DNA from: Candidatus Eisenbacteria bacterium
GTDB lineage: Bacteria > Eisenbacteria > RBG-16-71-46 > SZUA-252
Assembly: GCA_005893275.1 (NCBI GenBank)
Contig: VBOW01000036.1
Span: 1-43,406, forward strand
Length of the DNA: 43,406 nt
Direction: 5' to 3'
Positions 1 through 43,406 of the stretch are shown here, in pieces. A program made the position numbers and the translations under genes. Below the pieces are notes generated by a model, which did no database searches, was not told the origin of the DNA, and was given only the letters and a program-made list of their open reading frames with translations. Each line of letters starts with the position of its first letter. Position 1 is the first letter of the stretch.

Positions 1-135
<135 letters not shown>

Positions 136-234
136 TGAGAAAAACCCTCCTACCCGAGAGGCGTACGATCATCGAACACGAGGGGCGAGGTGCTGACTAA
201 TTCTCGAAACTCGAACGTTCGCGATGCGGACAAA

Positions 235-310
235 TGGAGCCCACGAGCGGAATCGAACCGCTGACCTTTTGCTTACCATGCAAATGCTCTACCGACTGAG
301 CTACGTGGGC
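235..310 (-). tRNA. tRNA-Thr (GGT)
   Basis: A 76-nt tRNA on the minus strand. The 7-bp acceptor stem GCCCACG/CGTGGGC closes; the anticodon stem TTTGC/GCAAA holds loop ATGGTAA with anticodon GGT; the T arm carries GGTTCGATTCC. The 3' CCA is encoded (235-237). It is the last tRNA before tuf, matching thrT in the E. coli thrU-tyrU-glyT-thrT-tufB order. Confidence 0.95.
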
Positions 311-639
311 AGTGGTGCGGCGCGCGGCAAAATCGGATGCGAGCAAGGACCGACCTGAAACTTCAGCCCCACAAGGCGCCAAACGACCCGAAAGCTTCCC
401 AAACAGCGCAAAATATCCCGTCCCGACCTCCTCCTCGCGGAAAAAGGTCGCCGGTAGTCGCGAATCTGTAAAGTTAATTCCCCCCAAAGCGGCTGTCAAT
501 AAGAAATTTGGACCCGGCCGCAGATGCGCGGGGAGCGCGCCCGATTCCCCCACCGGGGGCCGGAAGATAACCCATTAATTCATTTACCTGAACATAGATA
601 ACTTGTGTGGAAAGGTGTGGACAACAGGCGCCGGAAAAA
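311..639. other. Gene-free interval between tRNA-Thr(GGT) and tRNA-Gly(TCC)
   Basis: 329 bases with no convincing coding sequence. The only structure I can support is a minus-strand sigma70-type promoter at 471-499 that would re-initiate transcription into tRNA-Thr(GGT) and tuf. Short open frames here run through tRNA genes and are not believed. Confidence 0.6.
471..499 (-). promoter_or_regulatory. Putative sigma70-type promoter for tRNA-Thr(GGT)-tuf
   Basis: On the minus strand a perfect -35 TTGACA (494-499) is followed by a 17-base spacer and TAACTT (471-476) as -10. Predicted transcription start is near 464, about 150 bases before the tRNA. The -35 and spacer are ideal; the -10 matches at only 3 of 6 positions. 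It would give tuf its own promoter inside the tRNA block. Confidence 0.55.
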
Positions 640-715
640 TGGAGCGGGAAACGGGATTCGAACCCGCGACCCTCAGCTTGGAAGGCTGACGCTCTAGCCA
701 CTGAGCTATTCCCGC
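640..715 (-). tRNA. tRNA-Gly (TCC)
   Basis: A 76-nt tRNA on the minus strand. Acceptor stem GCGGGAA/TTCCCGC; anticodon stem TCAGC/GCTGA with loop CTTCCAA giving anticodon TCC; T arm GGTTCGAATCC. The 3' CCA is encoded (640-642). It corresponds to glyT in the conserved tRNA-tuf block. Confidence 0.95.
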
Positions 716-792
716 TCAAAGTGTTGAGCCCACCGGCGGACATCCGCCGGCGGAGGCATTGGCTCATCAGATGGTAACCGTTCGGCTGGGTG

Positions 793-874
793 TGGAGGGG
801 GAAGGATTCGAACCTTCGAAGGCTAAGCCGGCAGATTTACAGTCTGCTCCCTTTGACCGCTCGGGAACCCCTCC
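793..874 (-). tRNA. tRNA-Tyr (GTA), CCA not encoded
   Basis: A class II tRNA of 82 nt without CCA. Acceptor stem GGAGGGG/CCCCTCC, anticodon loop CTGTAAA with anticodon GTA, a long variable arm (CGGCTTAGCCTTC region) and T arm GGTTCGAATCC. After the A discriminator (793) the DNA reads CAC instead of CCA, so the 3' end must be completed by a CCA-adding enzyme, unlike the other three tRNAs of the block. Confidence 0.95.
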
Positions 875-904
875 GGCATGCGACCCTTTGCTGAACCAAA
901 GATC

Positions 905-980
905 TGGAGCTGGCGAAGGGACTCGAACCCCCAACCGCCTCATTACAAATGAGATGCTCTACCAATTGAGCTACGCCAGC
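905..980 (-). tRNA. tRNA-Thr (TGT)
   Basis: A 76-nt tRNA on the minus strand and first of the block. Acceptor stem CGCCAGC/GCTGGCG, anticodon stem TCTCA/TGAGG with loop TTTGTAA giving anticodon TGT, T arm GGTTCGAGTCC. CCA is encoded (905-907). It corresponds to thrU of E. coli. Confidence 0.95.
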
Positions 981-1029
981 TCTCGGCGGACCATCGGATG
1001 CCCAGAGCGCGGGCGGGCTCGCCGGCCGC

Positions 1030-1058
1030 AGTGTACGTGGAGCGACGAAACGCGTCAA
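1030..1058 (-). promoter_or_regulatory. Putative promoter of the tRNA-tuf operon
   Basis: Minus strand: -35 TTGACG (1053-1058), 17-base spacer, -10 TACACT (1030-1035). Predicted start near 1023, about 43 bases before tRNA-Thr(TGT). Element matches are 5/6 and 4/6 with ideal spacing and correct placement at the head of the block. Confidence 0.6.
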
Positions 1059-1133
1059 ATTGTTCCAAAGTAAACATGTCCCCGGAGCGCGGCGCGGCCG
1101 GATTCTGAGTGAGCCGGAGGGTGCTGCGGATCT

Positions 1134-3260
1134 TTATTCGATTCGAGCCTTGCGCGCGGAAGCGGTGCGGAGGGAGGAGAGAAGCGAGTCGACCGAAATC
1201 ACTCCCTCGGCCCGATCGCCGATCGGTGTGTCCATCACGCGCGCGAGAGCGAAGTGGAAGCGGCTTCCATCGCCGAGCACGCTCTCCGCCCAGATTTTCC
1301 CATGGTGCGCTTCGACGATTCCTTTGCAGATCGCGAGACCGAGCCCAGTGCCTCCCTGTTCGCGTGTGGCGGAATCGGCGACCTGGTAGAACTTCCCGAA
1401 GATTCGCCCTAGGTCGTCGGGAGCGATCCCTTTCCCCTGGTCCGACACGATCACCTCGTATTCGCGCTCGTGCCCCTTGAGCTCTACCGATACCTTGCCG
1501 CCGGGCTTGGAGAACTTGATCGCGTTGGCGATGAGGTTCTCGAGCACCTGCATGATCCGCTGCGGATCCGCCAACACCATCGCGGGCTCGCCGGGGAGCC
1601 GCGCCTCGACTTCGATGCCCTGGCCGCCGGGGAGCTGCGGCACCCAGAACAGACATTTTTCGATGAGGTCGTTGAGCGACGTCGGCTGAAATTGAATCGA
1701 GAGGACCCCCGCTTCGATCTTGGAGACGTCGAGGATGTCCTTCACGAGCCGGATGAGACGCTCCACCGACTCCTGGCAAAACGCGATGAGCTGACGCTGG
1801 TCGGCGTTGTATTCGAACTTGGGGCTGGAGACAAGAATGTCGAGCGAGCTCTTCATGACCGTGAGCGGCGTGCGCACCTCGTGCGAGGCGATCGAAAGGA
1901 ATTCGCTCTTCGAGCGATCCACCGCCCGAACCTGCTCGAAGAGGCGCGCGTTCCCGACCGCCGCCGAGACCTGGCGGGCGAAGAGCGCCGCGAGCGAGAC
2001 CCCCTCCGGATGAAACTGGGCGCGTCTTCCGAGCGCCACGAGGACCCCGAGCGTCTGGTCGCTCACCCGAAGCGGGGCCGCGAGCGCGTAATCGCCGGGG
2101 CGGTCGAGAAGCATGGGGAGCCCCGCGGCGGCGAACTCCTCTCGGGCGAGCAGGCGGGTCTCGCCGGCGAGCACGTCCTGGAGCAGGGCGACCGGCGTGT
2201 CCCAACCCTCGAGGTCGAGCGCCCCGGGCCCGGACCGCGCCCAGACACGCACCGATTTGTCCCGCGGGCCCATCGCCCCCGCGAAGGCCTCCTCGCCGCC
2301 GCAGATCGCGCGGAGCCCGCGCGAAGCGGTCTCGAGCATGCGCGGCAGCTCGAGGGTGGACGCCACCTGCGACCCCGTGCGGTGCAGCTCGCGCAGAAGG
2401 GCCTGCTGCTCGTCGTTCCTCGCCTTCGACGCCTCGAGGCTCTTGGCCATCAGGTTGAACGCGTATCCCAGGGCGCCGAACTCGTTCCGGCTCTGGTTCA
2501 GGACCCGCGCCCGAAGATTGCCCTTCGCGATTTCATCGACGCCGCGAAGCAGCTCCTCGATCGGCCGGGTCACCCAGCGCGAAGCCAGGTTCGCGGCGAC
2601 GACGCTCACGACCAGGCCGACCAGGAAGATCCCGATCGAGACATACCAGAGGAGCCGGACTTCCTGGATCAGTCCCGCCGCGCTGAGCTCCACGACGACG
2701 AGCCCGACCGAGCCGCCATGCGGGGCGATGATCGGGCTCACCGCCACCGCGCGCGCCCGATGAGGATTCGTGATGTCCAGGATCTCGGCGGCGGTCCCGC
2801 CCATTCCTTCGCGAATGAGAGCGGCGGGAAGGCTCGCGGGAGGCGGCGAACCGATCGGCAGCCGCCCGCGAACCAGATTCCGCTCATCGCGATCGGGCGC
2901 GGAGCCTCCCATGTCCACGACCACGCCCCACGCGCCCATCTCTCCGATCGGCGCGATCGTGAAGAGATGGACGATCTCAGGGTTCGCGCGGCGAAGCGCG
3001 CCCAGGCTCTGCACGATGTTCCGGAAGGCGCGCGAGCTGAAATCCTGGGGGGTGCGGACCGCTCGATGGTCCTCCAGGCCCACGAGCGCCGACGCGGTCT
3101 CGGCCGCCGAGGAGGCGCTCGCGACGAGCTGGCGCCGGAGGGCCGCTTGCCCGTTTTGGTAGAGGAGGACGGTGGCGAGAACGAGGAAGGCGCTTCCTAC
3201 GACGAGGAAGAGGATCTGAAGCTCGTCCTTGAGCGTGCGCGGCCGCTGGAAGATTCGCAT
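1134..3260 (-). CDS. Membrane sensor histidine kinase (TM-sensor-TM-HAMP-GAF-HisKA-HATPase)
   Basis: 708 aa. Two transmembrane segments (about 15-34 and 203-224) bracket a roughly 165-residue extracytoplasmic sensor region. A HAMP linker (225-277, with TRPIEEL) and a GAF-like domain (about 285-440) follow. The dimerisation/phosphoacceptor motif SHEVRTPLT places the autophosphorylated histidine at 460. The ATPase domain shows the N box (NLIANAIKF, 575-583), G1 DQGKGIA (607-613) and G2 GGTGLGL (636-642). It autophosphorylates and should pass phosphate to a response regulator; none is adjacent, so the partner is unknown. ATG at 3260, 29 bases after cysS; it is the last gene of the long run that starts at yicC. 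The ligand cannot be predicted. Confidence 0.93.
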   Translation of the reverse strand: MRIFQRPRTLKDELQILFLVVGSAFLVLATVLLYQNGQAALRRQLVASASSAAETASALVGLEDHRAVRTPQDFSSRAFRNIVQSLGALRRANPEIVHLFTIAPIGEMGAWGVVVDMGGSAPDRDERNLVRGRLPIGSPPPASLPAALIREGMGGTAAEILDITNPHRARAVAVSPIIAPHGGSVGLVVVELSAAGLIQEVRLLWYVSIGIFLVGLVVSVVAANLASRWVTRPIEELLRGVDEIAKGNLRARVLNQSRNEFGALGYAFNLMAKSLEASKARNDEQQALLRELHRTGSQVASTLELPRMLETASRGLRAICGGEEAFAGAMGPRDKSVRVWARSGPGALDLEGWDTPVALLQDVLAGETRLLAREEFAAAGLPMLLDRPGDYALAAPLRVSDQTLGVLVALGRRAQFHPEGVSLAALFARQVSAAVGNARLFEQVRAVDRSKSEFLSIASHEVRTPLTVMKSSLDILVSSPKFEYNADQRQLIAFCQESVERLIRLVKDILDVSKIEAGVLSIQFQPTSLNDLIEKCLFWVPQLPGGQGIEVEARLPGEPAMVLADPQRIMQVLENLIANAIKFSKPGGKVSVELKGHEREYEVIVSDQGKGIAPDDLGRIFGKFYQVADSATREQGGTGLGLAICKGIVEAHHGKIWAESVLGDGSRFHFALARVMDTPIGDRAEGVISVDSLLSSLRTASARKARIE

Positions 3261-3289
3261 CGGCTGGCCTGGTAGAACCTCATGATGGG

Positions 3290-4744
3290 CTAGGGTTTTC
3301 GCCGGGCGCGCGTCCCCCCCTTTTGGTCCTCGAGGACGAAGCCCAAGGCCTCTATCTTTGCCCTAAGCTCATCGGCCCGTTGCCATTGCTTCTGGAGGCG
3401 CGCTTCATCCCTTTGTCTCACAAGGGATTGCACCTCTTCCGGGACCGGCCCCTCCTCGGCCCGCGCGCCCCAGAAAAGACCGAGCGTTTCCCCGAGCCGC
3501 CTCAGGGTGCGGCTTGCCTCCGGCAACGAGGCCCGCTCGCTCGGTGAGGAGCCGTCCGATTCCGCCACGCGGTTGATCGCCTTGGCGAGATCGAACAAGT
3601 GCCCCTGGGCCTTGGCGGAGTTGAAGTCGTCGTCCATCGATTCCTCGAAGAGCCTCGCCGTCCGCTCGGTTTCCGCTCGGAGGCCCGCCGGCTCCGCCGC
3701 AGCCGTAAGGACCGGTTCGTCGGCTCTTCCCCCGGACGCGTCGGATCCCGCTCCCCCCGCCTTCTCCCCCGTCGCCAGCGCCGCGCGCAGCCTGCCGTAT
3801 GCCGTGCCCGCCTCCCGGAGCCGCTCCTCGTTCCACTCGATCGGGCTCCGGTAATGGGTGCTCTGGAGATAGAAGCGGATCACCTCCGGCTCCACCTGGC
3901 GCGCGACATCTTCGATCAGGAAGAAATGCTGCTCCGATTTCGACATCTTCGTTCCGCTCAAGAGGACGAGGCCGTTCTCGACCCAGTAGCGCGCGAACGG
4001 CTTTCCGGTCGCGGCCTCGGATTGCGCGATTTCATTTTCGTGGTGTGGGAAGACCAGGTCTTGCCCGCCGCCGTGGAAATCGAATGTGTCCCCCAGATAC
4101 TTCATCGCCATCGCGGAGCACTCGATGTGCCACCCCGGACGCCCCGGCCCCCAGGGGCTCGGCCACGAAGGCTCGCCGGGCTTCGCCCCCTTCCAGAGGG
4201 TGAAATCGAGCGGATCGCGCTTCGATTCGCCGACCTCGATCCGGACGCCCGCTCGCAGATCGTCGAGCCTCCGCCCCGACAGTTCCCCGTACCTTGGATA
4301 GCTCCGCACGTCGAAGTAGACGTCGGGACCCGAGGCGTAGGCGTGCCCCCGGTCGATCAACCGCCGGATCAGGTCGATGATCTCGGGCACGTGCTCGGTC
4401 GCGCGCGGATAGTGCGTCGCGCGTTTGATGTTCAACAGGTCGGCGTAGGTGAGAAACGCCTCCATGTTCCGCTCGGAAACGCGGCCGAACGGGACGCCCT
4501 CCCGGTTCGCCCGGTCGATGATCCGGTCATCGATGTCGGTGAAGTTCGTGACGTAGGTGACCGCGAACCCTTTGGCCTCGAGGTAGCGGCGGATGACGTC
4601 CCCCGCGACGGCGTAGCGCATGTGGCCGACGTGGGGCTTGTCCTGCACGGTCATCCCGCAGACGTACATGCCCGCGCGCTTGGGCTGGACCGGCTCGAAG
4701 GGAAGCTTTTGGCGCCGTCTCGTGTCGTAGACGCGCAGGCTCAC
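3290..4744 (-). CDS. cysS: Cysteinyl-tRNA synthetase
   Basis: 484 aa, near the usual length of 460-500. Charges tRNA-Cys with cysteine in the cytoplasm. Class I signatures are present: the HIGH-type motif as HVGH in [13 protein letters not shown] and KMSKS in GTKMSKSEQ. The zinc ligands expected for CysRS are visible: Cys in CGMT, Cys in WHIECSAMA and His in [13 protein letters not shown]. The start is GTG at 4744, giving [11 protein letters not shown]; its GTGA overlaps the TGA stop of the upstream MscS gene, implying translational coupling. The same reading frame stays open far upstream to 5368, but that part is antisense-quality sequence over mscS and is not part of the protein. Confidence 0.96.
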
Positions 4745-5580
4745 GCCGAGCCGCTCGCGGCCCCCGAAGGCCGAACCGAGATCCCCTCCTGGCGGAGGCG
4801 ATAAAGAGTCGCGATCCGAAGCTCGCGCATCATCTCGAGCCTCTGGCCGGGATTGGTCTTCACCTGCAAGAGCACCGTGAAATAGCCCGCGTAAACGTCC
4901 TCGATCCCGAGCACCCTGGGCACCCCTTCGAGGTGGGGCTTCACGGCGGGATCCTGGGCAAATTGCTGAAGCATGTCCCGGAGAACGGCCAGAGCGCGCT
5001 TCGGATCCTCGCCGATGTCGATCGGGATACGGACGGTCGGCTGCGACCAGCTCCGCGAGAGGTTCGTGACGACCTTGATCTCGCTGTTCGGGATGAAATG
5101 GAGCGCGCCGTCGCCGTCGCGAAGCTCCGTATGCTGCAACGACAGGAACTCGACCTTTCCTGAAGCGCCCGCGGCCCGGATCACGTCCCCCACGGCGAAC
5201 TGGTTGTCCCAGATGATGAGCACGCCGGCCACCCAATCCCGAACCAAGGTCTGAGCCCCGAGCCCCGCGGCGATGCCGAAGCCTCCCGCCGCCGCGAGCC
5301 CCGGCGTGATATCGAAGCCCAGCTCGCGAACCGCCATGAGCGAGGCCACGACCACGATCGCGATCCACGTGACGCTGCGGAGGATCTGCCCCAGGGTCTT
5401 CGCGCGCTTCTCGCGCTCGATCGGGAAGCCCTGGGTGCCGGCGCGGATCGCCTGCTCGATGCGTCCGATCGCGAGGAAGGCAAGCCTGGAAAAGAGGAAG
5501 GCGCAGAGGAGGATGAGCCCGATCCGGACCAGGGCCGTGACGAGGTCGGGAGTCGGCAGAGCCAGCGGGTTCGCGTTCAT
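4741..5580 (-). CDS. MscS-family small-conductance mechanosensitive channel
   Basis: 279 aa inner-membrane protein. N-terminal helix at about 12-40, a second at about 65-88, then the family's glycine/alanine-rich pore helix (GLAAAGGFGIAAGLGAQ) followed by DWVAGVLIIWDNQFAVGDVI, the conserved start of the beta domain. A cytoplasmic alpha/beta C-terminal domain completes the MscS fold. MscS channels release solutes on hypoosmotic shock; close homologues can also be ion channels of unknown gating. ATG at 5580 overlaps the ddl stop as ATGA, and its own stop overlaps the cysS GTG, so it is translationally coupled on both sides. Confidence 0.9.
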   Translation of the reverse strand: MNANPLALPTPDLVTALVRIGLILLCAFLFSRLAFLAIGRIEQAIRAGTQGFPIEREKRAKTLGQILRSVTWIAIVVVASLMAVRELGFDITPGLAAAGGFGIAAGLGAQTLVRDWVAGVLIIWDNQFAVGDVIRAAGASGKVEFLSLQHTELRDGDGALHFIPNSEIKVVTNLSRSWSQPTVRIPIDIGEDPKRALAVLRDMLQQFAQDPAVKPHLEGVPRVLGIEDVYAGYFTVLLQVKTNPGQRLEMMRELRIATLYRLRQEGISVRPSGAASGSA

Positions 5581-6620
5581 CGGGGCGCTCGGACCGGGGC
5601 GGATTCCACGATGGCGCGCACGAGATCCTCGTAGCTCAGGCCGGCAGCCGCGGCCGCTTTCGGCACCAGGCTCATCTCGGTCATGCCGGGAACCGTGTTC
5701 ACCTCGAGGCAGTATGGAGTGCCGTCCTCGTGCAGCCGGAAATCGACCCGCGCGACCCCTCGGCAGCGGAGCGCGCGGCAGGCTCTGAGCCCGAGGCTCA
5801 GCAGCCGCTCGCTCGTCTCCCGGGGAAGCTTGGCGGGAACTTCGTAGCGGCTCGCGCCGGCGGTGTACTTGTGCTCATAGTCGTAGAACCCCCCTTCGGG
5901 GATGATCTCGACGACCGGGAGGGCGCGGTTCTCGAGGACCGATACGGTGACCTCGCGCCCGGGAATGTAGCGCTCGACCAGGGCGAGGCGGCCGTAGCGC
6001 CGCGCCGTCAGCAGAGCGGCCCTCAATTTCGCGCGTTCGTTCACGACCGTGATCCCCACGGTGGATCCCTGGTCGTTCGGCTTCACGATGACCGGGAAGC
6101 CGCCCAGGCGCTCGATGTCCTCGTCGTCCAGCTCCGGCGTCCAGGGCTGGGACGGATCTTCGGGCGCCCAGCGCTCCACCCACTCCGGGGTGGGAATCCC
6201 CTCGTGGACGAAGATCCGCTTGGAGATCGCCTTGTCCATCGCGAGCGCGGAGCCGAGAACGCCGGAGCCGGTATACGGAACCTGCGCGAGATCGAGGAGA
6301 GCCTGGAGCGTTCCGTTCTCGCCGTCGCCGCCGTGGAGCGCGACGAAGACGAGCTCAACATCCCGCGGCATCCCGCGGACGAACGGTTCGAGCCCGGCGT
6401 GGGCGGCGGCCGCCGGGAGCGACACCGGCGCGACGCCGGAACCTCCGGTGTGGGCGAGCGCGGCGTGGAGCTCCCCCGCCTGGAGGAGCTTCCCCGTCCC
6501 CGTATCCAGGAGGACCACGTCGTGGCCCAGGCTCAAGAGCGCGCGGCTTACGCCCGCCCCCGTTCGAATGGAGATCTCCCGCTCGGCGCTCGTTCCGCCC
6601 ATCAGGACCGCGATCCTCAT
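5577..6620 (-). CDS. ddl: D-alanine--D-alanine ligase
   Basis: 347 aa ATP-grasp enzyme joining two D-alanines for the peptidoglycan stem peptide. N-terminal MRIAVLMGGTSAEREIS is the typical Ddl start. The ATP-grasp core has VIVKPNDQGSTVGI, the ERYIPGREVTVSVL segment, the substrate loop with YDYEHKYTAG, and the metal-binding RVDFRL ... CLEVNTVPGMTEMSLVPKAAA end. The tyrosine-containing YDYEHKY loop fits a D-Ala-D-Ala rather than D-Ala-D-Lac enzyme (inference from family knowledge). ATG at 6620 overlaps the ispF stop as ATGA. MurA, further along the window, belongs to the same pathway. Confidence 0.96.
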   Translation of the reverse strand: MRIAVLMGGTSAEREISIRTGAGVSRALLSLGHDVVLLDTGTGKLLQAGELHAALAHTGGSGVAPVSLPAAAAHAGLEPFVRGMPRDVELVFVALHGGDGENGTLQALLDLAQVPYTGSGVLGSALAMDKAISKRIFVHEGIPTPEWVERWAPEDPSQPWTPELDDEDIERLGGFPVIVKPNDQGSTVGITVVNERAKLRAALLTARRYGRLALVERYIPGREVTVSVLENRALPVVEIIPEGGFYDYEHKYTAGASRYEVPAKLPRETSERLLSLGLRACRALRCRGVARVDFRLHEDGTPYCLEVNTVPGMTEMSLVPKAAAAAGLSYEDLVRAIVESAPVRAPR

Positions 6621-7105
6621 CTTCCCTCCACCTCCACCAGGGCCACCGCCATCGCGGCGATTCCCTCCTCCCGGCCCAGCGAGCCGAGCCGCTCGTTCGT
6701 CGTCGCCTTCACCGAAACCTGCCCCGAATCCAGCGCCAGGGCGCGGGCGAGCCGCTCGCGCATCTCCGCGACGTGGGGACCCACGCGGGGAGATTCCAGA
6801 ATCAAAGTCGAGTCCACGTTCACCACGCGCGCCCCCCGCTCCCGGAGCAACCCATGGATCCTCTCGAGAAGGTCGAGGCTGGAGATCCCTCGGTAGGCGG
6901 GATCCGTGTCGGGGAAGTGCGCGCCCAAATCGCCGAGCCCGATCGCGCCCAGGAGCGCGTCACCGATCGCGTGCGCCAGCGCGTCACCATCCGAATGCGC
7001 CTTGAGCCCGCGGTCGTGCGCGAGCGGGACCCCGCCCAGGACGAGCGGGAACCCGCGCTCGAGGCGGTGGATGTCGTAGCCGATTCCGACACGATATCCA
7101 CCCAT
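6617..7105 (-). CDS. ispF: 2-C-methyl-D-erythritol 2,4-cyclodiphosphate synthase
   Basis: 162 aa. Fifth step of the MEP (non-mevalonate) isoprenoid pathway, cyclising CDP-ME-2-phosphate to MEcPP with loss of CMP. Zinc-binding DxH in GIGYDIHRLE, the HSDGDALAHAIGDALLGA motif and GAHFPDTDP are all present. Start: the ATG at 7105 shares one base with the ispD stop (TGATG) and has a GGAGG Shine-Dalgarno just upstream; an upstream in-frame start at 7138 would add 11 poorly conserved residues. Sits directly after ispD, so the pair encodes two steps of one pathway. Confidence 0.96.
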   Translation of the reverse strand: MGGYRVGIGYDIHRLERGFPLVLGGVPLAHDRGLKAHSDGDALAHAIGDALLGAIGLGDLGAHFPDTDPAYRGISSLDLLERIHGLLRERGARVVNVDSTLILESPRVGPHVAEMRERLARALALDSGQVSVKATTNERLGSLGREEGIAAMAVALVEVEGR

Positions 7106-7806
7106 CACCCCTCCGATTCCTGCCCCGCCTTGAGCCACGCTTCCAGCACGACGAGGTCGCCCGGTTCGGTAAGCTTGAGATTGGACGGCTCGCCCGGCAC
7201 GACGGCGATGTCGGATCCGAGCCTCTCGACCAGCATCGCGTCGTCGGTCGCCTCCGCGTGCGGCTCGCGGGCGAGCGCGTGAGCGCGCGCGAGTATATCA
7301 CGCGCGAAGATCTGCGGCGTTTGCGCGGCCAGGAGCCGCTCCCGCGCGATCGAACGAAGGACGCGGCCGGCGGCGACCTCCTTCACGGTGTCGCGGATGG
7401 GACACGCCGGGATCGCCGCACCGCCGGAGCGCGCGGCCCGGAGCACGCGCTCGATCAGCGCGCGGCTCACGAGCACGCGCGCCACGTCATGCACGGCGAT
7501 GAAGGAGAGGGACCGCGTCAGCGATTCGATCCCGATTCGCACCGAATCCCGGCGTGTCTCGCCGCCCGGCGAGATCGCGATCCGGGCCCGACGCGGATTC
7601 GGGCGGGAAGACGCGGCGCGTTCCGCCTCGAGAAGGAGCGCCGGAGGGACGACGACGGCGATCTCCCCGACCGCCTCCACCTCGAGAAAAGTGTCGATCA
7701 CGCGGTGGAGCGCGGGGCGCCCGCCGACCTCGAGGAGGAGCTTCGGCCCGAGCGCGCCCATGCGCCGGCCCTCCCCCGCGCCGGCCAGGATCACCGCAAG
7801 ATCCAC
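7105..7806 (-). CDS. ispD: 2-C-methyl-D-erythritol 4-phosphate cytidylyltransferase
   Basis: 233 aa. Transfers CMP from CTP to MEP, giving CDP-ME, in the MEP pathway. N-terminal nucleotide-binding loop ILAGAGEGRRMG, GPKLLLEVGG, the SFIAVHDVARVLV segment (usually HDAARP), the TPQ triad and NLKLTEPGDL are all recognisable. The start is GTG at 7806, three bases after the radA stop, with only a weak Shine-Dalgarno. The Val for Ala and Val for Pro changes in HDVARV are mild variants. Confidence 0.94.
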   Translation of the reverse strand: MDLAVILAGAGEGRRMGALGPKLLLEVGGRPALHRVIDTFLEVEAVGEIAVVVPPALLLEAERAASSRPNPRRARIAISPGGETRRDSVRIGIESLTRSLSFIAVHDVARVLVSRALIERVLRAARSGGAAIPACPIRDTVKEVAAGRVLRSIARERLLAAQTPQIFARDILARAHALAREPHAEATDDAMLVERLGSDIAVVPGEPSNLKLTEPGDLVVLEAWLKAGQESEG

Positions 7807-7809
7807 GGC

Positions 7810-9288
7810 TCAGCCCCGGTTCGCGGCGCCCGCGGGAGGACGGCCCGGCGGTCGCGCGGATCCTCCCGTGCGCGCGGCGAGGCAGCGGTCGATCGCTTCC
7901 CCCAGCGAGGCCGCGGCGAAACGCTCGATCGCGAGCGGTTCTCTTCCCTTCGCGGGCTCCGCCGCGAGGGCGTTTCGTTTGGGGATCACGGCGGAGCGGA
8001 AGCCGAGCCGCACCGCCTCCTGAAGCCTGCGCTCGAGCTGGGGCACGGGCCTCAGCTCCCCTCCGAGTCCGACCTCGCCGACCGCGACCAGGTCCGGGGC
8101 AAGCGGAGCATCGCGAAAGCTCGACGCGAGCGCGAGGGCCAGGCCCAGGTCCGCCGCGGGCTCCTCGAGGCGAATCCCCCCCGCCACGTTGACGAACACG
8201 TCGGCGCCCGCGAGCGAGAGCCCCGCGCGCTTTTCGAGCACCGCGATCACGACGGCGAGGCGCCTCGGGTCCACACCCTGCGCGACCCGCTGCGGGTTCG
8301 CGAAGTGGGTCGGGGCGACGAGCGCCTGCACCTCGACGAGGAGCGGGCGCGATCCCTCGATCGACGCGACGACCGCCGAGCCCGGGACCGACAAGCCCCG
8401 GTCGCGGAGGAGGCGCTCGGAGGGGTTTTCCACCTCGGACAGGCCGTCGCCGCGCATCTCGAAGACGCCGATCTCGTTCGTCGAGCCGAAGCGGTTTTTC
8501 GCGGCGCTCAGGATCCGGTACTCGTGGTGGGCGTCCCCCTCCAGGTAGAGCACGACGTCGACCATGTGCTCGAGGGTCCGCGGCCCGGCCACGGAGCCGT
8601 CCTTGGTGACGTGTCCGATCAGAATGACCGGCAGCGCGCGCTCCTTGGCGAGGCGAAGGAGCCGGAGCCCGCATTCCCGGACCTGGGAGACGCTGCCGGG
8701 CGCCGCGTTCAGCGACGGGAGGTGAAGCGTCTGGATCGAATCGATCACGAGAAGCGATGGGCTCAGGCGGTCGACTTGGTCGGTGATCGCGTCCAGATCG
8801 ATCTCGGAATGAAGCCACAGGTGATCCGCCGCCCCGCGGAGCGCGATCCGCTCGGCGCGCATCCTCGCTTGCCGCGGCGATTCCTCCCCCGAGACGTAGA
8901 GCACTCCGTGTTCCGCGCTTCCCAAGGCGCCCGCCAGCTGGAGGGCGAGCGTCGATTTGCCGATTCCCGGGTCGCCCCCGATCAGGACCAGCGAGCCCGG
9001 GACGAGCCCACCGCCGAGGACGCGGTCCAGCTCGCCGATTCCGGAACGCCGCCGGTCCTCGCCGCGTCCCTCGATATCGGCAAGGCGTTTGGGCTCCGAG
9101 GCTCCGGTTGCTCCGGCGCCGTACCCGCGCTTCGAGGGGTGCGCCGAGGCCCGGGGCGTCTCCTCGACGGCGGTGTTCCACTCGCCGCAATGCGGGCAGC
9201 GGCCGAACCACTTGGGACTCTCGTTGCCGCACGCGGAACAGAGAAAGATCGTGCGGAGCGCCGCGGATGAAGCAGCCTTCTTGGCCAT
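7810..9288 (-). CDS. radA: DNA repair protein RadA (branch-migration ATPase)
   Basis: 492 aa. RecA-like helicase that helps process recombination intermediates. The N-terminal zinc finger has Cys17, Cys20, Cys31 and Cys34. The RecA core has Walker A GGDPGIGKS (104-112), a Walker B region LLVIDSIQT (about 179-187) and the RadA-specific KNRFG motif (264-268). A C-terminal Lon-protease-like domain follows, with the family's GGELRPVPQLERRLQEA region. ATG at 9288. It follows mlaD by 38 bases and precedes ispD by three. Confidence 0.96.
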   Translation of the reverse strand: MAKKAASSAALRTIFLCSACGNESPKWFGRCPHCGEWNTAVEETPRASAHPSKRGYGAGATGASEPKRLADIEGRGEDRRRSGIGELDRVLGGGLVPGSLVLIGGDPGIGKSTLALQLAGALGSAEHGVLYVSGEESPRQARMRAERIALRGAADHLWLHSEIDLDAITDQVDRLSPSLLVIDSIQTLHLPSLNAAPGSVSQVRECGLRLLRLAKERALPVILIGHVTKDGSVAGPRTLEHMVDVVLYLEGDAHHEYRILSAAKNRFGSTNEIGVFEMRGDGLSEVENPSERLLRDRGLSVPGSAVVASIEGSRPLLVEVQALVAPTHFANPQRVAQGVDPRRLAVVIAVLEKRAGLSLAGADVFVNVAGGIRLEEPAADLGLALALASSFRDAPLAPDLVAVGEVGLGGELRPVPQLERRLQEAVRLGFRSAVIPKRNALAAEPAKGREPLAIERFAAASLGEAIDRCLAARTGGSARPPGRPPAGAANRG

Positions 9289-9326
9289 GCGTGATCTCCC
9301 GAGCGGAGCTTCGGGGCCGACTTACG

Positions 9327-10226
9327 CTAGAAGATACCTATCTTGATATAGCGCTTCGGGTTTTTCTTGATGTCCTTCACCAGATCGTTGGTGTTGCGGA
9401 GCGTCTCCTTGAGCTCGACGTAGAGCGAGGAATCCGCGATCGCCTTCCCCAGCGACCCCTGTTGGTTGTCCAGCCGCTCGACCACGCGGTGGAGCGCTCC
9501 CGCGGTGACGCTGAGCTGCTCGGAGAGCGTGGTGAGCCGCTGCGAGGCCGTTCCGAAGTCGCGGATCGAGGTGCTGACCTGATCGGAATTGGTCGAGGCG
9601 ATCGTCTTGATCTGGTGCGCCGCGCTCCTGAAATCCAGGATCGCCTGCCTCAGATCCTCCTGATTCCTCTCGACCGCGGTGGAAAGATTCGAGGACATCT
9701 TCTCCAAGTTCTTCGAGGCGCGCTCCATCGTGGCCGGATCGACCGCGGCCAGGAACTCGTTGAGCCGCGAGGAGAGCTGCGTCGCTTCCGTGATGAGCTC
9801 CCCGGCGCCCGAGATCACTTCGGGGACGCCCGACTGGAAAAGACCCGGGATGGGATTCGACGTATCGAACCGGCCGGGCGCCGACCCGGGGTCCAAGGCC
9901 AGGAATTTCTCGCCCATGAAGCCGATGTTCGCGACCCGGATCTTCGCGTCGGGATGGAGGGCCACGCCCCGGTCGATCTCGAACTCCACGCGCACGCCCT
10001 GATCCAGGAGCCTCACTTCACGGACGATGCCTTTCCTCACGCCGCGCACCGAGACCGGATCCCCCTCGGATAGATTCCCGACCTCCTCGAACCGGGCGAC
10101 GAGCACCCGCTTCTTCTGCCCGAGGCGGTACTCCTTGATCCACGCGATGCCGGCGAGAAGCATCGCGAGCGCGAGAAGGCCCGTGACCCCGACCTGGATG
10201 GCGGCTCGGCGCGACGTATGGTTCAT
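9327..10226 (-). CDS. mlaD: MCE-domain substrate-binding protein MlaD
   Basis: 299 aa. N-terminal transmembrane anchor (about 10-28), one MCE domain (about 38-118, VARFEEVGNLSEGDPVSVRGVRKGIVREV type, split here for length) and a long helical/coiled C-terminal region. MCE proteins form hexameric rings that carry phospholipid between inner and outer membranes with the MlaE permease and MlaF ATPase, which are the next two genes upstream. The start is ATG at 10226 (MNHTSRRAA), 10 bases after the mlaF stop; the open frame upstream is an mlaF shadow. MlaB, MlaC and MlaA are not in this run. Confidence 0.9.
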   Translation of the reverse strand: MNHTSRRAAIQVGVTGLLALAMLLAGIAWIKEYRLGQKKRVLVARFEEVGNLSEGDPVSVRGVRKGIVREVRLLDQGVRVEFEIDRGVALHPDAKIRVANIGFMGEKFLALDPGSAPGRFDTSNPIPGLFQSGVPEVISGAGELITEATQLSSRLNEFLAAVDPATMERASKNLEKMSSNLSTAVERNQEDLRQAILDFRSAAHQIKTIASTNSDQVSTSIRDFGTASQRLTTLSEQLSVTAGALHRVVERLDNQQGSLGKAIADSSLYVELKETLRNTNDLVKDIKKNPKRYIKIGIF

Positions 10227-10236
10227 CCCTGACCCT

Positions 10237-10995
10237 CTACGTGGGGAGGAGAGGCCCTTCGGCGCTCCCCTCGATGAACTGCCGCACCGCCGGATCGGAT
10301 GACGCCTGGATCTCCGCCGGGGTTCCGATCGCATGGATCCGGCCCTCGTGGAGCATCGCGATCCGATCGGCGATATGATAGGCGCTGCGCATGTCGTGCG
10401 TCACGGCAATCGAGGTGATTCCGAGCCTCTCCTGGAGCCGTCGAATCAGCCGATTGATCAGGTCGGAGGTGATCGGGTCCAGCCCCGTGGTCGGCTCGTC
10501 GTAGAGCATGATCTTCGGATTCAACGCGAGCGCCCGCGCCAGAGCCGCGCGCTTCTTCATCCCGCCGCTCAGGCTCGAGGGACGCATGGACTCCGCGCCC
10601 TCGAGGCCCACCAGATGGAGCTTCTCGTGGACCACCAGGTCGACCTGCGTCCCCGCGATCCCCGTGTGCTCCCGAAGCGGCAGCCCCACATTCTCACCCA
10701 CCGTGAGCGAATCGAACAAAGCCCCTCCCTGGAAGAGCATCCCCATCTGCTTTCGCAAGTCCAAGAGCTCCGCGACGCTGAGGGCGGGCACGTCTCTGCC
10801 GTCCACACGCACCACCCCGCGGTCGGGATCGATCAGCCCGACGACGTGCTTCAAGAGAACCGACTTCCCGGTGCCGCTTCGGCCGATGATGACGACCGAT
10901 TCTCCCGGCGCGACCGCCAGGTCCACGCCGCGGAGCACATCCTTCGTCCCGAGGCGCTTCCAGATTCCCTCGATCTCGATCGAGGGCTCAGGCAA
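10237..10995 (-). CDS. mlaF: Phospholipid transport ABC ATPase MlaF
   Basis: 252 aa cytoplasmic ABC ATPase. Walker A GRSGTGKS, Q-loop in LFQGGALFDSLTV, signature LSGGMKKRAALARAL, Walker B IMLYDEPTTGLDP and the H-loop VTHD are all intact. The LFQGGALFDS and SGGMKKR wording is typical of the MlaF/Ttg2A family. The start is TTG at 10995; the gene overlaps the mlaE stop by 8 bases, consistent with coupled translation of a permease-ATPase pair. Confidence 0.94.
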   Translation of the reverse strand: MPEPSIEIEGIWKRLGTKDVLRGVDLAVAPGESVVIIGRSGTGKSVLLKHVVGLIDPDRGVVRVDGRDVPALSVAELLDLRKQMGMLFQGGALFDSLTVGENVGLPLREHTGIAGTQVDLVVHEKLHLVGLEGAESMRPSSLSGGMKKRAALARALALNPKIMLYDEPTTGLDPITSDLINRLIRRLQERLGITSIAVTHDMRSAYHIADRIAMLHEGRIHAIGTPAEIQASSDPAVRQFIEGSAEGPLLPT

Positions 10996-11791
10996 AGATC
11001 ACCCGGAACAGGAACGACGCGAGGAGGTAGTCCACGATGAGAATCAAGAGGCACGATGCCACGACGGCGTTCGTGGTCGCGACCCCCACTCCCTCGGCGC
11101 CCCCTTCGCTTCGCAGCCCGTAGTAACACCCCATCGTGGAGATGATCGCCCCGAAGAAAACCGACTTGATCAGCCCCGAGAACACGTCCCGCAGATGGAA
11201 GTAGAGCCGGAGCCCGCTCGTGAACGTATGGCCGCTCACGTCGAGCGTGAGCACCGCGACCAGATACCCGCCGAAGATCGCGACCACGTCCGCGAAGATC
11301 GTGAGCACGGGAAGCATGAGCGTCGCCGCCACGACCCGCGGGACCACCAGGTACCGGGTCGGGCTGATCCCCATGGTCTCCATCGCGTCCACCTGCTCGG
11401 TCACGCGCATGGTGCCCAGCTCGGCCGCGATCGAGGCCCCGACACGCCCGCCCACGACGAGCGCGGTGAGCACCGGCCCCAGCTCGATCACCACCGACTT
11501 CCCGATCACGGTGCCCAGGTAAATCATCGGCACATAGTCGCGGAACTGATAGCTCGCTTGCACCGCGGCGACCGCGCCCGTAAATAACGCCACAATAAGG
11601 GTCAACGGCATCGAGCCGATCCCGATCGCCATCATTTGTTGCACCAGGAGGGGGAATTTTCGAAGGCCCCGGGGGAGCTCGCGGAGCACGTCCCCGAGGA
11701 GCATGAGAACCTCGCCCGCGTCCCGGAGCCCGTTGAGGATGAAGCGGAACGGATAGCGGTCGGCGAGCCGCTCGACGCCGGTCTGGTTCAC
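10988..11791 (-). CDS. mlaE: Phospholipid transport permease MlaE
   Basis: 267 aa integral membrane protein with about five or six hydrophobic segments and the MlaE hallmarks ELGPVLTALVVGGRVGASIAAELGTM (read in two parts) and MRVTEQVDAMETMGISPTRYLVVPRV. Permease of the inner-membrane Mla complex that exchanges phospholipids with the outer membrane. The start is GTG at 11791, 7 bases after dnaB. This family is a good indicator of a diderm envelope. Confidence 0.94.
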   Translation of the reverse strand: MNQTGVERLADRYPFRFILNGLRDAGEVLMLLGDVLRELPRGLRKFPLLVQQMMAIGIGSMPLTLIVALFTGAVAAVQASYQFRDYVPMIYLGTVIGKSVVIELGPVLTALVVGGRVGASIAAELGTMRVTEQVDAMETMGISPTRYLVVPRVVAATLMLPVLTIFADVVAIFGGYLVAVLTLDVSGHTFTSGLRLYFHLRDVFSGLIKSVFFGAIISTMGCYYGLRSEGGAEGVGVATTNAVVASCLLILIVDYLLASFLFRVIFA

Positions 11792-11798
11792 GCGGGCG

Positions 11799-13217
11799 CT
11801 AGAACTTCGGCTCCGGTACGCTTCGCAGCGACTCGAATCGGGTGCACTCGCTCACGAACGCGAGATTGACGCTTCCGGTCGGGCCGTTGCGCTGTTTCGA
11901 AACGATGATCTCCGCTTTCCCGTCCCGGTTCGCGGGGTCCGCCTCGTACACCTCGGGGCGGTAGACGAAGAGAACGACGTCCGCGTCCTGCTCGATCGCC
12001 CCCGACTCGCGCAGATCGGAGAGCACCGGGCGTTTCGAGCCTCCGCGCGTCTCCACCGCCCGCGAGAGCTGCGAGAGCGCGACCACGGGGACCTGGAGCT
12101 CTTTCGCGAGCGCCTTCAACGAGCGCGAAATGGCGGAGATCTCCTGCTGGCGATTTTCGGACGACTCGGGCCCGCGGATCAGTTGCAGGTAGTCGATGAC
12201 GATGAGCCCCAGCGGCACCTCGGACACGAGCCGCCTCGACTTGGCCCTCATCTCGAGGATGCCGATCGCGGCGGTGTCGTCGATGTAGATCGGCGCCTCG
12301 TGAAGCTGCGCGGCCGCGTTCTGGAGCCGCTTGTATTCGTCGTTGCTCGCGTAGCCGCGCCGGATCTTGTGGATGTCGACCCGGGCGAGGGAGCACATGA
12401 GCCGCTGCACGAGCGACTCCTTGGACATCTCGAGGCTGAAGACCGCGATCGCCTGACGCTCGGCCGGTTTCAGGTGCACCGCGACGTTCTCCGCGATGTT
12501 CATCGCGAGGCTCGTCTTTCCCATGGAGGGGCGGCCGGCGATCACGATGAAGTCCGATTTCTGGAACCCCGCGGTCATCTCGTCCAGGTCGTAGAAGCCG
12601 GAGGGCACGCCCGTGACGTGAACCTTGCGCTGCCGGTATTCTTCGATCGCAGAGTAGCCCTGCAGCACGAGCTGGCGCATCGGGTGAAACCCGGTGCGGA
12701 GGCGGTCGTCGGAGATCGCGAAGATCGCCTGCTCGGCGCGGTCCAGGAGCGCGGCCGGCTCCTTCCTCTGGTCGTAGCACTCCCCGACGATCTCGGTGCC
12801 GACTTCGATCAGGCGGCGCAGCGTCGCCTTCTCGTTCACGATCTTGCAGTAGTGCTCGACGTTCGCCGCCGTGGCCACGAACTGATCCAGGCTCGTCAGG
12901 TAGGTCGCGCCGCCGACGGCCTCCAGCTCTTTCCTGCGCTTGAGCTCCTCGACCAGCGTGACCAGGTCGACGGCCTCGTTTCGATCGAAGAGGACGACCA
13001 TCGAGCGCCAGATCTTGCGATGGGTCTCGCGATAGAAGGCCCGCTCGTCGAGATGCTGGATCGCAGCGGCGATTGCGTCGCGGGAGAGGAGCATCGCTCC
13101 CAGCACGGAGCGCTCCGCGTCGAGCGATTGCGGGGGGACCCGTCCTCCCTCCACCGTATCGTCTTTTTCGAAAGGCCGGCGCTGCTCGACCGCGACCCGT
13201 CCTGCCGCACTCTCCAT
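11799..13217 (-). CDS. dnaB: Replicative DNA helicase DnaB
   Basis: 472 aa, normal length, no intein. N-terminal DnaB domain (PPQSLDAERSVLGAML) then the RecA-type motor with Walker A AGRPSMGKTS (about 227-236), the SLEMS element and the VIDYLQLI Walker B region; LSQLSRAVE and SDLRESGAIEQDADVV are DnaB signatures. Unwinds DNA at the fork. Start: ATG at 13217, six bases from a GGAG; an in-frame GTG at 13220 directly before it is also possible. It lies 7 bases before mlaE and 10 after the glycosylase gene. Confidence 0.97.
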   Translation of the reverse strand: MESAAGRVAVEQRRPFEKDDTVEGGRVPPQSLDAERSVLGAMLLSRDAIAAAIQHLDERAFYRETHRKIWRSMVVLFDRNEAVDLVTLVEELKRRKELEAVGGATYLTSLDQFVATAANVEHYCKIVNEKATLRRLIEVGTEIVGECYDQRKEPAALLDRAEQAIFAISDDRLRTGFHPMRQLVLQGYSAIEEYRQRKVHVTGVPSGFYDLDEMTAGFQKSDFIVIAGRPSMGKTSLAMNIAENVAVHLKPAERQAIAVFSLEMSKESLVQRLMCSLARVDIHKIRRGYASNDEYKRLQNAAAQLHEAPIYIDDTAAIGILEMRAKSRRLVSEVPLGLIVIDYLQLIRGPESSENRQQEISAISRSLKALAKELQVPVVALSQLSRAVETRGGSKRPVLSDLRESGAIEQDADVVLFVYRPEVYEADPANRDGKAEIIVSKQRNGPTGSVNLAFVSECTRFESLRSVPEPKF

Positions 13218-13227
13218 CACAGGCTCC

Positions 13228-14019
13228 TCAGCCCGCCGCGCGGGCCTTCAAGGTGTCGCGCACACGCTGCAGATCCTCCCACGCTTCGCGTTTCAAGGCG
13301 GGATTTCGAAGGAGCGCGGCGGGATGGTACGTCGGGATGAGCGGGATTCCTTTGTATTCGAACGTGCGTCCCCGGAGGGAGGCCATGGAGGCCTTCGTCC
13401 TCAAGAGCGCCTGCGCCGCCGAGAGGCCGAGAGCGCAGAGGAGCGCCGGCCGGACGAGGGCGAGCTGCTGCTCCAGATACGGCAGGCATTGGTCCACCTC
13501 GTCCTGCAGGGGTGTCCGGTTCTCGGGAGGCCGGCACTTGAGCACGTTGCAAATGTAAACCTCGTCGCGGCGGAGCTGAATCGCGGCGATCATCTTGTCC
13601 AGAAGCTGCCCCGCACGTCCCACAAAGGGAAGGCCCTTCAAGTCCTCGTCGCGCCCCGGCGCTTCCCCGACGAAAAGAAGCTTCGCCTTCTCGCTTCCGT
13701 CGGCGAAGACCGTGTTCGTGCGGGTCTCGCACAGGCGGCATTTGCGGCACTCGGCGACGAGCCGCGCCAGGGTGCCCAAATCATCCGGGAGGTCTTCCCG
13801 CACCGTGAGCCCTGCCGGGGACGGCACGAGCGACTCGAACCCCGGGAGCGCGAGGGGAGCCGGGGGCGCGGCGCGGCGCGCCTGCGCGGCGGCGGGACGT
13901 CGGGACGCCGTGGAGTCTGCAGCCAGCGCGATGCGCGTGCGTCCCCGGGCCCGCTCGCGTTCCAGCAGCACGCGCGCCTCGCGAGCCAGCGCTACCAGCT
14001 CCTCCCGCGGATCCTTCAA
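13228..14019 (-). CDS. Family 4 uracil-DNA glycosylase (iron-sulfur)
   Basis: 263 aa. Removes uracil from DNA to start base-excision repair. Catalytic motif 1 is GEAPG (118-122) with FVGRAGQLLD; motif 2 is YHPAALLR (about 231-238). The four cysteines that fit the 4Fe-4S pattern are Cys91, Cys94, Cys162 and Cys178, spaced 3/68/16, as in the family 4 enzymes of thermophiles. An Ala/Arg-rich extension of about 75 residues precedes the domain. The start is TTG at 14019, whose TTGA overlaps the coaBC stop. The neighbouring dnaB and radA fit a DNA maintenance role. Confidence 0.92.
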   Translation of the reverse strand: MKDPREELVALAREARVLLERERARGRTRIALAADSTASRRPAAAQARRAAPPAPLALPGFESLVPSPAGLTVREDLPDDLGTLARLVAECRKCRLCETRTNTVFADGSEKAKLLFVGEAPGRDEDLKGLPFVGRAGQLLDKMIAAIQLRRDEVYICNVLKCRPPENRTPLQDEVDQCLPYLEQQLALVRPALLCALGLSAAQALLRTKASMASLRGRTFEYKGIPLIPTYHPAALLRNPALKREAWEDLQRVRDTLKARAAG

Positions 14020-15404
14020 CGCACGACCTCGGCTTCGAGCGCCCGCGCGACGCGATGCAAGATCGCGCGCGCCACGTCGAGCTTGGAGCGGAGCCCCAGG
14101 CGCTCCGTCTCTCCCGAGCGGTCGAGGAGGGTCACGTCGTTCTGATCGGAGCCGAACGCGGAACCCGGCTTGAGCGGGTTGTTGATCGCGATGAGGTCGA
14201 GCCCCTTTCGCTTGAGCTTCTCCATGCCCCCCTGTTCTTCTTCCTCGGTCTCGAGCGCGAAACCGACGATCTGCTTCTTCGGAAACTCCTTCCGAATCGA
14301 TTCCAGAATATCGGGAGTGGGGCGAAGCTCGAGAGTCATTCCGCTCTCCCGGCGCTTCAGCTTGGAGGTGCTGGGCTTCGCCGGGGTGAAGTCGCTCACC
14401 GCCGCGGCCATGATGAGGGCGTCCGCATCGCGCATGGCCTCACGCACCGCGACGGCCATCGCGTCACCCGTGAGAGCTTCGACGCGCGGAATTCCGGCGG
14501 GCGGGGGCGCGCTCGTCCGCGCGACGATGAGCTTCACCTGCGCGCCCATGCGGCGGGCCTCGTCGGCCAGCGCGAAACCCATCTTGCCGCTGCTCCGGTT
14601 CGTGATCACGCGCACCGGATCGATGGGCTCTTCGGTTCCACCGGCGGTGACGACCACCGTGCGACCCCAGAGCGGCTGGCTGACGAGCGAGAGGCCCATC
14701 GGGCCCAACGGCGCAGCCTCCGGCCTCTTGTCCTCGGCCGCCCGGAGAGGCGGCACCGGCGGTGGAAGCCCCCTGCGGCCCGCCGCCCGGAGCCCGTCCC
14801 GCCCGGTCGCGAGCGCTTCCCGTGCGGCAGCGACGATCCTTTCCAGGGACGCCATGCGGCCCATTCCCCATTCGCCGTCGGCGAGCTCGCCCTCCTCGGG
14901 GTCTATGAATGCCACGCCGCGCTCGCGCAAGAGGCGGACGTTTTCGCGCACCGCCGTGTGCTCCCACATCGCGACGTTCATCGCGGGCGCGACGAGGACG
15001 GGGGAGCGCGTCGCGAGCAGCGCCGTGGAGAGAAGGTCGTCGGCCAGGCCGTGGGCCAGCTTCGCCAGGAGATTGGCGGTGGCGGGAGCAACGAGGAGGA
15101 GGTCCGCTTCGCGGGCCATTCCGATATGGGCCATGCCCAGGGAGGAAGGCCCGGAGCCCGGGAACCAGGGACCTTCGCCGAGCGCCTGGGCCTCGAAGAG
15201 GTTGCTGAGAACCGGGCCGCGCGTGACGGCCCGGAGCGCATCGCGGGTGACGAAGCGACGCGCGTTCCGGGTGAGGATGACGGAAACCAAGGCCCCCTCC
15301 TTGACCAGGAGCCGAACAAGCTCCGGGGCCTTGTAGGCGGCGATCCCGCCGGTCACGGCGAGAAGGACCCGCGCTTGGTCGAGCCCGGAACGCGTCTCCG
15401 CCAC
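14016..15404 (-). CDS. coaBC: Bifunctional phosphopantothenoylcysteine decarboxylase / phosphopantothenate--cysteine ligase
   Basis: 462 aa; two successive steps of coenzyme A synthesis. CoaC half (about 1-195): FMN-binding VTGGIAAYKAPELVR, catalytic His93 in MAHIGMAR, and PAMN (140-143). CoaB half (about 245-455): VVVTAGGTEEPIDPVR, ITNRSSGKMG, VSDFTPA and the NDVTLL end. Oddity: at the site of the E. coli CoaC cysteine (ACGDIGPGR) this protein reads ADGEWGMGR, with Asp176 in place of Cys. A proline/arginine-rich linker of about 45 residues joins the halves. The start is GTG at 15404, 7 bases after rpoZ. Confidence 0.95.
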   Translation of the reverse strand: MAETRSGLDQARVLLAVTGGIAAYKAPELVRLLVKEGALVSVILTRNARRFVTRDALRAVTRGPVLSNLFEAQALGEGPWFPGSGPSSLGMAHIGMAREADLLLVAPATANLLAKLAHGLADDLLSTALLATRSPVLVAPAMNVAMWEHTAVRENVRLLRERGVAFIDPEEGELADGEWGMGRMASLERIVAAAREALATGRDGLRAAGRRGLPPPVPPLRAAEDKRPEAAPLGPMGLSLVSQPLWGRTVVVTAGGTEEPIDPVRVITNRSSGKMGFALADEARRMGAQVKLIVARTSAPPPAGIPRVEALTGDAMAVAVREAMRDADALIMAAAVSDFTPAKPSTSKLKRRESGMTLELRPTPDILESIRKEFPKKQIVGFALETEEEEQGGMEKLKRKGLDLIAINNPLKPGSAFGSDQNDVTLLDRSGETERLGLRSKLDVARAILHRVARALEAEVVR

Positions 15405-15411
15405 GGTAGCG

Positions 15412-15681
15412 CTACTCCTCGGCGCTCTCCGGCATCTCCGGCTTCAACTCCTCGGCTTCCGTCCTGTAGCGATAGAGTACGTTGCCCTTGAGCGCCTCTT
15501 CGAGAGCGACGTTGGTCACCTTTCCGCCCAGGTTGAGCCCGGTTTGGCGGCTCAGCTCGTTCAGCCGGCGGGCTTCCTTGGCCGCCACGATGATCAGCTC
15601 GTACTTGTTCGGAATATTGCTCGAGCGGAGCACACCTTTTTCGTCCAGCACATTCACCTCCAAAGGCCCCGAGATTCTCAT
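15412..15681 (-). CDS. rpoZ: RNA polymerase omega subunit
   Basis: 89 aa. Small subunit that aids assembly of the beta-prime subunit. The family core NKYELIIVAAKEARRLNEL and KVTNVALEEALKG is clear, with an acidic C-terminal tail (EAEELKPEMPESAEE). ATG at 15681. It lies between gmk and coaBC with gaps of 6 and 7 bases, the classic gmk-rpoZ-coaBC order. gmk-rpoZ proximity is common because omega and guanylate kinase are both tied to guanine nucleotide and stringent control in many bacteria. Confidence 0.95.
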   Translation of the reverse strand: MRISGPLEVNVLDEKGVLRSSNIPNKYELIIVAAKEARRLNELSRQTGLNLGGKVTNVALEEALKGNVLYRYRTEAEELKPEMPESAEE

Positions 15682-15687
15682 CTCGCG

Positions 15688-16341
15688 CTAGGTTGATTCC
15701 ATCGGAAGCCGGCGCGAGGCACGGCATGTTTCCGCCCGGATGATCGACGAGACCCGGCGGAGCGCCGACGAGAGATCGTCGTTCACGACCGCATAACCAT
15801 ACTCGCTCACGAGCTTGATCTCCCGGAGCGCGTTATCGAGGCGCAGCCGGATCCTTTCGTCTGAGTCCGTTCCGCGCCCCCGAAGCCGCTCCTCCAAGCT
15901 CGACAGGGAGGGAGGCAGCAAAAAGATGAACACACCGTCCGGATACGCCTTCCGGACCGCGCGCCCTCCCTGGACGTCGATGTCCAGGAGAACGTTTTTC
16001 CCCGCCTTGAGCCAACGCTCCGTCTCCCCCCGCAGCGTTCCGTAGAGCTCCCCGTGGACCTCCGCCCACTCCACGAAATCGCCGCCTTCGATTCGGCGGA
16101 GGAATTCGTCGCGGTCGAGAAAGAAATAGTCCCGCCCGTCCACTTCGTGCGGGCGCCGCCCCCGCGTGGTGGCCGACACGGAATATTCCAGTTCCAAGCC
16201 GGCCCCCAGAAGCTCCTTCACGAAAGAGCTTTTTCCCACACCCGAAGGCCCCGAGAGCACGACCACGAACGGGCGATACCCGGCGCCGAGCCAGGCATCC
16301 AGGTCATTCGATGTTTTGGACCTGCTCCCGGATCCGCTCAA
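15688..16341 (-). CDS. gmk: Guanylate kinase
   Basis: 217 aa. Phosphorylates GMP to GDP with ATP. P-loop SGPSGVGKSS (about 30-39), GMP-binding SVSATTRGRRPHEVDGRDYFF and the LLDIDVQGG motif are present; the lid and the C-terminal LREI...YAVVNDDL segment complete the fold. The start is uncertain: the longest frame opens with TTG at 16341, with AGGAGG only three bases upstream, overlapping yicC by 38 bases. No in-frame ATG lies between the end of yicC and the P-loop, so I keep the TTG. Confidence 0.93.
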   Translation of the reverse strand: MSGSGSRSKTSNDLDAWLGAGYRPFVVVLSGPSGVGKSSFVKELLGAGLELEYSVSATTRGRRPHEVDGRDYFFLDRDEFLRRIEGGDFVEWAEVHGELYGTLRGETERWLKAGKNVLLDIDVQGGRAVRKAYPDGVFIFLLPPSLSSLEERLRGRGTDSDERIRLRLDNALREIKLVSEYGYAVVNDDLSSALRRVSSIIRAETCRASRRLPMEST

Positions 16342-17194
16342 GTTCCTCCTTCACTTCCACCACCTGTTCCACGATCGGAACATCGGAGGACTTGGAGCCG
16401 ATCGTGTTGATCTCACGATTCATCTCTTGCAGGAGGAAATTGAGCTTTCGCCCCGGCGTGCTCTCCTCGTCCAAGAGCTTCCGAAAATGGCCGCAATGCG
16501 CTTCGAGCCGCACGCACTCCTCCGTGCAGTCGAGGCGGTCCGAGAGGATCGCGACCTCTTGGGCGATTCGCTCCTCGGGCAGCTCCCCCTCTTCCAGCAG
16601 GAGGTTGACGCGCTCGCGGAGCCGCGTGCGCGCATCGCGCAGCCGCTCGGGGGCGCGCTCCCGGATTTGCGCGACGCGGTTCCGGATCGACTCCACGCGG
16701 GCCTCGAGATCCGACCTCAAGGCCTGCCCTTCCAGCTCCTTCATGCGGATGATGTCGTCCGCCGCCTTCGTGACCACCTCGCGGAGCAGGGACACGTACC
16801 ACTCGGCATTCGACGAAGGCTCTTCCCAGACAAATATGTTCGGGAGCGCCGCGAAGGATTTCAGATCGATGTCTCCGGACAGACCGTACTTGGACTTGAG
16901 CTCGCCGATCAATTCCATGTACCGGTCGGCCGTGCCGGTGTCGAGCTTCAGCGTGGCCGTAGGCTCGGTCTCGCGCTCCCCTTCGCCACCCCATGTCACG
17001 GCGAGCGAAATCTTTCCCCGGCTGAGCCTTTCCACGAGGAGCTTTCTCGCCTCCGCCTCGAACGCCGAGAGGGTCCGAGGCAAGCGGACCGAAAGCTCGC
17101 AAAATCTGTGATTTACGGATCGGACCTCGGCCGTGAGGCGCAGGCCGTTCATCACAACCTCGCCCCGACCGTAACCCGTCATGCTCCTTACCAT
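16304..17194 (-). CDS. yicC: YicC-family endoribonuclease
   Basis: 296 aa. The start MVRSMTGYGRGE is the family signature, followed by VRSVNHRFCELSVRLPR. The C-terminal DUF1732-type region has LDCTEECVRLEAHC and PGRKLNFLLQEMNREINTIGSKS. YicC proteins are RNases acting on small RNAs and mRNA; the partner RNAs here are unknown. The first ATG (17194) is preferred over the second at 17182 because homologues keep the M-x-R-SMTGY start. It is the first gene of the 16-gene run and sits 30 bases after the predicted transcription start. Confidence 0.93.
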   Translation of the reverse strand: MVRSMTGYGRGEVVMNGLRLTAEVRSVNHRFCELSVRLPRTLSAFEAEARKLLVERLSRGKISLAVTWGGEGERETEPTATLKLDTGTADRYMELIGELKSKYGLSGDIDLKSFAALPNIFVWEEPSSNAEWYVSLLREVVTKAADDIIRMKELEGQALRSDLEARVESIRNRVAQIRERAPERLRDARTRLRERVNLLLEEGELPEERIAQEVAILSDRLDCTEECVRLEAHCGHFRKLLDEESTPGRKLNFLLQEMNREINTIGSKSSDVPIVEQVVEVKEELERIREQVQNIE

Positions 17195-17230
17195 ATGTCG
17201 GGTTGGATCGCTCCTCGGGGGTAGAGCCCC

Positions 17231-17259
17231 AATGTAGCGCGCGGGGCCCCGGGAGTCAA
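17231..17259 (-). promoter_or_regulatory. Putative promoter heading the yicC-to-kinase run
   Basis: Minus strand: -35 TTGACT (17254-17259), 17-base spacer, -10 TACATT (17231-17236); matches 5/6 and 4/6. Predicted start near 17224, giving a leader of about 30 nt before yicC. It is the only clear promoter I could find between 1.1 and 17.3 kb on this strand. Confidence 0.65.
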
Positions 17260-17331
17260 CTCGACCGCTCGCCTCATCCCCGGCTCCACACGGTGCCCTC
17301 CCCCGGCCCGAGGTGCGCGCCTAGTTACCCA

Positions 17332-17361
17332 TTGACCGCCCGGACGCCGTATCCCTAACGT
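17332..17361 (+). promoter_or_regulatory. Putative promoter of the GT-C/TPR gene, possibly leaderless
   Basis: Plus strand: -35 TTGACC (17332-17337), 18-base spacer, -10 TAACGT (17356-17361). Only 8 bases separate the -10 from the ATG at 17370, so the transcript would begin at or next to the start codon. No Shine-Dalgarno is present upstream of that ATG, which fits a leaderless message. Confidence 0.4.
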
Positions 17362-17369
17362 CTCCGGCC

Positions 17370-19136
17370 ATGGCGCGCAGCTTCCGAGCCCCGCAACTCA
17401 AAATTCCCCAAGCACCTCGCGCCGCTCCAGAAAACCGCGGGGGGCACGCCGCGCGCGGCTTCGACTTGGTCCGTACCCGGTACTGGCCCCTCCTCGCGGC
17501 CCTCGTCCTCCTGGCCGCCCTCCTGCCTTACTGGCGGTCGCTCGGCTACGACTTCGTCTGGGACGACAAGGTCATGATCGGACCCCAGCTGGACCTACGG
17601 CACCCCGGCGATCTGGGCCGGCTCTGGCGCACTCCCTTCGATACCCTCCTCCGGGACCCGGCGCTGGATCGGACGTACTTTCGCCCGGTCGTGCTCCTGA
17701 GCTTGGCGGCGGATCGCGCGGTCTATGGCGGAAACCCGGCCGGGTTCCATCTCACGAATTTGATCTGGTACGCGCTCGCGTGCCTCTTTCTCTGGCTCTT
17801 CGCGTGGGAGATGTCGGGGAGGCCGATCCCGGCGGCTGTGGGCGCGTGCCTCTTCGCGCTGCATCCGGCCCACCCCGAGAGCGTCTGCTTCATCGCCGGG
17901 CGAACCGACGTGATTTGCGGCGCCTTTCTCTTCGCCTCGCTGTGGGCGGCCGCCCGCTGGGGGCCGCGCATCCGGAACGAGCTGGGGAAGCTCCTTCCCG
18001 CCTCTCTGCTCCTTCTGGCCGCGCTCTGGTCCAAGGAGGTCGCGTTCTTCGCTTCTCCGCTCCCCCTCCTCGCCCTGTGGACACGCGATCGCAGGATCGG
18101 CTCCGGCGGGCTCGCGCGGGCGGCGGTTCCGCTCTTGCTTTCGATCGGCGTCGCCTGGGTCAGCCGGGTGGCGGTCCTGGGCCCGCACATGCTGCCAACC
18201 GTTTCGCCCGTCGAGGGGACGGGGCCGGCCCTTCTGACGAGCGTCTCGGTGGTCGCGCGCTACCTCCCGCTCCTCCTCTTCCCGGTCTCCCTTTCGGCGC
18301 GCCATGAGGTGCCCGTGCTGACGGGCCCCGATTGGGTTTTCGCGGCGGGGCTTCTGATCTTGCTCGCGATAGCGGTCGGATTCCTTCTTCTGGTGAGGCG
18401 CCGGTCCCGCTGGGCGGTTCCTCTCTTCTTGTTCGCGAGCACGCTCGTTCCGCTCTGCTACGTCCGGATCATCGCGGGCGCGCTCCTCGCCGAGAGATTT
18501 CTCTTCCTTCCGAGCGGCGCGTTGGCGCTTGGGATCTCGATGCTCCCGGGAACTTCCGGCCCCTATCTCGCCGGGATCGCCGCGCCGTTTTTCTTGGCGC
18601 TCCTTCTCCCGCGGGTCGCGATTTGGAAGAACGACGCCACGCTCTATTCCTCCATGCTCCGCGATTCCCCGAACTCTCCCTACGTTCACGCCGTGCTCGG
18701 CGGCTACTATTACCAAAAGCGCGATCTCGCGCGCGCGATCGAGCACCACAAGCGCGCGTTCGAGCTGAAGCCGGAGTTCACCGAGTCGCTCCTCAACCTG
18801 AGCGCGGCGGAGGAGGAATCGGGCCAGGTCGATTCCGCGTTCGCGCATGCGCGCCTGCTCCTGCGCCTCCGGCCCGGCTACGCGGCCGCGTGGTACGCGC
18901 TCGGAAACCTCCATGTCCGCGCGGACCGCCCCGATTCCGCCGTGTCCGCGTATCGGGAATCGCTGCGGCTCAACCCTGATTTCGCGCAGGCGGAAAACAA
19001 CCTCGGCGTCGTGCTGGAGCGGCTGGGCCGGACCGAGGAAGCGATCGCGCATTACCGGCGCGCGGGTGAGATCCTCCCAGGATATGCGGACGCCGCCAAT
19101 AATCTCGCCCGCTTGACCGGTGGAAGGCCGCGGTGA
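17370..19136 (+). CDS. GT-C-type membrane glycosyltransferase-like protein with C-terminal TPRs
   Basis: 588 aa. A cytoplasmic N-terminus, then many hydrophobic segments (about 39-53 onward to about 420). The first extracytoplasmic loop has DFVWDDKVMI with Asp65-Asp66, the acidic pair typical of GT-C enzymes. YFRPVVLLSLAADRAVYG, HLTNLIWYALAC and ALHPAHPESVCFIAGRTDVI resemble TMTC/PMT-related bacterial TPR proteins. From about 440 there are four TPR units (HAVLGGYYYQKRDLARAIEH, then three more). Likely role: lipid-linked sugar transfer to extracytoplasmic proteins; substrate unknown. The gene overlaps the next gene by 4 bases (GTGA). ATG at 17370 lacks a Shine-Dalgarno; a later start is possible. 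Confidence 0.8.
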   Translation: MARSFRAPQLKIPQAPRAAPENRGGHAARGFDLVRTRYWPLLAALVLLAALLPYWRSLGYDFVWDDKVMIGPQLDLRHPGDLGRLWRTPFDTLLRDPALDRTYFRPVVLLSLAADRAVYGGNPAGFHLTNLIWYALACLFLWLFAWEMSGRPIPAAVGACLFALHPAHPESVCFIAGRTDVICGAFLFASLWAAARWGPRIRNELGKLLPASLLLLAALWSKEVAFFASPLPLLALWTRDRRIGSGGLARAAVPLLLSIGVAWVSRVAVLGPHMLPTVSPVEGTGPALLTSVSVVARYLPLLLFPVSLSARHEVPVLTGPDWVFAAGLLILLAIAVGFLLLVRRRSRWAVPLFLFASTLVPLCYVRIIAGALLAERFLFLPSGALALGISMLPGTSGPYLAGIAAPFFLALLLPRVAIWKNDATLYSSMLRDSPNSPYVHAVLGGYYYQKRDLARAIEHHKRAFELKPEFTESLLNLSAAEEESGQVDSAFAHARLLLRLRPGYAAAWYALGNLHVRADRPDSAVSAYRESLRLNPDFAQAENNLGVVLERLGRTEEAIAHYRRAGEILPGYADAANNLARLTGGRPR

Positions 19137-20593
19137 GCGGGGTCGCGGACATCCCGTCCCTCCTCGGCCGGGAGGTCCGAGGCGTCGTCGCGCACTCGAG
19201 CCGCTCGCTCACGATCTCCTTCGGAGGCGCTCCTCGCGCGCATCTTTGGATCCATCTGGAGCGGAAAGACGCGTGGTACGCGCTCGCGCCCGATCTGCCG
19301 ATCGAGCCCGATCCGCGCGGGTCGCGGTTTCAGGCGATCGAGATCCCGCTCCGCGACGCCCAGGTCGTCCTGGCACGGGCGCGCGCCGGCGGCCTGGAAC
19401 TCCTCTTCGACGCGCGGGGCGGCGAGGAGCGCCGCCTTCGGCTCACCCTCGACGCGGAGGGGCCGCGCGCGAACCTGAGCCTGGTCACGGAGCCCGCGGG
19501 CCCGGTGCTCTGGGCGCTGCACCGGGAGGAACGAGGGAGGGCGACAGCCCGGCCCCACGAGCCCGCCGCGTCCGGGATGCCACAGGGTTACCGGCCGCCC
19601 GCGGTCCACGACGCCACGTCGGAAGAGGCGCGCGAGGCGCTCCGCGAGAGGATCGCGGGGACATTTCGCGCGGAGCTCGAAAGCGAGATCGAGCGGATTC
19701 TCAGGTCGGCCGAGCGGACGCTCACGCGCCGCGCCAAGGCGGCGGAAACCGACAGGGAGAAGGCGCGGGAGATGCAAGACGATCGCCGGCGCGCGGAGAT
19801 ACTCCTCGCAAACTTCGGGAAGATTCGAAGGGGGGCGAGCCGCGTCGGACTCCCCGATCCATTCGCGGACTCGCATCGAGCAAGGGTCGAAATAGACCTC
19901 GACCCTTCACTCTCCCCCGACGAGAACGCGGCGCGCCTTTTTCAAAGAGCCAAGAAGGGCGAACGGGGCGAGCGGCTCGCGGATGAGCGGCTCGCCGAGA
20001 CCCGGAAGAGCCTTTCACACCTGCACGAGCTGCGCCGAGAAGCCCTCCAGATCGCGCCTCGAGAGGCCCTCGCGAAAATCCGAGGCTTCCTTGCCGGCGC
20101 GAAAATCAATCTGGGTGCACGGGGCGACGTACGAGAGACCCATCTGGGTCGACAGGCCGTCGCTGCGCCCCGTGCGGGACGTCCCGGGCGCGGAGCTCCA
20201 GGGGCGCACAAGTCGCTCCGGCCAAGGACGTACGTTACGAGCGATGGATGGGAGGTGTGGGTCGGTCGCAACAACGCCGACAACGACCTCATCACCCATC
20301 GATTGTCCAACCCCCACGATCTCTGGTTTCACGTCGTGGGAGTCCCCGGTTCCCACGTGATCCTTCGCCGACCCACTCGAAACTCCAAACCCAAGCCGAC
20401 GACGCTGGTGGAGGCGGCTCAGACCGCCGCATTCTTCAGCAAGGCGCGAAAGCAGACGCGGGTTCCGGTGATCTATACCGAGCGAAAATTCGTTTCCAAG
20501 CCTCGGCGCGCGAAGCCGGGGCAAGCCATCTGCACGCGGGAGCGAGAGATCTTCGTGCGGCCCAAAAGACCCGGGACGCAGCCGGCAGGCTAG
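19133..20593 (+). CDS. NFACT (RqcH/Rqc2-like) protein, shortened
   Basis: 486 aa. Rqc2/RqcH proteins bind stalled 50S-peptidyl-tRNA complexes and help add C-terminal alanine tails. The C-terminal NFACT-R domain (about 365-480) is clear: WEVWVGRNNADNDLITHRL, HDLWFHVVGVPGSHVILR and the AAFFSKARKQTRVPVIYTE region. Two coiled-coil stretches (about 180-230 and 265-310) flank a DPSLSPDENAARLFQRAKK segment that matches RqcH. The N-terminal part is divergent; where RqcH has its Asp-Arg motif this reads Leu-Glu (about 89-90), and the helix-hairpin-helix region seems missing. B. subtilis RqcH is about 570 aa. The start is GTG at 19133, overlapping the upstream stop. Confidence 0.85.
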   Translation: MSGVADIPSLLGREVRGVVAHSSRSLTISFGGAPRAHLWIHLERKDAWYALAPDLPIEPDPRGSRFQAIEIPLRDAQVVLARARAGGLELLFDARGGEERRLRLTLDAEGPRANLSLVTEPAGPVLWALHREERGRATARPHEPAASGMPQGYRPPAVHDATSEEAREALRERIAGTFRAELESEIERILRSAERTLTRRAKAAETDREKAREMQDDRRRAEILLANFGKIRRGASRVGLPDPFADSHRARVEIDLDPSLSPDENAARLFQRAKKGERGERLADERLAETRKSLSHLHELRREALQIAPREALAKIRGFLAGAKINLGARGDVRETHLGRQAVAAPRAGRPGRGAPGAHKSLRPRTYVTSDGWEVWVGRNNADNDLITHRLSNPHDLWFHVVGVPGSHVILRRPTRNSKPKPTTLVEAAQTAAFFSKARKQTRVPVIYTERKFVSKPRRAKPGQAICTREREIFVRPKRPGTQPAG

Positions 20594-21136
20594 GAAATCG
20601 ATCGCGAGGTGTCGGGCTAAGTTGCTGGATGGATCGAGTCGGGGGGGACCCTGAAGCTAGAGACCTGTATTTTCGGTGGGTCGCGGACGAATGAGGCACC
20701 CAGAGAGAGTCAGTCTAGGAGCCTTTATGTCCACTGGGACCTGAAGTAGATGGTTCGCCCTGGCCTTGGCATCCCCTGAGAGCTCCCCATCGTCCGCGGC
20801 CCCACACTGCCGCGCGAGACATCTCAAAGCCAATCCATCAGCGCTGGCTGCCCCACGTAAAAAGCATGGCACGTGCCGGGTGGCTCGAAAGAGCCTTGGG
20901 TAAAACGATGCGGAGCTATCTTATTTCTGTAGAGGCCATTGCGGGGCAGGACGGGCGGACCCCCTGGGCGGGTTTTGGAAGCCCGGCGCGCCATGTGGGA
21001 CGTGAATGTCTCATGCCGACAGCGCCCCGAGACGCTAAGGACTTATGCCGCTGCACGCTTCGCCGATGTCACACCCCGACCCTGGCCGCGACGAGGATGT
21101 CACTCCTGTTAAACGGGTTGCGGGGGGAAGGAGCGG
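20594..21136. other. Gene-poor gap between convergent genes
   Basis: About 540 bases with no recognisable protein or RNA gene. Open frames exist on both strands but their translations lack any recognisable fold and look random. A perfect small hairpin with a GNRA loop (GGCTC-GAAA-GAGCC, 20882-20895) follows the palindrome GGCACGTGCC, about 10 bases apart. The region must hold the ends of the plus-strand NFACT transcript and the minus-strand activator transcript, but I see no stem with a T run. Confidence 0.5.
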
Positions 21137-23623
21137 CTAGTAGATCTGCTTGAGGAGCCGGATCAGATGCCGGCGGGTGATGCCCAGCTCGAGCGCGGCC
21201 CGGCTTCGGTTGCCGCCGTTTCTCGAGAGCGCCGCCAGCACTTCCTCGCGCTTGAGCATGTCCACCTTGCCGCGCAATCCGCGTGACGGGTAGGCTTCGG
21301 GCGCCGCTCCCGAGCCAGGGTGGAGAATGGGCATCAGCGCCGCGCGATCGAGGAGCTCCTGGCGGCCCGCGCAGAGGTAGATCGACTCGATCTTGTGCTT
21401 CAACTCCCGAACGTTCCCGAGCCAGGGAAGGGACACGAGATAGTCCATCGCGTCTTCCGAGAAGAGAACCTGGCGCCCCTCACGGGCCGAAAGCTCGTCG
21501 AGGTAATTCCGGATCAGGAGCGGGATATCCTCGCGGCGCTCGCGTAGCGGGGGAAGCGACAGCACAACCTGCCCTAGGCGATAAAAGAGGTCCGCGCGGA
21601 ACCAGCCTGCTTTCACCGCGGCATCGAGATCTTTGTTCGTCGCCGAGATGATCCGCACATTGAGCTGCCGCGATCGAACCTCGCCCAACCGGCGGTAGGT
21701 GCCGTCATCGAGAACTTGCAGGAGCTTCACCTGCGTGCGCTCGGAGAGCTCACCGATCTCGTTCAGGAAGATCGTGCCGCCGTCCGCGTCCTCGAAGATC
21801 CCCCGCTTCGTGATCGCCGCGCCGGTGAAGGCGCCCCGCACGTAGCCGAAGAGCTCGCTCTCGACGAGATCCCCGGGAAGGCTCGTGCAGTTCACCTCGA
21901 CAAACGGCCGGCCCCGCTCGATTTCAAACGTTCGGAACATATACGCGAGGAGGTTTTTCCCGACTCCGGTCTCGCCTTGGATCAGGACCCGCGCCGGGGT
22001 GGAGAGAAGCTCGGAGGCCTTGCGCACCACCTCGAGGGCCCGCGCGTGCTGCGTGACGAAGCCGTGCGCGCGGGCGATGTCCTGGGCCTGCGAGGACGTG
22101 CGATGGTTGGGCCGCTCGGATCGGGGCGCGATGAGCCAGGATGGCGCATTCAGATCGCGCAGGACCCCTTCACATTCCCGGACCGCGTCGTCGAGCCCCA
22201 ACTGCTCAAAAAGCGACATCGATTTGAACGCGTAATTTTGGGCTTCGCGGGAGCGCTCCGCATCCGAGGCGCCCTTTCCCCTCTGCGCCTGCTCGCGATA
22301 GGCCCGCGCGAGCTCGAACCGCTCGTGGATCGACTCGAGGACTCGGATCGACTGCCGCCCTTGCGTGTGGGCCTCCACCTGCCGGCCTTCCAGCGTGTGG
22401 ATGGCGGCAAGGACGCGCCGGGTCGCTCCTTCCTCGAGTTGGTCCTTGAGCCGCATGGCGCGCTCGAGCGCGTCCTCCGCCGCCTTCATGCCCTGGACCA
22501 CGTCTCCGCGCTCGGTGAACACCTCGGCCCGCCGGCGCTGAAGCTCGTGGATCATGTCCCCTTCGGGCGCGATCTGGCGGGCCATCTCGAACGCCTGGTC
22601 GTAGAAGCCCAGCGCCTCGTCTGGATGCCCCATTTCGTGGTGCAGATCGCCGCGGCCCATCAGGCAGAGCACCTGCTCTCGCGAGATGCCAAGACGCGCG
22701 GTGATCTGGCATGCGGCGTTCAGGTGCGCCTCCGCGGAAGCGAAGTCGTGCCGGCACGCGGCGATGGTCGCGAGCCCGATCCTCATGCGCGCGATCCCCG
22801 CTTCCCTTCCAATCTGCACGTAGTTCGTGAGCGCGCGCTCGAAGTGCTCGCGGGCTTCGTCCCAGGATCCGGCTTTCAGATGCACGATGCCGAGGTTGGC
22901 GCAGGTGACGGCGATGTAGGCGAAGTTGCCGAGGCGGGTGGCGATTTCCATCGAGCGGAGCATGTGCCACGTGGCCTGCCGCCAATCGGAGAGGTGGCGG
23001 TACAAGACGCCGAGGTTGTTGTGGGTCCGGATGACGCCGTCGTCGTCGTTTAGATCCCAGCGGAAAAGATGGAGCGAGGCTTCGTAGAATTCCTTGGCTT
23101 TGTCCAGGTCGCCGAGCCGGAAGTAGATCCGGCCGAAACAGTTGTAGGCATGGGCGAGCGGCCCGGTGAGCCTCGATTCGCGGAAGTAGGTGTGGGCGCG
23201 CTCGCAGGTGCGGAGCGCCTCCTCGTATTGGCTCAGCTCGATCAAGGCTCGCGCGCTCTGAAGCTGCAGACGCGCGATCAGCTCGGGATGGAGCTCGGCG
23301 GCGATGCGCCCGCGCGCGCGGGCCAAATACCGGAGCGCCTCGGACGCGTCCCCTTTGTCGATCAAGGCCTGCGCCGCCTTCAGCTCGAGCGCCGTGATGC
23401 GCGACTCTTCGAGCCCCAAGCGCTCGGCCGCCTGGATGCACTCGTTGAGATTCTGAAGGGCCGGAAGGTAGCTGTCGGCGCGCAGGAAGATCTCGGCGAG
23501 ATCTTCCAGGGACTGCAGATGTCGCTCGGGATCTTGCGTGAGGCGCGCGGTCGATACCGCCGTCTCACGCTCCCGAATCAGGTCGGCCGTGGTCTTGTTC
23601 ACGTCTCTTTTCCCGAAGCTCAC
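21137..23623 (-). CDS. TPR-fused sigma54-dependent transcriptional activator
   Basis: 828 aa. About 490 residues of TPR repeats replace the usual receiver or GAF sensor. They are followed by an AAA+ sigma54-interaction domain: Walker A GETGVGKN (550-557), sigma54-contacting loop GAFTGA (597-602), Walker B region GGTIFLNEIGE (615-625) and the SATNKDL and LPPLRERREDIPLLI motifs. A Fis-type helix-turn-helix ends the protein (about 785-826, NRSRAALELGITRRHLIRLLKQ). Walker B has Asn621-Glu622 instead of Asp-Glu. The start is GTG at 23623, 22 bases after the small upstream gene, without a clear Shine-Dalgarno; a GTG seven codons in is possible. The absence of a receiver suggests control by protein contacts through the TPRs. 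Confidence 0.9.
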   Translation of the reverse strand: MSFGKRDVNKTTADLIRERETAVSTARLTQDPERHLQSLEDLAEIFLRADSYLPALQNLNECIQAAERLGLEESRITALELKAAQALIDKGDASEALRYLARARGRIAAELHPELIARLQLQSARALIELSQYEEALRTCERAHTYFRESRLTGPLAHAYNCFGRIYFRLGDLDKAKEFYEASLHLFRWDLNDDDGVIRTHNNLGVLYRHLSDWRQATWHMLRSMEIATRLGNFAYIAVTCANLGIVHLKAGSWDEAREHFERALTNYVQIGREAGIARMRIGLATIAACRHDFASAEAHLNAACQITARLGISREQVLCLMGRGDLHHEMGHPDEALGFYDQAFEMARQIAPEGDMIHELQRRRAEVFTERGDVVQGMKAAEDALERAMRLKDQLEEGATRRVLAAIHTLEGRQVEAHTQGRQSIRVLESIHERFELARAYREQAQRGKGASDAERSREAQNYAFKSMSLFEQLGLDDAVRECEGVLRDLNAPSWLIAPRSERPNHRTSSQAQDIARAHGFVTQHARALEVVRKASELLSTPARVLIQGETGVGKNLLAYMFRTFEIERGRPFVEVNCTSLPGDLVESELFGYVRGAFTGAAITKRGIFEDADGGTIFLNEIGELSERTQVKLLQVLDDGTYRRLGEVRSRQLNVRIISATNKDLDAAVKAGWFRADLFYRLGQVVLSLPPLRERREDIPLLIRNYLDELSAREGRQVLFSEDAMDYLVSLPWLGNVRELKHKIESIYLCAGRQELLDRAALMPILHPGSGAAPEAYPSRGLRGKVDMLKREEVLAALSRNGGNRSRAALELGITRRHLIRLLKQIY

Positions 23624-23645
23624 CGGACTAGAATCGATGCCGCAA

Positions 23646-23990
23646 TCAGAATCTCACCGTCGCCCAGTACACCCTCCAAAGAACGCCGAACAGAGTGCGA
23701 CTCGACACCGTGGTTCTCGCAGCGCCCACCTTCGAGGTCGGGGTGAATCTCCCCGTGGTGCTCTCAGTGGTGCTCTCATTAGTGCTCTTCAATGAGGCGC
23801 ATCTCTTCGGAGGCGGATTCGAGGGCGGGTTCAGCGTTTCGTCCGGCGAACCGGCCCACACGACGGTCGGGCCGATCGCGCTGGCGTGAGGCTGGAAGGT
23901 GATACTTACCGGAAGAGCCAGGAACACCACGATCGCGAGGGGAAGCAGAACTTTCGCTTGGTCGGTCTTGACACCGGAGAGGAGGCTCAT
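23646..23990 (-). CDS. Small predicted exported or membrane-anchored protein
   Basis: 114 aa, not recognised. One hydrophobic helix (about 13-32, KVLLPLAIVVFLALPVS) ends in HASAIG, which could be a signal-peptidase site or a membrane anchor. The rest is low-complexity and extracytoplasmic: GSPDETLNPPSNPPP, then a Ser/Thr/Glu stretch with TTES repeated from a 12-base DNA repeat, and a basic C-terminus. The ATG at 23990 is preferred (GAAGG 11 bases upstream); a longer frame to 24122 would include promoter sequence. It lies 22 bases before the sigma54 activator and shares its promoter, so it may be a sensor or partner of the TPR domain. Function unknown. Confidence 0.5.
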   Translation of the reverse strand: MSLLSGVKTDQAKVLLPLAIVVFLALPVSITFQPHASAIGPTVVWAGSPDETLNPPSNPPPKRCASLKSTNESTTESTTGRFTPTSKVGAARTTVSSRTLFGVLWRVYWATVRF

Positions 23991-24093
23991 AATCGCCGCA
24001 CCTTCCCATGGAGACCAGGAGGCTTGCCCCCACCTGGCAATCGCGGTGGAGAGTGGAGGGAGGGAGGGGTTTCCGCCCCACCTTACGCTCCGT

Positions 24094-24122
24094 AGGATAG
24101 CAGAGAGGGTGTCAAAAAGCAA
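24094..24122 (-). promoter_or_regulatory. Putative extended -10 promoter for small protein and sigma54 activator
   Basis: Minus strand: -35 TTGCTT (24117-24122), 17-base spacer, -10 TATCCT (24094-24099) preceded by TGC, an extended -10. Predicted start near 24087, leaving a leader of about 97 nt before the ATG at 23990. It lies just after selB ends and separates this pair from the rho-selB run. Confidence 0.5.
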
Positions 24123-24158
24123 TCTGAGGATGCGCCGGAAAGGCCACGCCGCACGCCT

Positions 24159-26099
24159 TTACGACTGAGGAGGGCTGAGGCGGGGTCCGGGCACGCGTTC
24201 ATCCCCACGCCGCCGGGTCAGCCCCGTCCGATCCAAGTGCTCCAGAATGGGAACCGCGTACTTGCGCGAAACCTGGATCGTTTCCTTGAAGGCGGCCATC
24301 GTGAGGGTCGCGCTCTTTCGGAAATGGGACCGCACCCGGCCCTCGAGGTCTTCCCAAAGAGCCCTGGGGTAGAGGAGCTGCGACGTGATCTTGACGGCCC
24401 GCCCGCTGTCCGCCAGGTAGCGGATCAGCTCCCCGGGCCGCGCCGCGGCCGGGATATCTCGTTCCAGCTCGGAGACTTCGGGAACCTGAAATCCCCTGCT
24501 CGAGAGCTTCCGCTCGAGGTCCGCGAGGGCGCGCTCCTGCTCGGGCGTGAATCTCGGCGCCGCATCCGGAAGGGCGACGCGGTCTCCGTTCAGGACAAGG
24601 CGCTTGCCGCCGAGCAGAAGCTCGAGCGCCTCATCGAAAACGGGCGCCGGCAGGTCCCGGCCCAGGAGACTCTTGAGCTCCCCTTTCGGGATGCCGTTCC
24701 GGAGCCTGTTCTCCTCGCCGTATCGCGCCACGGCCCGGACGACTCGATCGAGGGAATCGCTCCACGCGGGTGGAGTGAGGAGGCGCCCGTCTCGCAGACG
24801 CACGAGCTTCGTCCCGGCGTCCACCGAGATGGCCGCTGGGACGGCGGAGGAGGCGGCTTCGGTAATCGACTCCGCGATCGTGCCGAGCCTGACTGAGGCC
24901 CCTTCCCCAGCGATTCCGGCCGGGCCCGCTTCATCCGCAAGCGCCGCCAGCTTTTCCGCCACGGACCCGGACCACAAGGTTTCAAGGCGGGCGCGGTCTC
25001 TTGATCCGAGCCGCGCGCGCTTGCTGGGAGCGGGATCGACCACGGTCGCGCCGGCGATCGTGGACGCGGGTGAATAGGAGCGGATCACGATTCGGTCCCC
25101 CGCCGCGGCCACGGCGGGCCCCTCGAGGCGAAGCTGCGCCCAGCATTCTTCCCCCGGGGCGAGGGTCTCCCGCTCGAGGAGCACCGCCCGCCCCAGAATC
25201 TCGCTCGAGCCGAGGTGGCACCGGAGCCGGGACCTGGAGCCGAGCGCCTTGGGGGCCGAGACGAGGAGCCCGAGCCTGACGTCGAGGATGCGCGAGGGCC
25301 TGTATCGCCCGGGCGTCGTGAGCCAATCGCCGCGCCGCACGTCGTCCCGGGAAATGCCGTGGATCGCGAGCGCCACGCGCTGGCCGGCCTGAGCCTCCCC
25401 GACGGTCTGGTCGTGCACCTGGGCCTGACGCACCCGGACAGGGAGCGCCGCGGGCAATAGCTCGAGCGAGTCCCCGGGGCGGACGGTGCCGTTCCAGAGC
25501 GTCCCGGTCACGACGGTCCCGATCCCCTCGACCGGGAACACCCGATCGATCGGAAGGCGAGCGGGCCCGGCCGCCTCCCGCCCGCGCACTCCGGCGACCG
25601 CTTGATCCAGCGCAGCGACGAGAGCGTCAATTCCCTCCCCCGTTGCCGCCGAGACGGGAACGACGGGGCTCCCGCGGAGCGGGGTCGGCCCCAGAAGCTC
25701 TTCCACATCGGATCGAACGGCCGCGAGCGTCCCCGGATCCACGAGGTCGGACTTGGTGAGCGCCACGACGCCGCGATCGATGTTCAACAGATTGACGATG
25801 GCGAGGTGCTCGCGGGTCTGGGGCATGACCCCTTCGTCCGCCGCGACGACCAAGAGAACGAGGTCGATGCCGGTGGCGCCGGCGAGCATGTTCTTGACGA
25901 ACCGCTCGTGCCCCGGGACGTCCACGATCGCGATGCGCCGCCCGGACGGGAGTGTCTGGTGGGCGAATCCGAGGTCGATCGAGATCCCGCGTTCCTTTTC
26001 TTCCTTGAGACGGTCGGTGTCGATGCCGGTGAGGCGGCGCACCAGGGCCGTCTTGCCGTGATCGATGTGGCCCGCGGTTCCGACCACGACCGGGCGCAT
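24159..26099 (-). CDS. selB: Selenocysteine-specific elongation factor SelB
   Basis: 646 aa. Delivers Sec-tRNA to UGA codons marked by a SECIS hairpin. EF-Tu-like G domain: GTAGHIDHGKT (7-17), DVPGHE (60-65), TKSD (115-118), with the SelB-type ERGISIDLGFAH switch. Domains 2 and 3 follow, and the C-terminal half (about 370-646) is the winged-helix array that binds SECIS RNA, including the typical TMAAFKETIQVSRKYAVPILEHLD end, read in parts. Its length fits SelB and excludes EF-Tu. ATG at 26099, 10 bases after murA. SelA, SelD and tRNA-Sec are not in the window. Confidence 0.95.
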   Translation of the reverse strand: MRPVVVGTAGHIDHGKTALVRRLTGIDTDRLKEEKERGISIDLGFAHQTLPSGRRIAIVDVPGHERFVKNMLAGATGIDLVLLVVAADEGVMPQTREHLAIVNLLNIDRGVVALTKSDLVDPGTLAAVRSDVEELLGPTPLRGSPVVPVSAATGEGIDALVAALDQAVAGVRGREAAGPARLPIDRVFPVEGIGTVVTGTLWNGTVRPGDSLELLPAALPVRVRQAQVHDQTVGEAQAGQRVALAIHGISRDDVRRGDWLTTPGRYRPSRILDVRLGLLVSAPKALGSRSRLRCHLGSSEILGRAVLLERETLAPGEECWAQLRLEGPAVAAAGDRIVIRSYSPASTIAGATVVDPAPSKRARLGSRDRARLETLWSGSVAEKLAALADEAGPAGIAGEGASVRLGTIAESITEAASSAVPAAISVDAGTKLVRLRDGRLLTPPAWSDSLDRVVRAVARYGEENRLRNGIPKGELKSLLGRDLPAPVFDEALELLLGGKRLVLNGDRVALPDAAPRFTPEQERALADLERKLSSRGFQVPEVSELERDIPAAARPGELIRYLADSGRAVKITSQLLYPRALWEDLEGRVRSHFRKSATLTMAAFKETIQVSRKYAVPILEHLDRTGLTRRRGDERVPGPRLSPPQS

Positions 26100-26109
26100 G
26101 ACGGTGGCG

Positions 26110-27453
26110 CTAGGCTCGGACGCGGCGGATCGCGGCTCCGAGTCCCTGGAGCTTTTCCTCGATCCGCTCGTAGCCGCGGTCGAGATGATAGACGCGGGAC
26201 ACGCGGGTCTCTCCCTTCGCCACGAGGCCCGCGAGGATGAGCGCGGCGGAGGCGCGGAGGTCCGTGGCCATGACGGGAGCGCCGCTCAGCGAAGCCAACC
26301 CGTGGACCACCGCGGTATTCCCCTCGACGCGGATATCCGCCCCGAGCCGCTGCAGCTCGGCGACGTGGGTGAAGCGGTCCTGATAGACCGTGTCGACGAT
26401 CGTGCTGGTGCCGTCCGCGACGGAGAGGAGCGCCATGAACTGGGCCTGCATGTCGGTCGGGAAACCAGGATAGGGCGCGGTGGTGACCGTGATCGGTCTG
26501 ACCCGTTCCGGAGCCCTGACGCGGACGCTCGTCTCACCGACCTCAACCGATGCGCCGGCCTCCTCGAGCTTGGCGATGGTGGAATCGAGGTGCCGGGGTT
26601 CGACGCACGTCGCCTCCACTTCCCCGCCGGTGATCGCGGCGGCGGTCAGGAACGTGCCGGCCTCGATACGGTCCGGAATCATCGGCGCGTCGGCCGGATA
26701 AAGCCCGTTCCTGCCGGTGATCACGAGCCTCGACGTGCCCATGCCCTCGATCCGCGCGCCCATGGTCGCGAGGAATCGCGCCAACGCCTCGATCTCGGGT
26801 TCGCACGCGGCATTTTCGATCACCGTCTCCCCCTCGGCCGTCGCCGCGGCCATGAGGATGTTTCCCGTCGCTCCCACGCTCGAGATCTCGAAGGAGATGA
26901 CGCTCCCCTGGAGGCGGTTACAGCGGGCGACGATATACCCGTGCTCGATTTCCACATCGGCCCCGAGTCGCTGCATGCCACGGATATGGAGATCGACGGG
27001 ACGTGGGCCCCACGCGCAACCGCCCGGGAGCGAGACGCGCGCTTCGCCGAAGCGAGCGAGAAGCGGGCCCAGTACATAGATCGAGGCGCGCATCGTCCGG
27101 ACGAGGTCGTAGGGCGCCTCGGCGTTGTGGACTCCGGTGGAATCCACGAAGAGCGAGCGGCTGTCTTCGCGCCGGCTCTTGATTCCGAACAGCGAAAGCA
27201 GCTCCAGCATCGTCGAGACGTCGCGGAGAGCCGGGACGTTCGTGAAGCGGTAGATTCCGGGCGCGAGCAGGGTCGCGGTCAGAATGGGCAGGGTCGCGTT
27301 CTTGGAGCCGCTCACTTGGACCGTGCCTTTGAGCTTCCGGCCGCCTTCGATCCAGACTTCGTCCATGCTTATCGCCTCGGTCGCTTCCTGGGGTGGTGCC
27401 TCTTCCCGCTTTGGTGCCTCTTTCCGCTTCGCTTGCTTCGTCTTCACGCTCAT
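26110..27453 (-). CDS. murA: UDP-N-acetylglucosamine 1-carboxyvinyltransferase
   Basis: 447 aa. First committed step of peptidoglycan synthesis, adding enolpyruvate to UDP-GlcNAc. Features: SGSKNATLPIL (48-58), RTMRASIYVLGPLLARFG, the catalytic Cys146 in GGCAWG (the residue attacked by fosfomycin) and GFPTDMQAQFMALL. The start chosen is the ATG at 27453, whose ATGA overlaps the prmC stop; it gives a Lys/Glu-rich leader of about 30 residues before the normal MurA start (MDEVWIEGG at residue 30), so translation might also begin there. Confidence 0.95.
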   Translation of the reverse strand: MSVKTKQAKRKEAPKREEAPPQEATEAISMDEVWIEGGRKLKGTVQVSGSKNATLPILTATLLAPGIYRFTNVPALRDVSTMLELLSLFGIKSRREDSRSLFVDSTGVHNAEAPYDLVRTMRASIYVLGPLLARFGEARVSLPGGCAWGPRPVDLHIRGMQRLGADVEIEHGYIVARCNRLQGSVISFEISSVGATGNILMAAATAEGETVIENAACEPEIEALARFLATMGARIEGMGTSRLVITGRNGLYPADAPMIPDRIEAGTFLTAAAITGGEVEATCVEPRHLDSTIAKLEEAGASVEVGETSVRVRAPERVRPITVTTAPYPGFPTDMQAQFMALLSVADGTSTIVDTVYQDRFTHVAELQRLGADIRVEGNTAVVHGLASLSGAPVMATDLRASAALILAGLVAKGETRVSRVYHLDRGYERIEEKLQGLGAAIRRVRA

Positions 27454-28397
27454 CGTCGCGTCCCTCGCATCCTTCCGATCAAGACCCTCGGCATCCCTGC
27501 GAGGTCGCTTTCGATGCGCGCTCCCGCGAGATGCGGCCCAAACAGCTCCATGCATCTATCGGCCTGATCCCCACCGATCTCGAGCGCGAGTAATCCGCCC
27601 GGCATGAGCCAGGCGGGGAGGCCAAGGGCCGCAGCCCGAAAAGCATCGAGACCGTCGGGCCCGCCGTCAAGCGCTTCCAGAGGATCATGGTCGCGGACTT
27701 CGGGCATCAAGCTCGGGATCGAGCTGCTCGGGATGTAGGGAAGGTTCGAGACGAGGACGTCGGCCGGCGAAACGTCGAGGGGGAGCCGTGGATCGCGAAA
27801 ATCGGCCCGCTCGAGACGGAGCCGTTCTTGCACCCCGTTCCGGCGCGCGTTCCGCGCGGCGAGCGCGATCGCCTTTTCGGAGCGATCGACCGCCACGGCG
27901 GTCCACCCGGGGGGGAGCGCCAGGAGCATCGCGATCGGAATCGCGCCGGTGCCGGTCCCCAGGTCGAGGATTCTTCCCCGCGGCGATGCCTCTCCCAGCT
28001 CGGCGCCGAGCTCCTCCAGGACGAGGGCGACGAGGCCCTCCGTTTCGGGCCGGGGCACAAAGACGCCCGGCTCGACGTCGAGCTCGGCCGCCAGGAACGA
28101 AACCTCCCCCAAGAGGTGCTGGAGGGGAACGCGGCGCGAGCGGGCCTCAAGGAGCCGGCTGAGCCGCGCGGACCCTTCCTCGCTCACCGGGACGTTCGGG
28201 TTCGACCAAAGCTCGGACTTGGACGTCGCGAGAGCGTGGAGAAGGAGCGCTTCGGCGTCATGGGCGGGCGACGGAACGCCCGAGCGCTCGAGGAGGTCGC
28301 TCGCGCGGGCCAGGACGCTCCTGCGAGTGGACGGCGCGCTCGTTTCCGCGCATCCCCCTTGCGCCGCGGCGGGCATGGGGCTCTCTTGCGCGCTCAC
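27450..28397 (-). CDS. prmC: Release factor glutamine methyltransferase
   Basis: 315 aa. Methylates the glutamine of the GGQ motif in RF1/RF2 using S-adenosylmethionine. SAM-binding [11 protein letters not shown] (about 145-155), PRPETE (116-121) and the catalytic motif as NLPY (218-221) instead of the commoner NPPY. The start is GTG at 28397, whose GTGA overlaps the prfA stop; an ATG seven codons later is the alternative. Being adjacent to and coupled with prfA, its own substrate gene, supports the call. Confidence 0.95.
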
Positions 28398-29485
28398 GCG
28401 CGATTCGGCGCGGCTTCGCCGGACGCGGCCAGCCGCTCCGCCTGCTCCGCGTGGAAGAGCCCGTCCACCACCTCGTCCAGGTCTCCCTGGAGCACGTCGG
28501 GCAGCCGGTACAGCGTCAGGCCGATGCGGTGCTCGGTCACGCGGCCCTGGGGGAAATTGTAGGTCCGGATCTTGGCGCTTCGGTCGCCGCTCGAAACCAT
28601 CGATTTTCGGGTCTGGGCGAGCTTTCGCTCCTGCTCCTGAAGCTCCATGTCGAGAAGCCGCGCGCGGAGCACCTTGAGGGCCTTGGCCTTGTTCTTGAGC
28701 TGGGAGCGCTCGTCCTGGCACTGCACCACGATGCCGGTCGGGATGTGGCGGATCCGCACCGCCGAGTCGGCGGTGTTGACGCTCTGCCCCCCCGGGCCCG
28801 AGGAGCGAAACACGTCGATCTGAAGATCGGAAGGTTTGATCTCGACGTCGATCTCCTCGGCCTCCGGAAGCACCGCCACCGTGACCGCGGACGTGTGGAT
28901 CCGCCCGCTCGCCTCGGTCTCCGGCACGCGCTGGACGCGGTGGACGCCGCTCTCGTACTTGAGCCGGCTATAGGCCCCCTCCCCTTCGATCGAGACGATC
29001 GCCTCCTTGGCGCCTCCGCCTCCCCCGGAGCCGCTCAGGCTCAGGATCTCCGCCCGCCAGCCATGTCGTTCGGCATACTTGACGTACATCCGCAGCATCT
29101 CGGCCGCGAAGAGCGCCGCCTCGTCGCCGCCCGTCCCGGCGCGGATCTCCACGATCACGTTTTTCTGATCGAGCGGGTTGGGTGGGAGGAGAAGCTTGGG
29201 CAGCTCGGCCTCGAGCTTGGCGCGCTCCGCCTCGAGCTCCCCCAGCTCCGCTTTGGCCATCCCGATCAGCTCGGGATCCTTCTCGGTGCGGAGCAAAGCC
29301 GTGTCCTCGGCGACGCGGTGGAGCACCTGGTCGTATCGCCGTGCGGCGTTCACGAGATCCTCGAGAGAGCTCCGCTCCTTGCTGATCCTTCGGAGCTCGG
29401 CGGGGTTGTGATGGAGATCGGGATCGGCGAGTTTCTGGGTCAGCTCTTCGAATCGGGCTTTCGCCCGTTCCAACGCCTCGCGAAT
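28394..29485 (-). CDS. prfA: Peptide chain release factor 1
   Basis: 363 aa with the start used here. Reads UAA and UAG and triggers peptide release. GGQ at about 232-234 ([17 protein letters not shown]), RF1-type PxT as [13 protein letters not shown], and [12 protein letters not shown] glycine run ([10 protein letters not shown], about 152-161) sits in the domain 2 loop. Start: no ATG is available. An AAGGAGG lies 8 bases upstream of an in-frame ATT (29483-29485), and starting there aligns the N-terminus one-to-one with other RF1s. The first conventional start would be TTG at 29473, about 20 bases from that Shine-Dalgarno. Confidence 0.95.
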
Positions 29486-29498
29486 GGTGGCTCCCTCC

Positions 29499-30377
29499 TT
29501 ACAGGACGGCGCGGAGGGCGGCGATCGCGACCTCGAGCATGTCGTTCGAGGGCTCGCGGGTGGTGAGCCGCTGAAGCTTGAGGCCGGGCTCGCTGATCCA
29601 TCTCACCCACGGCTTGTCGTAATGAGCCCCGGCGAATCGAATGATCTCGAAGGAGATTCCGGCGATCACCGGGATGAACGCGAACCGGAGGAGGCGGGCC
29701 TGCCACGTATCGGGGCGCCCCAGGAACGCGAACACGACGAAGCTCACGAGGACGACGAGGAGGAGGAAGCTCGTGCCGCAGCGCGGATGAAAACGGCTGA
29801 ACGTTCGCGCATTCTCGGGTGTGAGCTCCTGGCCCGATTCGAGATTGTGGATCGTCTTGTGCTCGGCACCGTGGTACATGAAGACGCGCTGCATCTCCCC
29901 CCAGAATCCCACCCCGACGATGTAGAGGAGGAAGAACGCGAGCCGGAACGCACCGTCGATCACGTTAAAGGTGAGCCCCTGTCGGACGCCGGTCAGATCG
30001 GTGAGCTTGAGAGGCAAGTAGAAGAAGACGAGGAAGCCGAGCACAAAGGAGATCGCCACGGTAACGCCCATACCGAGCCCCAGCGTGCCGAAGCGCGCCT
30101 CTCCCCTGGGGTTCTTCTCTCCTACGACCACCGCGGCCTCGGCCGAGAATGCGAGCGCCTGGACGCCGATGCGGAGCGATTCCACGAGCACCACCGCGCC
30201 GCGGATGATGGGGAGCCCGAAGAAGGTGGCACGGCGCGAGATCGAGACGAAATCCTGCGTCTTGACCTGGATCGATCCGTCGGGCAGACGCACGGCGGTC
30301 GCGACCATCTTGGGCGAGCGCATCATCACGCCCTCGATGACGGCCTGCCCACCGATGGGCGAGTATGAATCGGGCAT
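29499..30377 (-). CDS. DUF1385 (YqhQ-like) membrane protein
   Basis: 292 aa. N-terminal [23 protein letters not shown] is the DUF1385 signature (the stretch is split here at GVMM). Four or so transmembrane helices, then a conserved polar segment [16 protein letters not shown] and [10 protein letters not shown], whose His, Glu and Cys residues look like metal ligands. The family has no established function. ATG at 30377, 32 bases after rpmE; its TAA is followed at once by the prfA Shine-Dalgarno. The rpmE-DUF1385-prfA-prmC order recurs in many bacteria, hinting at a translation link (inference). Confidence 0.88.
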
Positions 30378-30409
30378 GGGAGAGCTCGGTTGGGACCGGG
30401 CGGGGCGGG

Positions 30410-30643
30410 TTAGGCTCCGGCCGTCGACTCGGCGGCCTTCTCCTTGATCCCGTACTTGCGGCGGAAGCGCTCGATCCGGCCGGCGGTATCGACGAGCTTC
30501 TGCTTGCCGGTGAAGAAGGGGTGGCAGTTGGAGCAGATTTCGACGTGCACCGTGTCCTTCACCGTGGCGCGCGTTTCGATCACGTTGCCGCAGACGCACA
30601 CGATCTTGGTGTTGTAGTAGCCTGGATGGACTCCTCGTTTCAT
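30410..30643 (-). CDS. rpmE: 50S ribosomal protein L31 (zinc-binding type)
   Basis: 77 aa. Starts [20 protein letters not shown]. Zinc ligands are CVC (Cys16, Cys18) and CSNC (Cys37, Cys40), marking the zinc-containing C+ form, followed by HPFFTGKQK. Joins the 50S central protuberance and bridges to the 30S. ATG at 30643 with GGGAG about 7-8 bases upstream; 13 bases after rho. Confidence 0.97.
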
Positions 30644-30656
30644 GGCGGCGCTCCCT

Positions 30657-31979
30657 TTATGTGTTCATCATCGCCAGGAACTTCTTGTTCGTCTTGGTCT
30701 GACTCATCTTGCCGATCAAGAATTCCATGGCTTCGACTGGGTTGAGTTCGTTCAGGAATTTCCGGAGGATCCAGACCTTGTTCAGCTCCTCCTGGCTCAT
30801 CAAGAGCTCTTCTTTGCGGGTGCCCGAGCGGTTGATGTCGATGGCCGGGAAGATGCGCTTGTCGGCGAGCTTGCGATCCAGAACCACCTCCATGTTGCCG
30901 GTGCCCTTGAACTCCTCGAAGATCACGTCGTCCATGCGGCTCCCGGTCTCGATGAGCGCCGTCGCGACGATCGTGAGGCTCCCGCCGTTCTCGATATTGC
31001 GGGCCGCTCCAAAAAACCGCTTCGGCTTTTGAAGCGCGTTCGCGTCCACGCCGCCGGAGAGGATCTTACCTGAGTGCGGCACCACGGTGTTATGGGCGCG
31101 CGCGAGCCGCGTGATCGAATCGAGAAGGATCACCACGTCCCGGTTATGCTCCACGAGCCGCTTCGCCTTTTCGATGACCATGTCCGCGACCTGGACGTGA
31201 CGCTCGGCGGGCTCGTCGAAGGTCGAGGAGACGACCTCTCCCTTGACCGAGCGCTCCATGTCGGTGACTTCCTCGGGACGCTCGTCGATCAGAAGCACGA
31301 TGAGCATCACTTCGGGATGGTTGTCGGTGATCGAGTTCGCGATTTTCTGGAGCAGGACCGTCTTCCCCGCACGCGGGGGCGACACGATAAGCCCGCGCTG
31401 GCCCTTCCCGAGCGGCGTCAGGAGATCCATGATACGCGTCGGCATGTCCTCCGCACGCGATTCCAGACGCAGCTTCTCTTGCGGATAGAGCGGCGTCAGG
31501 TTGTCGAAGAGGATCTTATCCTTCGCCGCCTCCGGCGGCTCGAAGTTGACCGCCTCGACCCGCAGCAGAGCGAAGTAGCGCTCGCCGTCCTTCGGCGGGC
31601 GGACCTGGCCCGATACGGTGTCTCCTGTCCGGAGATCGAAACGTTTGATCTGGGACGGGGACACATAGATGTCGTCCGGGCCCGGCAAATAATTGTAATC
31701 GGGGGAGCGGAGGAAACCGTATCCCTCCGAAAGGATCTCCAATACCCCTTCCGCGAAGATGAGACCGTTTTTCTCGGTCTGCCCTTCCAGGATCTTGAAG
31801 ATCAGCTCCTGTTTTCTGAGACCGCTCGTTCCCTGGATGCCCAGCGAGTGCGCGAGCTCCATCAGCTCGGCAATGGTCTTGCTCTTAAGCTGAATGATGT
31901 CGAGGCCCTTTTGGGAGGGCGGCGGCGGTGCGCTGCTCGGAGCAGGGGTTGCGGGCGGTGTTTGGGTTTGCTGTTCCAT
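30657..31979 (-). CDS. rho: Transcription termination factor Rho
   Basis: 440 aa with this start. Hexameric RNA-dependent ATPase that ends untranslated transcripts. A Pro/Thr-rich leader (about 1-23) precedes the Rho N-domain ([16 protein letters not shown]), the cold-shock-like RNA-binding domain ([20 protein letters not shown]), and the motor with Walker A SPPRAGKT (200-207) and the [13 protein letters not shown] Walker B region. Start: ATG at 31979 with GAGGAG 12 bases upstream; an in-frame ATG at 32066 would add 29 polar residues and cannot be excluded. First gene of the rho-selB run. Confidence 0.96.
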
Positions 31980-32332
31980 GTCGTTCTGCGACTCCTCGGT
32001 GTTGATCGTCGTGGCGCTCGGCGTATCTACGCCGCGTCGCCGTGTCGGGGTTGTTGAGCGGGACATTATGCCAACCGAACTGCGGTCCTCAAGGTAGAGG
32101 GAACCCGGGAATCCTGATACGTCAGTGGGTTGTTGGTTGGTTCCGGTGTGGCTTGGCGCGGGACCGCACAAGGCGATCCGAATCGGGGAACTTGCTCAGG
32201 GCTCGGCGCCATCCCAGCCCTAGGACCCCCTGGTTGGTCCGTATCCTTAGACTACCGATCCCCCGGAAAGGTGTCAAGGTCTATTCTGAAAAGCGTCCCG
32301 GCGCGCGAATCAAGGCGTCCGGGCGCGGGTCG
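31980..32332 (-). other. rho leader region
   Basis: No gene seen. From the predicted start near 32242 the rho transcript has a leader of about 260 nt (or 175 nt if rho starts at 32066). Just inside it are two small hairpins: GGACC/GGTCC (32223-32240) and AGGGCT/AGCCCT (32198-32221). In E. coli rho is attenuated by Rho within its own leader; a similar arrangement is plausible here but not shown. Confidence 0.4.
32249..32277 (-). promoter_or_regulatory. rho: Putative rho promoter
   Basis: Minus strand: perfect -35 TTGACA (32272-32277), 17-base spacer, -10 TAGTCT (32249-32254). It lies between the exported TPR gene and rho. The -10 is weak (3/6) but placement and spacing are good. Confidence 0.55.
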
Positions 32333-33967
32333 CTAACTGGATTTCTTGGGAGGGAACGCGCCCTTCGAGAAGATCTGCCCGTCCATGAACGTAAACGATT
32401 TTCCCTTGGACCAGTAGAACCAGGTCTCGAACCGCTTGTCTCCCTCGTTGTAGGTATACACCTCTTCCGGGTAACTCTCCGTCTTGACCACCGTCTTGAG
32501 TTGATTCGAAGCGCCCAAACGATTATCGGCGGAATCGACCCAGACCTTGACCTCGGTCTTTTTCGTGCCCTCGCTCAAGGCCTTGTAGATGGTGTACTCG
32601 GCGACCGATTCCTCCTTCCTGCTCAGCTGGTTCAGGGCGAGGAAGAGGAACTGGTGGTTGGTGGCGTCCTGGGGATCCAGCTCGAGCGCGTGGCGGAGGG
32701 CGGCCTCCGCGCCTTTCGCGTCCTTCGCCTGGTACTTGGTCTGCCCCGCCAAGCTCCAGATTTCCTTGTTCTTAGGGTAGAGCCCGCCCGCCCGGTCTAG
32801 GATCTCGATCGCCTTGGGGTAGATCTCCTGATTGGCGTAGATCACGGCCGCGTTGTAGAGCGCGTTTTGCTTGACCGAATCGGACGCTGCCGGCTGTTCC
32901 ACGACCGCGGCGTATCCGACCGCGGCGCTGTCGTAGGCCGCCTTCTGCTCCGGTGTTCCCTTGCCCCGCGACCCCGCGATGGCGTACCAAGCGTCCGCGA
33001 TCTTGAGAACGTACCCCGGCGCGCTCTGGGGATCGAACAGCATCGCCTGCCGGTAGGCCTGGATCGCCTCGGGGTACTTCTTCGCGTTGTAGAGCCGGTT
33101 CCCGCGGGACATCGCGGCCGCCCGCAAATTCTGATGCAGCCTCTCATCGTCCGGTTTGATCGTGAGCCCACGCTGCGCGGCGCGTATCGCGTCGTCGGTT
33201 CGCCCCAGGAGGCTCAGAACGTAGGCAAGATTCTGGTAGGTGTCGAGCGACATGGGGTCGACGTACGACGCCAGCTGGAAGTCGTACGCGGCCTCGGCCA
33301 CGTACGAGCCGCCCGCATAGAGCGGGAACACGGTCGTGTCGGTCACGGCGTGCTGCAGGTCGCCGAGCCCTTCGTAGGGCTTGTATTCGAGGCGCGTCGC
33401 CTCGTCGGAGCTGGGGGCGAAATAGAAGGTCACCCCCGAATCGGGGTAGCACCAGAACTCGTGGATGCGCCCCGCTTCGGTGAACCGGGCGTATTCGCGC
33501 GGCGGGCCGTACTGCTTCTCGATCTTGCCCTGAGGCGACCCCTCGTCGCCCGAGGAGCGCTCATTGTCCAAGCTAACGCTGCCCGCGCGGTTCAGGGCCG
33601 CGATTCCTGCATTGAAGAGCTGCGCGTTCTCGGCCAGGCGGTTTCGCTGCAGATCCTCAACTTTTTTCTTGTCACCTTTCTTGGTCGCGGTTTCGATCGC
33701 CAGCTGGAACGCGGCGCCCGCGGAAATGAACTCGCGCTGTCGCGCGCGCGCGAACGCGAGTAGCGACAACGCCTCGATGTTCGCCGGGTCCCCTTTCCGC
33801 GCGCACTCGAGAAAATAGGCGGCCTTATCGTAGACCTTCTGCTGAACATAGACCTTGCCGCTCGTGAAGCAGACGCTCGCGGAAGCCGGCTGGGCGGAAA
33901 AAGCCCCGAGGCACGCGATTGCCGCCGAAGCCAGATAGGGCTTCCATTTCCCGGTTGCGAATGGCAT
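32333..33967 (-). CDS. Exported TPR-repeat protein
   Basis: 544 aa. Signal peptide MPFATGKWKPYLASAAIACL... ending QPASASV, probable cleavage after ASA. Then TPR arrays at about 35-115 and 235-460 (for example DTYQNLAYVLSLLGRTDDA and EIWSLAGQTKYQAKDAKGA) with a beta-rich insert between them (IHEFWCYPDSGVTFYFAP). The C-terminal 90 residues (about 455-544) look like a separate beta-rich domain (VWVDSADNRLGASNQ, FETWFYWSKGKSFTFMDG). Likely periplasmic scaffold; no specific function recognised. ATG at 33967 has GGAGG four bases upstream and fits a signal peptide; an upstream GTG at 33997 lacks a Shine-Dalgarno. Confidence 0.82.
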   Translation of the reverse strand: MPFATGKWKPYLASAAIACLGAFSAQPASASVCFTSGKVYVQQKVYDKAAYFLECARKGDPANIEALSLLAFARARQREFISAGAAFQLAIETATKKGDKKKVEDLQRNRLAENAQLFNAGIAALNRAGSVSLDNERSSGDEGSPQGKIEKQYGPPREYARFTEAGRIHEFWCYPDSGVTFYFAPSSDEATRLEYKPYEGLGDLQHAVTDTTVFPLYAGGSYVAEAAYDFQLASYVDPMSLDTYQNLAYVLSLLGRTDDAIRAAQRGLTIKPDDERLHQNLRAAAMSRGNRLYNAKKYPEAIQAYRQAMLFDPQSAPGYVLKIADAWYAIAGSRGKGTPEQKAAYDSAAVGYAAVVEQPAASDSVKQNALYNAAVIYANQEIYPKAIEILDRAGGLYPKNKEIWSLAGQTKYQAKDAKGAEAALRHALELDPQDATNHQFLFLALNQLSRKEESVAEYTIYKALSEGTKKTEVKVWVDSADNRLGASNQLKTVVKTESYPEEVYTYNEGDKRFETWFYWSKGKSFTFMDGQIFSKGAFPPKKSS

Positions 33968-34042
33968 CCGACCTCCGAGTCTGACCCTTCCTTCCACTTT
34001 CTATAAACCGCGCGCGGGGTGCCGACGTTCCCCGATCCTTCG

Positions 34043-34071
34043 ATTACAACGTCCGTCGCCCGGCCTGTCAA
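34043..34071 (-). promoter_or_regulatory. Strong putative sigma70-type promoter of the exported TPR gene
   Basis: Minus strand: -35 TTGACA (34066-34071, 6/6), 17-base spacer, -10 TGTAAT (34043-34048, 5/6). The best consensus match in the window. Predicted start near 34036, giving a leader of about 70 nt before the ATG at 33967. Confidence 0.75.
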
Positions 34072-34130
34072 GCAGCTTCGCCCAACGGCCGAACGAGATC
34101 GGACACTATAACAAGCTCAAATGTAATGGC

Positions 34131-36146
34131 TTACAGCACGTGCCGTGGGTCGACGTCTACGCTGACGCGGAGGCCCGTCCGGGCTCTCGCCCGGAGGGCG
34201 GGAACCGCCCCCTTCAGATACGTTTGAAGCGTTTTCCGCGAGCCGCTCCGGATCAGAATGTGCCAGCGCTCCGCCCCCTGGATTCGCGCGATGGGTTTGG
34301 GAGCCGGCCCGAGAAGCTCCACCTCGACACCGCGCGCGAGCGCGGCAAGCGTGTCCCGGATCATGCCCGCCTCCCGGATGACGCGTTCTTTCTTCGCGCC
34401 GCGGATCTCGATCTCGACGAGGTGCCCGAAGGGTGGATAGCAAAGCTCTCTCCTTTCGGCCGCCTCCTGGTCGAAGAACATCTCGAAGTCCTGGGCCGCG
34501 GCGCACCGAAGCGCCGGATGCTCCGGATCGTAGGTTTGGAGGATTACCTCTCCGGCGCGCTCCCCCCGTCCCGCCCGGCCGGCGACCTGGGTCAGGAGCT
34601 GAAAGGTCCTCTCCGCGGCGCGGAAATCGGGCAGATAGAGCTGCAGGTCCGCCACGATGATCCCGACGAGCGTGACCATGGGGAAATCGAATCCCTTCGC
34701 GACCATCTGTGTGCCGAGGAGGAAATCGGTCCCCCCCGCGCGGAACGCGCTCAGGATCGCCGCCGCCGAGCCGCGCTTCCGCGTGGCATCGAAATCGAGC
34801 CGCGCGATCCGCGCCTTGGGGAAGAGCCGGGCGACCTCTCGTTCAATGCGCTGGATTCCGACGCCGCCGAACCACAGGTTCGAAGCCCCGCAGCCCGCGC
34901 ACGCGGGTGTGAGCTTCCGTTCGGCGCCGCAGTAGTGGCACCGGAGGGACTGATCCTCGAGGTGCACCGTGAGGGAGACATCGCAACGCTCGCAGCGCGC
35001 CACGTCGCCGCACCCTCGGCACTGCAGATACGTCGAGTGCCCGCGGCGGTTCAAGAAAAGGATGGCCTGCTCGCGCCGCTCGAGGGTTTTCGCCATGGCG
35101 AGGACGAGCGGAGGGGTGAGGTAACGCGACCCGCCGGCCGGCGCGGAGGCCGCGCGATGGCGCAGATCGGTGATTCGCACCGTCGGAAGGGGCCTCCCAT
35201 CGATGCGCCGCGTCAGGCGGAGAAGCCCGCACTGCCCGCGCTTCACTCGCGCGAAACTCTCCAAGCTCGGAGTCGCCGAGGCGAGGATCACCGTCCCTCC
35301 CAACCGCTGCGCGCGCACGAGCGCCACGTCCCTTGCGTGGTACCGAGGGGCATCGTCCTGCTTGTAGGCGCCGTCCTGCTCCTCGTCCACGACGGCAAGG
35401 CGGAGGTTTCGGAAGGGCAGGAACACCGCCGACCGGGTGCCGACGACGAGGTCGATTTCCCCCGCCGCCGCGGCGCGCCACACATCCGCGCGCTCCCGGG
35501 GACGGAGCGTGCTGTGGTAGAGCGCCACCCGCTCGAATCCCGCGCGGCGGAAGGAGTCGAGGGTCTGGGGCGAGAGGGCAATCTCGGGGACGAGGATGAG
35601 GGTCTGACCACCGAGCTTCAACGCCTCGGCCGCCGCGTGGAGGTACACCGCGGTCTTGCCGCTTCCGGTTACCCCGAAAAGGAGGAACGCGCGAAACTCG
35701 CGCGTGCGGAGCGCCTCCTCGAGCGCAACGAGCGCTGCGAGCTGCTCCTCGTTCAATTCCTCGCGCCGCGGGGGCGCGACCGCGAGCCACGCCGCCGCCT
35801 CTTCGGCCGGGCCGCGCGCCGCGCGGCGGGTGAGCCCGGTCGGGGAGGGGACGGCCGCCTGGAGCACATCACTCAGGTTGGCGGCGTAGTAGTCGGCCAC
35901 CCAGCGGCAAAGATCGAGAAGCTCGGGGGTGACCACCAGACGGGGCTCGGGGATCCCCGAGATCCGGCGCACCCGGAATTCCGGAGGGGTCGCTTCGACT
36001 CCCAGGACGGTTCCCCAGACCCGGCGCGCCCCGACCGGCACGAGGACGCGGAGCCCTACCTCCGGGGTCTCCTCCTCCGGGATCTCGTAGACGAGCGCCT
36101 CTTCTCGGGCAAGGGGGATGGGAACGGCGACGCGGACCAAGGCCAT
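34131..36146 (-). CDS. priA: Primosomal helicase PriA
   Basis: 671 aa. Restarts collapsed replication forks by loading DnaB. N-terminal 3'-DNA-binding domain, then Walker A GVTGSGKT (158-165), Walker B box DEEQ (254-257; DEEH in E. coli), and helicase motifs GTRSAVFLPF, ASATPSLES and TQVAGRAGRG. The zinc-binding insert (about 375-425) has CRGCGDVARCERC and CHYCGAERKLTPACAGCG, eight cysteines. Start: ATG at 36146 (MALVRVAVPIPL); an in-frame GTG at 36161 adds five residues. No Shine-Dalgarno is visible and a possible -10 lies just upstream, so it may be leaderless. Confidence 0.95.
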   Translation of the reverse strand: MALVRVAVPIPLAREEALVYEIPEEETPEVGLRVLVPVGARRVWGTVLGVEATPPEFRVRRISGIPEPRLVVTPELLDLCRWVADYYAANLSDVLQAAVPSPTGLTRRAARGPAEEAAAWLAVAPPRREELNEEQLAALVALEEALRTREFRAFLLFGVTGSGKTAVYLHAAAEALKLGGQTLILVPEIALSPQTLDSFRRAGFERVALYHSTLRPRERADVWRAAAAGEIDLVVGTRSAVFLPFRNLRLAVVDEEQDGAYKQDDAPRYHARDVALVRAQRLGGTVILASATPSLESFARVKRGQCGLLRLTRRIDGRPLPTVRITDLRHRAASAPAGGSRYLTPPLVLAMAKTLERREQAILFLNRRGHSTYLQCRGCGDVARCERCDVSLTVHLEDQSLRCHYCGAERKLTPACAGCGASNLWFGGVGIQRIEREVARLFPKARIARLDFDATRKRGSAAAILSAFRAGGTDFLLGTQMVAKGFDFPMVTLVGIIVADLQLYLPDFRAAERTFQLLTQVAGRAGRGERAGEVILQTYDPEHPALRCAAAQDFEMFFDQEAAERRELCYPPFGHLVEIEIRGAKKERVIREAGMIRDTLAALARGVEVELLGPAPKPIARIQGAERWHILIRSGSRKTLQTYLKGAVPALRARARTGLRVSVDVDPRHVL

Positions 36147-36220
36147 GGCGCATGGTAGCACTCACGGAGAGGGAAAACCTGGGAGGCGCCTCATCGAAGC
36201 CGATAGGTCCGCGCGCGGCG

Positions 36221-36254
36221 TCCCCTCGGGCTCGAGCTTGTGGAGCCGAGGGGA
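36221..36254 (-). terminator. Hairpin just after the receiver gene, candidate terminator
   Basis: TCCCCTCGG pairs with CCGAGGGGA (9 bp) with a further CTC/GAG inside after a bulged base, loop about 9. It begins two bases after the stop codon of the receiver gene, where the signalling operon ends. There is no T run after it, so termination may be weak, or the hairpin may protect the 3' end. Confidence 0.4.
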
Positions 36255-36256
36255 GC

Positions 36257-36658
36257 CTACGCGGAGGGGGTGGGTCGCTCGGTGACGGTCTGGCCGAGCA
36301 GCTGGTTGATTCGCTCGACCAGCTTTCTGGGGCTGAACGGCTTCGTGATGTAATCATCCGCGCCGACATCGAAGCCCAGCTTCTGGTCGACATTTCGGCC
36401 CTTGGCCGAAAGGAGGATCACCGGAATATGCTGGGTCGCCGCGTTGGACTTGATGCTCTTGCAGACCTCGTACCCATCCAGCTTCGGCATCATGATGTCG
36501 AGCACGATGAGGTCGGGCTTTTCGCTCTTCACCCTTTCGAGCGCCTGCTCGCCGTCGAGCGCGGTGACGACCTCGTACCCCTCCATCCCGAGACTGAAGT
36601 CCAGGATGTGCACGATGTAGATCTCATCGTCCACGACCAGGATTTTCCCTTTGGACAT
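36257..36658 (-). CDS. Stand-alone receiver (CheY-like) response regulator
   Basis: 133 aa, receiver domain only. Acidic pocket VVDDE (8-12), phosphoacceptor Asp54 in IVLDIMMPKLDGYE, and Lys106 in DDYITKPFSP. No output domain. ATG at 36658 follows AGGAGGAGGTGAG, almost a full anti-Shine-Dalgarno match, so it should be highly translated; an in-frame GTG at 36667 lies inside that sequence and is not used. It is 21 bases after the membrane kinase-HD-GYP gene, so it is the likely phosphate acceptor of one or both kinases. Confidence 0.94.
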   Translation of the reverse strand: MSKGKILVVDDEIYIVHILDFSLGMEGYEVVTALDGEQALERVKSEKPDLIVLDIMMPKLDGYEVCKSIKSNAATQHIPVILLSAKGRNVDQKLGFDVGADDYITKPFSPRKLVERINQLLGQTVTERPTPSA

Positions 36659-36679
36659 CCGACTCACCTCCTCCTGTCG

Positions 36680-39283
36680 CTAGGCATGGGTTTTATCGGC
36701 CTCGTGGGCCGCTTCTCCAGCCCGAACTGGCTTCGTATTCTCCTGGAATTCAGGCATTTGGGCGAAGGCCTCGACCACCCTGGGGTCGAATTGGGTTCCC
36801 TTGCACTGGCGCAGCTCCCGCACGGCATCCGCGTGGCTCATCGCGTGCCGGTAGGGCCTCCCCACCGTCATCGACTCGTAGGCGTCGAGAACGGCGATGA
36901 TCCGGGCTCCGAGCGGAATCTGATCTCCCTTGAGCCCCCGCGGGTACCCGCGCCCATCCATCCGCTCGTGATGGGCCAGAATGATTTCGGTCACTTGTTC
37001 CTGGAACTCGATCGGTTTCACGATCTCCGCCGAGCGCAGGGGATGGAGCGCCACCTCCGCCCAGGCCACGTCGTCCAACTTGCCGGGTTCTTGCAGGACG
37101 GAAAGGTCGATCTGTGCCATCCCGACGTCGTGGACGCTCGCAACGTAGGCCAACGCTTCCACGTCCTCCTCCTTGAGCCCCAGCTTCCGCCCCAGCGCCA
37201 CGGCGCGGCCCGCCATCCCTCCCGAGCTCAGCTTGAGCCGGCTCCTGCGCGCGTTCTCGATGATCGCAGCCAGGGCCTTCGCGGTTTCCTCGGTTCGGTC
37301 CGAAGTGCGCTCATGGTCGGAAACGCGCTTCCAGGCCAGCGCGACCCGGTCCGAGAGGGAGGACAGGAGCGCGCGGTCGTCCTCCGTGAAGGGGGTGCAC
37401 GAGACTTTGTTGTTGATGTTGATCACCCCGATCACGCGTCCGTCGATCTTGACCGGGACCGAAAGAAGCGATTTGGTCTCGTATTGATGGCCGTTCGGCC
37501 TGCCGAATCGCGGATCCTCCTCGATGTTGGTGACGAGGAGCGGCTGACCGTGCTTGGCCACCCAGCCGGCGATCGAGTCGCCGATCTTGACGCGGGTGCC
37601 GCAGACCACCTCCTCGCGCAGGCCGCGCGCGGCGCGAATGTAGAGCTCCGCTTTCTCCTCGTCCACGAGCATGAGGGACGCCGTGCGCGCGTTCATGACC
37701 TCCGCGATCATCTCCACCGTGAGCCGGGTCAAATGGTCCGAGACCGAGCGCGACGGGGTCCAGGTGGCGTGGGTGATCACGTTCGCGTCCCCGGCCGTGA
37801 CCGGCAGGACCACGGTGAAGCGCGATCCCACCCCTGTCTCGCTTTCGGCCAGGATCTCCCCACCGTGCCACTCGACAATGCTCTTCGAAACGGTAAGTCC
37901 CAAACCGACTCCCGGGTACTCGCGGGAGAGGGAACTGTCGATTTGATAGAACTTGTCGAAGATCCTCTCGATTTCCTCTTTCGGAATGCCGATCCCCGTG
38001 TCCTCGATTTGGACGCGCACCGTGCGCCCTTCCATCGCCGTCCGGAAGGTCACCGTCCCGCCTTCGTGCGTGAACTTGATCGCGTTGCTTCCCAGGTTGT
38101 GGAGGACGCGCTTCAGCAGGGCCCGGTCCGCCTCGACCACGATCTCCGGCGCCGCCGACTCGACGCGGATCGAGATCTTCTTGGGGCCGGCCATCGAGCG
38201 CAGATTCTCGACCACTTCGTCCGTCAGCGTGATCAGATTGAACGGCTCGCGGCTCATGCGGAACCGGCCCGACTCGAGCTGGGACAGCTCCAGCACCGAA
38301 TCGATGAGGCGCCTGAGCTTCAGGCTCTGGTCGTCGATCACGCCCAGGAACTGGCGCTGCATCTCGACGTTGGGAGACCCCACGCTTTCGAGCAGCGCCT
38401 CCACGTACGCGCGGATCGCGGTCAGGGGCGTACGCAGCTCGTGGGAAACGGTCGAGACGAAGGAGGACTTGAGGTCGTTCAATTCCTCGGCGCGCTCGGT
38501 CGCTTCCTCGAGCTGGCCCATGCTCTGATTCAAGCGCTCGTAGAGACTCGCGTTTTGGATGGCCACGACCGCGTGGGTGGCGAGGATTTCCAGGGTTTCC
38601 ACGGTTTCCCGGGAAGGAAGCCGGCGGTCCACCGGATCGTCGACGGAAAGGTATCCGATCGCGGCGCCGTCCTTCGTGTAGAGGGGGACGAAGAGGACGT
38701 CCTCCTGATGCCACTCCCCTTCCTTCCGAATGCCCAGGTCCGGGGTGTAGCCCTCGTCGTCCTCCTTTCCCCAGAACTTCCGCTCGTGACTGATGAAGTA
38801 GGAGCGGCTGACCCGGAATTCCTCCTTGAGCCAGCTGTCGAATTCGGAGCGCGGGATGGGATGCTGCTCGAGCTTCCGGATCGCTTCGCGGCTCAGCCCG
38901 GCGAACGCGCGGGCCTCGAACTCTCCGCTCGAATCGTTGAGAACGCGCAGGAGGACGATCCGGAATCCCGCCGCTTCCGAAACGGCGTGGACGATCTCGT
39001 GGAGCACCTTGTCGAGGGAGAGGTTCGAATTGATGCTCGTCGCAATCTCCAGCACCTTCTTGATTCGGGCCGCCCGCCTGCGGCTCGTGAGGAGCTGGTA
39101 GCGGTAGAGATCGCCCATCTTGTCGCTGGCCTGGGTCAGCTCCTCGTTCCGGTGGATCGCGGCGTCGTACGACGAACGGAGCGATTTGAGCTCGTGCCGA
39201 AGCGAGCGGCGATGGCGCAGCTGCTCCACGATGAGGAGCACGGAGGCCGCGAGGGCCCAGATCAGCTCAACGGACGGAATCAC
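36680..39283 (-). CDS. Histidine kinase-GAF-HD-GYP fusion, membrane form
   Basis: 867 aa. N-terminal helix (about 6-20) anchors it; coiled coil (about 25-75); GAF 1 (about 80-245); HisKA with His281 in SHELRTPLT; HATPase with N box NLGSNAIKF (396-404), DTGIGIP (428-434) and GVGLGL (458-463); GAF 2 (about 512-655); C-terminal HD-GYP (about 675-850). HD-GYP residues present: His718-Asp719, His747, His771-His772, GYP (779-781), Asp800. But HDIGK reads HDVGM, and the usual upstream His is missing. HD-GYP domains normally degrade cyclic-di-GMP. The start is GTG at 39283, overlapping the paralogous gene upstream by 17 bases. Confidence 0.9.
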   Translation of the reverse strand: MIPSVELIWALAASVLLIVEQLRHRRSLRHELKSLRSSYDAAIHRNEELTQASDKMGDLYRYQLLTSRRRAARIKKVLEIATSINSNLSLDKVLHEIVHAVSEAAGFRIVLLRVLNDSSGEFEARAFAGLSREAIRKLEQHPIPRSEFDSWLKEEFRVSRSYFISHERKFWGKEDDEGYTPDLGIRKEGEWHQEDVLFVPLYTKDGAAIGYLSVDDPVDRRLPSRETVETLEILATHAVVAIQNASLYERLNQSMGQLEEATERAEELNDLKSSFVSTVSHELRTPLTAIRAYVEALLESVGSPNVEMQRQFLGVIDDQSLKLRRLIDSVLELSQLESGRFRMSREPFNLITLTDEVVENLRSMAGPKKISIRVESAAPEIVVEADRALLKRVLHNLGSNAIKFTHEGGTVTFRTAMEGRTVRVQIEDTGIGIPKEEIERIFDKFYQIDSSLSREYPGVGLGLTVSKSIVEWHGGEILAESETGVGSRFTVVLPVTAGDANVITHATWTPSRSVSDHLTRLTVEMIAEVMNARTASLMLVDEEKAELYIRAARGLREEVVCGTRVKIGDSIAGWVAKHGQPLLVTNIEEDPRFGRPNGHQYETKSLLSVPVKIDGRVIGVININNKVSCTPFTEDDRALLSSLSDRVALAWKRVSDHERTSDRTEETAKALAAIIENARRSRLKLSSGGMAGRAVALGRKLGLKEEDVEALAYVASVHDVGMAQIDLSVLQEPGKLDDVAWAEVALHPLRSAEIVKPIEFQEQVTEIILAHHERMDGRGYPRGLKGDQIPLGARIIAVLDAYESMTVGRPYRHAMSHADAVRELRQCKGTQFDPRVVEAFAQMPEFQENTKPVRAGEAAHEADKTHA

Positions 39284-41666
39284 GCTGGTACTTTCCGGTG
39301 GCGGGCGCCGAGGGAGCGCCGGGATGGCTCCCGCCCTTCCGGGCGAGCAGCCTCTCGAACTCCTTGACGACGCGCGGGTCGAACTGCGTCCCGGAGCACC
39401 GCTTCACTTCGGTGAGCGCTTCGGACTCCGGGATCGAATCGCGGTAGGGACGTCCCAGGGTCATAGCCTCGAACGCGTCCACCACGGCCAGGATGCGGGC
39501 GGCGAGCGGGATTTCCTCACCCGAGAGCCCGCGCGGATAGCCGTGGCCGTCGTAATGCTCGTGGTGGCTCAGGATGATTTCGTTCGCGCGCGCGGCGAAT
39601 TCGATCGGCTGAAGCAGGCGCACGCCGTCGCGAGGGTGCGTCTCGACGCGGCGCCGCTCCTGCTCGGTCCACCGGCGTGAGCTCAGGATCAGGTCCTCGC
39701 CCACCGCAAGCATGCCCACGTCGTGGACGCGCGCCACGTACCCGAGCACCTCGAGCTCGTCTTCCCCGAGGCCGAGCTTCCGGCCGAGATCGGTCGAGAG
39801 CTTGAACGCGCGGCGCGAGGTCCAGAGCGAGTAGCTCCGTTTGGCGCGGATCACGGTGCGGATGGTATTCAGGGTCGTGTAGGCGTCTCCCGATGGGCCG
39901 GCCGCCCGCACGCGCTCCAGCGCGGTCCCGACCCGCTTCGAGATCGCGACCAGGAGACTCAGATCGTCGGCGTCGAAGGGAAGCCCGGTCGTCTTGCTGC
40001 TCACGTTCACGACCCCGACCGTTTCGCCGGCGAGCCGAAGCGGCACACACAGGAGCGATTTTGTCTCGTACTGCGGATGATTCAGCTTTCGGAATCTCCG
40101 GTCGTTTTCGATGTCGTTGACGAGGAGGTTCTCCGAGGTCTGCGCGACCCATCCCGCGATCGACGCCCCGGTCTTGACCCGAGCCCTCGCCACCATGTCC
40201 GGGTCGAGACCATGGGCCGCGCGAATGTGGAGCTCGGTTCCGTCCTCGTTGAAGAACATGATCGAGACGTTCCGCGCCTCCATCACCTCGGCCACCATTT
40301 CGACCGCGCTCGAGAGAAGCGTGCGCAGCTCCGGCATCTCGAAGAACGGCTCGAGCGAGCGCATCAGATTCCGGAATCCGCGCTGGACCAAGGGTAGCTC
40401 GACCACGAACCGGCTCCCTTGTCCCAGGTTGCTCTCGACTCGGACCGTTCCGCCGTGAAGCTCCACGACGCTCTTCACGATCGCGAGGCCGAGCCCCGAT
40501 CCGCCGACCCGCTCGGCTCCTCCCTCTTCGACCCGATAGAAACGCTCGAACACGCGACCCAGCTTGTCGGGTGGAATTCCCATCCCGCGGTCTTCGACGA
40601 TGACTTGCATCCGCTCGCCGGCCTGCCTCGCGTGAATCGTGATCGGGGAACCTTCCCGGGAGAACTTGGCCGCGTTGCCGATGAGGTTCACAAGAACCTG
40701 CTTCAGGAGGTCGGGATCCGCCTCGATCGCGGGCAGCTCGGGGGCGAGGTCGGGAACGACGGTGAGACGCTTGGACGCAAGCTGCGGTCCCACGGTCGGC
40801 AGGATCTCGTCCAGCAGCCGCCCCAGCTCCAGCGGTTCCGACCGGAGCCTCCGTCGTCCGGAATCCATCCGGCTCAAGTCGAGCACATCGTTCACGATCC
40901 TGGTCAGGCGGTCGCATTCCTCGTTGATGATCCCGAGGAACCGATCCTGCATCGAGAACGCGGGATTCCCCACGTTGTCGAGCAGGGTCTCGGTATACGC
41001 CTTGATCGAAGTCAGCGGGGTCCGAAGCTCGTGAGACACGACCGAGATCAGCTCGGATTTCATCTCGTCGAGCCGCCGCAAGGACGCGTTGGCTTCGTCG
41101 AGCCGGATCGTCTTCTGTTCGAGCTCCGCGTGCGTGCGGATCCGGTCGACCGCGAGGCCGATCTGGTCGGCGAGGAAAAGCAGCGCCCGGCGCCTGCGCG
41201 CGCTCGCTTTGAGCGGCCTGCTGAAACCCAGGAGCGCGACCCCCAGGAGCGAGGTCCCAACGATGATCGGCACGCCGACCAGGGCGTGAGGCACCTGCCC
41301 GCTCCAGTGAAGCTCCTTCCAATCCGCGGCCTCCATGCGGAGCGCGTCTTCGACGATGAGCGTCTCGCGCCGCAGAACCTGCGCGAGGAACCCTCCGGGA
41401 CGCGGTGTCACCCGGCAGGTCCCCGCGGGCCCGTTGGTGCCGCGCCCAAAGTGGTCCCCGCGCAGCTCGCCGGATTCGTAGTCGAGCAGAAGAAGCGAGA
41501 AGAAATCGGCCCGCGCGAGCTCCAGCACGTGCCGCGCCACAGCCGCCACGAGCCCCTGGGCATCGAACGCGGACTGGACGGCAAAGCTGAGGCTGGAGAG
41601 CCCCGGGAGGAGGCGAAAGGCCGACCCGGCGCCGCGGTCGGGTGTGTCGTCGGGGCGGTTCAGCAT
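39267..41666 (-). CDS. Histidine kinase-GAF-HD-GYP fusion, soluble form
   Basis: 799 aa, no membrane segment. GAF 1 (about 25-180), HisKA with His212 in SHELRTPLT, HATPase with NLIGNAAKF (327-335), DRGMGIP (359-365) and GSGLGL (389-394), GAF 2 (about 445-590), HD-GYP (about 605-785). HD-GYP residues: His648-Asp649, Met652 in place of Lys, His677, His701-His702, GYP (709-711), Asp730. Same domain order as the next gene and clearly its paralogue, with similar GAF 2 domains (SIAGWVA, HQYETKSLL versus HPQYETKSLL). ATG at 41666 overlaps the REC-GGDEF stop by 7 bases. Confidence 0.9.
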   Translation of the reverse strand: MLNRPDDTPDRGAGSAFRLLPGLSSLSFAVQSAFDAQGLVAAVARHVLELARADFFSLLLLDYESGELRGDHFGRGTNGPAGTCRVTPRPGGFLAQVLRRETLIVEDALRMEAADWKELHWSGQVPHALVGVPIIVGTSLLGVALLGFSRPLKASARRRRALLFLADQIGLAVDRIRTHAELEQKTIRLDEANASLRRLDEMKSELISVVSHELRTPLTSIKAYTETLLDNVGNPAFSMQDRFLGIINEECDRLTRIVNDVLDLSRMDSGRRRLRSEPLELGRLLDEILPTVGPQLASKRLTVVPDLAPELPAIEADPDLLKQVLVNLIGNAAKFSREGSPITIHARQAGERMQVIVEDRGMGIPPDKLGRVFERFYRVEEGGAERVGGSGLGLAIVKSVVELHGGTVRVESNLGQGSRFVVELPLVQRGFRNLMRSLEPFFEMPELRTLLSSAVEMVAEVMEARNVSIMFFNEDGTELHIRAAHGLDPDMVARARVKTGASIAGWVAQTSENLLVNDIENDRRFRKLNHPQYETKSLLCVPLRLAGETVGVVNVSSKTTGLPFDADDLSLLVAISKRVGTALERVRAAGPSGDAYTTLNTIRTVIRAKRSYSLWTSRRAFKLSTDLGRKLGLGEDELEVLGYVARVHDVGMLAVGEDLILSSRRWTEQERRRVETHPRDGVRLLQPIEFAARANEIILSHHEHYDGHGYPRGLSGEEIPLAARILAVVDAFEAMTLGRPYRDSIPESEALTEVKRCSGTQFDPRVVKEFERLLARKGGSHPGAPSAPATGKYQRDSVR

Positions 41667-42688
41667 CCGGAGAGCTCCGGCGGATCGGGCGTGGGGGATT
41701 CCACGGCCGGCATGATCGGTGAGCCGTCCAGCCGCCGGTCGGGAATGACCACGCTTCCCTGCATCGCCTTACCGCGCTTCTTGAGCTCCTTCGCGATGTC
41801 GCTCACCTGGGCGCTGTGTTGGATATCGCGGCCCTCGTTGCTCACGATCAGAACCGTGACCGACATCAGAGCGAATTTCTTCACGCCTCCCTGGCGGCTC
41901 GAGAGCACCGTGATATGCCCGCGCTTCAGATCCAGCTCGTCGTAGTGCTCCCGGATCCGCGAATCGAAGGTCGTTTGGATCGCGTCCGCGATGGACCGCG
42001 CCCGCTCCGGGATCGTGATCACCACGAAATCGTCTCCGCCGATGTGGCCCACGAAGTCCCCCGATATTCCGTACCGCTCGATCTGTTCGTGGAGCAGCGC
42101 CGCGACGAAGCGGATGACCGCGTCGCCCCGGGCGTACCCGTAGTAGTCGTTGTAGGCCTTGAAGTAATCGAGGTCGATGTGCAGGAACGAGAATTTCTCT
42201 CCCCGCTCGATCCTCCGCGAGAGCTCGGTCTCGATGAGCACGTTCCCCGGAAGACCGGTGAGCGCGTTCGATTGGAGCTGGGCGCGCCGTGTCTTGAGCT
42301 GGTTCCGGACGCGGAAGAGAAGCTCGTTTTGCGCCCACGGTTTCGTGATGTAGTCGTCGGCGTAGAGCTCAAGGCCGTGGATCCGGTCCTCGAAGGTCGA
42401 CTTCGCGGTGAGAAAGATGATCGGGATGCGCGAGGTGAGGGGGTTGGCCTTGAGCTGCCGGCACACCTCGTAGCCGTCGAGACCCGGCATCATCACGTCG
42501 AGCAGGATCAGCTCGGGAGGATCGCGTCGAACTTCCTCGAGGCCGCGCACGCCGTCCTCCGCCGTGCGCACTTCGTACTGGGCGTCCTTGGCGTCGCTGA
42601 GCTGCTTCTGAAGAATGAACCGGAGCTTGGGATCGTCCTCGATGACAAGGATTCGCCCGGTCTCGGGCGTGGATGCGTCCTGGCTCAC
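41660..42688 (-). CDS. Receiver-GGDEF response regulator (diguanylate cyclase-like)
   Basis: 342 aa. Receiver domain (about 11-130) with Asp64 (ILLDVMMPG) and Lys116 (ITKPW). GGDEF domain (about 140-310): FLHIDLDYFKAYNDYYGYARGD, then GHIGGDDF (GGDDF at 217-221, where the family usually has GGDEF or GGEEF). No Arg-x-x-Asp inhibitory site is seen just before it. If active it makes cyclic-di-GMP from GTP. The start is GTG at 42688, six bases after GAGGTG; another GTG lies three codons upstream. The open frame extends to 42919 but that part is not protein-like. First gene of the signalling operon. Confidence 0.88.
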   Translation of the reverse strand: MSQDASTPETGRILVIEDDPKLRFILQKQLSDAKDAQYEVRTAEDGVRGLEEVRRDPPELILLDVMMPGLDGYEVCRQLKANPLTSRIPIIFLTAKSTFEDRIHGLELYADDYITKPWAQNELLFRVRNQLKTRRAQLQSNALTGLPGNVLIETELSRRIERGEKFSFLHIDLDYFKAYNDYYGYARGDAVIRFVAALLHEQIERYGISGDFVGHIGGDDFVVITIPERARSIADAIQTTFDSRIREHYDELDLKRGHITVLSSRQGGVKKFALMSVTVLIVSNEGRDIQHSAQVSDIAKELKKRGKAMQGSVVIPDRRLDGSPIMPAVESPTPDPPELSGC

Positions 42689-42892
42689 GCGTGACACCTC
42701 GAATTCCGTTTCATGCGCCGTGGCTTGCGCGTGCGGCTTCCGAACCGCCAAAGGGCGGAACTTGGTACCGCTCTTGGAAATGTTCGGCTTTCCCGATGGC
42801 GATCTTGAGCCGGGGTGTGGGATTAGGGTGCGTTCCGGGTGGGCTGAGGCGTTGCAAATTGCACGGTGGTGACAATCCAGGGGCAAAGGGCC

Positions 42893-42922
42893 AGTGACGC
42901 CCCACTTGCCCCGGGGCAAGTT
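42893..42922. repeat. 30-base repeat copy 1 containing palindrome A
   Basis: Shares 26 of 30 bases with 43069-43098, starting AGTGACGCCCC. Inside is a perfect 18-base palindrome, ACTTGCCCCGGGGCAAGT (42904-42921). The four differences from copy 2 are two symmetric pairs that keep the palindrome perfect. Confidence 0.8.
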
Positions 42923-43020
42923 CCGAAATCGAGGAGCTGCTTGGCCACGGCTACCTGCTCCTAGGTATCGGCGAAATTACGCGCCATCCCGGCTGCCGCT
43001 TCGGTCGTCAGGTCCGGAGA

Positions 43021-43038
43021 GCATGTCCCGGGGCATGT
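43021..43038. repeat. Palindrome B, diverged member of the same set
   Basis: GCATGTCCCGGGGCATGT, an 18-base near-palindrome with the same CCCGGG centre and arms. The third base and its partner are both changed relative to A in a compensating way; one T/G pair is imperfect (a wobble if read as plus-strand RNA). It lacks the AGTGACGCCCC flank of the other two. Confidence 0.7.
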
Positions 43039-43068
43039 TGCAAGTATCCCACCGGCCGGTAGAGGGGG

Positions 43069-43098
43069 AGTGACGCCCCACTCGTCCCGGGACGAGTT
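43069..43098. repeat. 30-base repeat copy 2 containing palindrome C
   Basis: AGTGACGCCCC flank followed by the perfect 18-base palindrome ACTCGTCCCGGGACGAGT (43080-43097). Its centre is 59 bases from that of B, and B is 117 bases from A, close to a 1:2 spacing. Confidence 0.8.
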
Positions 43099-43127
43099 GC
43101 GGACGAGGGTCGCCCCCAGTCAACAAT

Positions 43128-43406
43128 TCAGACCGGCAACGACGAAAACGAGTCCAGGTTGGCGATGGCGGTGGCGGTGAAGGGGGTCGCTTGGCCGCCC
43201 TGGAGCCTCAGGGAGCCGGCGTACGCAATCATCGCCCCGTTGTCGCGGCAGAGCTTGGGGGAGGGAAACAGGGCCGGAATCCCCCGGGAATGGGCGAGGC
43301 CCGCGGTCTCGCGGCGGAGCAGCGTGTTGCAGGCGCAACCCCCCGCGACGGTGACGGCGCCGGCTTCGAACCGGGAGAGCGCCTGCGCGAGCCGCTCGAC
43401 CAGAGC
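43128..43406 (-). CDS. tsaD: tRNA N6-adenosine threonylcarbamoyltransferase TsaD (3' end only)
   Basis: C-terminal 92 residues; the rest lies beyond the window end. Translation reads ALVERLAQALSRFEAGAVTV, then AGGCACNTLLRRE (AGGVAANxxLR in most homologues) and FPSPKLCRDNGAMIAYAG, the conserved C-x-DN-x-AM-IA motif of TsaD. With TsaB and TsaE it makes the t6A37 modification in ANN-decoding tRNAs. The stop is TGA at 43128-43130. Confidence 0.93.
   Translation of the reverse strand, partial: ALVERLAQALSRFEAGAVTVAGGCACNTLLRRETAGLAHSRGIPALFPSPKLCRDNGAMIAYAGSLRLQGGQATPFTATAIANLDSFSSLPV

Follow-up and report, generated by a model that had tools for sequence, protein, structure and literature searches.

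Tandem histidine kinases with a catalytically altered GAF-HD-GYP tail, candidate c-di-GMP sensors, at a conserved tsaD-priA locus

The sequence analyzed here (the window) is the 43,406-nt contig VBOW01000036.1 of Candidatus Eisenbacteria bacterium (GenBank assembly GCA_005893275.1), and all of its genes described below lie on the minus strand. At the left flank, the 3' end of tsaD, encoding a tRNA t6A enzyme (43128..43406; Pfam TsaD, 2.1e-9), is truncated by the contig end; comparison of loci found full tsaD in the matching position in L038 and L047. Next is a gene for a REC-GGDEF response regulator, a predicted diguanylate cyclase with the motif GGDDF (41660..42919; Pfam Response_reg 7.2e-28, GGDEF 5.7e-17), also found upstream in relatives; its longest start is the TTG at 42919, with an in-frame GTG at 42688 as an alternative. 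The stop codon of this gene overlaps the ATG of gene A (39267..41666, 799 aa), which in turn overlaps gene B (36680..39283, 867 aa) by 17 nt, the A stop ending at 39267 and the B GTG start lying at 39283 within the 3' end of A. Directly downstream of B is a lone receiver (36257..36658, 133 aa; Pfam Response_reg 2.8e-31), which is better conserved than any other part of the locus, and the right flank is formed by priA (34131..36161; Pfam PriA domains). The two neighboring kinase-GAF-HD-GYP fusions described by the original prediction, which was made from the sequence alone, are thus real open reading frames, in an operon larger than it had noted, with the REC-GGDEF gene upstream and the lone receiver downstream.

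Pfam searches identified the order GAF-HisKA-HATPase_c-GAF-HD_5 in each protein, with all domains (GAF as two stretches) above curated cut-offs and HD_5 at 2.7e-33 and 1.4e-34; no Response_reg or GGDEF match was found in either chain. In RpfG-type regulators, a receiver has HD-GYP as its output, and the two form a separate protein. Gene A encodes a protein with HisKA at residues 202-270 (40857..41063; phospho-acceptor H212 in SHELRTPL), HATPase_c at 317-427 (40386..40718), GAF2 at 447-584 (39915..40328) and an HD-GYP domain (39369..39860) with the motif HDVGM, in which Met652 (codon 39711-39713) occupies the position of Lys225 of PmGH, the Persephonella marina HD-GYP protein used for numbering below. 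In gene B, the corresponding features are HisKA at residues 272-339 (38267..38470; phospho-acceptor H281), HATPase_c at 386-496 (37796..38128), GAF2 at 517-650 (37334..37735) and an HD-GYP domain (36776..37258), again with HDVGM and with Met722 (codon 37118-37120) at the same position. The HD and GYP signature residues are both present in A and B, as is the HH motif, which lies at residues 701-702 in A. As had been predicted, the two differ in membrane attachment: B begins with a hydrophobic helix, a probable membrane anchor (39227..39277; Kyte-Doolittle 19-residue mean 2.28, one charge), and a Kyte-Doolittle scan of A found no hydrophobic helix outside the GAF domain, consistent with a soluble protein. 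The N-terminal helix was also found in B of families f1, f3 and f6 and of genomes G181, G318 and G071, and was not found in B of f8.

The fusion was found in 111 of 140 genomes belonging to four phylum-level groups, at one locus. Within the home group (47 genomes), a full fusion occurs at least once in 32 and twice in 18, distributed over families f1 (9/9), f3 (1/1), f6 (3/3) and f8 (19/20); none of the 14 genomes of families f2, f4, f5, f7, f9, f10 and f11 has one. The other groups are those of G253 (5/5 genomes), of G181 and G318 together (5/8) and of G071 (69/80, a few matches being partial at contig ends). Outside the home group, full-span fusions were first counted in at least 6 of 338 genomes (from 385 relatives), a lower bound because three candidates were scored per genome; searches by phylum then found the three further groups. 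As a control, 86 HD-GYP frames from 80 loci of other bacteria were read, and among the matches listed only one is joined to a kinase, that of a member of the Chlorobiaceae (L136), in which a receiver lies between kinase and HD-GYP. These control loci were found by patterns requiring HHE..DG.GY or Y.A..HD.G and were ranked by similarity to A3, which makes the set biased; the patterns leave positions 183, 189 and 225 free, and two of the frames are truncated and miss the first helix. Outside the four groups the fusion looks rare, in keeping with the earlier claim that it is unusual, and no description of this architecture was found in the literature as judged by titles and the beginnings of abstracts, which does not establish its absence from print.

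The locus, in the order tsaD, REC-GGDEF, one or more fusion kinases, lone receiver and priA, was examined in 74 of the 111 genomes, comprising every one of the 32 fusion carriers in the home group and 42 of the 79 in the other groups. Of the 32 home loci, 30 have REC-GGDEF upstream, 29 have the lone receiver downstream and 25 have priA after that, all misses falling at contig ends. In 36 further loci, the corresponding counts are 28 for tsaD, 31 for REC-GGDEF, 34 for a lone receiver after the last fusion and 33 for priA, with at least several of the misses at contig or region ends; families f260-f263, in the third group, have an extra kinase without HD-GYP ahead of the pair. In the fusion-less families f2, f4, f7, f9 and f10, tsaD, REC-GGDEF, the lone receiver and priA are kept in this order with the two regulators adjoining, as far as the flanks were within reach; f5 agrees, its contig ending inside REC-GGDEF. 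In f11, the gap is filled by a 473-aa protein that matches GAF1 of B and the start of the dimerization helix (E 2e-8), in which neither a Pfam kinase nor an HD-GYP domain was found. Separate GAF-HD-GYP genes also occur here. G145 and G283 carry one (HDLGK or HDIGK) between the lone receiver and priA, and there is one in G181; at loci L188, L205 and L206 such genes (HDIGK/HDLGK) adjoin the lone receiver. Given this distribution and the locus kept in fusion-less families, the fusion would most simply have arisen here and later been lost in some families.

Over 626 aa, reaching from the kinase to the C-terminal end, A and B show 42% identity (within the window, 42% for the kinase and 41% for HD-GYP). 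The paralogy of GAF2 and HD-GYP, from which a duplication had originally been proposed, is upheld; its restriction to those parts is ruled out, as the identity starts at the kinase, which was duplicated too. The kinase and HD-GYP parts were placed in separate phylogenies after removal of long branches (6 of 61 kinases, 55 kept; 4 of 63 HD-GYPs, 59 kept). The kinase tree contains an A clade (f1 and f8; support 89) and a B clade (f1, f8, f3 and f6; support 91), and constraining A and B of f8 or of f1 to group together was rejected (p-AU 0.013 and 0.006, respectively). A recent kinase duplication is thereby ruled out; the duplication preceded the split of f1 and f8. In the HD-GYP tree, all fused HD-GYPs form one clade relative to outgroups (support 100). 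A quick tree of this domain joins A to B in f8 (support 92) and a clade of f1 A with f8 A was not rejected (p-AU 0.44), so that HD-GYP domain swapping in f8 is a possibility. A 465-bp stretch across HD-GYP is 99.6% identical between A and B of G181, whose kinases are only 29% identical, reflecting either gene conversion or a tail copied very recently. When A and B were compared with three relatives within f1, dN/dS for HD-GYP was 0.08-0.25, values that fall inside the 0.05-0.38 seen for the other domains; the window HD-GYP is under purifying selection and is not decaying in f1.

Catalytic residues were read in 120 fused HD-GYPs from the same 74 genomes, using PmGH numbering. In the PmGH report (PMC4159591), the metal ligands are E185, H189, H221, D222, H250, H276, H277 and D305; H189 is an H-site ligand, E185 bridges M and H, and H221 is an H-site marker. 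Hydrolysis is essentially abolished by alanine replacement of every metal ligand other than E185 and D305 (H189A included) and likewise by D183A and K225A, and the c-di-GMP complex contained iron at the G site only (PMC4159591). In the fused domains, Lys225 is kept in 0/119 (98 Met, 18 Leu, 2 Ala, 1 Ile), Asp183 in 1/119 and His189 in 3/119, with Asp or Glu at E185 in 13/119; 115/119 keep none of Lys225, Asp183 and His189. The PmGH-type Asp183/Lys225 pair is therefore absent, as is the full ligand set including E185 and H189, although the alignment is less certain for the helix bearing D183, E185 and H189 than for the remainder. Among the control matches listed, K225 is kept in 78/85, D183 in 66/84, H189 in 79/84 and all three in 65/84. 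D183 is thus also replaced in 18/84 of these controls. The rest of the pocket persists in the fused domains (of 119: D222 in 116, H250 in 116, H276 in 115, H277 in 118, D305 in 117 and the GYP tyrosine Y285 in 114), with the five ligands D222, H250, H276, H277 and D305 all present in 114/120. H221 is kept in 76/118; Tyr replaces this HD histidine in 32 of the 64 copies of other phyla, and in 26 of 28 pairs the gene nearer REC-GGDEF has His221 and its partner Tyr. RpfG is reported to be an active enzyme although it has no equivalents of E185 and H189 (PMC4159591), so the absence of those two by itself proves nothing, and the case is carried by Lys225 and Asp183. With the H-site side and the Asp/Lys pair lost and the rest kept, the pocket might hold a ligand without cutting it. 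The window copies retain both H221 and D222, so some metal site, possibly with slow or different hydrolysis, may remain there. The lack of residues needed for PmGH hydrolysis makes sensing likelier than turnover, and the original presumption that phosphorelay and c-di-GMP turnover are coupled within one polypeptide is not borne out.

An AF2 model of gene A had a mean pLDDT of 82.8. Foldseek matches to the whole protein were mostly kinases, and GAF2-HD-GYP was therefore modeled alone (pLDDT 87.8). The best sequence relative of the C-terminal half is PmGH (4mcw; E 3.8e-56), which is also its best Foldseek relative (4mcw_B, E 1.2e-15). Alignment of the GAF2-HD-GYP model gave Z 21.5 with 9rbz_D (rmsd 5.1, 195 residues aligned) and Z 19.5 with 4mcw_B (rmsd 16.9, 315 aligned), and the HD-GYP fold is intact in the model. 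GAF2 resembles nucleotide-binding GAF domains, for example that of Lcd1 with cAMP (5w10).

In the kinase half, the HisKA phospho-acceptor His is present in 53 of 58 copies of a first set and in 63 of 64 hybrids of a second, and the HATPase_c Asn and G1 Asp in 56 of 58 and 63 of 64, respectively; all three are intact in A and B of the window. The phospho-acceptor is lost in A of G181, in the first gene of G318 and in A of G044 and G045, with Thr in place of His in the single copies of G044 and G045. Apparent pseudokinases are A of G181, its counterparts in L236 and L237, and the first gene of G318. These losses cluster in the gene nearer REC-GGDEF, which suggests, and does not prove, that the partners act together. 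Profile searches of the window's genome matched 5 GGDEF, 7 HD_5 and 1 PilZ domains, a complement from which c-di-GMP signaling is likely present; no EAL match was found. The HDxGK motif is kept in four of the five other HD-GYPs of this genome, which could serve as its phosphodiesterases; the fifth (L069:5593-7890) has RD..M.

The explanation we favor, with a probability of roughly 55%, is that A and B are paralogous sensor kinases, A cytosolic and B membrane-anchored, in which a catalytically lost HD-GYP tail has been kept as a ligand-sensing regulator of the kinase. The GAF2-HD-GYP half would derive from a separate PmGH-like GAF-HD-GYP phosphodiesterase gene that lost its catalytic residues and was retained as a regulatory ligand-binding domain. 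The ligand, most likely c-di-GMP, would bind in what remains of the metal pocket and move the protein between kinase and phosphatase states, and GAF1 would take a second signal, making A and B two-input sensors. Judging from the gene neighborhood, the lone receiver and/or REC-GGDEF are the probable phosphorylation targets of the kinases, and c-di-GMP made by REC-GGDEF may feed back on its own kinases. Pointing to this explanation are the losses of Lys225, Asp183 and His189 while the five ligands stay, purifying selection, the intact fold, the REC-GGDEF neighbor, the separate GAF-HD-GYP genes beside the lone receiver, and the precedents DvhD and SgmT. Weighing against it, Arg314, which contacts c-di-GMP in PmGH, is replaced in 20/119 fused domains, and DvhD differs in having lost the HD and HH motifs.

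Known systems resemble the fusions in part. PmGH (PDB 4MCW) shares the GAF-HD-GYP order, the fold, the five metal ligands and GYP, but works as an active enzyme on its own and has D183, E185, H189 and K225, residues lacking in the kinase-attached domains. DvhD (Desulfovibrio vulgaris, PDB 9RBZ) is described as a non-hydrolyzing HD-GYP that binds c-di-GMP, a binding demonstrated for DvhD and proposed here; it is a PAS/dCache transmembrane receptor without a kinase, and the fusions, unlike it, keep HH and mostly HD and have lost Lys225, Asp183 and His189. SgmT (Myxococcus xanthus) is, like the fusions, a histidine kinase with an N-terminal GAF and a C-terminal c-di-GMP-metabolism domain, a GGDEF shown to bind c-di-GMP; it contains a receiver and no GAF-HD-GYP, and is described as an orphan kinase without a paired operon. 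ShkA (Caulobacter) is reported as a kinase stimulated by c-di-GMP at an internal domain, the kind of control proposed for the fusions, but its site is a pseudo-receiver and it has no HD-GYP. None of SgmT, ShkA and DvhD has the fusion architecture. RpfG shares with the fusions an HD-GYP tied to phosphorelay and the lack of E185 and H189 equivalents; it differs in its N-terminal receiver, missing from A and B, and in hydrolyzing c-di-GMP (PMC4159591).

Alternatively, the tail could be a structural or dimerization module, or bind some other ligand, with GAF1 and GAF2 controlling the kinase and c-di-GMP uninvolved. The likeness of GAF2 to nucleotide-binding GAFs and the Arg314 replacements fit such a role, as do six of the 120 domains that lack at least one of the five ligands (two of them cut or gapped). 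Mere dimerization, however, needs neither the five ligands nor the GYP tyrosine, and a diguanylate cyclase homolog is the immediate neighbor in almost every locus, which leaves this alternative unlikely. Slightly less probable is a bifunctional protein, in which an altered (binuclear, lysine-independent) HD-GYP is an active c-di-GMP phosphodiesterase and the state of the kinase sets c-di-GMP breakdown. The retained ligands, including the HD motif in the window, and the activity of RpfG without E185 and H189 (PMC4159591) would allow it, and with no EAL match in the genome HD-GYPs are its only recognized class of c-di-GMP phosphodiesterase. Set against this are the absence of Lys225 and near-absence of Asp183, both needed by PmGH (PMC4159591), the four other HDxGK proteins that could do the job, and the Tyr at the HD histidine in half of the copies of other phyla. 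That the frames arose by chance, or that misassembly fused a kinase gene to a separate HD-GYP gene, is ruled out for practical purposes, for although separate GAF-HD-GYP genes exist at the locus in some relatives and gene A of G001 is split into two frames, the fusion recurs in 111 of 140 genomes, including the single-contig assemblies G019, G465 and G466, with every domain under purifying selection.

Returning to the sensor kinases, a more tentative extension, which we would sooner doubt than rely on, is that this locus is a vertically inherited part of core signaling in the four groups and forms a closed c-di-GMP feedback circuit. The dead HD-GYP tails, marked by the recurrent change of Lys to Met or Leu, would bind the product of the cyclase and reset phosphorylation of the near-invariant lone receiver as a hub, with the pair possibly acting as an A/B heteromer. 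If the sensor explanation is true, HD-GYP would give histidine kinases a direct input for c-di-GMP, as already reported for the GGDEF domain of SgmT and the pseudo-receiver of ShkA. Annotation would also gain a sequence rule for separating sensing from cutting HD-GYPs: Met or Leu in place of Lys225, no Asp183 or His189, and the five ligands kept. The fusion proteins are proposed to be filed as putative c-di-GMP-responsive histidine kinases. In this regulatory locus, conserved at tsaD/priA in four phylum-level groups, the lone receiver is far more conserved than its kinases: its identity is 78-97% in f1, f6 and f8, 64% in f3, 61-69% in G181, G318 and f77, and 50% in G071, and the between-family identity of the kinases and REC-GGDEF drops to about 40-50%.

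The second GAF domains (GAF2) of the paralogous fused kinases A (window 39915-40328) and B (window 37334-37735) are similar to cyclic-nucleotide GAF domains, among them that of Lcd1 with cAMP (5w10) and those of PDE2 and PDE5. GAF2 may have a nucleotide ligand of its own.

Outside the home phylum, genes A and B of genome G181 (L188:7243-12710) have HD-GYP tails that share 99.6% identity over 465 bp, versus 29% for their kinases; the near-identity of the tails points to gene conversion or recent copying. Kinase motif residues are lost from the partner nearer REC-GGDEF (L188:9807-12710, L189:11813-14011, L236:2905-5544 and L237:1137-3500), an apparent pseudokinase, and the kinase of the other partner is intact.

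In family f11, the site of the fusion is occupied by a TM-GAF protein (L197:7832-9253) that matches the N-terminal half of B, contains no recognisable kinase or HD-GYP, and is a relic or a repurposed sensor. Gene A of the relative G001 (L040:1819-4325) is divided into two frames, HK-GAF2 and HD-GYP, by a frameshift or an assembly error.

A further HD-GYP protein of the window's genome (L069:5593-7890), in which RD..M replaces HD..K, adjoins a canonical REC-HD-GYP. The single HK-REC-HD-GYP chain of a Chlorobiaceae MAG (L136:1-1650) is an independent kinase/HD-GYP fusion.

The lone receiver (window 36257-36658, minus strand) has about 80% identity in most families of the class and is possibly a signalling hub. 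Families without the fused kinases still keep REC-GGDEF and the lone receiver between tsaD and priA.

An open frame of 1071 aa (window 36152-39367, plus strand) lies antisense to gene B and was interpreted as arising incidentally from G+C-rich coding on the opposite strand. Near the contig's other end, tRNA genes for Thr, Gly, Tyr and again Thr form a cluster of four (window 235-980, minus strand).
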